A stretch of 40,968 nt of DNA from a virus. Of the stretch, positions 1-40,968 are shown piece after piece. The stretch covers positions 1 through 40,968 of IMG/VR virus record IMGVR_UViG_3300042935_000194; one strand, 5' to 3'. The notes beneath the pieces were generated by a model. It worked only from the letters and a program-made list of their open reading frames with translations, had not been told where the DNA came from and did not search any database. The translations under genes and the position numbers were made by a program. Each line of letters begins with the position of its first letter. Position 1 is the stretch's first letter.

Positions 1-18
1 ACTATCACCCGCGACCGC

Positions 19-34
19 AAATCCCATGGGATTA
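19..34. repeat. Regulatory palindrome, near copy 1
   Basis: AAATCCCATGGGATTA. The inner 12 bases (21-32) are a perfect palindrome and the outer arms differ from the consensus TAATCCC-RY-GGGATTA by one base. It lies directly upstream of the -35 of the promoter for the 134-775 gene, unlike most other copies, which lie at or after the transcription start. Confidence 0.7.
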
Positions 35-35
35 G

Positions 36-65
36 TTGCGCCTTATGAGAATGTTGTGGTATACT
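36..65 (+). promoter_or_regulatory. Sigma-70-like promoter for the 134-775 gene
   Basis: TTGCGC (36-41), an 18-base spacer and TATACT (60-65). The -10 is good and the -35 matches at TTG. The near-copy palindrome at 19-34 abuts it upstream, so a bound protein could activate or repress. Read by eye; no start-site data. Confidence 0.5.
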
Positions 66-111
66 TGACGTATGCCAAGTGAGGCATGCCCGCCTAGGGG
101 TTTTCTAGGTT

Positions 112-124
112 ACTTGTTTACTAA
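112..124 (+). promoter_or_regulatory. Early leader box, ACTTGTTTACTAA
   Basis: One of six copies of a leader sequence (consensus near ACTTGTTTACTTA) found just before the ribosome binding site of early genes. Here it runs into the AAGGAG Shine-Dalgarno of the 134-775 gene. It should be transcribed, so it may act in the mRNA leader. Confidence 0.55.
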
Positions 125-133
125 GGAGCTCAC

Positions 134-775
134 ATGAGCAAAGCAATCAAAGCCGCCACTGTAACAGTGGCAACGCGCGACGCGGCCATTGGCACGTTGA
201 TCAACGAAGCCGGTCAAGCCGCCCAAAGCATGTTGACCAAGTGCAAAGAAGCCGCCCAAAAAGCGGCCGGTCAACTTGACGCGGCCAAACCCATGGGAGA
301 CCGGATCGCGGGTGTAGTGTCACTTTATGCGGCCGATTTTACCGCGGCCGGTCATAACGTCAAAGCCCTATTCGTTGACGCGCTCACTTTGCACGCGGCC
401 GCCCAGTGCCCCGTTATGGTGAACACCATTGGCAAAGATGGAAAAAAGGTTGATACGCCGTCAACGGCGGCGGAGGCGGTCAACATGCCCAAGCATGCAA
501 TGCGAGACGCGGCCAAGCAAGTTCGCGAAGTGCACGGGATCGGCCGCAAAACCGGAGGCGGCCGCAAAACCACAGTGGCCAAAACACCAACGGCCGCGCC
601 CGCGCCTGATATGGTCAAAACAGAGACGGACAAATTTTCCGCATGGTTAGATGATATGGACGTTTATTTCAAAGATGCGGTTTTTCACCCGCGCATTGTC
701 GCGCACATGATAACCCTAGGTTATAGCGTCAACAAAGCGGCCAAGGGCAAAGTAGTCAAGGGCTCCGCCACTTAA
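134..775 (+). CDS. Ala/Lys-rich protein of unknown function, isolated transcription unit
   Basis: I do not recognise this 213-residue protein. It is very rich in alanine and lysine. The first ~55 residues look helical, a basic Gly/Lys/Arg stretch (about 135-150) is followed by an Ala/Pro linker, and the last ~50 residues are more ordered with aromatics. No signal peptide or membrane segment is visible. The ATG follows AAGGAG by five bases. The gene stands alone between its own promoter and a strong terminator. Codon use is odd: Ala-Ala pairs are mostly GCGGCC, giving nine GCGGCC hexamers in 642 bases, far denser than elsewhere in the window. A basic DNA-associated role is possible but is only a guess from composition. 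Confidence 0.85.
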   Translation: MSKAIKAATVTVATRDAAIGTLINEAGQAAQSMLTKCKEAAQKAAGQLDAAKPMGDRIAGVVSLYAADFTAAGHNVKALFVDALTLHAAAQCPVMVNTIGKDGKKVDTPSTAAEAVNMPKHAMRDAAKQVREVHGIGRKTGGGRKTTVAKTPTAAPAPDMVKTETDKFSAWLDDMDVYFKDAVFHPRIVAHMITLGYSVNKAAKGKVVKGSAT

Positions 776-795
776 GCCCAACCGGTAAACCGGCC

Positions 796-821
796 AAGCC
801 CCCTTTCGGGGGCTTTTTTTT
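796..821 (+). terminator. Strong rho-independent terminator
   Basis: Perfect 8-bp stem AAGCCCCC (796-803) with GGGGGCTT (808-815), loop TTTC, followed by an unbroken T run to 821. It lies 20 bases after the stop of the 134-775 gene and isolates that gene from the early operon. Confidence 0.92.
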
Positions 822-1469
822 CGTCAAAATTTTTTATCCAAAACTATCATCTACTATCACAACAAGCCCCACACCAAACTACTATCACGCGCGGCCCAGT
901 ATGCGACGATGTACGCGGTACGCATGTCGTATGAATGACGAATTTAATCCCGTGGGATTACCTAGAGTGTTGTAGATTGACAACTTTCCTTTAACCATGC
1001 GGGTTGCGACGTAAGTGAACGCTTTTTTAGATTACACGAAACTTACAAATCTAAATTAGTTTGCCTGTTGAATTGTACGTATGTTGTATGGATGAGCTAA
1101 GTTGTTGATTTTAAAGGCTTTTTTCGGGTAGCGGGCACTGGGGACTGGCATATATATATATAAATTAGTTAATTAGTTAATAGTTAGTAGTATTAGAGAG
1201 CAAAAGGTAAATTCCTGTAGCCTGTTCAAGTGTTTCGGCCCGTAACGTATGCAACCCCCCCAACTATTTACTCTCTAGCCTGAAAACCAAACTAATTGAC
1301 TAAAGTGAGCAAAATCAATGACTTACAATTTTTAGTCTGACTAATTTCCAAACTAATCCAACTATTGGGCTGACTAATTGCCAGAATCTACAAATCATCC
1401 ACACAACTTTCTCGATTATTTAACATCCAAATGTGTTGTTGTATGGGACTAATTTATACACCCCTTAAG
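822..1469. other. AT-rich non-coding region with ACTAATT/AATTAGT repeats, candidate replication origin
   Basis: No supportable gene lies between 776 and 1605. AATTAGT occurs at 1054, 1163 and 1171, and its reverse complement ACTAATT at 1291, 1340, 1373 and 1448, with a near copy ACTAATC at 1352. The two orientations therefore sit on opposite sides of a centre near 1200-1290. A TATATATATATA tract (about 1150-1161) lies beside the inner repeats. Oppositely oriented short repeats plus an AT-only tract are typical of phage and plasmid origins, but no initiator protein was recognised here. GTAC-GCG-GTAC at 911-921 is a further small inverted repeat. A regulatory or packaging role is an alternative. 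Confidence 0.4.
945..960. repeat. Regulatory palindrome, copy 2 (centre GT)
   Basis: Exact TAATCCC-GT-GGGATTA. It sits alone in the non-coding region, more than 600 bases from the next gene start. A TTGACA at 977-982 follows but no matching -10 was found. Confidence 0.85.
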
Positions 1470-1498
1470 TTGACAACAACACATTGACGTGGTACAAT
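1470..1498 (+). promoter_or_regulatory. Near-consensus sigma-70 promoter for the early operon
   Basis: TTGACA (1470-1475), 17-base spacer, TACAAT (1493-1498). This is one of the two best promoters in the window. The transcript would start near 1505 and cross the palindrome at 1554-1569 before the 1606 gene. Confidence 0.75.
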
Positions 1499-1553
1499 GT
1501 ACCCATCGAGTCAGAAAGCCCTCAAGCTATCCGATGCGATAAACGTCCTGTGC

Positions 1554-1569
1554 TAATCCCGCGGGATTA
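1554..1569. repeat. Regulatory palindrome, copy 3 (centre GC)
   Basis: Exact TAATCCCGCGGGATTA, a fully self-complementary 16-mer. It lies 55 bases downstream of the 1470-1498 promoter and 36 bases before the start codon at 1606, inside the transcribed leader. Confidence 0.88.
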
Positions 1570-1577
1570 ACTCCCTC

Positions 1578-1590
1578 ACTTATTTACGTA
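1578..1590 (+). promoter_or_regulatory. Early leader box, ACTTATTTACGTA
   Basis: A diverged copy of the leader box, eight bases after the palindrome and just before TGGAG and the ATG at 1606. The order palindrome, box, RBS, ATG is the same as at 4832, 5238, 6212 and 7538. Confidence 0.5.
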
Positions 1591-1605
1591 TCACTGGAGA
1601 TCATC

Positions 1606-2370
1606 ATGACAACTAATGCACATGTTGCCGCACGCTTTGCGTCTGCGGCTAAGAAACTTGTCGGCACTGAAATGCGCTCACTGGGTGTAGGCTCTAATAT
1701 GTCTGCACGCAATCCGAGCATTTCTCAGTCCAACGGGCTCAACATGGACTCGGACGGGCACTTCGACGTGTTGGCCATTGGCTATTCATACACAACAGAA
1801 GTTGCTCAGTTAGTACACAACAGCCACACAGGCAACGTCGAACTATGGATGCACGTCAACGGGTTCTCACCAACGACCAGACGTCACAAGTCACTGTACT
1901 TCAATGCTTTTCTGGAGCAACAGAAAGATGCAGGCGTGCCTTATGAGGTTGCCGTCAAGAAAGTTTATCGCACTGGGTGTTTTGAGCAGGGTTACCGCAC
2001 ACGTTGCAAGTGGAATGACGACAAGGGTTTCAGCGGGTTGACCAAACCACATCGTGCCGAGGCTTGTCAGTATGGCGTGAACTATGCCGAAGCTATGGAA
2101 AACCTACAGAATGCCGCGACTCGCCCGAGGTTGCATGATGGCACAAGGTTTGCGCTTTTAGACCATGCGCGGGTTCACCTTGAGACGTGCATTCGCAACG
2201 TGTCGCAGGACATTCACCCCAGTTCAGTCATTGCCTTATCACACGACAACCCTGATTTCTTGGACGCATGCCGCAACGTGCTTGACTTCATCTTTGTTGT
2301 ATCCGAGTACCCCGTCAAGCAAATGCGCGTAGCAACGGCCGGTTTCATAGCACTTCACACCAACAACTAA
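1606..2370 (+). CDS. Early phage protein of unknown function
   Basis: Not recognised. It has 254 residues, is soluble-looking, and has no membrane segment or evident catalytic motif. The N-terminal ~25 residues are Ala-rich and helical, the middle carries many aromatics and Arg/Lys, and cysteines are scattered rather than paired as a zinc site. The ATG is preceded by TGGAG at good spacing. It is the first gene behind the strong 1470 promoter, so it is probably among the earliest expressed phage proteins, perhaps a host take-over factor (inference from position only). Its TAA stop is the first three bases of the next palindrome. Confidence 0.85.
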   Translation: MTTNAHVAARFASAAKKLVGTEMRSLGVGSNMSARNPSISQSNGLNMDSDGHFDVLAIGYSYTTEVAQLVHNSHTGNVELWMHVNGFSPTTRRHKSLYFNAFLEQQKDAGVPYEVAVKKVYRTGCFEQGYRTRCKWNDDKGFSGLTKPHRAEACQYGVNYAEAMENLQNAATRPRLHDGTRFALLDHARVHLETCIRNVSQDIHPSSVIALSHDNPDFLDACRNVLDFIFVVSEYPVKQMRVATAGFIALHTNN

Positions 2371-2383
2371 TCCCGCGGGATTA
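2368..2383. repeat. Regulatory palindrome, copy 4 (centre GC), overlaps a stop codon
   Basis: Exact TAATCCCGCGGGATTA. Its first three bases are the stop codon of the 1606-2370 gene and its last A is followed by AAGGAAA, the RBS of the 2395 gene. It fills the whole intergenic gap. No promoter is visible upstream. Confidence 0.88.
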
Positions 2384-2394
2384 AAGGAAACATC

Positions 2395-2643
2395 ATGACC
2401 AAATACTACCCACTGAGAAACTTGACACTAGAAGAGGTTGCGTTTGTTGACGCCTATTGCAACTGCGTGGCTGACGCACCACGGGAGGAAGCTGTGCGGT
2501 TTATGGCCGTCGGTGCTGAGGCACGGGGAGACCGCGAGTTCTACGACTCCATCTCTGAATATTACACAGGACTGTTCGACGCCCGTGAGATATGGGTCAG
2601 TGCCTTGCAGTTTGCAAAGGATCACAAAAATGAGCAGACTTAA
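2395..2643 (+). CDS. Small acidic early protein, unknown function
   Basis: An 82-residue acidic protein rich in Glu/Asp and aromatics, with a Cys-Asn-Cys in the N-terminal third. No known fold recognised. The start is set by AAAGGAAA about seven bases upstream, directly after the palindrome. Its 3' end overlaps the next gene by 14 bases, suggesting translational coupling. Confidence 0.75.
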   Translation: MTKYYPLRNLTLEEVAFVDAYCNCVADAPREEAVRFMAVGAEARGDREFYDSISEYYTGLFDAREIWVSALQFAKDHKNEQT

Positions 2644-2914
2644 AAACTTAATCATCAGTTTGCTAGAGGATCACCATCCCGCAGAACTGGAAGAGATCAC
2701 GGGTGCAGACTGGGAGACTTGCTTCAAGCTCGTGCATGAGATACGCAAGGATGGGGGCTTTGACTCCAACGACTGGGAACCGGTGAAGTCCGGTGACATA
2801 TGGGCGATCTACGGCAAAACCTTTTCGGCTGAGTGGATCGATGAACACGGCGAGTGCCTAGCGTTTGACACCAAGCGCGAAGCAAAAGAATATATCAGGG
2901 AGAACATTAAATGA
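2630..2914 (+). CDS. Small early protein, unknown function
   Basis: A 94-residue protein starting MSRLKNLI. The open frame extends upstream to 2438, but that part overlaps the previous gene, so the ATG at 2630 is preferred. It is mixed acidic/basic with three tryptophans. The N-terminal half may be a small helical, winged-helix-like domain (LLEDHHPAELEEITG...), and the C-terminal half with an AIYGKTF segment looks like a beta hairpin. This fold idea is weak. It overlaps the next start as ATGA. Confidence 0.7.
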   Translation: MSRLKNLIISLLEDHHPAELEEITGADWETCFKLVHEIRKDGGFDSNDWEPVKSGDIWAIYGKTFSAEWIDEHGECLAFDTKREAKEYIRENIK

Positions 2915-3069
2915 CTGACCGCAAAAAAGCAGAACTGTTGGGTGAGGCACTGAACAACCTCATGCAATCCGCTCACAACTACATCGAGGATGGATCATGG
3001 CTTAACGACGTGCTCTATGACATTCAGCATGCACGAGACTTGATAAAAAGAATTGAGGCTGAAAAATGA
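2911..3069 (+). CDS. 52-residue helical microprotein
   Basis: ATG at 2911 overlaps the previous stop (ATGA). The product starts MTDRKKAELL and ends in a charged amphipathic helix (ARDLIKRIEAEK). Mostly helical, no membrane segment, function unknown. It is supported by tight coupling on both sides: its own stop overlaps the next start at 3066. It is too short for ordinary gene length cut-offs. Confidence 0.65.
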   Translation: MTDRKKAELLGEALNNLMQSAHNYIEDGSWLNDVLYDIQHARDLIKRIEAEK

Positions 3070-3155
3070 TGACCAAATGGGAAAAACTGGAGCGCGTTGT
3101 GCTCTTGCTTGGGATTATTGTTGTGTTACTTGACTTATTTATTTGGAGACCGTAA
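3066..3155 (+). CDS. 29-residue single-span membrane peptide
   Basis: ATG at 3066 overlaps the previous stop. A second in-frame ATG follows at 3069. After a short charged start (MMTKWEKLER) the rest is one strongly hydrophobic segment (VVLLLGIIVVLLDLFIW) ending RP. The stop TAA overlaps the next ATG at 3155. Such tiny membrane peptides in early phage operons can act on host membrane proteins, but nothing here identifies a target. Confidence 0.6.
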   Translation: MMTKWEKLERVVLLLGIIVVLLDLFIWRP

Positions 3156-3439
3156 TGACTTTTACCATACATGAAACCTTTGAATACAGCATCGGTGAGT
3201 TTGCTTTGCCGTACCTTATCAATGCCGACTCGACGGGGCTTAACGACGAAGAGCATGCCCTTGTTGATGAATGGTTCGACTCGAGCACTGACCAGTGGCG
3301 AGACGCTGACGACAACTTGTGGGTGTATACCCACATGTCTGTGGTTGAGGATTCTCGTGAAGAGTTTGCGTACGACGACATCACCGGCCACTACGGCACG
3401 ACGCAGAAAGTCATCTTGTTTTTTATCAGAGTAGTCTAA
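3155..3439 (+). CDS. Acidic early protein, unknown function
   Basis: A 94-residue protein starting MTFTIHETFEY. The frame runs four codons further upstream to a TTG at 3143, but GGAG at 3145-3148 fits the ATG at 3155. Very rich in Asp/Glu, with many aromatics. Its TAA stop (3437-3439) is the start of a palindrome copy. Function not recognised; high acidity would suit a DNA-mimic or inhibitor, but that is speculation. Confidence 0.75.
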   Translation: MTFTIHETFEYSIGEFALPYLINADSTGLNDEEHALVDEWFDSSTDQWRDADDNLWVYTHMSVVEDSREEFAYDDITGHYGTTQKVILFFIRVV

Positions 3440-3452
3440 TCCCGTGGGATTA
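3437..3452. repeat. Regulatory palindrome, copy 5 (centre GT), overlaps a stop codon
   Basis: Exact TAATCCCGTGGGATTA. The first three bases are the stop codon of the 3155-3439 gene and the RBS of the 3467 gene (AAAGGA) follows within a few bases. No clear promoter upstream. Confidence 0.88.
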
Positions 3453-3466
3453 AGAAAGGAACTATT

Positions 3467-3871
3467 ATGGGATACCGATCAGACGTAAAGTATGTCTTAT
3501 TGTTTAATACTGACGAGCAACGCCAAGCGTTCAAGTTGGAGGCAATGCTCATTGCCGCTGACATTGAGTCAGGGCTAGACGTTATCAACAACGACTGGGA
3601 ATACAAGATCGACCTGCACGATGTGGACTTCCCGTACCAGATACGTACGCATTACGAGGACGTTAAGTGGTATGAATCACTCCCGTGGGTTAGCCTGCAG
3701 GAAAAGCTCATGGACTTGGTTGTCAGTGACTACGGGGGAGGGTATGTGTTCCTGCGGTTAGGCGAGGAAAACGATGACGTGGAATGCGACCATGACTGCT
3801 CGGGTGAGCGCGATACCTATTTGTACGCCGACAACTATGTCGAAGTCATTCGTAAATCTGAATTTGTTTAA
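3467..3871 (+). CDS. Conserved phage-type protein with MGYRSDV N-terminus
   Basis: A 134-residue acidic protein. The start MGYRSDVKYV resembles a group of small phage proteins of unknown function that begin with this motif (recalled, not searched). The body has a predicted alpha/beta pattern and a C-terminal CDHDC cluster that could hold metal. AAAGGA precedes the ATG and the palindrome precedes that. Confidence 0.8.
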   Translation: MGYRSDVKYVLLFNTDEQRQAFKLEAMLIAADIESGLDVINNDWEYKIDLHDVDFPYQIRTHYEDVKWYESLPWVSLQEKLMDLVVSDYGGGYVFLRLGEENDDVECDHDCSGERDTYLYADNYVEVIRKSEFV

Positions 3872-3880
3872 GGGGCAATC

Positions 3881-4483
3881 ATGAGCTATGACGATATAAC
3901 ACATGAGGAAATGTTCACGCACAAGTGCGGCAAGGTGTACCGCGTGCGTTGGCTACCAGACTACGACTCAGGCTCTCCGCTCGAGTGGTCAGACAATCAC
4001 GGGGTTGTTGTCGAGATGGATTGGAACCCGTTGAACTCTGAGCAGATGGAGCAGCACATCGTTGACGAAGAGCCTGATCTTGAGGAAGAGACGCGCCTTC
4101 GCATGCTGAAACCACTGTTTACAAACACAGGTCGAACTGTGCGTAGGTTGTACTACGACTTCTTCTCGTCGCTTGAGGTTGCACGCAGGGAATGGGGGCA
4201 GAAGACGCCCGAGGATCGACTTCGTGCAGTGGAGCAGGACTATAAGTATCTGAAGGGTTGGTACGATAGCGATTGGCACTGGGTTCATCTTGAGGTAACG
4301 CTCATGGTCGACGGCGCGCCTGACTTTTCCTGCCAGTACAACGTAGGCGGATACGAGAGTGCCCTTGCGCTTGACACTGACTTGGAAGAAGACAAGCTCG
4401 ACACGATCAATCAGGCCATCAAAGAACTGGAATGGGATAGACGCGAGGCGTTGCATCCCGGACAACTGGAGTTAGCACTATGA
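3881..4483 (+). CDS. Early phage protein, unknown function
   Basis: A 200-residue acidic protein with many Trp and Tyr residues. The N-terminal ~45 residues look like a beta-rich domain with HKCGK, the middle is helical and charged, and the C-terminal ~60 residues have WHWVHLEVTLMV followed by an acidic helix. No catalytic motif recognised. ATG preceded by AGGGG. Its TGA overlaps the ATG at 4480, so it is coupled to the next gene. Confidence 0.8.
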   Translation: MSYDDITHEEMFTHKCGKVYRVRWLPDYDSGSPLEWSDNHGVVVEMDWNPLNSEQMEQHIVDEEPDLEEETRLRMLKPLFTNTGRTVRRLYYDFFSSLEVARREWGQKTPEDRLRAVEQDYKYLKGWYDSDWHWVHLEVTLMVDGAPDFSCQYNVGGYESALALDTDLEEDKLDTINQAIKELEWDRREALHPGQLELAL

Positions 4484-4722
4484 AACGTATGACTGACAAA
4501 GATCGCATGGTACTTATGCGTGCAGAATTGGCTTTGATTGTTGAAGCTAAGGACATGCCGAAACACGTGGCCAGTTGGAGCTATGAACAACTCAAGGAAA
4601 TCCTCGAGCACGCTAAAGACACTGGAGCAATCCCGTGGCACGTATACGCTGACGAAGATTTGTACGCTGAGCATCAAGACAAACTATCACGAAGCAAATT
4701 GCGCGGGTCGCCCTTAGCTTGA
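4480..4722 (+). CDS. Small helical early protein, unknown function
   Basis: An 80-residue, mostly helical charged protein beginning MKRMTDKDRM. The start overlaps the previous stop, with GGAG 11 bases upstream. It is the last gene of the first early operon segment. The next promoter overlaps its 3' end, its -35 starting at 4719. Not recognised. Confidence 0.75.
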   Translation: MKRMTDKDRMVLMRAELALIVEAKDMPKHVASWSYEQLKEILEHAKDTGAIPWHVYADEDLYAEHQDKLSRSKLRGSPLA

Positions 4723-4747
4723 CAACTGGGCAATAACCTGTTACAAT
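4719..4747 (+). promoter_or_regulatory. Near-consensus sigma-70 promoter
   Basis: TTGACA (4719-4724), 17-base spacer, TACAAT (4742-4747). It shares TTGACAAC and the exact TACAAT with the 1470 promoter. The transcript would cross the palindrome at 4792-4807 and then the 4832 gene. Confidence 0.75.
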
Positions 4748-4791
4748 AATGACATGGACTAGGGGATCGCCCACACCCTTAGTTCTTTCCG

Positions 4792-4807
4792 TAATCCCGT
4801 GGGATTA
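4792..4807. repeat. Regulatory palindrome, copy 6 (centre GT)
   Basis: Exact TAATCCCGTGGGATTA, 44 bases after the -10 of the 4719 promoter. It is immediately followed by the leader box. Confidence 0.88.
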
Positions 4808-4820
4808 ACTTGTTTACTTA
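4808..4820 (+). promoter_or_regulatory. Early leader box, ACTTGTTTACTTA
   Basis: Consensus copy, directly abutting the palindrome and followed by TGGAG and the ATG at 4832. Confidence 0.6.
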
Positions 4821-4831
4821 TGGAGATCATC

Positions 4832-5203
4832 ATGGATCAATCACAACTGTTATCTATTTTCGGCGGCGTGTACGACAAACTTGTGTCGGACGTTGCAGAC
4901 GCAGTTATCAGCAAAATGAAAGCTGAGACTCAGGCCGTGCTTGCGCTTGACGCAGACACATTAAAAGCATCGCTCCTTGAGCTACTCAATGACGATGACC
5001 AAACACAGGAAGCTGTGCGCGAGGCGTCGGTTATCTACATCGACGATCAGGTCGCTAGTAAGGTTGAAGACGCAATGAACGACTTCGACTTCGAGTCCAA
5101 GATCGACGATGTTGTCGACCAGAAGCTTGAGAACTTCGAGCCCAACTTCTCAGGCGATGACTTCGAAGAGTCCGTCAAGACCGTCATTCGTGACGCCCTC
5201 TAA
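4832..5203 (+). CDS. Highly acidic helical protein upstream of the MoxR module
   Basis: A 123-residue protein starting MDQSQLL. The frame is open to 4799, but TGGAG and the leader box place the start at 4832. It is strongly acidic, with long Asp/Glu-rich helices and little aromatic content in the C-terminal half, consistent with coiled coil or an elongated adaptor. Function unknown. It lies next to the DUF3150/MoxR/VWA genes under the same kind of control, so it may be an accessory subunit (inference). Its stop codon is part of the next palindrome. Confidence 0.8.
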   Translation: MDQSQLLSIFGGVYDKLVSDVADAVISKMKAETQAVLALDADTLKASLLELLNDDDQTQEAVREASVIYIDDQVASKVEDAMNDFDFESKIDDVVDQKLENFEPNFSGDDFEESVKTVIRDAL

Positions 5204-5216
5204 TCCCACGGGATTA
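5201..5216. repeat. Regulatory palindrome, copy 7 (centre AC), overlaps a stop codon
   Basis: Exact TAATCCCACGGGATTA. The first TAA is the stop of the 4832-5203 gene. No separate promoter is visible between the two genes, so here the site would act on read-through transcription. Confidence 0.88.
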
Positions 5217-5227
5217 ACTTATTAACT
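5217..5227 (+). promoter_or_regulatory. Early leader box, diverged copy
   Basis: ACTTATTAACT, a shorter, diverged version of the box, abutting the palindrome and followed by GGAG and the ATG at 5238. Confidence 0.45.
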
Positions 5228-5237
5228 GGAGAACATT

Positions 5238-6119
5238 ATGTCTATTAAAGATCACGCACTGTTAGTTTCCCTCACTGTCAACAAACCACAGATGACACAG
5301 AAGGACGGCAAGGCTACGGCCGATGCCGAGTCTGCCAACAACGCCCATGGTGCAGGGCAGTATCGCAAGGACTTGTACCCCAAGTCGCTTGTTCAACCGA
5401 TCGTTGCAGTGGAGACACAAGCCCGTGCATACATCGACAGCACCACATACCCGTGGCACAGGGGTGAGGACTTGTTGCCTTCATCGCGTTTCATGCAGTT
5501 CGCTGACCGCATGGCCAAGTTCGATCTCGAGTTCGATCAGGCGGTGACTGCGTTCCTCAACAACTGGAGCAACGTCATGATGCTTGCACAGAATAGTCAG
5601 GGCGGGTTGTTCGATCCCAACGCATACCCTGACTTGACTGACCTACGCAGATCGTTTCGCTTCCGCATCAACTACCGCCCCGTCACTGACATGGGTGACT
5701 TCCGCGTATCCATGCAGGAAGAAGAGCTCAGCACCTTGCGTCAGCAAGTTGAGGAGGCGACAAAGGAATCTATGAACGCGATCATGCGTGCACCCCTCGA
5801 GCGTCTGAAGCAAGTGGTTGCTCGCTTACATGATGTGACCGGCAAGGGTGAGCGTGAGATCATCAACAAGAGAACGGGTATCGGTGAGATTCGATCGCCT
5901 ATCTTCCGCGACTCGGTGTGTGAGAACATTGCCGAGGAGATAAACTTGTTGCATGACTTCGCTGACATTCTTCCGGACAACATCCTTGCACTGGCAAAGA
6001 CAGTCATCGACACGACGCCGCATCCACAACAGTTGCGTGACGATCCCGAGAAGCGTAAGGCGGTTAACGTGCAGACAACTGCACTGCTTGCGTCCATCGA
6101 CGAGATGCTCGAGTTCTGA
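5238..6119 (+). CDS. DUF3150-like protein of a phage MoxR/VWA module
   Basis: A 293-residue protein. Length, mostly helical makeup with a Glu-rich helix near 165-185, and position before a MoxR ATPase and a VWA protein match the DUF3150 family seen in phages beside CobS-like ATPases (recalled, not searched). The family has no assigned activity; it probably works as substrate adaptor or partner of the ATPase. No catalytic motif or membrane segment is visible. ATG is preceded by GGAG at seven bases, leader box and palindrome. The next gene has its own promoter in the 92-base gap. Confidence 0.7.
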   Translation: MSIKDHALLVSLTVNKPQMTQKDGKATADAESANNAHGAGQYRKDLYPKSLVQPIVAVETQARAYIDSTTYPWHRGEDLLPSSRFMQFADRMAKFDLEFDQAVTAFLNNWSNVMMLAQNSQGGLFDPNAYPDLTDLRRSFRFRINYRPVTDMGDFRVSMQEEELSTLRQQVEEATKESMNAIMRAPLERLKQVVARLHDVTGKGEREIINKRTGIGEIRSPIFRDSVCENIAEEINLLHDFADILPDNILALAKTVIDTTPHPQQLRDDPEKRKAVNVQTTALLASIDEMLEF

Positions 6120-6120
6120 T

Positions 6121-6149
6121 TTGCACTCAACTCAGAACCCTAGTAAGAT
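6121..6149 (+). promoter_or_regulatory. Sigma-70-like promoter for the MoxR gene
   Basis: TTGCAC (6121-6126), 17-base spacer, TAAGAT (6144-6149), directly after the DUF3150-like gene. The palindrome at 6168-6183 starts 18 bases after the -10, in the early transcribed region. Confidence 0.55.
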
Positions 6150-6167
6150 AGGCACACACGGGAGCCT

Positions 6168-6183
6168 TAATCCCGTGGGATTA
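6168..6183. repeat. Regulatory palindrome, copy 8 (centre GT)
   Basis: Exact TAATCCCGTGGGATTA between the 6121 promoter and the MoxR gene. Confidence 0.88.
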
Positions 6184-6186
6184 AAA

Positions 6187-6199
6187 ACTTGTTTACTTA
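6187..6199 (+). promoter_or_regulatory. Early leader box, ACTTGTTTACTTA
   Basis: Consensus copy three bases after the palindrome, followed by AAAGGAA and the ATG at 6212. Confidence 0.6.
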
Positions 6200-6211
6200 A
6201 AGGAAATCATC

Positions 6212-7219
6212 ATGCGTATTGCACACGTTACCCCCATCCTCGTTAAGCGTTACCTCAACGACAACACACGAGCCCGTACAACCTTTTTGCGCGGCCCATC
6301 GGGTATCGGCAAGTCCGAGGTTGTGTTCCAGACAAGCAAGCTATTGTCTGAGCATGTATCTAACTGGCAGGGTGTAGTTGACCTACGTCTCGCACAGATG
6401 GAGCCCACTGATTTGCGCGGTATCCCGCACGTAGTTGATGGCCGCACACACTGGGCACGCCCAGACTTTCTGCCCGCAGATGGCGCGGGCATTCTGTTCC
6501 TCGACGAGATCACATCAGCACCGCCCTCAGTGCAGGCGGCCGCATACCAGTTGTGCCTGACGCCCGAGGACTTTGGCATTCCCGCAGAGTGGATGGTCAT
6601 CGCCGCAGGCAATCGCAAGACCGACCGAGGTGTGACGTACAACCTAGCCGCACCCCTACAGAACCGCATGTGCGACATCGACGTCAACACGACGATCGAC
6701 GACTTCACTGCACACGCCATCACACGTGGCATTCGCCCAGAGATTCTGGCCTTGTTGCAAGACCGCCCTGACTTGTTGCACAAGTTCGAGCCCACTGGTG
6801 ACATTCGTCCCTTCCCCTCACCTCGCTCATGGTTCGCTGTGTCGCACACACTGGAGCTTGATCTGCCCGTGCAGGATCGCGTCGAGCTTATCAAAGGTGA
6901 CGTGGGTGAAGAGGCGGCCATGATCTTCGAAACACATCTGCGTGTATGGGAGTCGATGCCACGTATCGAGGACATTCTGCAAGGCAAGGACGTGCCTGTG
7001 CCCAAGGAACTCAACGTACGCTATTGCGTCGCTATGGGTTTAGCTACGCGCCTCGACGCTACCAACTTCGACAAGGCGTGGAAGTTCTTGTCCAAGATGC
7101 CCGGTGATGTACAGACACTCACGATTAAACTTGCACACAAACGTGACCGCACGATCACTAAGAGTTCAGCGTTCACCCAGTGGGCTATCGCGAACCAAGC
7201 CGCGTTTGCGATGAAATGA
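6212..7219 (+). CDS. MoxR-type AAA+ ATPase
   Basis: A 335-residue ATPase. Walker A is GPSGIGKS at residues 28-35, Walker B is ILFLDE at 94-99, and a sensor-1 Asn follows in AAGN near 134. The segment between Walker A and B (LRGIPHVVDG) matches the MoxR/CobS/RavA clade. These ATPases form rings that remodel proteins or insert metal together with a VWA partner. Here the partner is almost certainly the 7538-8686 protein. RBS AAAGGAA sits before the ATG. The stop overlaps the 7216 start (ATGA). The target is unknown. Confidence 0.9.
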   Translation: MRIAHVTPILVKRYLNDNTRARTTFLRGPSGIGKSEVVFQTSKLLSEHVSNWQGVVDLRLAQMEPTDLRGIPHVVDGRTHWARPDFLPADGAGILFLDEITSAPPSVQAAAYQLCLTPEDFGIPAEWMVIAAGNRKTDRGVTYNLAAPLQNRMCDIDVNTTIDDFTAHAITRGIRPEILALLQDRPDLLHKFEPTGDIRPFPSPRSWFAVSHTLELDLPVQDRVELIKGDVGEEAAMIFETHLRVWESMPRIEDILQGKDVPVPKELNVRYCVAMGLATRLDATNFDKAWKFLSKMPGDVQTLTIKLAHKRDRTITKSSAFTQWAIANQAAFAMK

Positions 7220-7494
7220 TGGTTGACAAACGACCAGAGCTTCGATGGCAGAACACACCTGTGGGTGCTTGGACTGCCTACGTTGAGAAACGTTCGAAAG
7301 CTAGCTCACTCAAGCAGATGCACGTCAAGCATGCGTTTGCGTTCGTTCGCCCTGCCTACAATATATCTGGTCTACTTGACGCAGATCGTGGTTGGGTTGT
7401 GACACGCAACACGTTTGATGATGTGCAAGCGTTTGAGGATTTAACTACTGCTCGGGTGTTTGTTGAGTCGTTGTTCGCATTGGAATATAATTGA
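7216..7494 (+). CDS. Small protein coupled to the MoxR ATPase
   Basis: A 92-residue protein starting MMVDKRPEL. The open frame reaches 7180, but the ATGA overlap with the MoxR stop makes 7216 (or 7219) the likely start. It has several Trp and a mixed alpha/beta appearance, with no motif recognised. Translational coupling to MoxR suggests a shared role. A promoter for the VWA gene is embedded in its last ~30 bases. Confidence 0.7.
   Translation: MMVDKRPELRWQNTPVGAWTAYVEKRSKASSLKQMHVKHAFAFVRPAYNISGLLDADRGWVVTRNTFDDVQAFEDLTTARVFVESLFALEYN
7463..7491 (+). promoter_or_regulatory. Sigma-70-like promoter for the HExxH/VWA gene
   Basis: TTGAGT (7463-7468), 17-base spacer, perfect TATAAT (7486-7491). 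The palindrome at 7497-7512 begins six bases later and would cover the transcription start, a classic repression position. Confidence 0.65.
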
Positions 7495-7496
7495 CC

Positions 7497-7512
7497 TAAT
7501 CCCACGGGATTA
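7497..7512. repeat. Regulatory palindrome, copy 9 (centre AC), over the transcription start
   Basis: Exact TAATCCCACGGGATTA immediately downstream of TATAAT. Of all copies this one has the clearest operator geometry. Confidence 0.9.
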
Positions 7513-7525
7513 ACTTGTTTACTTA
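7513..7525 (+). promoter_or_regulatory. Early leader box, ACTTGTTTACTTA
   Basis: Consensus copy abutting the palindrome, followed by CTGGAG and the ATG at 7538. Confidence 0.6.
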
Positions 7526-7537
7526 CTGGAGAAAATT

Positions 7538-8686
7538 ATGACCACCTTATCTGATCGAATCGATCTTGCATACAGCAAGCTCGGCCTTCGTGAATCATTC
7601 ATTGCCGCTGTGATGACACGCGTCAAGCGTGAGGTATCTGACAAGGTATCTACTGCAGGAACCAATGGCGCGTGGGTGCGCTTTAACCCTGCGTTCTGTG
7701 ATCCTCTGACTGACGAGGAATTGTTTGGCCTTGTGCTACATGAGGCGGTACACGTTGTGCTGATGCACATGTGGCGTCGTGAGAGCCGTGATCCGAGTTT
7801 GTGGAACTACGCCAACGATGCGCTTATCAATGCGTACATACGTAGTCGTGGATGGCAACTGCCCAAGGGCGGCGTCAACGTAGGATGGGTGCGTGAGAGC
7901 ATGTCCTCCGAAGAAGTCTACGCCAAGCTCAAAGAAAACCCACCACCGCCACAAGGCGGTAAGGGCTCAGGTGATGGTGATGGCGATGAGGAAAGCCAAC
8001 CCAATGCAGGTGGCTTCGATGGCAAGGGTGATCTCGAAGATGCTCAAGATGATGCTACTCGTGTGGACATGGAGGCGACTATTGTAGCCGCAGCTCGGAT
8101 GGCTAAGGAATGCGGCCAAGGTTCGAGCTTAATCGATCGTGTACTTGACAACGTAGGCCAACCTCATGTGCGGTGGCAAGACGTGACTCGTTCCATGATG
8201 ACTGAATCGTCCGCCGCTGACTACACGTACACACGCCCCTCGCGTCGCTTCATTGGCTCTGGCTTGTACTTGCCATCGCTTCGCACTGACTCGCTCGGTG
8301 GCTTGGCTATTGGCTTCGACACATCAGGATCAATGGGCCCCAAGGAATGCAACCAGATCGCCGCTGAGATTCAGGCAATCGTTGACGACTTGCAACCATC
8401 ATTCGTAGAAGTTATTTACTGCGACTACCACGTGACGCACGTCGAGCGTTTCGAGCGTGACGACATGCTTGCTCTGCACCCCAAGGGCGGTGGCGGTACG
8501 CGCTTTCAGCCAGTGTTCGAGCACCTCGACAAATCAGACGAGCGTTACTGCGGCATGATTTTCTTCACTGACATGGAGGGCAACTTGGACGAATGCGAGG
8601 AGCCAACCTATCCTGTCATCTGGGCCGACATCGGCCAGTCCCATCCACGTGAGCCTTTCGGCACACGGGTTACCGTAGCATTATGA
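7538..8686 (+). CDS. VWA protein with HExxH metallopeptidase-like N-terminus (DUF2201-like)
   Basis: A 382-residue, two-part protein. The N-terminal half has HEAVH at residues 68-72 and a further His at 77, the zinc-binding pattern of putative metallopeptidases of the DUF2201 type. A Gly/Asp/Pro-rich linker spans about 135-165. The C-terminal half is a von Willebrand A-like domain with the MIDAS motif DTSGS at 261-265. Such proteins pair with MoxR ATPases, as in CobS-CobT and RavA-ViaA. Whether the HExxH site cleaves anything is unknown. It is cytoplasmic by sequence and preceded by promoter, palindrome, leader box and GGAG. Confidence 0.85.
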   Translation: MTTLSDRIDLAYSKLGLRESFIAAVMTRVKREVSDKVSTAGTNGAWVRFNPAFCDPLTDEELFGLVLHEAVHVVLMHMWRRESRDPSLWNYANDALINAYIRSRGWQLPKGGVNVGWVRESMSSEEVYAKLKENPPPPQGGKGSGDGDGDEESQPNAGGFDGKGDLEDAQDDATRVDMEATIVAAARMAKECGQGSSLIDRVLDNVGQPHVRWQDVTRSMMTESSAADYTYTRPSRRFIGSGLYLPSLRTDSLGGLAIGFDTSGSMGPKECNQIAAEIQAIVDDLQPSFVEVIYCDYHVTHVERFERDDMLALHPKGGGGTRFQPVFEHLDKSDERYCGMIFFTDMEGNLDECEEPTYPVIWADIGQSHPREPFGTRVTVAL

Positions 8687-8693
8687 GAACAAC

Positions 8694-8981
8694 ATGAACA
8701 CATCCTTCAACAAAGAAAAAGACATTCAGTATCGCTTGACGCGTATCGAGACGAAACTCGTGCGCGGCTTTGAGGAACTGGGTGTCAACATCGACCAAGA
8801 CCGAGAGTGGTTGTCCGTCGACGAAGAGAACCTTGTCGTGTACGTTTCCACACTGGGACGTTCACTAACTGTTGTACTAAGTGACATGGCACGTAACGGC
8901 GCTAAAAGCGTTGGCAAACACTACGACATCGTTAATCGCGGTGAAGTAGTTGGATCAATCTGTTTTAAACCAATTGTGTAA
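8694..8981 (+). CDS. Small early protein, unknown function
   Basis: A 95-residue protein starting MNTSFNKEKD, charged in the first half, with a hydrophobic beta-rich centre (NLVVYVSTLG). Not recognised. It begins eight bases after the VWA stop with a weak GAGAA RBS, so it probably rides on the VWA transcript. Confidence 0.7.
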   Translation: MNTSFNKEKDIQYRLTRIETKLVRGFEELGVNIDQDREWLSVDEENLVVYVSTLGRSLTVVLSDMARNGAKSVGKHYDIVNRGEVVGSICFKPIV

Positions 8982-8992
8982 AGAGTACTATC

Positions 8993-9169
8993 ATGAACCC
9001 AGAACCAATCATCCACCAAGGCATACCCGTTCGTTCAGTGTGCTTCCCCGTCATACCTGCAGACGACAAACGTTTTGTCTGGACTGCCGGTGCAGACGTG
9101 CAATCCGTATGGCGTCGCTTCGGGTGGAAACCCCTAGAAGAAACAGGGAAGCGAGCAGTCAATGATTAA
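8993..9169 (+). CDS. 58-residue protein, unknown function
   Basis: ATG at 8993, stop at 9167-9169. It starts MNPEPIIHQG and ends KRAVND. It has two Trp in VWTAG and VWRRFGW and is basic near the C-terminus. Too short for usual cut-offs, but it fills the gap between two accepted genes exactly: AAGAG lies upstream and it overlaps the next start (9162) by eight bases. Confidence 0.6.
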   Translation: MNPEPIIHQGIPVRSVCFPVIPADDKRFVWTAGADVQSVWRRFGWKPLEETGKRAVND

Positions 9170-9410
9170 GTACAATGACTACGACGAGGCCATCATTGGC
9201 CCCGCATACATTCACAGAGACCATCAAGTGGTTCATGTACTTGTTTACGACGCAGAAAAAATCAGGGATATTCTCGTGACGCGCGACGGCATGTCGCACG
9301 AAGAAGCACGTGAGTATATTGAGTTCAACATCGAAGGTGGTTACTTAGGCATTGAGACGCCTGTGCTTGTGTGGCCAGATGATATTTGGGATGAAGGCGA
9401 TGAAGAGTAA
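9162..9410 (+). CDS. Conserved small phage protein
   Basis: An 82-residue acidic protein. The pattern YDEAIIG near the start, then RDGMSHEEAREYIEFNIEGG and a late TPVLVW segment is a recurring arrangement in small phage proteins of unknown function (recalled, not searched). It may be a helical adaptor. The ATG lies within the end of the 58-residue gene, suggesting coupling. Confidence 0.75.
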   Translation: MIKYNDYDEAIIGPAYIHRDHQVVHVLVYDAEKIRDILVTRDGMSHEEAREYIEFNIEGGYLGIETPVLVWPDDIWDEGDEE

Positions 9411-9609
9411 TTTTGTGAACAATCATTTGGCCATTGGTAGCCAACAACCCGTACATAGATTACAACTTTGTAATAAATGTGAAGAAGTACGACCGCCGGA
9501 GGGCGGCGTGCAAATGAATTCCGCACGATGGATTTGTGCCTCGTGTTGGACTGATCGCGTCACGGGACGTAACTTAAAACAACTTAAACCAAAGGAACGC
9601 AATGATTAA
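9391..9609 (+). CDS. Small zinc-ribbon protein
   Basis: About 72 residues from the ATG at 9391; 9400 is an alternative start and the frame is open to 9352. A clear four-Cys zinc ribbon, CNKC and CASC about 27 residues apart, lies between a short polar N-terminus and a basic Lys/Arg C-terminus. It may bind nucleic acid. The start overlaps the previous gene and the stop overlaps the ATG at 9602. Role unknown. Confidence 0.65.
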   Translation: MKAMKSNFVNNHLAIGSQQPVHRLQLCNKCEEVRPPEGGVQMNSARWICASCWTDRVTGRNLKQLKPKERND

Positions 9610-9835
9610 AAACGCAGATGCAGTGCAAATTGGTGGATCGCACTATAAAGATATGCCAGTACAACCTTGGAATGTTATGTCCGCTGTGTTGACGCGCGAA
9701 GAATTTATAGGTTTTCTGAAAGGCAACATTATTAAATACTCGATGCGTGCAGGACGAAAAGATGGCAGTGACGATGGCAACAAAGCATTGCACTACATCC
9801 ACAAGTTGCACGAAGTACAGAATGCGGAAACGTAG
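9602..9835 (+). CDS. DUF3310-family protein
   Basis: A 77-residue protein with the DUF3310 signature: HYKDMPVQPW near residues 14-23, then GNIIKYSMRAGRKDG around 41-55 and a C-terminal helix HYIHKLHE. This family is common in phages and is sometimes labelled nucleotide kinase or SaV-like without biochemical proof. AAAGGAA precedes the ATG. Confidence 0.85.
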   Translation: MIKNADAVQIGGSHYKDMPVQPWNVMSAVLTREEFIGFLKGNIIKYSMRAGRKDGSDDGNKALHYIHKLHEVQNAET

Positions 9836-10292
9836 CAAGTATCGGCCACGTGCCATACTTATAAATACCCTTGGATATGTAGTCGAGGGGATGACACCGG
9901 TAGCTAAGTACGACACCTACTTGGTTGATCTCAAGATCAAGAACCACTTAGCAATGTCAACCTTGACTAAAGGGTTGGCAACGCGTGTTGATATTGATAC
10001 TTTGATTGCCACAGTAAACATTACTGAAGCTTTGTACAGATTGGGCTTTGGTAAAGAATATGCCGACGTAGTAACAGAAGGGCTCGATGCATTACGTGAC
10101 GTTGGTAGACGTGGTGTTGAGACGGGAAGGTTTATCTTAAAAGCATCTGAGATGAATTCACTAAACCTTGTCATGGAATTGCATGACGCGCAGATGGACT
10201 TAGTTACTGTAAAAGATATGGACAAAGCTGTTGAGCTTGTTCGTGAAGAGTTTCGTCAACGGAAAATGAGACCTATTGTGGAGAAAAATTAA
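9822..10292 (+). CDS. Conserved phage protein with KRSKYRP N-terminus
   Basis: A 156-residue protein starting MRKRSKYRPR. The frame extends to 9747, but only the part from 9822 looks protein-like; the upstream part overlaps DUF3310. The start resembles a phage family of unknown function beginning K/R-KRSKYRP (recalled). The rest is helical. It overlaps DUF3310 by 14 bases and the next ATG at 10292 touches its stop. Confidence 0.8.
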   Translation: MRKRSKYRPRAILINTLGYVVEGMTPVAKYDTYLVDLKIKNHLAMSTLTKGLATRVDIDTLIATVNITEALYRLGFGKEYADVVTEGLDALRDVGRRGVETGRFILKASEMNSLNLVMELHDAQMDLVTVKDMDKAVELVREEFRQRKMRPIVEKN

Positions 10293-10432
10293 TGAACGCT
10301 ATTTACGAATTCCTAAAGAAGTTATTTACCCGCGTTCCGCTCGCAGTGACGGATGAACACTGCCCGTATTGCCACGGGATCGGCTATGACGCAAGTGGGT
10401 TTACATGCAGTTGTTTGCGGGAGAAAAAATGA
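10292..10432 (+). CDS. 46-residue zinc-finger-like microprotein
   Basis: ATG at 10292, TGA at 10430-10432. A basic amphipathic N-terminal helix (MNAIYEFLKKLFTR) is followed by CPYC and CSC about 14 residues apart, a DnaJ-like zinc-binding pattern with GxGxD between. Both ends overlap neighbouring genes, which supports translation. Function unknown. Confidence 0.65.
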   Translation: MNAIYEFLKKLFTRVPLAVTDEHCPYCHGIGYDASGFTCSCLREKK

Positions 10433-10611
10433 TCTTAGTAGACACTGACATAGAACGTAAACGCTGTGCTGCGATTGTGCGGAGATCAATCGTACGCAAC
10501 AAAAACAACATCATGCACGTGCAGATACTTAAACGCGTGCTCGAGAAAATAGTTAACCCGAGGAAACCAAAATGTACAGAATCCCAAGTGACCTCTCCGA
10601 ACTTGAGCTGA
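10429..10611 (+). CDS. Small basic protein, unknown function
   Basis: A 60-residue, strongly basic protein starting MILVDTDIER. The start forms an ATGA overlap with the previous gene and GGGAG lies six bases upstream; the upstream extension to 10405 is rejected. Mostly helical. It overlaps the next gene by 40 bases, which is long, so one of the two could be shorter or not expressed. Confidence 0.55.
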   Translation: MILVDTDIERKRCAAIVRRSIVRNKNNIMHVQILKRVLEKIVNPRKPKCTESQVTSPNLS

Positions 10612-10769
10612 TGCTTGCCGACTCGCAAGCAGAAGGCCGACTACTACGTCATCGATTAGATATTGTGTCTGAAGAAGCTCTACGTTTGCGTCAGAAGCTA
10701 GAACAGATTTACACTGTGGCTTACTTAGCTCTGGACAACAGAGAACTTGATAATATGGATATGAACTAA
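10572..10769 (+). CDS. Small coiled-coil protein upstream of DNA polymerase
   Basis: A 65-residue, Leu/Arg/Glu-rich helical protein (heptad-like ELELMLADSQ and LRLRQKLEQI). GAGG is nine bases upstream. Its TAA overlaps the polymerase ATG at 10769, so polymerase translation is probably coupled to it. Not recognised. Confidence 0.7.
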   Translation: MYRIPSDLSELELMLADSQAEGRLLRHRLDIVSEEALRLRQKLEQIYTVAYLALDNRELDNMDMN

Positions 10770-12604
10770 TGGACATACTCACTGTAGATATTGAGACGTA
10801 CTACGATGCACAATTCAGTTTGTCGAAGATGCAGACTGATGCGTACATTACCGACGAACGGTTTGAATTTATCGGAGTATGCGTTGCGAAGAACGACGAA
10901 GACCCTGTGTGGTTCAGTGGAACTGAAGCAGAGATTCTTGAGTGGGTGCACGTCAACTACGACTGGGCCAACTCAGCCGTAAGATGCCACAATACTTTGT
11001 TCGATGGCTACGCGCTGACACAAAGACTGGGTATACGACCGAGGCTATGGATGGACACGCTCCCCCAAAGCCGCATGCTCTACCCCTACTTAGTCTCTCA
11101 CTCACTTGCTAACTTAACCAAATTCTTCGGATTCCCTGACAAGGGTACTGAAGTTGTTAAAGCTCTAGGCAAACGCCGCAATGACTTTAATCCCACGGGA
11201 TTAGCGGAATACGGCGATTACTGCAAGCATGACACGTGGCTATGCCGTGCGATCGGTGAGAAGATGGACGCCTTCACTCCGCCATTAGAAGTTCGTTTGA
11301 TCGACATGACTGTGCGTATGTTCACAGAGCCCATGCTTGTGGGCGATGTTGCTGTGATGGATAGGCTATATCACGAAGAAGTTGCACGCAAAGAAGACCT
11401 GATGCGTTCGCTCATTGTCGGGAAGGACACGCTGATGTCCAACGACAAGTTTGCAGAACAGCTCGAGCTACTAGGTGTTAGCCCACCTAAGAAGATAAGC
11501 CCCGCAACAGGGCGTGAGACCTTTGCCTTTGCTAAAAGTGACAAGGGCTTTACTGACTTGCTCGACCACGAAGACTCAGGTGTTCAGGCACTGGTAGCCG
11601 CACGCCTTGGCGTCAAGACAACCATTGCAGAAACCCGTGCGCTCAAGTTCGTGGATACTGCAAAGCGTGGCCCCCTGCCGGTGTACCTCAACTTCTGGGG
11701 TGCTAAAACCACTGGCCGTTACTCGGGCGGCAACAGTATCAACTGGCAGAACATCCCCGCCCGTGGGCCGTCTGCGGGTTTGCGTAACGCCCTGCTTGCC
11801 CCTGCCGGACACACTGTGCTCGTAGGTGACTCATCCAACATTGAGCTTCGCACTGTGATGGCTTTGGCCGGACAGGATGATGTGGTAGAGAAGTTGGCCA
11901 ATGGCGTGGACTTGTACTGCGACTTTGCGTCCAAGCTCTTTGGCCGTGACATTACCAAGGCAGACAAGGCTGAGCGTTTCTTAGGCAAGACAGCCATGCT
12001 CGGGTTGCAGTACGGTGCCGGTGCTCCGCGCTTTCAGGAAATGGTTCGTATCGCAGCGCGTACTGATCCGGCTGTGAAAGCTATCGACCTCGATCGTGCG
12101 TACGACATCGTGAACCTATACCGCTCAGTACATCACAAGGTAGTTGACCTATGGGGTAGGTGTCAGCAAGTAATCCTGCCCGATATTGCCAATGGTTGTA
12201 GCCTGATGACTGTGGATGTCAACGGATGGTTTATCACGCAGAAGGATGGCTTCGGACGTCCGGGTGAGCCCGGTGTGATGTATCACGACCTGAAGTACGA
12301 CGGCAAAGAGTGGACATACTTAATGGGCAAACAACGTGTACGCATCTTTGGCCCGAAAGTTGTAGAAAATTTATCACAACATGCTGCAATGCGGATCGTT
12401 ATGTGGCAAACTGCACGTATCAACGAACGGTACCCCGTCAAGCTGTCAGTCCATGACGAAGCAGTCTGCGTAGTACCAAATGAAGAACTTACTCAAGCAC
12501 GCGCCTATATGGAAGAGTGCCTATCTCTAACACCCAAGTGGTGTCGGAGCATTCCCGTATCTTGTGAGACGGGTGTAGGCCCGTCGTATGGTGCGGCGAA
12601 ATAG
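10769..12604 (+). CDS. Family A DNA polymerase with 3'-5' exonuclease domain
   Basis: A 611-residue replicative polymerase. The exonuclease domain has DIET at residues 7-10, a motif-II Asp at 79 in HNTLFDGY and CKHD ending at 155. Polymerase motif A is GDSSNIELR at 353-361 (Asp354), motif B has R403, K407 and YG at 415-416, and motif C is HDE at 562-564. All expected catalytic residues of both domains are present. Length is typical of compact phage family A enzymes without a 5' nuclease. It heads the replication cluster. An intact palindrome copy lies in its coding sequence at residues 140-145. Confidence 0.95.
   Translation: MDILTVDIETYYDAQFSLSKMQTDAYITDERFEFIGVCVAKNDEDPVWFSGTEAEILEWVHVNYDWANSAVRCHNTLFDGYALTQRLGIRPRLWMDTLPQSRMLYPYLVSHSLANLTKFFGFPDKGTEVVKALGKRRNDFNPTGLAEYGDYCKHDTWLCRAIGEKMDAFTPPLEVRLIDMTVRMFTEPMLVGDVAVMDRLYHEEVARKEDLMRSLIVGKDTLMSNDKFAEQLELLGVSPPKKISPATGRETFAFAKSDKGFTDLLDHEDSGVQALVAARLGVKTTIAETRALKFVDTAKRGPLPVYLNFWGAKTTGRYSGGNSINWQNIPARGPSAGLRNALLAPAGHTVLVGDSSNIELRTVMALAGQDDVVEKLANGVDLYCDFASKLFGRDITKADKAERFLGKTAMLGLQYGAGAPRFQEMVRIAARTDPAVKAIDLDRAYDIVNLYRSVHHKVVDLWGRCQQVILPDIANGCSLMTVDVNGWFITQKDGFGRPGEPGVMYHDLKYDGKEWTYLMGKQRVRIFGPKVVENLSQHAAMRIVMWQTARINERYPVKLSVHDEAVCVVPNEELTQARAYMEECLSLTPKWCRSIPVSCETGVGPSYGAAK
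11188..11203. repeat. Regulatory palindrome, copy 10 (centre AC), inside DNA polymerase gene
   Basis: Exact TAATCCCACGGGATTA, read in frame as part of FNPTGLA between exonuclease motifs II and III. It is the only copy inside a coding sequence and the last in the window, about 3.7 kb beyond copy 9. Confidence 0.85.
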
Positions 12605-12611
12605 GAAACTT

Positions 12612-13304
12612 ATGACCCAAGTAATGCCGCTGTCTTTTAGTCGTCTATCAACATTTGAAACATGCGAGGCCCAGTTTGATTATCTGTACGTATCTAAACG
12701 CGTACCCAATTCATCAAACGAAGCGTCCGAGTATGGAGATCGTGTACACAAGTTGCTAGAAGCTAAAGGCCGTGGCGTGCTTGACATGGACTCCCTATCT
12801 GCTGAAGGGCGTAGCACACTAGATCAATGGGGTAGCGTTGTTGACGTCATCATGAAGCGACCGGGCGACAAGTTGTTCGAGCATCAGATGGCTGTCAATG
12901 CAGACTTAAAACCTGTTGACTGGTTTGCCAAAGACGTGTGGATCAGATCAATCGCTGACGTGCTTGTTGTGGATGGCGACACTGCATACTGCCTTGACTA
13001 CAAGACAGGCAAAGTAAAAGAAAACCCAACACAGTTGCAACTGTTTGCGGCCATGGTGTTCTGGCATTACCCAGAAGTTACCAAGGTCAAGACATCATTC
13101 ATCTGGCTCAAGTTTAACGAGACAACAAACGCCGTGTACGAACGTAGATTTCTAGACTCAATGTGGCGAGCACTGAAGCCTCGATTCGCAAAGGTGCAGG
13201 ACACGATTGAACTTGGCGTATACAAAGCAAAACCCTCGGGCTTATGCCCATGGTGCGCGGCAAAAGATATTTGCCCTGACGCACGACTGAAAGGTAAGAG
13301 ATGA
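12612..13304 (+). CDS. PD-(D/E)XK nuclease, RecB/Cas4-like, with Fe-S cysteines
   Basis: A 230-residue nuclease from the ATG at 12612 (AGGA five bases upstream); the frame also opens at 12588. It shows SFSRLSTFETC at the N-terminus, a motif-I His at 46 in GDRVHKLLE, IADV with Asp116, DYKTGK at 129-134 and QLQLF at 141-145. Cys18 plus C-terminal Cys212, 215 and 221 form the one-plus-three pattern of the AddB/Cas4 iron-sulphur staple. It probably processes DNA ends during recombination or replication. It overlaps VRR-NUC by four bases. Confidence 0.88.
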   Translation: MTQVMPLSFSRLSTFETCEAQFDYLYVSKRVPNSSNEASEYGDRVHKLLEAKGRGVLDMDSLSAEGRSTLDQWGSVVDVIMKRPGDKLFEHQMAVNADLKPVDWFAKDVWIRSIADVLVVDGDTAYCLDYKTGKVKENPTQLQLFAAMVFWHYPEVTKVKTSFIWLKFNETTNAVYERRFLDSMWRALKPRFAKVQDTIELGVYKAKPSGLCPWCAAKDICPDARLKGKR

Positions 13305-13606
13305 AGAACGAAGCCGATGTTAAAAAGATTGTCAAAGATGTTCTCAAAGATGCAGACTTATGTTGGTGGTTTATGCCACCTGCTAATGGCTATGGTCGGT
13401 CTGGTATTCCTGACTTTGTGGGCTGCGTTAATGGTTCTATGTTTGCTATTGAGACCAAGTTTGGTAAGGGCACTACTACAGCCAACCAAGAGAGGGAAAT
13501 ATCAACGTTGACTAGAAGCGGTGCAAAGGTGTGGATCGTACGTGAGACATCTGTTGACGTATGGATTTTTGAATTCAAAGCGTGGGTTGCTCTGACATGC
13601 TTGTAA
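13301..13606 (+). CDS. VRR-NUC domain nuclease
   Basis: A 101-residue stand-alone VRR-NUC protein. The catalytic signature is GIPDF (Asp38) followed by AIETK (Glu51, Lys53), with Gln63 in ANQER after it. These phage nucleases act on branched or flapped DNA and usually sit beside a SNF2-like helicase, as here. ATGA overlap with the previous gene; RBS AAAGG. Confidence 0.9.
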   Translation: MKNEADVKKIVKDVLKDADLCWWFMPPANGYGRSGIPDFVGCVNGSMFAIETKFGKGTTTANQEREISTLTRSGAKVWIVRETSVDVWIFEFKAWVALTCL

Positions 13607-15147
13607 TACCTGACAAACGCAAGATCATCATTAACAGCAATGAGAATGCCACTGTGCAGTCTCTGATGCCGCATGCCAAACAGTTCATGCATGATGGTGA
13701 ATCGATGCTTGCTGTGCCGTATGGTGTGGACGAATCAATCGTGCTGAAGAACTTGGGCTTCAGTGTCCCTGCTCCCATCACGCATTACTATAACTGGCCC
13801 GCTCGGTTTGCTCCGATGGATCACCAGAAAGATACCGCCGCATTTCTCACAACACACAAGCGTGCCCTGTGTCTTAACGCACCGGGTACTGGTAAATCCA
13901 TCAGTGCTATTTGGGCCGCTGACTTTTTGCTTGATGAAGGTATAGCGAAGAAAGTTTTAATCATCGCGCCGTTGTCAACGCTGACTGTTGTGTGGGGGAG
14001 AGAGCTTAAGCACCACCTCCCGCACCGCATGTTTGCAATTGTCACTGGCACAAAGGAAAAACGTAGACAGTTGCTAACAAAGCCCGGTGTTCAGTACTTC
14101 ATAATTAACCATGATGGCTTTAGTAACATGGCCGCTGACATCAAAGACTTTGACGTTGTGATTTATGACGAAGCCACTGCGCTTAAATCTCCGAGCTCAC
14201 AACGCTATAAGATTTTTGCTAAGTGGATGCAAGCACACAAGCCATGGCTGTGGATGTTGACGGGCACACCGATCTCTCAGACGCCTGCAGATGCATGGAC
14301 ATTGGCGCGACTTGTTGACTCACCTACATGCCCTAAAAGTTTCACTACGTTTAAAGACATGGTGATGCAGAAGGTCACAACGTTTCGTTGGATACCAAGA
14401 CAAGATGCACTTGAGACATGCAAGAAAGTTTTGCAACCATCGATTCGTTTCTCGCTTGACGAGTGTAAAGATTTACCTGACACTAACTTCGTTGGTCGCA
14501 AGACAGAGCTAACACCTCAACAACAAAAAGCGTTTAAGGAAATGAAAGACAAAGCTGTGACTGTGTTCGCAGGTGGTGAGGTCACTGCTGCGAATGCGGC
14601 GGTTGTGCTTAGTAAGATGTTGCAAATAAGTTGCGGTGTCGTATATAGCGAGACCGGTAGAATTGCAATCGATGGATCGTTGAGGTATAATACACTCACT
14701 GACTTACTTACAGAGATCGGAGACAAGGTTATTATCTTTGTGCCGCTACGAGGCGTACAAGATCAATTGCAAGCGAAGTTAACTGCTGACGGATTCGATG
14801 TTGCATCGGTTCATGGTGACGTTAACAAAAACGAACGCAATCAAATCTTTAACGACTTTCAGCACACGGACAGGCCGCAGATTTTGTTGGCTCACCCGAA
14901 GGTTGCGGCACACGGATTGACATTGACTCGGGCAAAAGATATTGTTTGGTTTGCTCCCATTTATTCACTTGAACAGTACGAGCAAGCTAACGCTAGGATT
15001 CGCCGGTTGACAACAACAGGCAAGACGACCGTTTGGCACATATGGGCCACCGGCTTTGAGGCAGAGTTATACCGCCGACTCCGCGCAAAGCAAAACACAT
15101 TGGCGGAGTTTTTAAATTTGGTGCAGGGCATCAACAGTGATGATTAG
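13597..15147 (+). CDS. SNF2-like superfamily 2 DNA helicase
   Basis: A 516-residue helicase from the ATG at 13597; a GTG at 13582 would add five residues. Motifs: a Q at 77, APGTGKS at 95-101 (Walker A), YDEAT at 190-194 (motif II, DEAx rather than DEAH), LTGTP at 221-225 (motif III), VHGDVN near 405-410, and QANARIRR at 463-470 (motif VI). This is the phage SNF2-type translocase that travels with VRR-NUC; the pair probably remodels forks or recombination intermediates. It overlaps VRR-NUC by ten bases. Confidence 0.92.
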   Translation: MLVIPDKRKIIINSNENATVQSLMPHAKQFMHDGESMLAVPYGVDESIVLKNLGFSVPAPITHYYNWPARFAPMDHQKDTAAFLTTHKRALCLNAPGTGKSISAIWAADFLLDEGIAKKVLIIAPLSTLTVVWGRELKHHLPHRMFAIVTGTKEKRRQLLTKPGVQYFIINHDGFSNMAADIKDFDVVIYDEATALKSPSSQRYKIFAKWMQAHKPWLWMLTGTPISQTPADAWTLARLVDSPTCPKSFTTFKDMVMQKVTTFRWIPRQDALETCKKVLQPSIRFSLDECKDLPDTNFVGRKTELTPQQQKAFKEMKDKAVTVFAGGEVTAANAAVVLSKMLQISCGVVYSETGRIAIDGSLRYNTLTDLLTEIGDKVIIFVPLRGVQDQLQAKLTADGFDVASVHGDVNKNERNQIFNDFQHTDRPQILLAHPKVAAHGLTLTRAKDIVWFAPIYSLEQYEQANARIRRLTTTGKTTVWHIWATGFEAELYRRLRAKQNTLAEFLNLVQGINSDD

Positions 15148-15168
15148 TTAAACAGTTAGGACTTACTT

Positions 15169-15561
15169 ATGAACTATGAAATAGCCGCAGAGAAGTATCT
15201 GCAGGTGCGCGGTGCTATCGACGCTCTCGAGCGTGAGCATAAAGCGGCCAAAGCCAAGCTGACAGAAAAGCTTGTAGCCGTTGAGAACTGGATGACTGCC
15301 AAAGCGCAGGAAGACGGTCTCGAGACAGTTAAAACAAATTCTGGTACGGCCTATTGGTCGACACACCACACCGCGACCGTTGCGTCGCGCGAAGAGTTCT
15401 TTGCGTATTGCAAGGAAACCGATGCTTGGGACATGGTAGAAGCCCGCGCATCGAAGCTAGGGGTTAAGAGTTTCATTGAAGCCAATGGCGCTCCTCCTCC
15501 CGGCGTAAATTTCTCGTCTATCCGTGTTTTTAATCTTCGTAAAGCTCAAGCAAAGGAATAA
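15169..15561 (+). CDS. Replication-module protein with N-terminal coiled coil
   Basis: A 130-residue protein. Residues 1-45 form a charged helix likely to be a coiled coil. The C-terminal part has TVKTNSGTAYWST, then a DMVEARASK helix and a PPPGVNFSSI segment. This arrangement recurs in phage proteins of unknown function next to replication genes (recalled). It lies between the helicase and the putative ssDNA-binding protein, so a recombination accessory role is plausible but unproven. Confidence 0.75.
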   Translation: MNYEIAAEKYLQVRGAIDALEREHKAAKAKLTEKLVAVENWMTAKAQEDGLETVKTNSGTAYWSTHHTATVASREEFFAYCKETDAWDMVEARASKLGVKSFIEANGAPPPGVNFSSIRVFNLRKAQAKE

Positions 15562-15563
15562 TC

Positions 15564-16454
15564 GTGAGCAACATTCAAACAGTACCTGCACACATTGCAG
15601 CCCGTATAGCCGCCCGTCAGCAAGCGGGCACTAAATCAACAGTGGCATCTGCGATCGTCGGTAGCGACGGCGTTAGTTTTCCAAAAATCAGCATCCGCGC
15701 AGGGCGTTATCGCTTGAGCGAAGACGGTGTTGAGACAACAGTTGGCGTCACTCTAGACACCATCATCGTAGGTGCAAACCCTAGGGTTTCCAAGGTGTTT
15801 TATGCCAAAGCGTTTGATGCGTCTGCGGAGAACGTTCGACCAGATTGTGGCTCTAGTGATGGCCTAAAGCCTGATGCTAATTTTGAGTCACCAGTGCACG
15901 CTAGTTGCGCTGACTGCCCTAACAATGTGCTTGGCTCTAAGGTTCTGCCCTCTGGTGCAAAGTCTAAGATGTGTGCCGACCAACGTCACTTGGCAGTGGT
16001 TGCCGCCGCTGATCCATCAAAAGTATACAGTTTGACTGTACCTGTCAGCGGTATGAAATCTTTGCGTGAATACTTCAAGGACTTAGGCAATTATGGCATT
16101 GGCCCTGAAGAGGTAATTACCGAGTTGGGTTTTGATGACGCGGCAAGTTATCCCAAGATTACTTTTAAGCAAAAAGGTTACGTTCCAGAGAAAGCAATTT
16201 CTCGCGTTGATACTTTAGTTGGAAGTGATTCTGTTAAAGTAGCTACTCGTCAACTTGCTCCACAAGCGGCGGGCCCTGCTCTTGCAGCACCCGCGCCGAA
16301 GGCCGCTATTGCGGCTCCCGCAGTAGATGACGCTTATGAAGAGGAAACACCTGCACCAGTAGCCGCGCCTGTCAAGGCGGCAAAACCCGTAGTTGCTCCA
16401 GTAAAAGCGTCAGATGAATTAGCGGCAAAGCTCGACAGTTTGTTCGACGAGTAA
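15564..16454 (+). CDS. Putative phage single-stranded DNA-binding protein
   Basis: A 296-residue protein with a GTG start two bases after the previous stop. The N-terminal ~225 residues are a beta-rich domain containing four cysteines near 93-134 (PDCG, SCADCP, KMCAD) that could bind zinc. An Ala/Pro-rich linker (about 230-280) follows, ending in an acidic tip (LAAKLDSLFDE). Core, flexible linker and acidic tip is the SSB layout, and it is immediately followed by a terminator, as expected for an abundant product. Assignment rests on architecture and neighbours, not on a recognised OB motif. Confidence 0.5.
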   Translation: MSNIQTVPAHIAARIAARQQAGTKSTVASAIVGSDGVSFPKISIRAGRYRLSEDGVETTVGVTLDTIIVGANPRVSKVFYAKAFDASAENVRPDCGSSDGLKPDANFESPVHASCADCPNNVLGSKVLPSGAKSKMCADQRHLAVVAAADPSKVYSLTVPVSGMKSLREYFKDLGNYGIGPEEVITELGFDDAASYPKITFKQKGYVPEKAISRVDTLVGSDSVKVATRQLAPQAAGPALAAPAPKAAIAAPAVDDAYEEETPAPVAAPVKAAKPVVAPVKASDELAAKLDSLFDE

Positions 16455-16476
16455 TAAAATTAAAATGTAGAACGCT

Positions 16477-16500
16477 CCCCGGGTAACGCCGGGGTTTTTT
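16477..16500 (+). terminator. Rho-independent terminator after the SSB-like gene
   Basis: CCCCGG (16477-16482) pairs with CCGGGG (16489-16494), six-base loop, then six T. It separates the 15564 gene from the primase-helicase gene; leaky termination would lower expression of the latter. Confidence 0.85.
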
Positions 16501-16515
16501 ATCTAGGGGCATGTC

Positions 16516-19482
16516 TTGGACACAAAAAACTTTTTTACTCGCGTATTCGCCCAAACAGACGAACTGGTTATTTGCATACATAAGCCTGATCCATCAGGAC
16601 AAAATCCAAGAGGCTTTTTTTGGAACCGTGGATCATTCGCAGACATCGATGATGCGATAGAAGCGATCAGTAGGTGGGATGCAGAAGCTGAGTCAACTGT
16701 TTACTTCGGTGTTGGTGCATTTGCCAATCACAGTTACGTAGAGAACGGTAAGCAGAAATGGTACCGCACACAAGCACATGCAACAGTGTTCAAAGCACTG
16801 GCGCTTGATTTAGATATTGGTGAGGACAAACCTTACGCTACTCAGAAGGAAGGTTGGATCGCAATGTCCGTCGCCCTCAAAGCGATTGGTATGCCTCAGC
16901 CTATGGTCATCTCTTCCGGTCGTGGTATTCACTGCTACTGGCCAATGACTCAGAACATTTCGAAAGAGCATTGGATAAAGGTTTCTACCGCGCTTCGCAT
17001 TGCGCTTGAAGAGCATGGTGTCGAGATCGACACAAGCAAAATTCATGATCCATCGATGGTGCTTCGTCCAGTTGGTACGCATCATAAAAAGCAACAGCCG
17101 TGGAAGTTGGTCGAGTGCAAACGTGATTGCCCTGACTACGATCCAGTAGAGTTGTTCACGGTATTGAAGCCGTGGTTTGGTAAGTTGCCAAAGAATGCAA
17201 AGACAACAGCATCACGCAAAGGTGCAAGATCATCGATCCTTGATGCAGTGCTCAACACAAACGATGTTGTACTTACCGCGGTCGCAGGGCGTTGTGCTCA
17301 GGTGGGTGCGCTTGTAGCTTCTGGTGGCGTGTTAGATGCCGCAGGTCGCAATGTAGAAGAACCTTTATGGCGTGCATCGTTAGGTCTTGCTAAGCATTGC
17401 ACAGATGTGCAGGAAGCGGTCATCATGATCGCAGGAACGCACCCTGACTTTGATCTAGCCGCAAGCATGGATAAGCTCAAGGGTTGGAACGGCACTGGGC
17501 CTACGACGTGTGCGAAGTTTGAGCAGTTGTGCGCTAAGGGCTGCGAAGGTTGCCCAAGCCGTGGAAAGATTACAAGCCCTGCGCAGTTGTCCGTTGTTAC
17601 TGAGACTGAAGTTGTTACTGAGGAAGGTGAAGAGTTCACATTCACAATGCCCAAGGGCTACGTCATTCAGAACAACCAGATAATGCGCGAGGTCAAGACC
17701 GAGATCACAACGACTGATGCAAACGGCAATGAAATTGCCCAAGAGGTGACAGAGTTTGACCACGTGTGCCAGTATGAGATTCACATCACTGGTGTGTACC
17801 ACGATTCTGAAAGTCGCAAGTCTGCATTCAAAATGATTGCAAAGTATCCAATGACTGGATGGAAAGAGACAGAGCATGAGATGTCTGTACTCGCGACGAT
17901 TGGTAAAGACTTTTCTACATTTTTATTGAACCAACAAATCTACGTAAAGAATGCTGGACAGCAAGAAAAAGTTAGGAGCTATTTGATGGATTACTTGACG
18001 ATGGTGCAACAACAGGCACCTACAGGATTGGACTTTGTTAACTTTGGTTGGCAAGAAGATGGCTCGTTCATGTGCGGGCAGACAGTGTTGGGCTCGCCTT
18101 CCGGTGCAACAGACACACGCCTTCGTGGCCCTGCATCTAACTTCGCTAAATTGATTGGCCCGCATGGTGAACGCTCTGAGTGGATTCGCGCGATGGATAT
18201 GCTGAACCTACCCGGTGCTGACAATATTCGTGCGTCAGTATTAACAGGCACAGTGGGAATCCTAGGCCCTGCCGCCGGTAACGCAACAGCAATTGTGTCG
18301 ATCTACTCTGATGAAACGACAACTGGTAAATCATTGTCTCTGATTGGCGTGAACAGTTTGATTGGTAATCCCAAGGATTTATTCCTGAGTCAGAAAGACA
18401 CCGCAAATGCCATGTATAAGATGCGCGGCGTACTTAACAACTTGCCATGTTGTATCGACGAGATGACTGCGGCTGACGACAAGGACATGGCTGACATGGG
18501 CTACACACTTAGCTCTGGACGCGAAAAGATTTCGATGACAAAAGAACGCGAGTTGCGTGAACCCGCTAAGTGGTGTGCTCCTACTCACGTCACGTCTAAC
18601 ATTTCGATGTACCGAAAGTTTGAAAACGCACAGGCAGGCAACGATCCGCTGAAAGCGCGTTGCTTAGAGTTCCCGCAACATGATCGGACTTTCGTTGCTA
18701 CCCGAGAAGATGGGCGTAGCTTTGGGTACGACTTTTTTGAGATCGTAGAGAAGCATAACGGTTGGGCTTTCCCAGAGCTTGTGCAAGTTGTAATTGACAA
18801 GGGCGGCCCCGAGGTCGTGTGGAAATGGGCTGAGGCATCGTTCAATAAAACGTTTGGTTTTATCTTTGAGCCGCAAGAGCGCTTTTACAGGACGCTACTT
18901 ATTGCATCATGGGGCATGGGTCGTATTGGCCAAGCCTTGGGTTTGTTCCCGTTCGATGTAAAAGCAACAGTGGACTTTATGATTGAGCGCGTCAAGCAAA
19001 CTAGGCAAGCTGCAATTGAAAGTAAGTCTGATGTGTTCGATACCATTGGTCAGTACATCATGGAGCACAACGATCGCCTTGTGCATTGCACCGAAGTTTA
19101 TAGCTCAGGTAAAGAGCAGGTAACTCAGCCCGCTCCAGATAAAGCTGTTGCTCGGGTAAAGGTTGTCTATGATGCCAAGAACCCTGTGATGCCCGGAAGC
19201 ATGATTGCGATCAACTTGGCTTTGTTCAAGGCATGGTTGGGTAGGTCGCAGGATGGTATTGACCGGATTGAGCGTGAGCTAGAACTTAACGGCGCGATGA
19301 TTGCCAAACGCGATCGGGTGACGATGTTCAAGGGATGCAAGGACAGAAGCCCCGGCCAGACGCATTGCCTGATTGTAAACCTGAACCACCCTCGGTTTGT
19401 AGCAACTCTGACTGGCACCATGTCCAGAGAGCAAAGCCCTGTACTACTGGCTGTTCTAAACGGCGTAGCTGTGGGACAATAA
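16516..19482 (+). CDS. Primase-helicase fusion: AEP-type primase plus DUF927-like helicase
   Basis: A 988-residue protein with a TTG start, six bases after AGGGG. The N-terminal primase has DLD at 98-100, SGRGIH at 134-139 and HDPSMVLRPVGTHHKK at 177-192, the three archaeo-eukaryotic primase motifs. A middle zinc-like cluster has Cys332, 339, 343 and 346. The C-terminal half has SDETTTGKS at 598-606 (Walker A) and CCIDEM at 645-650 (Walker B), as in DUF927 helicases. It should lay primers and unwind DNA for the family A polymerase. It lies directly downstream of a terminator, so it probably depends on read-through or an unseen promoter. Confidence 0.85.
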   Translation: MDTKNFFTRVFAQTDELVICIHKPDPSGQNPRGFFWNRGSFADIDDAIEAISRWDAEAESTVYFGVGAFANHSYVENGKQKWYRTQAHATVFKALALDLDIGEDKPYATQKEGWIAMSVALKAIGMPQPMVISSGRGIHCYWPMTQNISKEHWIKVSTALRIALEEHGVEIDTSKIHDPSMVLRPVGTHHKKQQPWKLVECKRDCPDYDPVELFTVLKPWFGKLPKNAKTTASRKGARSSILDAVLNTNDVVLTAVAGRCAQVGALVASGGVLDAAGRNVEEPLWRASLGLAKHCTDVQEAVIMIAGTHPDFDLAASMDKLKGWNGTGPTTCAKFEQLCAKGCEGCPSRGKITSPAQLSVVTETEVVTEEGEEFTFTMPKGYVIQNNQIMREVKTEITTTDANGNEIAQEVTEFDHVCQYEIHITGVYHDSESRKSAFKMIAKYPMTGWKETEHEMSVLATIGKDFSTFLLNQQIYVKNAGQQEKVRSYLMDYLTMVQQQAPTGLDFVNFGWQEDGSFMCGQTVLGSPSGATDTRLRGPASNFAKLIGPHGERSEWIRAMDMLNLPGADNIRASVLTGTVGILGPAAGNATAIVSIYSDETTTGKSLSLIGVNSLIGNPKDLFLSQKDTANAMYKMRGVLNNLPCCIDEMTAADDKDMADMGYTLSSGREKISMTKERELREPAKWCAPTHVTSNISMYRKFENAQAGNDPLKARCLEFPQHDRTFVATREDGRSFGYDFFEIVEKHNGWAFPELVQVVIDKGGPEVVWKWAEASFNKTFGFIFEPQERFYRTLLIASWGMGRIGQALGLFPFDVKATVDFMIERVKQTRQAAIESKSDVFDTIGQYIMEHNDRLVHCTEVYSSGKEQVTQPAPDKAVARVKVVYDAKNPVMPGSMIAINLALFKAWLGRSQDGIDRIERELELNGAMIAKRDRVTMFKGCKDRSPGQTHCLIVNLNHPRFVATLTGTMSREQSPVLLAVLNGVAVGQ

Positions 19483-19507
19483 GATATCTTTTTTAAGGAC
19501 AACTATC

Positions 19508-19759
19508 ATGCCACGTGACTACAAGAAAGAGTACGCCAACTACCAAGGCAAGCCGGAGCAGATTGCTAACAGGGCTGACCGCAATTCAGCGCGTCGACAA
19601 ATGGAAAAGAAAGGCGTCGTCAGCAAAGGCGACGGCCTTGACGTTGATCACAAGAAGCCCATTGCAAAGGGCGGTGGAAATGGCGGAGGTAATCTCCGCG
19701 CAGTTCCTAAGTCTGCAAACCGTTCGTTTGCACGAACCCGTTCAGCAGGGATGAAGTAA
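19508..19759 (+). CDS. Small HNH endonuclease-like protein
   Basis: An 83-residue basic protein. DVDHKKPIAKGG places the HNH-type Asp47-His48, Asn62 follows in GNLRAVPKS, and Asn71 in ANRSF supplies the last metal-site residue. The N-terminal helix has RNSARRQMEKKG, typical of these compact phage HNH proteins. It may nick DNA in replication or packaging. It is the last + strand gene; its stop touches the stop of the converging gene. Confidence 0.8.
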   Translation: MPRDYKKEYANYQGKPEQIANRADRNSARRQMEKKGVVSKGDGLDVDHKKPIAKGGGNGGGNLRAVPKSANRSFARTRSAGMK

Positions 19760-19766
19760 TTACTTC
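19753..19766. repeat. Perfect palindrome at the convergent gene junction
   Basis: GAAGTAATTACTTC is self-complementary and holds both stop codons (TAA at 19757-19759 on + and 19760-19762 on -). ATGAAG/CTTCAT arms surround it. There is no T run, so it is not a standard intrinsic terminator. Confidence 0.5.
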
Positions 19767-19894
19767 TTAGCCTTCATGCATTTGCCCATGGCGCTGCATT
19801 TAGCTTTGTTAGGACAGCCAGCACATGGTTTAAAAGGTGCAGCTTTTTTACCAGCAGTTTTTTTGGCAGGGGCCATCATCATTTTTCCGTACAT
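19760..19894 (-). CDS. 44-residue Lys/Cys-rich protein
   Basis: On the - strand, ATG at 19894, TAA at 19760-19762. The product starts MYGKMMMAPAKK, is about one quarter lysine, and holds four cysteines as CAGC, C and C (CAGCPNKAKCSAMGKC), a possible zinc knuckle. GGAG lies upstream of the start. Similar short Lys/Cys-rich proteins occur in phage genomes. It may bind nucleic acid; function unknown. Confidence 0.7.
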   Translation of the reverse strand: MYGKMMMAPAKKTAGKKAAPFKPCAGCPNKAKCSAMGKCMKAKK

Positions 19895-19912
19895 AATAAT
19901 CTCCAATTAAAG

Positions 19913-20146
19913 TTAACGAAATTTTGCAGTTTTAGCCGCAATCTTTTTGGGTTGCGCTACGAATTGTTTTCCGGTTTCTTTTCCGGCTCGCTTGGCTTTG
20001 GTTGTCGCAGCGTACTCAGAAGGGCTGAGACTTTTGATCGCAGCACTTGGAAGGTATCTTTCACCTGTGTCAGAAGAGCGTTTACCACTTTTAGTTCTCC
20101 ATTTTTGGTCGCCCCAATCCTTCAATGATTTTTGAGGCGCTTTCAA
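19913..20146 (-). CDS. DUF5872-like small basic protein
   Basis: A 77-residue, strongly basic protein. The sequence QKSLKDWGDQKWRTKSGK, then TGERYLPSAAIKSLSPSEYAATT and a final KQF...KKIAAKTAKF match the DUF5872 pattern seen in many phages and giant viruses (recalled). No activity is established; basic charge suggests nucleic-acid or virion DNA association. It overlaps the upstream gene by four bases. Confidence 0.8.
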   Translation of the reverse strand: MKAPQKSLKDWGDQKWRTKSGKRSSDTGERYLPSAAIKSLSPSEYAATTKAKRAGKETGKQFVAQPKKIAAKTAKFR

Positions 20147-20331
20147 TCTCTGTACCCCCCGCCTGCCGCCTTGTATTTCTTGGCAACAAGCTGAGCTTTA
20201 CGTGCTGACCACTGACCTGCGCCAGTGCCTTGCGTTGCCGCAGACTTTACCTGAGACACAATCCGCTTGCGCAGTTCGGGCTTCGTGTAATTGCCAGCAG
20301 CATTGACAGTAGATTTACTTTTGGTAGCCAT
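20143..20331 (-). CDS. Small basic phage protein with GQWSARKAQ motif
   Basis: 62 residues from the ATG at 20331; the longer frame to 20397 overlaps the upstream gene. The C-terminal core GQWSARKAQLVAKKYKAAGGGY is shared by small basic proteins of phages and some large viruses (recalled), often next to DUF5872. Function unknown; probably DNA-associated. Confidence 0.78.
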   Translation of the reverse strand: MATKSKSTVNAAGNYTKPELRKRIVSQVKSAATQGTGAGQWSARKAQLVAKKYKAAGGGYRD

Positions 20332-20332
20332 G

Positions 20333-20587
20333 TTAGCACTTCCAAGCACGTAGTGATTTGTTGATACGACTGTTTGGGTCGTTAGCAGTTTTTGCACTGG
20401 TCAGCTTCTCTTTCATGCCTTCCATGCGGGCACAGAATGAGTCGCGTCGTGGGCCACCTTCGGGTTGAGGAGCCTTGAGTCCCGGCTTTCCGGGGTTCGC
20501 TTTGTTGTACGAGGCGCGTCCTTTGGCGTTTAATCCGCCCTTCTCAGACTTGCCTTCCTTGCGTGTCCATGCTGGTGTCTTAGCCAT
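20333..20587 (-). CDS. DUF6321-like small basic protein
   Basis: An 84-residue protein starting MAKTPAWTRKEGK, with GGLNAKGRASYN and RRDSFCARMEGMK, matching the DUF6321-type phage proteins (recalled). Strongly basic with a late SLRAW and terminal Cys. It is the first of four small basic genes behind the giant virion gene and its start overlaps that gene's stop by one base. Confidence 0.8.
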   Translation of the reverse strand: MAKTPAWTRKEGKSEKGGLNAKGRASYNKANPGKPGLKAPQPEGGPRRDSFCARMEGMKEKLTSAKTANDPNSRINKSLRAWKC

Positions 20588-23500
20588 TAATCAATCTCCC
20601 CTGTGCCGCCACGGGCTTTGTCAAGTTCTTTTTCCATGCGTATTTGCAAGTCTTCAAGTTGCTTGTCTAGTGCTTCGTAATCAGGATAGCCTTTACGATC
20701 TTCTTCGCGCTTTGCTTTGCGCATTGCATCTTTAAACTCGCGTTCGACACGCTTTGAAATAACCTCTTGAACAGCTTCGGATTCAATAACGTCGTAGTCA
20801 TACATTTTTAATCCAAATGTTCTGGCTATAGCAAGATTGCTGACAGGTACACCTGTGATGCCTGTTTTCTCATCCAGTATATCGTTTACTGCCTTAAGTT
20901 GGGTAGAACTAATTGCTGGTGGAGTCACGATATCATATGCAAATTTAGCAGCATTTTTAAATTTTTGCCACTCGGTATCCGTCGGTTGATTTAAAGATTT
21001 ACCTGTGTAAGGATTTACACCTATGACTAATCCTGCAATGGCCGAGACTATTGGGCCGCTTGGCGTGACTGCTCCGGGAATCCAAGACTGCCCCATGAAG
21101 CCATTCGGCAAGCCCTTAGCCGCAGACGCCATCGGTACGTAGTCACCAAGACGGTAATACACAGGGTTGTTCTCGTCGCCCATGAACGGGATGCGAATGT
21201 GCATGTAAGGGCCAATGCCAAACATGCGTTCACGGATTTCTTTTGGGCCACGCTTGCGAGTTTCTTCGTCATCGTCACCTGCCGCAGACGCCATGGCTAC
21301 ATCAATGAGGTAGTAAGCCGCCAAGACGTTGGCAATCTTCCAAGGTTGGTGCAACGCAATACGTCCCATAACAGGAGCAATGGCATACGTCCATGACACA
21401 AACGGCAAGAATGACTGGCGTGCAATACGGACTGCTTTAGAGTCGATGTCGTAGTCAAGAAATGCCTTGCGTGCAAAGGTACCCGCGTCGCTGAAGTTCT
21501 CTGCAGTGGGAGTTTTTTCACCACTACGCTCCTGCAATTCGCCGACCTTCTTCATGAACGCGGCTAAACGGAATACGTTATCTTCGGCGGCGTACAGTTC
21601 GGACGCGATGCTATCTAACTTGTTCCCTGCTTTGGCTGCAAGTGCAACGCCCATCTGCGCTTTAGATTTCTCGTACCCAGTAAACATCTTCAGACGTTGC
21701 ATTAGCGACGTATCTGTTGGCTGTGCAAGATTTTCGTTCCATGCCTTGTAGATGGCCTCCTTAACCTCAGCACTTGAATAGTCACCAAGCATCGCACCAG
21801 AGTTCATGAACTGCGACATGATTGCAAGTTCACTTGGTGTCAGAGACTTAGCGTTTAGCTCGTATTTGGTAAACAACTTAGCCGCAGAAGCAATCGTGCT
21901 AACAGGGATGTCATGCATCATCGCCAAAGTGACGTTAGAGGCAATGTTCGTAATGTGCGTGCCGGGGTTATAAACGGTCTTTGCTTTCTTAAACCAACGC
22001 ATAGAAGCGTTGTACGCACGGAACGAAACCAATGGCTTGCGGTCAGCCATGTCAGTCATCGCACTCCACACAGGGCCGGGCATGTATTTGCCAGCTAACG
22101 CGCCGTAAGCTTCTACGTCAGGTATTTTTACCCATGTGTTTGTATTGCGATATAAGTCAGCAATCTGTGGCGTCTTGGCTTCATCCTTAGAAACGCTTAA
22201 CACTTGGTTAGGGTTGGGTGCCCGACCAAAGATTTTCTTAACGGCCTCTAGCGAATCAAACGAAACGCTTAGCTCTGTTGGCTTGCCGTCTTCATAACCC
22301 AGCGTAGACGCGGCTTTAGAGAAGTTGCGTGACGCATAGTTGTTAGCCAGTGCAGCCATGGTGTTACGCATAGCATTAGCAAGCTCAGTGACTTTCTTTT
22401 CAAGGATCGCTTGTTGAGCCGTCATGTTAGATGTGAACTTATAGCCCTCACCTTTCTTGCCGGAGATACGCCACTGACGTGAGGGATCAACAGTAAAGCC
22501 TACGGGATTACCCGTAGTTTCGTAGCCCTTGATAGACATGTACCCTTGCGGGACTTGGGGGCCAGCAGGGTCTTTAATGTTGGGGCCAAACACTTGGTAG
22601 AAGGGGCCTGTGATGTCAACGTCACCGTTTTTATCTACGCCCATCCAGTGCTGAAAACCTTCAATGGTTTCTTCAAAGCGATGCTGCAGACCAATGATCT
22701 CACTGAGCTTACGCGCACCGAATGTGTGGCTTGCAACTTGATTAGTATTGCCTGCAAACAGCAAGGACTCAGAAAATTTAGTGTTCTCAAAGTATGCGCG
22801 GTCTTTAGCTGGAAGCTCAGAGATGTACATCGCCATGCTCTTCTCAATGGAGTCTGCAATTTCTTTGACCTTCGCAACATCTGGTAATTTATCCAGTGCT
22901 TTTTTATCGCCGTCAAGGTAATCAAAGATTGCCTTTGCCTCGTCAGCACTACGTGACTCAACGAAGTTGGCCAACTGCTCCATACGTTGGTAGCCAGTGT
23001 TCTTGTCAACCTTGTACTTCTCCATGAGCTTGCTAGTGAAATCATTAACACCGAAGCGGGAGTTGATATAGGTGATGTAACGCTCTGCAGTTGGAAAGTC
23101 TTTGCGGATTTTGTCTGCTAATTTGCTAGATAGGTCGCCTACTTTTTGAGCACCACGTTGCCAGCCAACTAGGTCGAAAAACAACTTTGTGCTTAAGGCC
23201 GCAGGGGCAACCTTTTTGTTGTAAACAATATAGTCTTGGGCATTAACTTTCCCTTGTGGCGTGCCAGTGCTCTCTACAGCAGCTTCGAGGATGTTGCCCG
23301 TAGCTTCACCTTTCTTGGCAGCGCCAGCAGCTTCAAGGAGCTTAAACGTGTTACCAATTACATCTGCGGCAACAGATGGGCGAACACCGACTAACCGCTG
23401 AACTGTCGTCAGAATGGTTTGCCAGACGTTCTTCGCCGCATCATAGAAAGACTTGGGAGCCTCGGTGCTATCCATAGCTTCTAGTGCGCGACGGAAGTCG

Positions 23501-26500
23501 TTGAGCGTGTTGCCGTAAGAAACCAATTCCAAAACAGCGTCAAGTTCTTTTTTGTCTTTCATCAGTGCTTTGAGCACATCTTGTACACGTTTAGCGTCAG
23601 GGCTTAATTCACCTTTAAAGTTAACGACGCGTTTAAGCGCCGCCTTCAATGCACGGACTTCTGGTGCATTAGGATTCTGATAAATATACCATTGCAATGC
23701 ACCATGCAACGACTCGTGCAATGTGACTGCCGCAGACGCGTCTCGTTGAATATAGACCGTATTGGTTTTAGGATCATAGTAAGGTTTACCCTTAGATATG
23801 AACTCAAGATTTGGTGCGGTGTCGCTATCGTACAAAGACTGAAATACACCCTTGGCAATTGTGCGTTCAAACGGCGTGCCGTGAGTTTGGATGTAGTTCA
23901 ACAAACCAAGAATGCCAGTAGAAGATTCACCTTTGCCAAACTTAGCGTAACCCAAAGCGGCTTTTTCTAGCGGAGTCTGAGTCTCACCGGCAGCAGTCGA
24001 TTCCTTAGAACCACGAATTGGGGTTTGGCGAACAAAAGTTGCGTCAGATTCGCCTTGGAACATATTGTCCTTGGCTGCTCTCCAACCCTGCGACAGCATG
24101 GTGTCCATTTTTAAGAACGCCTGTGCAATACCATCTGCGCCTTCTTGGCCAAAGTCTTCGTTCATACCTTCATCAGTTGTCTGGGTATGCAACTTCTGTT
24201 GCACCATATCTTTGACAAGCTTGACAATAGCTTCAACATCTTTTGCATTGCCGTTAACTGCTTTACCCAAACCAGCAAGGGCGTCACGAGTCTCTCTTAG
24301 TTGATCTAGTGTTGTTCCAACGCGTTGGCTGGTCTTAGCCTTTATTTGCCCACGTTGTTGTGCAGGAGTTTGGCCAGCCAGTTTGGTAGGCTTGTAGATT
24401 GTTTCCCCATTCTCGCCTTTAATTGCACGTTCTGTAGGAATGCCGCGGAGCATGTTGCCACCCGCGTTGCTAAACTTGTAATACGCTTTTGCAAACGCAC
24501 GCACAGCGTCAGCAATCTGTTGCTCTCTGTCACTAATACCATCGACAGTTGCAGAAGGATTTAGCAATGCATCACGGATGTTTCGTAGGGCGCTAACAGT
24601 CAGAGATGTTTTGCCCGGCACAGCTTTTTTGTCAGCGCCTTCTACCCCAGCTTGCAACGGATTGTTTGTAACATTAGTCCGATTTGCAGTTTGAAGTGCC
24701 GCGGTCAAGCCCATTTCATCTTGGTTTTTTTGTTCCGCGGTTTGTCGGTCAGCAACGCGATTAGCGGCTTGCTGCTCTTTGGCAGTTAAAGCACCAGTAA
24801 TTTTTCTACGTTCCGCAGACAACTGCATACCGGCACTACGTAGAGCGCTTTCGCGGTCTTGGTAGTTAGCAATCTCTCGTGCACGACGGGTTCTGCCATC
24901 ATAGGTTTCCTGTGCCTTATTCCAAGCATCAGCTTGTTCTTGGCTAAGCGTTACCTCGGTATCGTTAATCTTTACGACTGATCCAACGGTGATGGGTGCT
25001 TTTTGTTTTTTCGTTTTTGTTTGCTGGGCTTGAGTGGTTTGAGTGCCATCTTTAGTTGCAGGTGTAGTTACAGGAGTTGTGACGGGCGTAGAAGAAACGC
25101 CCTCCGCGACTGGCGCGGAGGGCAAAGGGGCGGCTTCGGCTTCACCGCCCAGAGGAGAAACCGGTGCAGGCGCTGTAATAGGACGATCAGAAAGTTGGCT
25201 TGTTGGCCCAGTAAGCGATTCTTGGGGACTTGGCCTGTCCATGCGCATGTTGCTAAATGGAGCGGCGCGTTGTGGCACAAGGGATGTGCGGGCAACGGGT
25301 TGTATTTCTGTAGGTGTGATAGGTTGCATCACATCTGGGTTCATGATTCGGTCAAAGTCCGCTTTTGTCCCGACACCTTGTTGGGCGTCAAACATGGCTT
25401 GTACGGCGGTACCGAGTTGCATTGCTTGCGCAAGCGGAGCCTCTTGTTGATTGGTTTCTGTCTCCAGATTGCTGACAAGCCCACGGGCTTGATCGCCAAC
25501 ATCCTGAATGTTTAGCAACTGATCGCCGCGCTTACCAACAAAGTTTTGCCAACTCTTACCAACTTCCTTAACGGCTTCTAGACCTTGTTCTTTGCGTGCT
25601 AGCAAATCTTGGTATTGCCCGCCGACGTCTTGCGCGGTCATGAACGAAGACAAACGCTTCGACGCATCGGCCTCAGACATTGGACGGCCAGCAGCCATCC
25701 GTTTATCGAACTCAGCTTGTGTATCCACTTCAGAAAGTTTACGCCCATCCACATCTGTTTGAGTTTGTGTCAGGTCTTTTGGCGTTTCTTCAAGGTCTTT
25801 TAATGCAGCATTGCGTTGGTCTTCGAGCGCCAACTGCTCTGTAAACCATGCGCCAACATCCGTTGCAGGGATGTTTTGTCTACGTGCTTCTTTAACTACA
25901 GCTTCAAATGCCTGTGCGCGAATTTCAGGAGGAGCGTCCTCGCCCAACGCGGCTTTTAAAGATTCTGCTCGACGAGCACGGGAGGCGTGACCGCCCAATG
26001 CAAATGGGCCAAGCAACATTGTCAGACCCGCACCGCCCAACGCTGACTGCCGTGCAATCTCATAGGGATTCTCGTCACCTGCCGCGCCATATGCACGTTC
26101 GACAGCGTATGTACCCAAATCCTGAGCAACTTCAGTACTGGGTTGCACTAACATGTTAATACCCATGCTTTTTGCAAAAGGCTTCAGGACACTGGTATCA
26201 GTCATCCTTGCCGCAACACCAGCAGTAGTGCGTTCACCCATCCCCAATAAGGGAGATAGCCCTTTGATAGCACGGCCGCCAACGAATGTAGCCGCACCTT
26301 CACCAACACCCTGAATAAGACCGACACGGCGAGCAGCAGCAGTGGCTGCGCTTTCGTCGCCAGTTTGATTCAAAACCTTTTCGTAGGTTTCTTGTGCAGA
26401 CGATGTACCAAACAACAACGCGGCAGCGGCAGGGGCGGCAACTTGCCCGCCGGGAACAAACGCTAAAGGTAGAGTCGCCGCCACAGGAGCCAAGCCACGA

Positions 26501-26850
26501 GCACCCATAGTAAGTGCTTCGCCGACAAGACCACGACCACGGTTATCGGGAATATATGCAGGAGCACGGGCTTCTGCCGCTTGCGACATTTCACGGCCGT
26601 ACTCAGGTGCAACACCGGTGTACTGAAGGCCCTGTCCAACCATCTTGGGTAGGTCAACTACTGCACCGCCTACAGCCTGACGACCCATCTCCGCTAGCGT
26701 GCCACGAGGCTTAAAGCCTAAATAGCTTGCCGTAGATTCAAAACTCTTGCCAACGCGCCCTGCGTAATCGCGAATTAACTCGTCATCAGACAGGTCACGC
26801 ATGGAGGACGGCACTGCCGCCCGCAAGTCTTCAAGGTTATAAATCGGCAT
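20587..26850 (-). CDS. Giant polyvalent, internal-virion-type protein with HExxH motif
   Basis: A 2087-residue protein. The N-terminus has a Gly/Ala-rich, weakly hydrophobic stretch (about 115-150, GARGLAPVAATLPLAF) that could insert in membrane. A Gln/Glu-rich helical region (about 330-520), a Pro/Thr-rich linker (about 540-640), and a second helical block follow. HESLH at 1045-1049 is a zinc-protease-type motif. The last ~500 residues resemble the LPD38-type polyvalent-protein domain (recalled), with hydrophobic segments around FVSWTYAIAP and IVSAIAGLVIG. Such proteins are packed in the capsid and ejected with the DNA. RBS GGAG. Peptidase activity is inferred from the motif only. Confidence 0.8.
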   Translation of the reverse strand: MPIYNLEDLRAAVPSSMRDLSDDELIRDYAGRVGKSFESTASYLGFKPRGTLAEMGRQAVGGAVVDLPKMVGQGLQYTGVAPEYGREMSQAAEARAPAYIPDNRGRGLVGEALTMGARGLAPVAATLPLAFVPGGQVAAPAAAALLFGTSSAQETYEKVLNQTGDESAATAAARRVGLIQGVGEGAATFVGGRAIKGLSPLLGMGERTTAGVAARMTDTSVLKPFAKSMGINMLVQPSTEVAQDLGTYAVERAYGAAGDENPYEIARQSALGGAGLTMLLGPFALGGHASRARRAESLKAALGEDAPPEIRAQAFEAVVKEARRQNIPATDVGAWFTEQLALEDQRNAALKDLEETPKDLTQTQTDVDGRKLSEVDTQAEFDKRMAAGRPMSEADASKRLSSFMTAQDVGGQYQDLLARKEQGLEAVKEVGKSWQNFVGKRGDQLLNIQDVGDQARGLVSNLETETNQQEAPLAQAMQLGTAVQAMFDAQQGVGTKADFDRIMNPDVMQPITPTEIQPVARTSLVPQRAAPFSNMRMDRPSPQESLTGPTSQLSDRPITAPAPVSPLGGEAEAAPLPSAPVAEGVSSTPVTTPVTTPATKDGTQTTQAQQTKTKKQKAPITVGSVVKINDTEVTLSQEQADAWNKAQETYDGRTRRAREIANYQDRESALRSAGMQLSAERRKITGALTAKEQQAANRVADRQTAEQKNQDEMGLTAALQTANRTNVTNNPLQAGVEGADKKAVPGKTSLTVSALRNIRDALLNPSATVDGISDREQQIADAVRAFAKAYYKFSNAGGNMLRGIPTERAIKGENGETIYKPTKLAGQTPAQQRGQIKAKTSQRVGTTLDQLRETRDALAGLGKAVNGNAKDVEAIVKLVKDMVQQKLHTQTTDEGMNEDFGQEGADGIAQAFLKMDTMLSQGWRAAKDNMFQGESDATFVRQTPIRGSKESTAAGETQTPLEKAALGYAKFGKGESSTGILGLLNYIQTHGTPFERTIAKGVFQSLYDSDTAPNLEFISKGKPYYDPKTNTVYIQRDASAAVTLHESLHGALQWYIYQNPNAPEVRALKAALKRVVNFKGELSPDAKRVQDVLKALMKDKKELDAVLELVSYGNTLNDFRRALEAMDSTEAPKSFYDAAKNVWQTILTTVQRLVGVRPSVAADVIGNTFKLLEAAGAAKKGEATGNILEAAVESTGTPQGKVNAQDYIVYNKKVAPAALSTKLFFDLVGWQRGAQKVGDLSSKLADKIRKDFPTAERYITYINSRFGVNDFTSKLMEKYKVDKNTGYQRMEQLANFVESRSADEAKAIFDYLDGDKKALDKLPDVAKVKEIADSIEKSMAMYISELPAKDRAYFENTKFSESLLFAGNTNQVASHTFGARKLSEIIGLQHRFEETIEGFQHWMGVDKNGDVDITGPFYQVFGPNIKDPAGPQVPQGYMSIKGYETTGNPVGFTVDPSRQWRISGKKGEGYKFTSNMTAQQAILEKKVTELANAMRNTMAALANNYASRNFSKAASTLGYEDGKPTELSVSFDSLEAVKKIFGRAPNPNQVLSVSKDEAKTPQIADLYRNTNTWVKIPDVEAYGALAGKYMPGPVWSAMTDMADRKPLVSFRAYNASMRWFKKAKTVYNPGTHITNIASNVTLAMMHDIPVSTIASAAKLFTKYELNAKSLTPSELAIMSQFMNSGAMLGDYSSAEVKEAIYKAWNENLAQPTDTSLMQRLKMFTGYEKSKAQMGVALAAKAGNKLDSIASELYAAEDNVFRLAAFMKKVGELQERSGEKTPTAENFSDAGTFARKAFLDYDIDSKAVRIARQSFLPFVSWTYAIAPVMGRIALHQPWKIANVLAAYYLIDVAMASAAGDDDEETRKRGPKEIRERMFGIGPYMHIRIPFMGDENNPVYYRLGDYVPMASAAKGLPNGFMGQSWIPGAVTPSGPIVSAIAGLVIGVNPYTGKSLNQPTDTEWQKFKNAAKFAYDIVTPPAISSTQLKAVNDILDEKTGITGVPVSNLAIARTFGLKMYDYDVIESEAVQEVISKRVEREFKDAMRKAKREEDRKGYPDYEALDKQLEDLQIRMEKELDKARGGTGEID
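25099..25123. repeat. Perfect GC-rich inverted repeat inside the giant gene
   Basis: GCCCTCCGCG pairs with CGCGGAGGGC around a five-base loop, ten perfect pairs. It falls in the codons of the Ala/Pro linker near residue 580. On the - strand it is followed by GTTTCTTC, a weak T-rich tail. A second, shorter GC arm pair (GGGGCGG/CCGCCC) lies next to it. Confidence 0.75.
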
Positions 26851-26862
26851 TGTCGCTCCAGA

Positions 26863-28599
26863 TTATCGACGTGGCAGTAAGTCATCATACCAAGGTCTCT
26901 CTAACCCTGTATTACCGCCTAAAAACTGATAGCCTAATTTATTCAATTCACTGATGGACATAACTCTTGTTGTGCCGTCTGGCATTTCAACGCTATACCC
27001 TGTATTACCTGCTCGACCTAGAAGTTTCGTATTGCCTGTGTTTAAGGCAGGGGCAGACGAAGTTTTAGTTAGCCCTTGCGCAGATGCAGGTGCGGCAGGA
27101 GCAGGAGCAGGGCTACCTTCATATGGATTAGCACCTAGGCTAACACCACCAGCCGACTGCGCCGCACGTTCACGCACAGTGCGGAGAAGGTGGCTAACGC
27201 CCATCTGTTCGGCCATAGCGTCTTTCTCACCACCGGGCAGACGTGCATTGCGGGGCTCAACCAGCCACTTGTTATACGCCTCAAGCTGTGCTTTTTCCAC
27301 TTCGTCCATGGCTTTAGGAGCTTTGCCTTCTGGCGATACGCGAAGCTGAGCACCGGGTTTTGCAACCAACATGTTGTATTGCTTCTCAAGAGCTCTGCCC
27401 TTGGGCCCGTTCTGTTCAGCTTCAGTAAGCGCTGCGAAGTCTGTCATCAGCTTTTTAGCTTCTTTGGTATTTGCTGCAAGCTCGTCCAAGTCTTTTATTT
27501 GTCTATTGACTAAATTACCACGAATTGCATTGAGCCCAGACGTAGACGTAGAAGCAGCAGAAGCTGCTTTAGATGCGGCAATGGCTGCTTCGGTTTTGCC
27601 AAGGTTAAGCATCCAAGAACCAATGGTTTCAGGCTCAGTAGCTTGTCTGTTCAGGTACTCCGTGGCCATTGCTTCATTTTTAAACGTCTGAGTGCCTGTG
27701 ATGCGCTGGGTCGCCTTGTCAATAAAGTTTAGCGTGACGGCACCGCCCTTACCGGGCACGATAGCTAAATCGGTTTTATCATCAAAATCGGGGTCAGTGT
27801 TATACAATGTGCCCAACTGAGTAAGATTCTTACCTTTCAGCTTGTCTTTTATATTGAGCACAAAGTCTTTCTGCTCATCTTCCTTGATTCCTAACCGAGT
27901 ATTAACTGTCTTTCTCCATTGATCTGGAGTAAATTTAAACTGCTTAAACGCGGCGTCTTTCAGTTCTTGCGTAGTAGCGTTAGGATTTTCAGCGGCAAAA
28001 GCCGCAAAATTAGTAGCTTGTTCTGCCTCTGCTTCAACGCGTTTAGCGCCTTTAATTTGAATGCCGGTAAGATCACGTTGTTGAGCCTGACTAGCAATCT
28101 GGCCTTCCATACTTTGTAACTGCAAGGGGCGGTATTTGGCGTTAAATTCAGCCTCCTCCGCTTGCTGTTGTAATAATGCAGCTCCTCGATAATCCCCACT
28201 GGCACCGACAGCGCGAGCCGCGGCTTGTGCTTGCAGCCCCCGAATTTGCGCAGGCGAAAATTGACCTGCAACAGCTTGGTCGCCGTATCGCTGAATTTGC
28301 TGTGGAGCAAAGTTAGTAGAGGCTTCAGGCATATCACCCGAACCTAAATTAAGCCCTGTTGGAGTATAGCGAAGCGTGGGAGTTCCGCCTTCAGAACCGG
28401 GAACAGCTTCAATGTTGTATGCATCTCCTAAACCTTGCATTCGGCGCATCTCCGCCATATCTGCGGATGTATAACCAAAGCCGGACGTAGGAGCTTTATA
28501 GGCTTCAGCCAGTTGCTCTTTTAGTCTATCTTCTTCGCGCATCTTAAGGCCGCGCTCAACTGCTTGTGCTCCAACTTGGAATCCTGATGCGAAACCCAT
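26863..28599 (-). CDS. Internal virion-type protein, Gln/Ala-rich helical
   Basis: A 578-residue protein. The start MGFASGFQVGAQAVERGLK is typical of phage internal virion or ejection proteins encoded just before a giant polyvalent gene (recalled). The body is rich in Ala, Gln, Glu and Lys with long helices (about 115-240 and 340-470). A Pro/Ala-rich region near 500-520 leads to a small beta C-terminal domain with TGYSVEMPDG. GGAGG before the ATG lies in the last codons of the upstream gene. No enzyme motif. Confidence 0.75.
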   Translation of the reverse strand: MGFASGFQVGAQAVERGLKMREEDRLKEQLAEAYKAPTSGFGYTSADMAEMRRMQGLGDAYNIEAVPGSEGGTPTLRYTPTGLNLGSGDMPEASTNFAPQQIQRYGDQAVAGQFSPAQIRGLQAQAAARAVGASGDYRGAALLQQQAEEAEFNAKYRPLQLQSMEGQIASQAQQRDLTGIQIKGAKRVEAEAEQATNFAAFAAENPNATTQELKDAAFKQFKFTPDQWRKTVNTRLGIKEDEQKDFVLNIKDKLKGKNLTQLGTLYNTDPDFDDKTDLAIVPGKGGAVTLNFIDKATQRITGTQTFKNEAMATEYLNRQATEPETIGSWMLNLGKTEAAIAASKAASAASTSTSGLNAIRGNLVNRQIKDLDELAANTKEAKKLMTDFAALTEAEQNGPKGRALEKQYNMLVAKPGAQLRVSPEGKAPKAMDEVEKAQLEAYNKWLVEPRNARLPGGEKDAMAEQMGVSHLLRTVRERAAQSAGGVSLGANPYEGSPAPAPAAPASAQGLTKTSSAPALNTGNTKLLGRAGNTGYSVEMPDGTTRVMSISELNKLGYQFLGGNTGLERPWYDDLLPRR

Positions 28600-28600
28600 A

Positions 28601-29551
28601 TTAAACCTCCACCATTTCGATGCCTAGACCGGCGTAGTTAACTGCTTTATAACCATCAGGCAGTGTAAAAACCATGTCAGGAAATTTCTTCTCGACGTCG
28701 TCAGCCATTACACCCAAGAAACGTTTGCCTGAACCGCCAATGTATTCAAATTCGTAAAGCGGCAGCATGGTGCGCTCATCGCGACCAACCAACTCAATGT
28801 TTTCTTTTAGGCGACGATCAGAATATTTAAGCCCACCAGTAACTGCGGCACCTACCAAAGCACCTGTAACTTCACCTTGAGCGTTTAAACCAGTATTAAA
28901 CTGGCTAGTCTGGTTAGTAAGAATATTGCCGTAGGTTTGTCCCGATTGCTGCATACCTTGCTGAAACTGCGAGCCGGGAGCCATAGATGTATTGATGCCC
29001 GCAGAACCTGCACCTGTAGCACCTTGGTAGGCAGCAGTAGAAGCACCTGCCAAATTACGGCCAAGACCGGTAACATCAAGGCGACGGGCAAATCCAATCT
29101 GTTCAGCTTGGTTACGGGCACCTGTCATGGCATTGGCACGCTGAGCGGCAAGGCCAAGATTAGATTGGTTAGCCATCGACATTGCTCGACCAGAGGCAGG
29201 GTTTACCCCCATAGATGCTTGAGCTCGTTGGGAGGCTTGTTGAGTTACGCCAAAAGCACGACCGGCTGCAGCAGAAGCATCGCGAGCTAAACCTTCGCGG
29301 TAGTCTTCGGTATTAAATCGTTCAGCATCTCGGACAAGCCCCTGCTCTAACGGCCTAAACGTTTGCCGTTGGTAGTCGTAGTAATCTTGACCTTGCTGCA
29401 TTTGTTGCTGCTGTGCGGCCATTTGTTGAGCGGCTACTTGACGGGCAAGGGGAGCCATCTCTGCGTATTGTTGTTTAGCAAAGTCTAACTGCTCACGCCC
29501 AATCTGTTGCATTGGGGTGTAGTCTGGTGCTGGTTGTGATTTTCCGCCCAT
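28601..29551 (-). CDS. Virion protein ending in a Peptidase_S74 (intramolecular chaperone) domain
   Basis: A 316-residue protein. Residues 1-60 are Gln-rich and helical, 60-235 are Ala/Gly/Gln-rich low-complexity helix and loop, and the last 73 residues are an S74 domain: SDRRLKENI at 244-252 with the Ser244-Lys249 catalytic pair and a late PDGYKAVNY. S74 domains usually trimerise fibre proteins and cut themselves off. Here the partner part looks like an internal or connector virion protein instead. AGGAG precedes the ATG. It is followed two bases later by the 26863-28599 gene. Confidence 0.85.
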   Translation of the reverse strand: MGGKSQPAPDYTPMQQIGREQLDFAKQQYAEMAPLARQVAAQQMAAQQQQMQQGQDYYDYQRQTFRPLEQGLVRDAERFNTEDYREGLARDASAAAGRAFGVTQQASQRAQASMGVNPASGRAMSMANQSNLGLAAQRANAMTGARNQAEQIGFARRLDVTGLGRNLAGASTAAYQGATGAGSAGINTSMAPGSQFQQGMQQSGQTYGNILTNQTSQFNTGLNAQGEVTGALVGAAVTGGLKYSDRRLKENIELVGRDERTMLPLYEFEYIGGSGKRFLGVMADDVEKKFPDMVFTLPDGYKAVNYAGLGIEMVEV

Positions 29552-29554
29552 AAT

Positions 29555-29971
29555 TTACTCCTTGTGCAGCCAACGACAGTTGTCGGGCCGCATTACCAAA
29601 ATCTGCATATCAGCGCCGGGTGCGCCGTCTTTCATTACAAACTCTTCCTCAAACCCAAGATGCTTGTCAAACGCAATAATGGAGGGTTCATTTGTGGGTA
29701 CCATGCCGGTCAATCGTTTTAATTTACAGTGGTTAAAGGCGTAGTCACAGACGTGATGAAACAACGGCACAAGAAGTTTTGTGTGTTGAGAAACAGCAAT
29801 GTGACATGTAGCATTTGATCCATTGTAGTTATTGATGACTACTCCTGCAATAACATCTTCTCCACGAATAACGCCTAAAGCATAAAAAGAACCCCAACTG
29901 GAGTCCTGTCCCGTCTTAGCGGCTACCCAATCCCCTATACGTTCTTTCTGGTCAAAGACAAGTTCTGCCAT
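29555..29971 (-). CDS. GNAT-family acetyltransferase
   Basis: About 138 residues from the ATG at 29971 (MAELVFDQKERIG); the frame opens at 30028 but that part overlaps the upstream gene. It shows WGSFYALGVIRGEDVIAGVV, NYNGSNATCHIAV, the KRLTGMVP strand, ...AFDKHLGFEEEF and a final CRWL. This matches phage GNAT proteins found among structural genes. Substrate unknown; modification of host proteins or cell surface is possible. The RBS for 29971 is weak, so the start is less certain. Confidence 0.8.
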   Translation of the reverse strand: MAELVFDQKERIGDWVAAKTGQDSSWGSFYALGVIRGEDVIAGVVINNYNGSNATCHIAVSQHTKLLVPLFHHVCDYAFNHCKLKRLTGMVPTNEPSIIAFDKHLGFEEEFVMKDGAPGADMQILVMRPDNCRWLHKE

Positions 29972-29991
29972 CTGCGTATTATGACTTATTC

Positions 29992-30315
29992 TTAGGGTTT
30001 TGGATACTTTGCTTTGACAGCTAAACACGCAGCAATGTAGGTATCAATTTGAGCTTGGTCTCCTTTGACAACCCCATCTAAGTAGTCAGCCATAGGAGGG
30101 TACTCGGCTTCACGCTGAATACGATAATCTGAGATGCTGGTTACAGTTTTAACGCATTTACCATCTACTATAGCAATGTTGACGTTAACGCGAGTATATG
30201 GTTTTGTGAGGTTTAAAATTTCTATGTATTCAACATAACTATCATCAAACTTAACCGTACTTGGGCCAGAAATTATTTGCCCGTTTTCAACTTTAACCCA
30301 TTGTGTTTCTTGCAT
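29992..30315 (-). CDS. Tail-fibre-associated small protein
   Basis: A 107-residue protein. The N-terminal half is beta-rich (VKVENGQIISGPSTV); the C-terminal half has REAEYPPMADYLDGVVKGD and ends in KAKYPKP. The RxAEYPP...LD motif is common at the C-terminus of phage fibre or fibre-assembly proteins (recalled). Its ATG overlaps the stop of the tail-tip/fibre gene, supporting a linked role. Confidence 0.65.
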   Translation of the reverse strand: MQETQWVKVENGQIISGPSTVKFDDSYVEYIEILNLTKPYTRVNVNIAIVDGKCVKTVTSISDYRIQREAEYPPMADYLDGVVKGDQAQIDTYIAACLAVKAKYPKP

Positions 30316-32225
30316 TATCTAACCCCCCAAGCCAAACCATCAATAGTTTGAACGGTGTATCCTGCGTTGTAGCCCGTAACAAAAACCATGCAAGGCGTAC
30401 TTGTAGAATAAGTGTTAACTGATACGCCAGCCGCATTTGTTGAAATACCAAACGAACCTGAATCAGTGTTGTACGCAACTAATTCCGTAGCTGTAACGCC
30501 ACTACCGCCTGTGAAAAAAGCATTGACTAGTAATTTTACGCCAAGGTCTTTTTGCGACGAGCCTGCTACTGCTTGAACGTTTAAGACAATAGCAATTTTA
30601 TGAGCTGCTGTTGCTGGAGCAGGCATAGATGAGCTGTACACAAGATACAATGGTTCTCCCGCACCATTTAAGTAATAAGGCCCGTTAGTAGTCGATATGG
30701 GAGTGCCAAAGCTAATATCAACATATATTCCACTGTAAGAACTTATTTTAAATGCGGTCATTAACGCACCAGTAATTTGACCGGAACGTACAGTAATATC
30801 GTTAAACTCAGCGCTACCAGCTTTGTCAATTTTCCAACCGGCGCTACCTGTTGAAAAATTTGTTGACTGGATTGCGCCGCCAATCTTGGCGTTAGTTATT
30901 TCACCATCTAAGATTTTTGCGCCGGTAATAGCGGCATTAGCAATATAGGCTGTACCAATAGCAGCGCTTGCAATATAGGTGCTTATGTTAGCGTCTGTAA
31001 TAGTATTTAAATAAGCAAAACCACCGAAGCCGGGTATGTTAGTAATCTGTGTATTCCAATTGACAGAACTTGCTGTAGCCAAAGACCCAAGGCCAGTAAT
31101 ATTTGATGTGCTTAAAGAAGTACCTGCACCAAATAACACATTGCCGCTAGCATCTTTAATAGTTAAGTTGCGGGTATCAATTTGCCCTGCGGTAAGCTGG
31201 CCACGAATAGAAGCTGCAGCAAACTCTGCTGTACCGTTGGCGTGAATTTTCCAGCCCTGAGACCCTGCAATGTAAGCTGCACTTTCAATAAAACTTGTAG
31301 CTTGCAGCGCAGCACCTGTAATTAAATTTGCAGAAACGTCAATCAGTTTAGAGCCGGTAATTGTGCCTCCAGCAATAGATGCACCTTGGATAGAACCGCC
31401 TTGAATAAACGCACCGTTAATGTACACACCCGGAGTAACTGTAACGCCGTTGATAGTAGTTGTTGTAGTTGTAACAATAAACGGAATAACGGGCGTTATG
31501 CCGGGGCCGCTAGGACTGGCAATAGAAAATCGGTCAGCCCTAATAATAAAGTCACTAAACGGCGTAGAAGTGTTTGTTGTACTGGCTAAACCAAAACCAG
31601 AGACATAGCCATTACTGTCTATTTTTACAGTGTACTTATTAATCAAACCGCCGTTGGTTGTATCTACTAAATTAATTCGAGAACCAAGTGAGCTGAACAG
31701 TTCTGTTTCAGTAATTGCACCTGTTAAAGTATCAAGTAAATGCGCAACTTCAGCTGTTGTAGTTCCAAGAGTTCCAGACACGCTGTTAAACGGGCCTTTG
31801 ACACCTAATGTATTTACAAACCGAACCCAGTAGTATCTTGACTGAGAGGGGCCTATTGGGTCTGCGTAATTAACGCCCGGAACAAATGCTAACTGAACAG
31901 CATCACCAATGACGTTTGTTGATCCGCCATAAATTTCAGCGTAATCGTGACCGTAGTATGTAGGGTTATCCCACTCAATAAGGACGTCGTAGACACCACC
32001 TGTAGCCGTTACATTTTGCGGAGCAGGTGGCGTACCAATGTTTAAAACAGTTGGCTTGGTTATAGTGCCGTTACTTCCGGGGCCAGCAATACCGCCAGTA
32101 ATTAAATCTTGAACACTGACAAGTCGGCTAGTACCAGTGCCAGAAATAATCTCTCGCAATCGATCAATGAACGTGCGTAGATCACGCGGAATATCGGACG
32201 TGACTGATGGAAGTTTGTTAGACAC
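30315..32225 (-). CDS. Tail-tip or fibre protein with J-like (DUF1983-type) region
   Basis: A 636-residue protein. Residues 68-155 form a fibronectin-III-like domain (PAPQNVTATGG ... YYWVRFVNTLGVKGPF). Residues 165-275 match the C-terminal region of phage J tail-tip proteins (YTVKIDSNGYVSGFGL, IRADRFSI, PGVYINGAFI). Then come Ala/Ile/Thr-rich repeats with two related units, GWKIHANGTAEF at about 324 and GWKIDKAGSAEF at about 463. The last 130 residues are a distinct beta domain, probably receptor-binding. It overlaps the upstream gene by eight bases. Confidence 0.78.
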   Translation of the reverse strand: MSNKLPSVTSDIPRDLRTFIDRLREIISGTGTSRLVSVQDLITGGIAGPGSNGTITKPTVLNIGTPPAPQNVTATGGVYDVLIEWDNPTYYGHDYAEIYGGSTNVIGDAVQLAFVPGVNYADPIGPSQSRYYWVRFVNTLGVKGPFNSVSGTLGTTTAEVAHLLDTLTGAITETELFSSLGSRINLVDTTNGGLINKYTVKIDSNGYVSGFGLASTTNTSTPFSDFIIRADRFSIASPSGPGITPVIPFIVTTTTTTINGVTVTPGVYINGAFIQGGSIQGASIAGGTITGSKLIDVSANLITGAALQATSFIESAAYIAGSQGWKIHANGTAEFAAASIRGQLTAGQIDTRNLTIKDASGNVLFGAGTSLSTSNITGLGSLATASSVNWNTQITNIPGFGGFAYLNTITDANISTYIASAAIGTAYIANAAITGAKILDGEITNAKIGGAIQSTNFSTGSAGWKIDKAGSAEFNDITVRSGQITGALMTAFKISSYSGIYVDISFGTPISTTNGPYYLNGAGEPLYLVYSSSMPAPATAAHKIAIVLNVQAVAGSSQKDLGVKLLVNAFFTGGSGVTATELVAYNTDSGSFGISTNAAGVSVNTYSTSTPCMVFVTGYNAGYTVQTIDGLAWGVR

Positions 32226-34767
32226 CAGCTAGTTCCTCAATAGATTGTGCAATAGCTAACGAAAAGACTTCAGACGTACCCTCAATCTGAACTTCCCAGT
32301 CGCGGCCGGGAGCAACAGGTAGCCGAAATGGATTGCGGTTTGCAACTGTCTGCGTCCTAATAAGCGTGCCGCCAGAGTAAAACTTAGCTGTCACAGGATA
32401 AGTTTCTGCTTCAAGTTGAGCACAAGAAAAACCTGTAACTTGTGGCAGTGTAAATTTCTTAGACTTCCATGTGTAAGTTTTATTTGCGCCAGCGAGCCAC
32501 ACCTTGACAGACCGATCAGACAATGCAACAAACAATTTATCCCGCTGCAAATCAGCGTAAGCAGCCGTAACATAGATATCATGCAGAATAAACTGTCCGG
32601 ACGTAGGGTCGTAAATAAACCCACCACTGGTTGTGCCATTGTTGTAAAAACCAATGTACTTTAGATCGTGGGAGTAGCCGTGAATAGAGTCTGGCTTAAA
32701 GTATGTCTGCCACTGGGCTCTTGTAAAATATTGCTCGGTGACTAGTTTAGAACCACCGGGAGACAGCAAAACAAGACCGTCAGGACTTGCGTACAGGACA
32801 ACGCCGTTGGTGCTGACAATGCTTCGTTTAGAAGCGCATGCTTGCTCAAGGTCTGACTTAACGACAACAATAGAGTCGGGGTGACTGCCCTGCAAGAAGT
32901 ATGGCGTACCAGTAGTCAGCACTGCCAGCGTGGTATCCATACGACCCAAACCAACTACTGGATAGTCAAGCGACTGAGTGTAATTCTCAGGCCACGCATG
33001 CGGGTGATAGGGATCACAGAAATATACATCGCGGCCTACAAAGCCCGCCATCACACCGTTAGGCAGATTGGTTAGACCGTGAAGCGTTGCAGGCGGTTGC
33101 GCCCATGTAAGAGAGGGTAGTTCTTCTCCCAGACTTTCTGCAAGAATTTCGTCTGTGTAGGAGATTTGCGAAACAGGCAGTTCAGCTACAAACAAATACA
33201 CCCCTGAAACAGAACGGTAAAGTCTCCAGTGAGAAACAATATAACCTGTAGGGATAGAAGCCCGCCCAGAAATAGACACAGTTTGCGTAGGATAAACATC
33301 AATTGATGTGGACGCTGGTGAAGGGGCAGATTCAAACTCGTAACCTGATTCTTTGTTAACCCACGTCCACGCATAAACTCGGGTTTCGGTAGCTACTGGT
33401 GTATCAGCGTAGCCTACGTTTGTTAGTTCAGAAAATTGAGCTACCGTTGGATAATCGCCACCCCGTAGTCGCATAGAAACGCTAGAGCCAACAGAAACAG
33501 TTTCAAGAACAGCAATTGGATTAGCAACGCCATACACTGTTGAAGAAATGCCATACGCCCTAAATGTGGCTAAGCTACTAACCGTTGACGGATTAATAAT
33601 GGGCGCAAAAGATTCTGTGCCGTTTACCAATACAGACACGTAGCGAGAGTCAAGACTGTCAATGTCAGCTTGCGTGATAAACAACCTTGCTGGAGCAGCC
33701 GCTTCAGAACCTACTGCCTCAACCACTTTAGCCTCAGTACTGCCAATGTATCGGCGATAAAACAAAGTTGCAGAATCCGTAGCGCCTTCACTTCCCGGAG
33801 TTACCACAACGCATCCGCCATAAGCCGTGGCAACAAGTTGCCCAGACATCCTAGAATTTAAAAACGTAGCCAGCGTGGTAGCAGTTAGTGTTGTAGAAGT
33901 TGAAGCGTTAACGCGGTCTGTCCCGTTGACATTTAAAACAATTACGTTGCCTGCTGCAATAGACCCAATCTCAGTGTCGTCGATAACTAAGTACGGGTAG
34001 GAGTCGGCTGCTCCATTTGCAGAATAGTCAATGCCGGAGTAAGTAAATGCCCCACTAGTATCTGGGATAGAACCTGTTCGGAACTTTACATACAACTTAG
34101 TAGCTTCGCCTGTAGCGTCCGTTTTTACGACAACTTCACCATCAACAACAGCGGCATTAACGGCAGCCATAGCATTAATTGCAGAGGCAACTGACGCGGC
34201 AGTAATAGCTCCTGACAAAGTAATAGTTGTGTAATCTCCAGCAGCTTGCCCTGTCGTGCTGACAAGAACGCCATATGTTGTTGTAAGTAAAGAAATGTGC
34301 GTAGCAGTCAAAATCACTTCGGCTGCATATGAAACTGCAACAAACGCATTAGGCGCGGCAGTAAGAGCAAGATCAGGCGCTGGCAACCCAAGAGGGCGAG
34401 ATACGGCTGGGTAGTTTGCCCCAGACAACGCAATCGTTGAATAGGTGGCTTTCGGTATGCCATCCCCCGTATAAAATGTCCATTCAGATGTATCGCCTGA
34501 AATTTGTCCACGGCACACATTGACGTCGGTTGTCCAGTGAAACCAGTACTGGGAGTCAGAAACCACGTCTTGACCAAAGCGGTAGATTGTTTGCGGAACG
34601 CCGGTCTTTGCAAGTGTAGCTACAGCAGAACCAATGTCTTGTAAAGGCTGCAATGCGCCGTTAAAAACCGGACAGTTAATAGCAACCTGTGCTTGGCTAT
34701 CTTGTAAATAGCGCGGCGGCACCTTGGGTGAAATCCCACCGAATGATTTAATTTGGAGTACAGCCAT
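32218..34767 (-). CDS. Large beta-rich virion protein, likely tail/adaptor component
   Basis: An 849-residue protein starting MAVLQIKSFGGISPK, with PPRYLQDSQAQVAINCP. This start is typical of a large structural protein of short-tailed phages (recalled). The middle is Ala/Thr/Val-rich with Ig-like repeats (about 140-420). The C-terminal ~350 residues (HGLTNLPNGVMAGFVGRDVYFCDP ... GFIYDPTSGQF) look like a beta propeller, as in nozzle or stabilisation proteins. No enzyme motif. Confidence 0.7.
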   Translation of the reverse strand: MAVLQIKSFGGISPKVPPRYLQDSQAQVAINCPVFNGALQPLQDIGSAVATLAKTGVPQTIYRFGQDVVSDSQYWFHWTTDVNVCRGQISGDTSEWTFYTGDGIPKATYSTIALSGANYPAVSRPLGLPAPDLALTAAPNAFVAVSYAAEVILTATHISLLTTTYGVLVSTTGQAAGDYTTITLSGAITAASVASAINAMAAVNAAVVDGEVVVKTDATGEATKLYVKFRTGSIPDTSGAFTYSGIDYSANGAADSYPYLVIDDTEIGSIAAGNVIVLNVNGTDRVNASTSTTLTATTLATFLNSRMSGQLVATAYGGCVVVTPGSEGATDSATLFYRRYIGSTEAKVVEAVGSEAAAPARLFITQADIDSLDSRYVSVLVNGTESFAPIINPSTVSSLATFRAYGISSTVYGVANPIAVLETVSVGSSVSMRLRGGDYPTVAQFSELTNVGYADTPVATETRVYAWTWVNKESGYEFESAPSPASTSIDVYPTQTVSISGRASIPTGYIVSHWRLYRSVSGVYLFVAELPVSQISYTDEILAESLGEELPSLTWAQPPATLHGLTNLPNGVMAGFVGRDVYFCDPYHPHAWPENYTQSLDYPVVGLGRMDTTLAVLTTGTPYFLQGSHPDSIVVVKSDLEQACASKRSIVSTNGVVLYASPDGLVLLSPGGSKLVTEQYFTRAQWQTYFKPDSIHGYSHDLKYIGFYNNGTTSGGFIYDPTSGQFILHDIYVTAAYADLQRDKLFVALSDRSVKVWLAGANKTYTWKSKKFTLPQVTGFSCAQLEAETYPVTAKFYSGGTLIRTQTVANRNPFRLPVAPGRDWEVQIEGTSEVFSLAIAQSIEELAGV

Positions 34768-34799
34768 GTCGGTTCCTTGCGTCTGGGCGTATTGTAGTG

Positions 34800-35414
34800 T
34801 TAACCGCCCAATACAGCTATAGCCTGATTGATGTGTTTAATGCGATCCTCAAGCCCAATCGTACCGCCGTTAATCCGCTTTGTCATTGTTACAAAGTCCC
34901 GGTTGTCGGCGTATTGGTTTAAGTTATGGGTTTGCCAAAACCAACCTGCGGTTTGCGCCGCGTACTTGGGAGTGCGGACAAGTTCTGGCTCCATCACAAA
35001 GTCAACACCCAATGCCTTGCCAGCGTGAAAAAAATTGCTATGCCCGGTCAACTGCAAAAATCCGGAGCCACGGAACCTGAACCCATCCCCAGAAGCTTCG
35101 TCTCGATTGCCCATACGATTGCCGTAAATGCGATTGGCAATTTTACGTGGCTGTTTTTCGTAGGCAGCGGCTTCCTCTGGCGTAAAGCCCCATGCGCGTT
35201 TAGGAGTCCGCGGGAACAGTTTAAGAAGCGTAACAGCGCGGTAGTTTAAGTTTTCTTCCATAATACGAAAGTTCCCGCATTCGTGACCGCACTGACCGAT
35301 CCAACTAGCTTGTTGCGGAGTCGTAAAGATATTGAACCTATCAAAAGTTTCGTTAAATGCATCTGCAAGAGACGGGTCTATGTGCATTTGTTTTAGTTGG
35401 TCAGGACTTACCAT
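34800..35414 (-). CDS. GH19-type endolysin (muramidase/chitinase fold)
   Basis: A 204-residue endolysin of the glycoside hydrolase 19 fold: GHECGNF at 43-49 with catalytic Glu45, then YGNRMGN near 97-103, DGFRFRGSGFLQLTG at 110-124 and AGWFW. The usual RGRG is RGSG here. No signal peptide or SAR anchor is visible, so release to the periplasm should depend on the holin. It cleaves peptidoglycan glycan strands at the end of infection. It overlaps the Rz gene by 14 bases. Confidence 0.92.
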   Translation of the reverse strand: MVSPDQLKQMHIDPSLADAFNETFDRFNIFTTPQQASWIGQCGHECGNFRIMEENLNYRAVTLLKLFPRTPKRAWGFTPEEAAAYEKQPRKIANRIYGNRMGNRDEASGDGFRFRGSGFLQLTGHSNFFHAGKALGVDFVMEPELVRTPKYAAQTAGWFWQTHNLNQYADNRDFVTMTKRINGGTIGLEDRIKHINQAIAVLGG

Positions 35415-35898
35415 TTAAGAGGTTCCTTACTTCGTTGTATGAATCTACGCAAGCATTTAGTGCGGCAGTATTACGGTCGCCTTGGGCAACTATTTCTGCG
35501 ATGGCTTCGATGGTTGCTCTTTCGGCATCAGAAGCTGTGTCAGCCGGTCTGTCAGATTCACTGGTTGCTTTTGTATCTGCGCTGGCAACGGGGGTACTTG
35601 CGGGGGCTTGTACGTTACTTGAGGGGCAGAGGCGCAGCTTGCCAGCACGATTGGCAACGGCAAGAGCAGAAGTCTTTTGATTGATAGCATTGGTAGCCTC
35701 CAATAATTTACTAGCGTTTTGGTTAATTTGTTCGGTCAGTTGCTGTTCTGTTTTACGAGATTCTTCGTTCTTTTTGGCAATGGCGATTTTCATATCATTA
35801 TCCCGTTCTAACCACCCGTAATGATGGCCAACTCGGTACGTACCAAACAAAGATACAAGAACACCAACAATTAACCATGGGAGTGGGATGGGTAACAT
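35401..35898 (-). CDS. Inner-membrane spanin, Rz-like
   Basis: A 165-residue protein. An N-terminal membrane segment (about 3-20, PIPLPWLIVGVLVSLFG), a periplasmic coiled coil (about 30-75), and an Ala/Ser/Asp-rich tail to a helical C-terminus with Cys149 are the i-spanin layout. With its partner lipoprotein encoded inside the same DNA it should fuse inner and outer membranes at lysis. The ATG overlaps the stop of the holin-like gene. Confidence 0.88.
   Translation of the reverse strand: MLPIPLPWLIVGVLVSLFGTYRVGHHYGWLERDNDMKIAIAKKNEESRKTEQQLTEQINQNASKLLEATNAINQKTSALAVANRAGKLRLCPSSNVQAPASTPVASADTKATSESDRPADTASDAERATIEAIAEIVAQGDRNTAALNACVDSYNEVRNLLNGKS
35490..35690 (-). CDS. Outer-membrane spanin lipoprotein, Rz1-like, nested in Rz
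   Basis: A 66-residue protein encoded wholly inside the Rz gene in another frame. The signal sequence MLSIKRLLLLPLPIVLASC ends in the lipobox LASC with Cys19. The mature part (~48 residues) is Pro-rich (KPPQVPPLPAQ), as in Rz1. Nested Rz/Rz1 pairs are known from lambda-like phages. The short length and overlap mean it is easy to miss. Confidence 0.88.
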   Translation of the reverse strand: MLSIKRLLLLPLPIVLASCASAPQVTYKPPQVPPLPAQIQKQPVNLTDRLTQLLMPKEQPSKPSQK

Positions 35899-36446
35899 TA
35901 TTCAGATTCCTTACGGGCTGCTGCGATTTCTTCGCGTTCCTCATCAGGCTCCATGTGCTCTGGAGGCGTAGTTGGCGGTGGGCCGGGTGTCCATGACTCA
36001 TCTAGCTCTGGGTTCTTCCACACAGGCATTGCACCAAACGGTTGTGAGGGTAAGCCATACGCAGATTGCGGAGGGGCGTAGTTTGTTGTGGAAGCGTAAC
36101 CACCACTCATACCATTCATCGGCTGACACACGGGTTGCTGCATCATCGGTTGAGGGGGAACGCCAAGCGCTCTAGCACCTGCTCCTACAGCCCGTTTAGT
36201 CATCACGCCGCCGATACCGCCCACGATGAGAAGAACAATGTCGTTCAGCATCTTTGTATAGGCTTGGTCAATGGGAGCCATTGACTTGATAGGTTGTGTT
36301 ACAAACGTTACGGAGTAGAGCAACGCGATAACAATGAAGCACAGAATTAATGTAACCATAATAACCACAAAGCCCCAAACCCGGACTTCAATGGCCTCTG
36401 CCGTTAGGGGTTCACTTCTCTGCTGCGGCTGGTTGTTGGACGTCAT
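35898..36446 (-). CDS. Holin-like protein with two membrane segments
   Basis: A 182-residue protein. TM1 spans about 23-46 (VWGFVVIMVTLILCFIVIALLY) in outline, TM2 about 67-83 (LNDIVLLIVGGIGGVM), separated by a short polar loop. A long Pro/Gln/Gly-rich cytoplasmic tail ends in an acidic-basic helix (EEREEIAAARKESE). Position directly before spanins and endolysin makes it the likely holin, longer than usual because of its tail. Class II topology is inferred. Confidence 0.75.
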   Translation of the reverse strand: MTSNNQPQQRSEPLTAEAIEVRVWGFVVIMVTLILCFIVIALLYSVTFVTQPIKSMAPIDQAYTKMLNDIVLLIVGGIGGVMTKRAVGAGARALGVPPQPMMQQPVCQPMNGMSGGYASTTNYAPPQSAYGLPSQPFGAMPVWKNPELDESWTPGPPPTTPPEHMEPDEEREEIAAARKESE

Positions 36447-36615
36447 TGACTTTCTTCTCCAAAATAGGTGCGACTAAATACTCTGGACATTGCTGCGTAA
36501 ACAAACACTTCGGTTTTTGACAATCTGGTGCGTGAAAGTTATCTGGGTTCTGACATGGATATCGGTAAACGTCTTTACATCCTGTGAGCAAAAGTAACAG
36601 CAGTAGGTATCTCAT
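36412..36615 (-). CDS. Small Cys-rich lipoprotein
   Basis: A 67-residue protein. A very short signal (MRYLLLLLLL) leads to the lipobox LTGC with Cys13. The mature part has several cysteines (YPCQNP, APDCQ, KPKCLF, QQCPEY), likely disulphide-linked. Similar small lipoproteins beginning MRYLLLL and CxDVYRYPC occur beside phage lysis genes (recalled). It overlaps the holin-like gene by 35 bases. Function unknown. Confidence 0.78.
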   Translation of the reverse strand: MRYLLLLLLLTGCKDVYRYPCQNPDNFHAPDCQKPKCLFTQQCPEYLVAPILEKKVNDVQQPAAAEK

Positions 36616-36761
36616 ATTGGCAATCTTTCAAGAATTGCGTTCACGATTCTGTCTGACAGAAAATTGGGTAGGACTTTAATCACATCTAAAAACAGATTAG
36701 CACCCCACCAAGCACCAACAATCTTAAACGCCATATCAGCGGTCTTTTGATACTCATTCAC
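36612..36761 (-). CDS. 49-residue protein, probably membrane-associated
   Basis: GTG start at 36761 forms a GTGA overlap with the previous stop, and its TGA overlaps the next ATG (36613-36615). The product has a moderately hydrophobic helix AFKIVGAWWGANLFLDVI and a basic C-terminus. Starting at GTG 36770 would add three residues. Function unknown; tight packing supports it. Confidence 0.55.
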   Translation of the reverse strand: MNEYQKTADMAFKIVGAWWGANLFLDVIKVLPNFLSDRIVNAILERLPI

Positions 36762-37246
36762 CGACCACACCTGTTAGTAGCGCAATGGTCTAGCACTTCA
36801 AAGATTCCATAAGCACAAAGAACAATAGCCAGTACAAGCCCACCAAGCATCAAACCAAGTTCTAGGTCTTCTTGATCTGCCTTCTTTTTACGGGCGGCTT
36901 CTTCTTTCTCTCGCCTAGCGTTGTGAGCATCTTCTACGTCCATTGCTTGCGCTCTGGCTTTAATCTTAGCCCACACATCCATTTTGTTAGCTTGAAAGAA
37001 CAACATCTGAAGGTCTTTTTCAAACTCACGAGTGGCCTCCAGAGCCATCTCGATCTCGATGGCCATACCCATAGAGGAGCCACCCTTCTTGGCGGCTGCT
37101 ACGGCCTTGGTGGCTTCGGACTTTGCGTTGAAATACTTGCCTAAGAGTGGGCCAAGGCTAGCCACATCATCAACGGTTTTTGAAGCCTGCTTGATGAGCT
37201 TGACGGCACTTTGGATGCCAGCTAGAGCTGTGACTGGATCAATCAT
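36758..37246 (-). CDS. Phage membrane protein with C-terminal anchor
   Basis: 162 residues from the ATG at 37246, which overlaps the previous stop; a GTG at 37258 is rejected. It starts MIDPVTALAGIQSAVK, followed by helical, charged coiled-coil regions (KKKADQEDLE) and one membrane segment near the C-terminus (LMLGGLVLAIVLCAYGIF). The start and layout match a phage family of unknown function near lysis genes (recalled). Confidence 0.75.
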   Translation of the reverse strand: MIDPVTALAGIQSAVKLIKQASKTVDDVASLGPLLGKYFNAKSEATKAVAAAKKGGSSMGMAIEIEMALEATREFEKDLQMLFFQANKMDVWAKIKARAQAMDVEDAHNARREKEEAARKKKADQEDLELGLMLGGLVLAIVLCAYGIFEVLDHCATNRCGR

Positions 37247-37335
37247 GGAAACGCCCACACAATTATGTAACTACAAAATACTACAAAAAAAGTAATCAAT
37301 CCTGCCGCAATAAGTGCAACAGCGTACTCTTTCAT
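37243..37335 (-). CDS. 30-residue single-span membrane peptide
   Basis: ATG at 37335 overlaps the previous stop (ATGA) and its TGA overlaps the next ATG. The product is MKEYAVALIAAGLITFFVV and ten more residues ending WAFP, nearly all hydrophobic. It may be an accessory to holin timing, but only its position suggests this. Confidence 0.6.
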   Translation of the reverse strand: MKEYAVALIAAGLITFFVVFCSYIIVWAFP

Positions 37336-37565
37336 TTGTCTTGCTTTGAATCTAGTTTGTCAAATATCTGCCGCAGGATATCTTTGATTTCTTTTATGTC
37401 GGCTTTGTAATCGTCTTTTTGGACACAGTCTTGCAAAATGCGCTCGCGCAAAGATGCAGCTTCGTCTTCTAGTTTTTGAATTTTACGGGTTGTTTGGTTA
37501 AACACAAACACCGCCAAGAACGCAGCAATGGCAACTACGAAGTTAAAAATTTGTTGGTTGTCCAT
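37332..37565 (-). CDS. Small membrane-anchored coiled-coil protein
   Basis: A 77-residue protein with an N-terminal membrane segment (about 6-22, IFNFVVAIAAFLAVFVF) and a charged coiled coil (about 28-74, with KDDYKADIKEIKDIL). This layout, beginning MDNQQIFNFVVAIA, is common in phage genomes next to lysis genes (recalled). It leads the lysis operon behind a candidate promoter. Function unknown. Confidence 0.78.
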   Translation of the reverse strand: MDNQQIFNFVVAIAAFLAVFVFNQTTRKIQKLEDEAASLRERILQDCVQKDDYKADIKEIKDILRQIFDKLDSKQDK

Positions 37566-37589
37566 TGCTTTAAATTCCTTAGATACTAG

Positions 37590-37618
37590 AGTTTACTGTA
37601 AACGATCGCTTTTTGCAA
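37590..37618 (-). promoter_or_regulatory. Candidate - strand promoter for the lysis operon
   Basis: Read on the - strand: TTGCAA (37618-37613), 17-base spacer, TAAACT (37595-37590). The -10 overlaps a perfect inverted repeat GTTTAC-N-GTAAAC (37591-37603), which could be an operator. It lies 25 bases upstream of the 37565 start. Confidence 0.4.
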
Positions 37619-37641
37619 AACGAGTTTATTACTTCGAAAAT

Positions 37642-38610
37642 TTATGCTGACGTATAAATATAGCCGGGGTTGTCACAAGCAATTAACTTAGACCCATCAG
37701 AAGAACAGGCAATCCCTGACCACCCTCGATAACCAGCAAAAGATTGCTCAACCCAAGTTGCCCCGCTATCATTTGAAATGCGTATGTATTCCCCAGATGA
37801 GTATACAAACGCGAATGGGCTATAGTTAATATATAAATTATTTCTTGCACAAATAAAAACTTTTGTCCCATCAAACGAGCAGGCAATATCCGTCAAACCG
37901 CTGGCTCCTAACAACGACAGGGCGACCCACGAAGCGCCATCGTTTGTTGATTTGTAAACATTAGTTCCCCCAGCACAGTGATATAAGGTTGATCCATCAC
38001 CTGAATACACTGCAAATCCGTCTCCCGTTGACGGAGTAGTTCTATTAGTAAAAGAAGAACCAGAATTAGTCGAGACAGAAACTGTTGTATACCCCACGCA
38101 AACAATTTTTGTTCCATCGGATGACATGTTAATACTTGTTCTACCATTAACAAAACTTGCGGAAGACCATGTAGACCCGGTGTCGCTAGAAATAAACACC
38201 GAATTATTATTTGCTCCAAGTGCTATTTTAGTTCCATCAGCAGAGCACGCTACCGTTTTCCAATTGCTTGTACTTTGACCGGGAATTGATTTTTCTGTCC
38301 AAGATGTTCCGCTATTGGTTGAAAGCCAGAAGTTACCATCTGATCCAGCAATAATAACCGAACCGTTTGCAGAACATGCTAAACATTGCCAATACCTATT
38401 TCCTGCAGATGTGCGTTCAGTCCAAGTTGCACCACTATCTGAAGACGTATAAATATATCCACTAGTAAACGCAGCAACTAAATTAACTCCATCGGCAGAA
38501 CTTGCAACAGCAGACCAGCTTCGATTAGCATCTGTAAGTCTTTGCACCCATGCTAATCCCGTCACAGCGTTATTGCCAGACGCCGCCATAACAAGTGCCA
38601 TGACGCTCAC
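37642..38610 (-). CDS. Asp-box (BNR) propeller protein, likely tail fibre or spike part
   Basis: A 322-residue protein made of repeats with Asp-box motifs S-x-(D/N)-x-G-x-(S/T)-(W/F): at least six, such as SSDSGATW, STNSGTSW, SSDTGSTW, STNSGSSF, STNDGASW and SNDSGATW. These form a six- or seven-bladed beta propeller as in sialidases and Ycf48. No sialidase catalytic set recognised. A weak hydrophobic N-terminus is present. Probably a carbohydrate-binding virion appendage. Confidence 0.78.
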   Translation of the reverse strand: MSVMALVMAASGNNAVTGLAWVQRLTDANRSWSAVASSADGVNLVAAFTSGYIYTSSDSGATWTERTSAGNRYWQCLACSANGSVIIAGSDGNFWLSTNSGTSWTEKSIPGQSTSNWKTVACSADGTKIALGANNNSVFISSDTGSTWSSASFVNGRTSINMSSDGTKIVCVGYTTVSVSTNSGSSFTNRTTPSTGDGFAVYSGDGSTLYHCAGGTNVYKSTNDGASWVALSLLGASGLTDIACSFDGTKVFICARNNLYINYSPFAFVYSSGEYIRISNDSGATWVEQSFAGYRGWSGIACSSDGSKLIACDNPGYIYTSA

Positions 38611-39200
38611 TTAACGTCCTTTCCAAGTATCAATCCAGTCCACGTAGTTCCGCCATCATGCGTAAAAAATCCTAGTACATCACGCCCAAGCGTAGTAAGA
38701 ACTGGCGTAAGGCCACTTGGCCATTTCACATTAGCCCACCAAGTAATATTAGTCCCAGCATTTGTTACATCTAGTATGAGACTAGCGACTGTGCCAGAGG
38801 CGGGAACATTACTAACGGTAAGTGTTGTAGCTCCACTAATTGTTTTTGTGAAGATGTTGCCTGTAGACAAATCAATATTGTTTGCGGCCATTGCAGTTTT
38901 GGTTTCTTGCAGAACGGTTGGTTTAGCAATACCAAATAAAGCAGTCCCTGTAAATGTTGGACTGGCCAACGGTGCGTAAGTCGCTAGCGCAGAGCTAGTA
39001 ATATAACCACTCGGGTTAGTCGAGTTGTACGGGGTAAATCCAAGTATTGGTTGGTACGTGGACGCAGCCGTTGCACTTAATAAATAAGACGACAAGTCAC
39101 CCGCCTCTAATTTAGCACTGTTAAGATTCAGAAAATTCTGGTCTACTTCAGCGTTAGTTAGAGGCGAGCCTTTTCCAGCTCGAGTGACAATTGTAGTCAT
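38607..39200 (-). CDS. Short tail-fibre-type protein
   Basis: A 197-residue protein. The start MTTIVTRAGKGSPLTNAEVDQNF is the classic N-terminal module of many phage fibres. The middle has LAPLASPTFTGT, a collagen/fibre-type linker, and the C-terminal ~75 residues form a beta domain ending GGTTWTGLILGK. It overlaps the next gene by four bases. It may be an adaptor fibre joining a virion and the Asp-box protein. Confidence 0.8.
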   Translation of the reverse strand: MTTIVTRAGKGSPLTNAEVDQNFLNLNSAKLEAGDLSSYLLSATAASTYQPILGFTPYNSTNPSGYITSSALATYAPLASPTFTGTALFGIAKPTVLQETKTAMAANNIDLSTGNIFTKTISGATTLTVSNVPASGTVASLILDVTNAGTNITWWANVKWPSGLTPVLTTLGRDVLGFFTHDGGTTWTGLILGKDVK

Positions 39201-39204
39201 TTAA

Positions 39205-39474
39205 TTAAACGTCTTGAGCGCCAGCGTACTGAGTGAAAGTCTTGAGCACGTCGTAGATCGCGGGGATCAAGTCGCCTGACAGGTCTTCCATATTGATGTA
39301 ATGGGCCTGCTGTTGGATGCTGGGCCAACCTGCTCGGCGAGCTTCTTCTGTGGCGTGAATCTCAACCTGCACCTGAAGCTGGTCTTTCGTGCCAAAAAAG
39401 TTTGTGATCCTAGCGTAAGCCTGAGTTTCAGACTGACCGTTGGTGTTATTTGTTGCAACTATTTTGAGTGCCAT
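39205..39474 (-). CDS. Small structural-region protein, unknown function
   Basis: An 89-residue protein starting MALKIVATNN, beta-rich then a C-terminal helix (DVLKTFTQYAGAQDV). Not recognised beyond its place among fibre genes, which suggests a fibre-assembly or baseplate accessory role. Confidence 0.7.
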   Translation of the reverse strand: MALKIVATNNTNGQSETQAYARITNFFGTKDQLQVQVEIHATEEARRAGWPSIQQQAHYINMEDLSGDLIPAIYDVLKTFTQYAGAQDV

Positions 39475-39478
39475 GATG

Positions 39479-39781
39479 TTAGTTCCAAGGTAAAGGAGCA
39501 GGTTGGGGTGTAGGAACAGCGGCTTGAGCGATGAGTATAGCTACTTCGTTTTCCATAGCTGCTACGCGATCTTCACCGAGTGCGGATTGTGTCCACGCTA
39601 AAGCTTGTTCCTGTGTGATTTGGTCAAACGGCGTAAAGTCATCGGGGTTTGCAGGTAGCAAGTTGACCGAGTAGTTGACCTGTTGTCCGTCTTTGGCAAT
39701 GGTGAAATTGCTCATCACAACGGTTTGCGGTTCAGGCGTGTTCATGACCTGAAGTGAATTGATTGTCCATACAAATGCCAT
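39479..39781 (-). CDS. Conserved small fibre-region protein
   Basis: A 100-residue protein starting MAFVWTINSLQVMN, with DGQQVNYSVNLLP, FDQITQEQALAWTQSALG and a Pro-rich end ending LPWN. This pattern recurs in phage proteins beside tail fibres (recalled); function unknown. Confidence 0.72.
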   Translation of the reverse strand: MAFVWTINSLQVMNTPEPQTVVMSNFTIAKDGQQVNYSVNLLPANPDDFTPFDQITQEQALAWTQSALGEDRVAAMENEVAILIAQAAVPTPQPAPLPWN

Positions 39782-39783
39782 GA

Positions 39784-39948
39784 TTACTCCTGAGTTGTGG
39801 CTTGCGCCTTGACTTGCTCAAATTGAGCGGCTTCTTGTTGCTGTTTGGCAATGTTGTTCATCACCAGAAAAGCACCTGTCTTAGACGGCATTTCGCCCAA
39901 AACGTCCATGATGAATTTTACTTCGTCGTCTGATAATTCAAGTTTCAT
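39784..39948 (-). CDS. 54-residue helical protein
   Basis: ATG at 39948, TAA at 39784-39786, strong RBS AGGAG. It starts MKLELSDDEVKFIMDVLGEMP and continues as one more helix with KQQQEAAQFEQ. This layout is common in small phage proteins in the fibre region (recalled). Function unknown. Confidence 0.75.
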   Translation of the reverse strand: MKLELSDDEVKFIMDVLGEMPSKTGAFLVMNNIAKQQQEAAQFEQVKAQATTQE

Positions 39949-39959
39949 AAGTTCTCCTG

Positions 39960-40649
39960 TTAGAAAGTCATTTCGGTTGTGCGGATTTTAAAATCTTCAA
40001 ACTGTTCCTTGGTATTGTTACCAAAGCCATAATTTGAATGGAAAGCGATGTGATGATAGTCGCACAAAGTTATGCCATTATCTACGTCATATCGTTTTTC
40101 AGGAAATAAGTTAAATCCATCTAAATGATGTGCAACCATTGGGTCTTTACGTACTCCACATAATATGCAAATATTTTTATCTCTTTTGTAAACTGCAAAT
40201 CGCCATATATCGTATTCAACAGAATTTCTAGCTTGCATTGCTTCACCGCCATAACATTCTTCTGGAGGCTTCCAAGATGGATTGTTTTCGCCTCTTGATG
40301 CAATTCCTTGGCATTTTTTACATCTTAAAGCCGTATATGCACTAAGTTTTGTACCGCAATCCTGACAATTTGGTCGCCCACCAATCCACATTCCATTGTT
40401 AGCACCACTTCTGCTTGGATAAACAGGATTGCTATATGTTATGTATTTTGGTTTTAATGGTATTTTTGCTCTTATCAACGCTTTTCGCATAGAGCCGTAA
40501 TCACAAGGAATCAAAAGAGACATTGCTTTAATTGATAAGTTTTTACCATAGTATTGTTCTTCTAACCAAGATTTATCTCTAGTTAGATAAGCATTTTCGC
40601 CCTTTAGTTTTAAAGGTCGAACTTTGGTTTCAACTCTTTTTTTTCTCAT
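39960..40649 (-). CDS. HNH homing-type endonuclease, probable insertion
   Basis: 229 residues from the ATG at 40649, which overlaps the upstream stop; the frame is open to 40688. It has an N-terminal helix-turn-helix-like part (about 25-65), a zinc ribbon C95QDC and C110KKC, and an HNH domain: Cys161, Cys164, HH at 174-175, then CDYHH around 196-200 and His204. Base composition is clearly more AT-rich than the neighbours, supporting recent transfer. It sits between two fibre-region genes, a usual place for free-standing homing endonucleases. Confidence 0.88.
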   Translation of the reverse strand: MRKKRVETKVRPLKLKGENAYLTRDKSWLEEQYYGKNLSIKAMSLLIPCDYGSMRKALIRAKIPLKPKYITYSNPVYPSRSGANNGMWIGGRPNCQDCGTKLSAYTALRCKKCQGIASRGENNPSWKPPEECYGGEAMQARNSVEYDIWRFAVYKRDKNICILCGVRKDPMVAHHLDGFNLFPEKRYDVDNGITLCDYHHIAFHSNYGFGNNTKEQFEDFKIRTTEMTF

Positions 40650-40968
40650 CAGAACGTGACCTCCACAGTTTCCAATTTCGCAACGCATCTTATGGTGGTT
40701 GACGCTTGACCAGTAAATGTAATTTTCAATCCACCATTGGTAGTGTCAGCAGTTGCAGTAATAGCCCATGTAGAAGCCCCTGCATCTGCGTAGTTGGATG
40801 TGACTGTAGGCGTTCCAACCAAAGCGGTAGAAGCGGCATTTGCACCACGTTTAATAGCACCTTCAATTGCCCAAGCCTTTGTGTTCCCACCACCTGTTAC
40901 GTTAGCAATGACAGTTCCCTTAAACGCATAGGCTGAGTTGTTGGGTAGGATTACTTGGTTTGTTGTTC
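40649..40968 (-). CDS. C-terminal part of a tail-fibre-type protein (5' end outside window)
   Basis: About 105 residues are visible up to the TGA at 40649-40651. The sequence (QVILPNNSAYAFKG, AWAIEGAIKRGA, TADTTNGGLKITFTG, CVAKLETVEV) matches the C-terminus of phage fibre or tail proteins that end in NG-xxxxxTG and ETVEV-type strands (recalled). The stop overlaps the HNH start. Confidence 0.7.
   Translation of the reverse strand, partial: TTNQVILPNNSAYAFKGTVIANVTGGGNTKAWAIEGAIKRGANAASTALVGTPTVTSNYADAGASTWAITATADTTNGGLKITFTGQASTTIRCVAKLETVEVTF

Follow-up and report, generated by a model that had tools for sequence, protein, structure and literature searches.

A putative two-sided iteron origin of replication at the head of the early genes of a tailed phage

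The window, by which we mean the whole stretch of DNA analyzed (an open virus record of 40,968 bases), represents part of a tailed-phage genome of about 60 kb; a relative, G001, is closed by a 127-base end repeat to give 60,852 bases. Early genes of the window lie on the plus strand up to 20 kb and late genes on the minus strand, and the early-gene products include a family A polymerase, a nuclease, an SNF2-type helicase and a primase-helicase. The region considered here separates the upstream gene from the first early gene (Table 1). According to an earlier note on this DNA, it is non-coding and stands at the head of the early genes, and this agrees with our analysis: the gap 821–1605 contains no open reading frame of at least 50 amino acids, the early operon comes next, and the terminator and the sigma-70 promoter, whose positions give the candidate origin the same place, bracket the repeat region in an arrangement conserved in related contigs. 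Between the terminator and the first palindrome, at 830–940, there are CTACTATCA repeats and GACGTATG-like repeats, which are retained in the relatives in varying number.

Table 1. Coordinates of the features of the candidate origin region and of related genes in the window.
Feature	Position	Strand	Remarks
Non-coding region with candidate origin	776–1605		From the stop of the upstream gene to the first early gene
Intrinsic terminator	796–815	+	Ends the upstream gene (134–775); conserved in the alignment
Palindrome TAATCCCGTGGGATTA, left edge	945–960		16 bp; probably a separate regulatory element
AATTAGT, outer left	1054–1060	-	Exact in 5/15 aligned sequences
Left core site GCTAAGTTGTTGATTTTAAAGG	1096–1117	+	Column identity 1.00 over 15 sequences
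AT-rich patch, candidate unwinding element	1150–1189		90% A+T over 40 bases
AATTAGT, inner left	1163–1169	-	At most 1 mismatch in 15/15
AATTAGT, inner left	1171–1177	-	At most 1 mismatch in 14/15
ACTAATT	1291–1297	+	Exact in 15/15
Right core site, TAAGTCATTGATT on the minus strand	1306–1327	-	Diverged; faces the left core, 195-base gap
ACTAATT	1340–1346	+	Exact in 15/15
Degenerate ACTAATC	1352–1358	+	At most 1 mismatch in 12/15
ACTAATT	1373–1379	+	At most 1 mismatch in 13/15
ACTAATT, directly upstream of the promoter	1448–1454	+	Exact in 8/15, gapped in 7/15
Sigma-70 promoter TTGACA-17-TACAAT	1470–1498	+	11/12 matches, TG before the second hexamer; conserved in the alignment; faces the early genes
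Palindrome TAATCCCGCGGGATTA, right edge	1554–1569		16 bp; 52 bases before the first early start codon
Family A DNA polymerase	10769–12604	+	Early gene
Primase-like N half and SaPI-Rep/Cch-like initiator helicase, winged-helix-like C-terminal end	16516–19482	+	988 aa; proposed iteron binder

Fifteen contigs were found to encode a relative of the downstream gene and 21 a relative of the upstream gene. The gap was aligned between the window and 15 relatives; the counts of repeat conservation refer to 15 sequences, namely the window and 14 relatives, the truncated L019 being omitted. The downstream gene itself (1606–2370) was rejected as an initiator, as its PHROG match is weak and its model (pLDDT 54.6) is too poor for use; relatives of this gene occur only in the window family and in L039–L041.

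The seven heptamers claimed in the earlier note, AATTAGT on the left facing ACTAATT on the right, are all present as exact copies, and the tract said to adjoin the inner repeats is a TA tract at 1150–1162. The window holds 12 heptamer copies (5.26 expected), seven of them within 401 bases; for the 785 bases of the gap 0.26 copies are expected, and none of 5000 dinucleotide shuffles reached seven. In a look-elsewhere check, the commonest 7-mer of any kind occurred at least seven times in 1 of 2000 shuffles. Further degenerate copies not listed before are ACTAATC at 1352, ACTATT at 1263 and 1361, and AATAGT at 1179. The right-hand copies are the firmest, and the left-hand ones are degenerate in the relatives; a lack of conservation, which had been named as evidence against an origin, is thus not what the 15 sequences present, with strict retention on the right side and loose retention on the left. 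The motif ACTAWT occurs 7–12 times per region in the 15 sequences, against shuffle means of 1.2–1.7, and in L020 the RACTAWTT units form a run with a spacing of about 10–12 bases, as judged by eye. The distant L039, L040 and L041 have few repeats (4, 4 and 3, against shuffle means of 1.1–1.6).

The most conserved piece of the region is not a heptamer; it is the 22-mer GCTAAGTTGTTGATTTTAAAGG, which was absent from the earlier note. The left core on the minus strand (AATCAACAACTTA) and the right core on the plus strand (AATCAATGACTTA) fit WATCAANNNNTTR, given as the conventional IHF consensus in a review on oriC (PMC10380432), where IHF is also described as limited to phyla such as the proteobacteria. 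The named hosts of the phages and plasmids read are mostly proteobacteria, and with this fit and this distribution IHF is the obvious candidate for the host bending protein. Conservation of the core extends over 20–22 bases with the NNNN part included, which exceeds what the IHF consensus demands and leaves room for a factor other than IHF. Perfect DnaA boxes (TTATNCACA) are absent from the window region, and one lies beside the left core in three relatives only; a DnaA-dependent origin was therefore rejected, since the boxes are not conserved.

The 22-mer has exact matches at 31 places in viral contigs; 16 of these are outside the close family and differ in their flanks. Among 84,980 bacterial and archaeal genomes a single exact match was found. 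A relaxed scan, in which any letter was allowed at the four central positions and the first two positions were less strictly defined, gave at least 120 stretches, of which 80 were listed and 75 new loci were read. Among these listed matches the 75 loci hold 84 sites, of which 82 are non-redundant; the commonest centers are GTCA (17) and GTCC (13), and 3 of the 84 sites fall inside an open reading frame of at least 100 amino acids. As the pattern of the scan fixes the flanks, these sites give no measure of flank variability. The core is further present in non-coding DNA of named phages and beside plasmid replication genes: its distance from rep is 174 bp in pBBR1 and 290 bp in the iteron plasmid pND6-2, where AT-rich DNA adjoins it on one side and a run of AAGGTGAA repeats on the other. 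Only two of the nine plasmid places read have the core within 300 bp of a rep gene. Some phage copies stand by tRNA-like sequence or near terminase genes, so that the core is a mark of regulatory DNA in mobile elements generally, and not of origins alone. In L239, L241, L267 and L271 the cores adjoin, by eye, the apparent 3' end of a tRNA sequence, as at phage attachment sites. The small ssDNA phage RodF1_85, a microvirus, carries two direct cores 47 bases apart with a hairpin-like repeat between them (L219:2951–3020), located between the pilot-protein and replication-initiator genes.

Queries of 30 bases also matched phages of Campylobacter, Listeria, Streptococcus and Synechococcus, and some of these matches are probably due to chance in AT-rich DNA. 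Three named relatives were read in part. In the 22.0 of 60.9 kb read of RHph_TM3_14A, a core with 19 of 21 letters lies in a non-coding gap at record position 19,759, and no 8-mer is repeated four times near it; the parts read of CRP-7 (17.1 of 58.1 kb) and Rollin (17.3 of 61.3 kb) hold no core. Among 13 records picked for the DUF927 protein or the core, two have the core, and the other 11, fragments of 20–50 kb, stop short of its expected place 15–17 kb upstream and are thus uninformative. In the accessible text of open-access PMC articles (preprints excluded), searches with the motif strings returned only unrelated papers or nothing.

Further cores within 300 bp were frequent around 95 non-redundant sites, with 11 facing, 13 back-to-back, 14 direct upstream and 17 direct downstream; reversed-sequence controls gave 0, 1, 1 and 2 in the same categories, so that the totals are 55 against 4. 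Facing pairs with a gap of 155–226 bp occur in the window family, L111, L113, L220 (Morganella phage Henu15), L266 and L288, and in each of these six lineages 8-mers peculiar to the phage run in both orientations, at the floor of the shuffle test. In L128, whose contig also encodes the primase-helicase family, TGTTCC stands at -39, -30, -20, +24, +33, +42 and +268 relative to the core and GGAACA at +292, +302 and +311, with a 92% AT stretch between the two repeat sets. The window, L111, L113 and L128 have proteins in common at 23–28% identity, and L111, L113 and L288 have a common large terminase; L266 has another terminase family, and no protein match to the window was found for L220 and L266 in the stretches compared. 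The kinship of the window, L111, L113, L128 and L288 points to one broad clade in which the repeats have been fully replaced (AACTAATT, AATGTTCT, ACGTAACA, TGTTCC and GTAGAACA) and the core has been kept. In the 8-mer test, for which sites with flanks of less than 350 bases (about five) were dropped, local repeats were found near 16 of 89 cores; the excess is modest against non-coding controls (8/113, Fisher p 0.027) and larger against random windows (4/170). The comparison with the non-coding controls is conservative, as these include windows adjoining a core (L111:2795).

The candidate initiator is the 988-amino-acid protein, which matches DUF927. In profile searches against the PDB it matched SCCmec Cch (5dgk, 3.7e-12) and SaPIBov1 Rep (8tch, 5.8e-5); the match to a LigD-type primase (0.092) is below significance. 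Its AlphaFold model is weak overall (pLDDT 55.7), and at this quality Foldseek ranks Cch and SaPIBov1 Rep first, VIA-align gives Z scores of 24.6 and 22.3 to them over residues 506–967 (next row 10.0), and fold and profile match together indicate that the element encodes its own Pri-Rep type initiator. In the model, residues 896–955 appear to follow a strand-helix-helix-strand-strand order, as in a winged helix. A DUF927 protein common to all phages with the core was considered and rejected: of 20 records, 1 has this protein and 4 have a family A polymerase, although most of these records are short fragments.

These comparisons establish what the region consists of, that it is conserved, that its architecture returns with different repeats in other phages, and to which proteins the initiator candidate is related. 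Judging from sequence, we consider it likely that the region is the theta-type, two-sided iteron replication origin of the phage. Our computational results support the proposal of a candidate replication origin made in the earlier note, which gains most from three points that the note did not use: the recurrence of this architecture with other repeats in further phages, the 22-mer beside plasmid repeats and the SaPI-Rep-like initiator gene. Early transcription from the promoter at 1470–1498 would yield the replication genes, including that of the 988-aa primase-helicase, whose C-terminal domain may bind the RACTAWTT iterons to the left and to the right. The two facing cores (1096–1117 and 1306–1327) would be occupied by a host protein that bends DNA, in all likelihood IHF, and the iteron sets would thereby be joined; the AT-rich patch would open, and two helicases would be loaded, with forks departing in both directions. 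Against an origin stand the position of the rep-like gene 15 kb downstream, the poorly kept left-hand repeats, the weak GC skew, the modest repeat excess over non-coding controls, the cores remote from replication genes, the lack of conserved DnaA boxes, and the absence of a core from the parts read of CRP-7 and Rollin. A skew switch elsewhere had been named beforehand as contrary evidence, but the cumulative minimum of the window lies at 2413, and that of G001 and of G002 is 1.3 kb to the right of the 22-mer, that of G003 5.7 kb; this gives weak support, as the curve forms no clean V and may simply track gene direction.

Several known systems offer parallels. The primase-helicase initiator of phage P4, the alpha protein, acts at ori1/crr on short repeats in both orientations, and by description the proposed origin has the same combination. 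In PICI/SaPI origins, as described in one study (PMC6092414), two iteron sets flank an AT-rich region and the origin lies directly 3' to rep. The candidate origin resembles this Pri-Rep-ori arrangement in its two iteron sets around an AT-rich region, the left set being degenerate in relatives, and in an initiator helicase of the SaPIBov1 Rep/SCCmec Cch kind joined to a primase-like half. Unlike it, the carrier is a tailed phage of about 60 kb, a pair of 22-mer cores is present, and the origin heads the early operon, 15 kb from the rep-like gene and not directly 3' to it; because of this distance we regard it as a PICI-like origin and not as a member of the group. With IHF-assisted origins (oriC, iteron plasmids) it has in common the fit of the core to the IHF consensus, and the placing of the core in pND6-2 between AT-rich DNA and iterons is a further likeness.

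The same elements might instead mark the start of packaging (a pac or cosB-like site), with the repeats as small-terminase sites and the core as an IHF site, much as cosB of phage lambda combines R sites with IHF; we consider this unlikely. To the left of the equivalent region there are terminase genes in L288 and L266, and homology places them there in L111 and L113 as well; in Vibrio phage 1271 about 200 bp separate the core and the small terminase gene, in Stenotrophomonas phage Salva it lies in the terminal repeat, and in Sphaerotilus phage R1 it is 35 bases from the end. By hand count, five of the eight contigs of at least 30 kb with the region (the window, itself an open fragment, L007, L008, L016 and L017) end 0.5–2.0 kb left of the core, and these ends may be genome ends or assembly breaks. 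However, the contig ends vary in place and fall outside the repeat array, plasmids without packaging have the core beside rep-linked repeats, and two facing arms around an AT-rich patch have the look of bidirectional origins.

An operator array, in which an activator or a repressor bound to the repeats controls the early promoter at 1470 and IHF gives this promoter its shape, is quite improbable in our estimation. It would account for the repeat at 1448 abutting the promoter, for the near-consensus promoter that follows the right arm here and, by eye, in L111, L113 and L288, and for core sites in other intergenic regions; yet the two-sided array covers 400 bp, the AT patch and the second core lie far upstream, no leftward promoter was found in 776–1606, and the copy at 1448 is missing in 7 of 15 sequences that retain the promoter. 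The dyad might also encode a structured plus-strand RNA, such as a replication primer or a regulatory RNA. Nested inverted repeats (1098–1112/1311–1325, 1165–1178/1290–1303 and 1194–1204/1267–1277) and a consensus fold of 15 sequences with 36 pairs, six of them changed on both sides and several changes preserving G-U, are compatible with such an RNA, and L017 folds better than its shuffles (z -3.63). The minus strand of L017 also scores -2.25, though, the RNA of the window itself folds no better than shuffles (z +1.00, minus strand +0.84), the outer stem is merely the two facing core sites, and no Rfam match was found; with a signal that is weak, strand-ambiguous and without an Rfam family, we rejected this explanation as very improbable.

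If the region is indeed the replication origin, the presence of a PICI-like origin and a SaPI-Rep-like protein in one tailed phage would connect the replication of phages with that of satellites. To our knowledge, most origins have yet to be mapped in tailed phages other than the model systems, and a near-constant 21-bp word with lineage-specific two-sided repeats offers a sequence-based way to find them. A wider proposal, possible but doubtful, is that the 21–22-bp core is an origin module common to the phages and plasmids of Gram-negative bacteria, with a specificity beyond that of an ordinary IHF site. A conserved, still unnamed host factor would read it, and distantly related or unrelated replicons would preserve the core nearly unchanged, with iterons and initiators turning over around it.

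The two 16-bp palindromes at the edges of the region belong to a series in the early genes. The palindrome TAATCCC(R)(Y)GGGATTA is exact at 945, 1554, 2368, 3437, 4792, 5201, 6168, 7497 and 11188, that is, nine times in the first 11.2 kb; with up to three mismatches there are 12 copies, against 0.28 expected. Searches of open-access PMC articles (preprints excluded) with the palindrome strings gave no match. Six of the nine copies lie 27–52 bases before an early start codon, and the palindrome probably serves the early genes as an operator or as an element of their mRNA. Each of the 12 close relatives searched has 8 or 9 copies, and 12 further records have 3–15 copies, the center being always AT in some of them among the matches listed.
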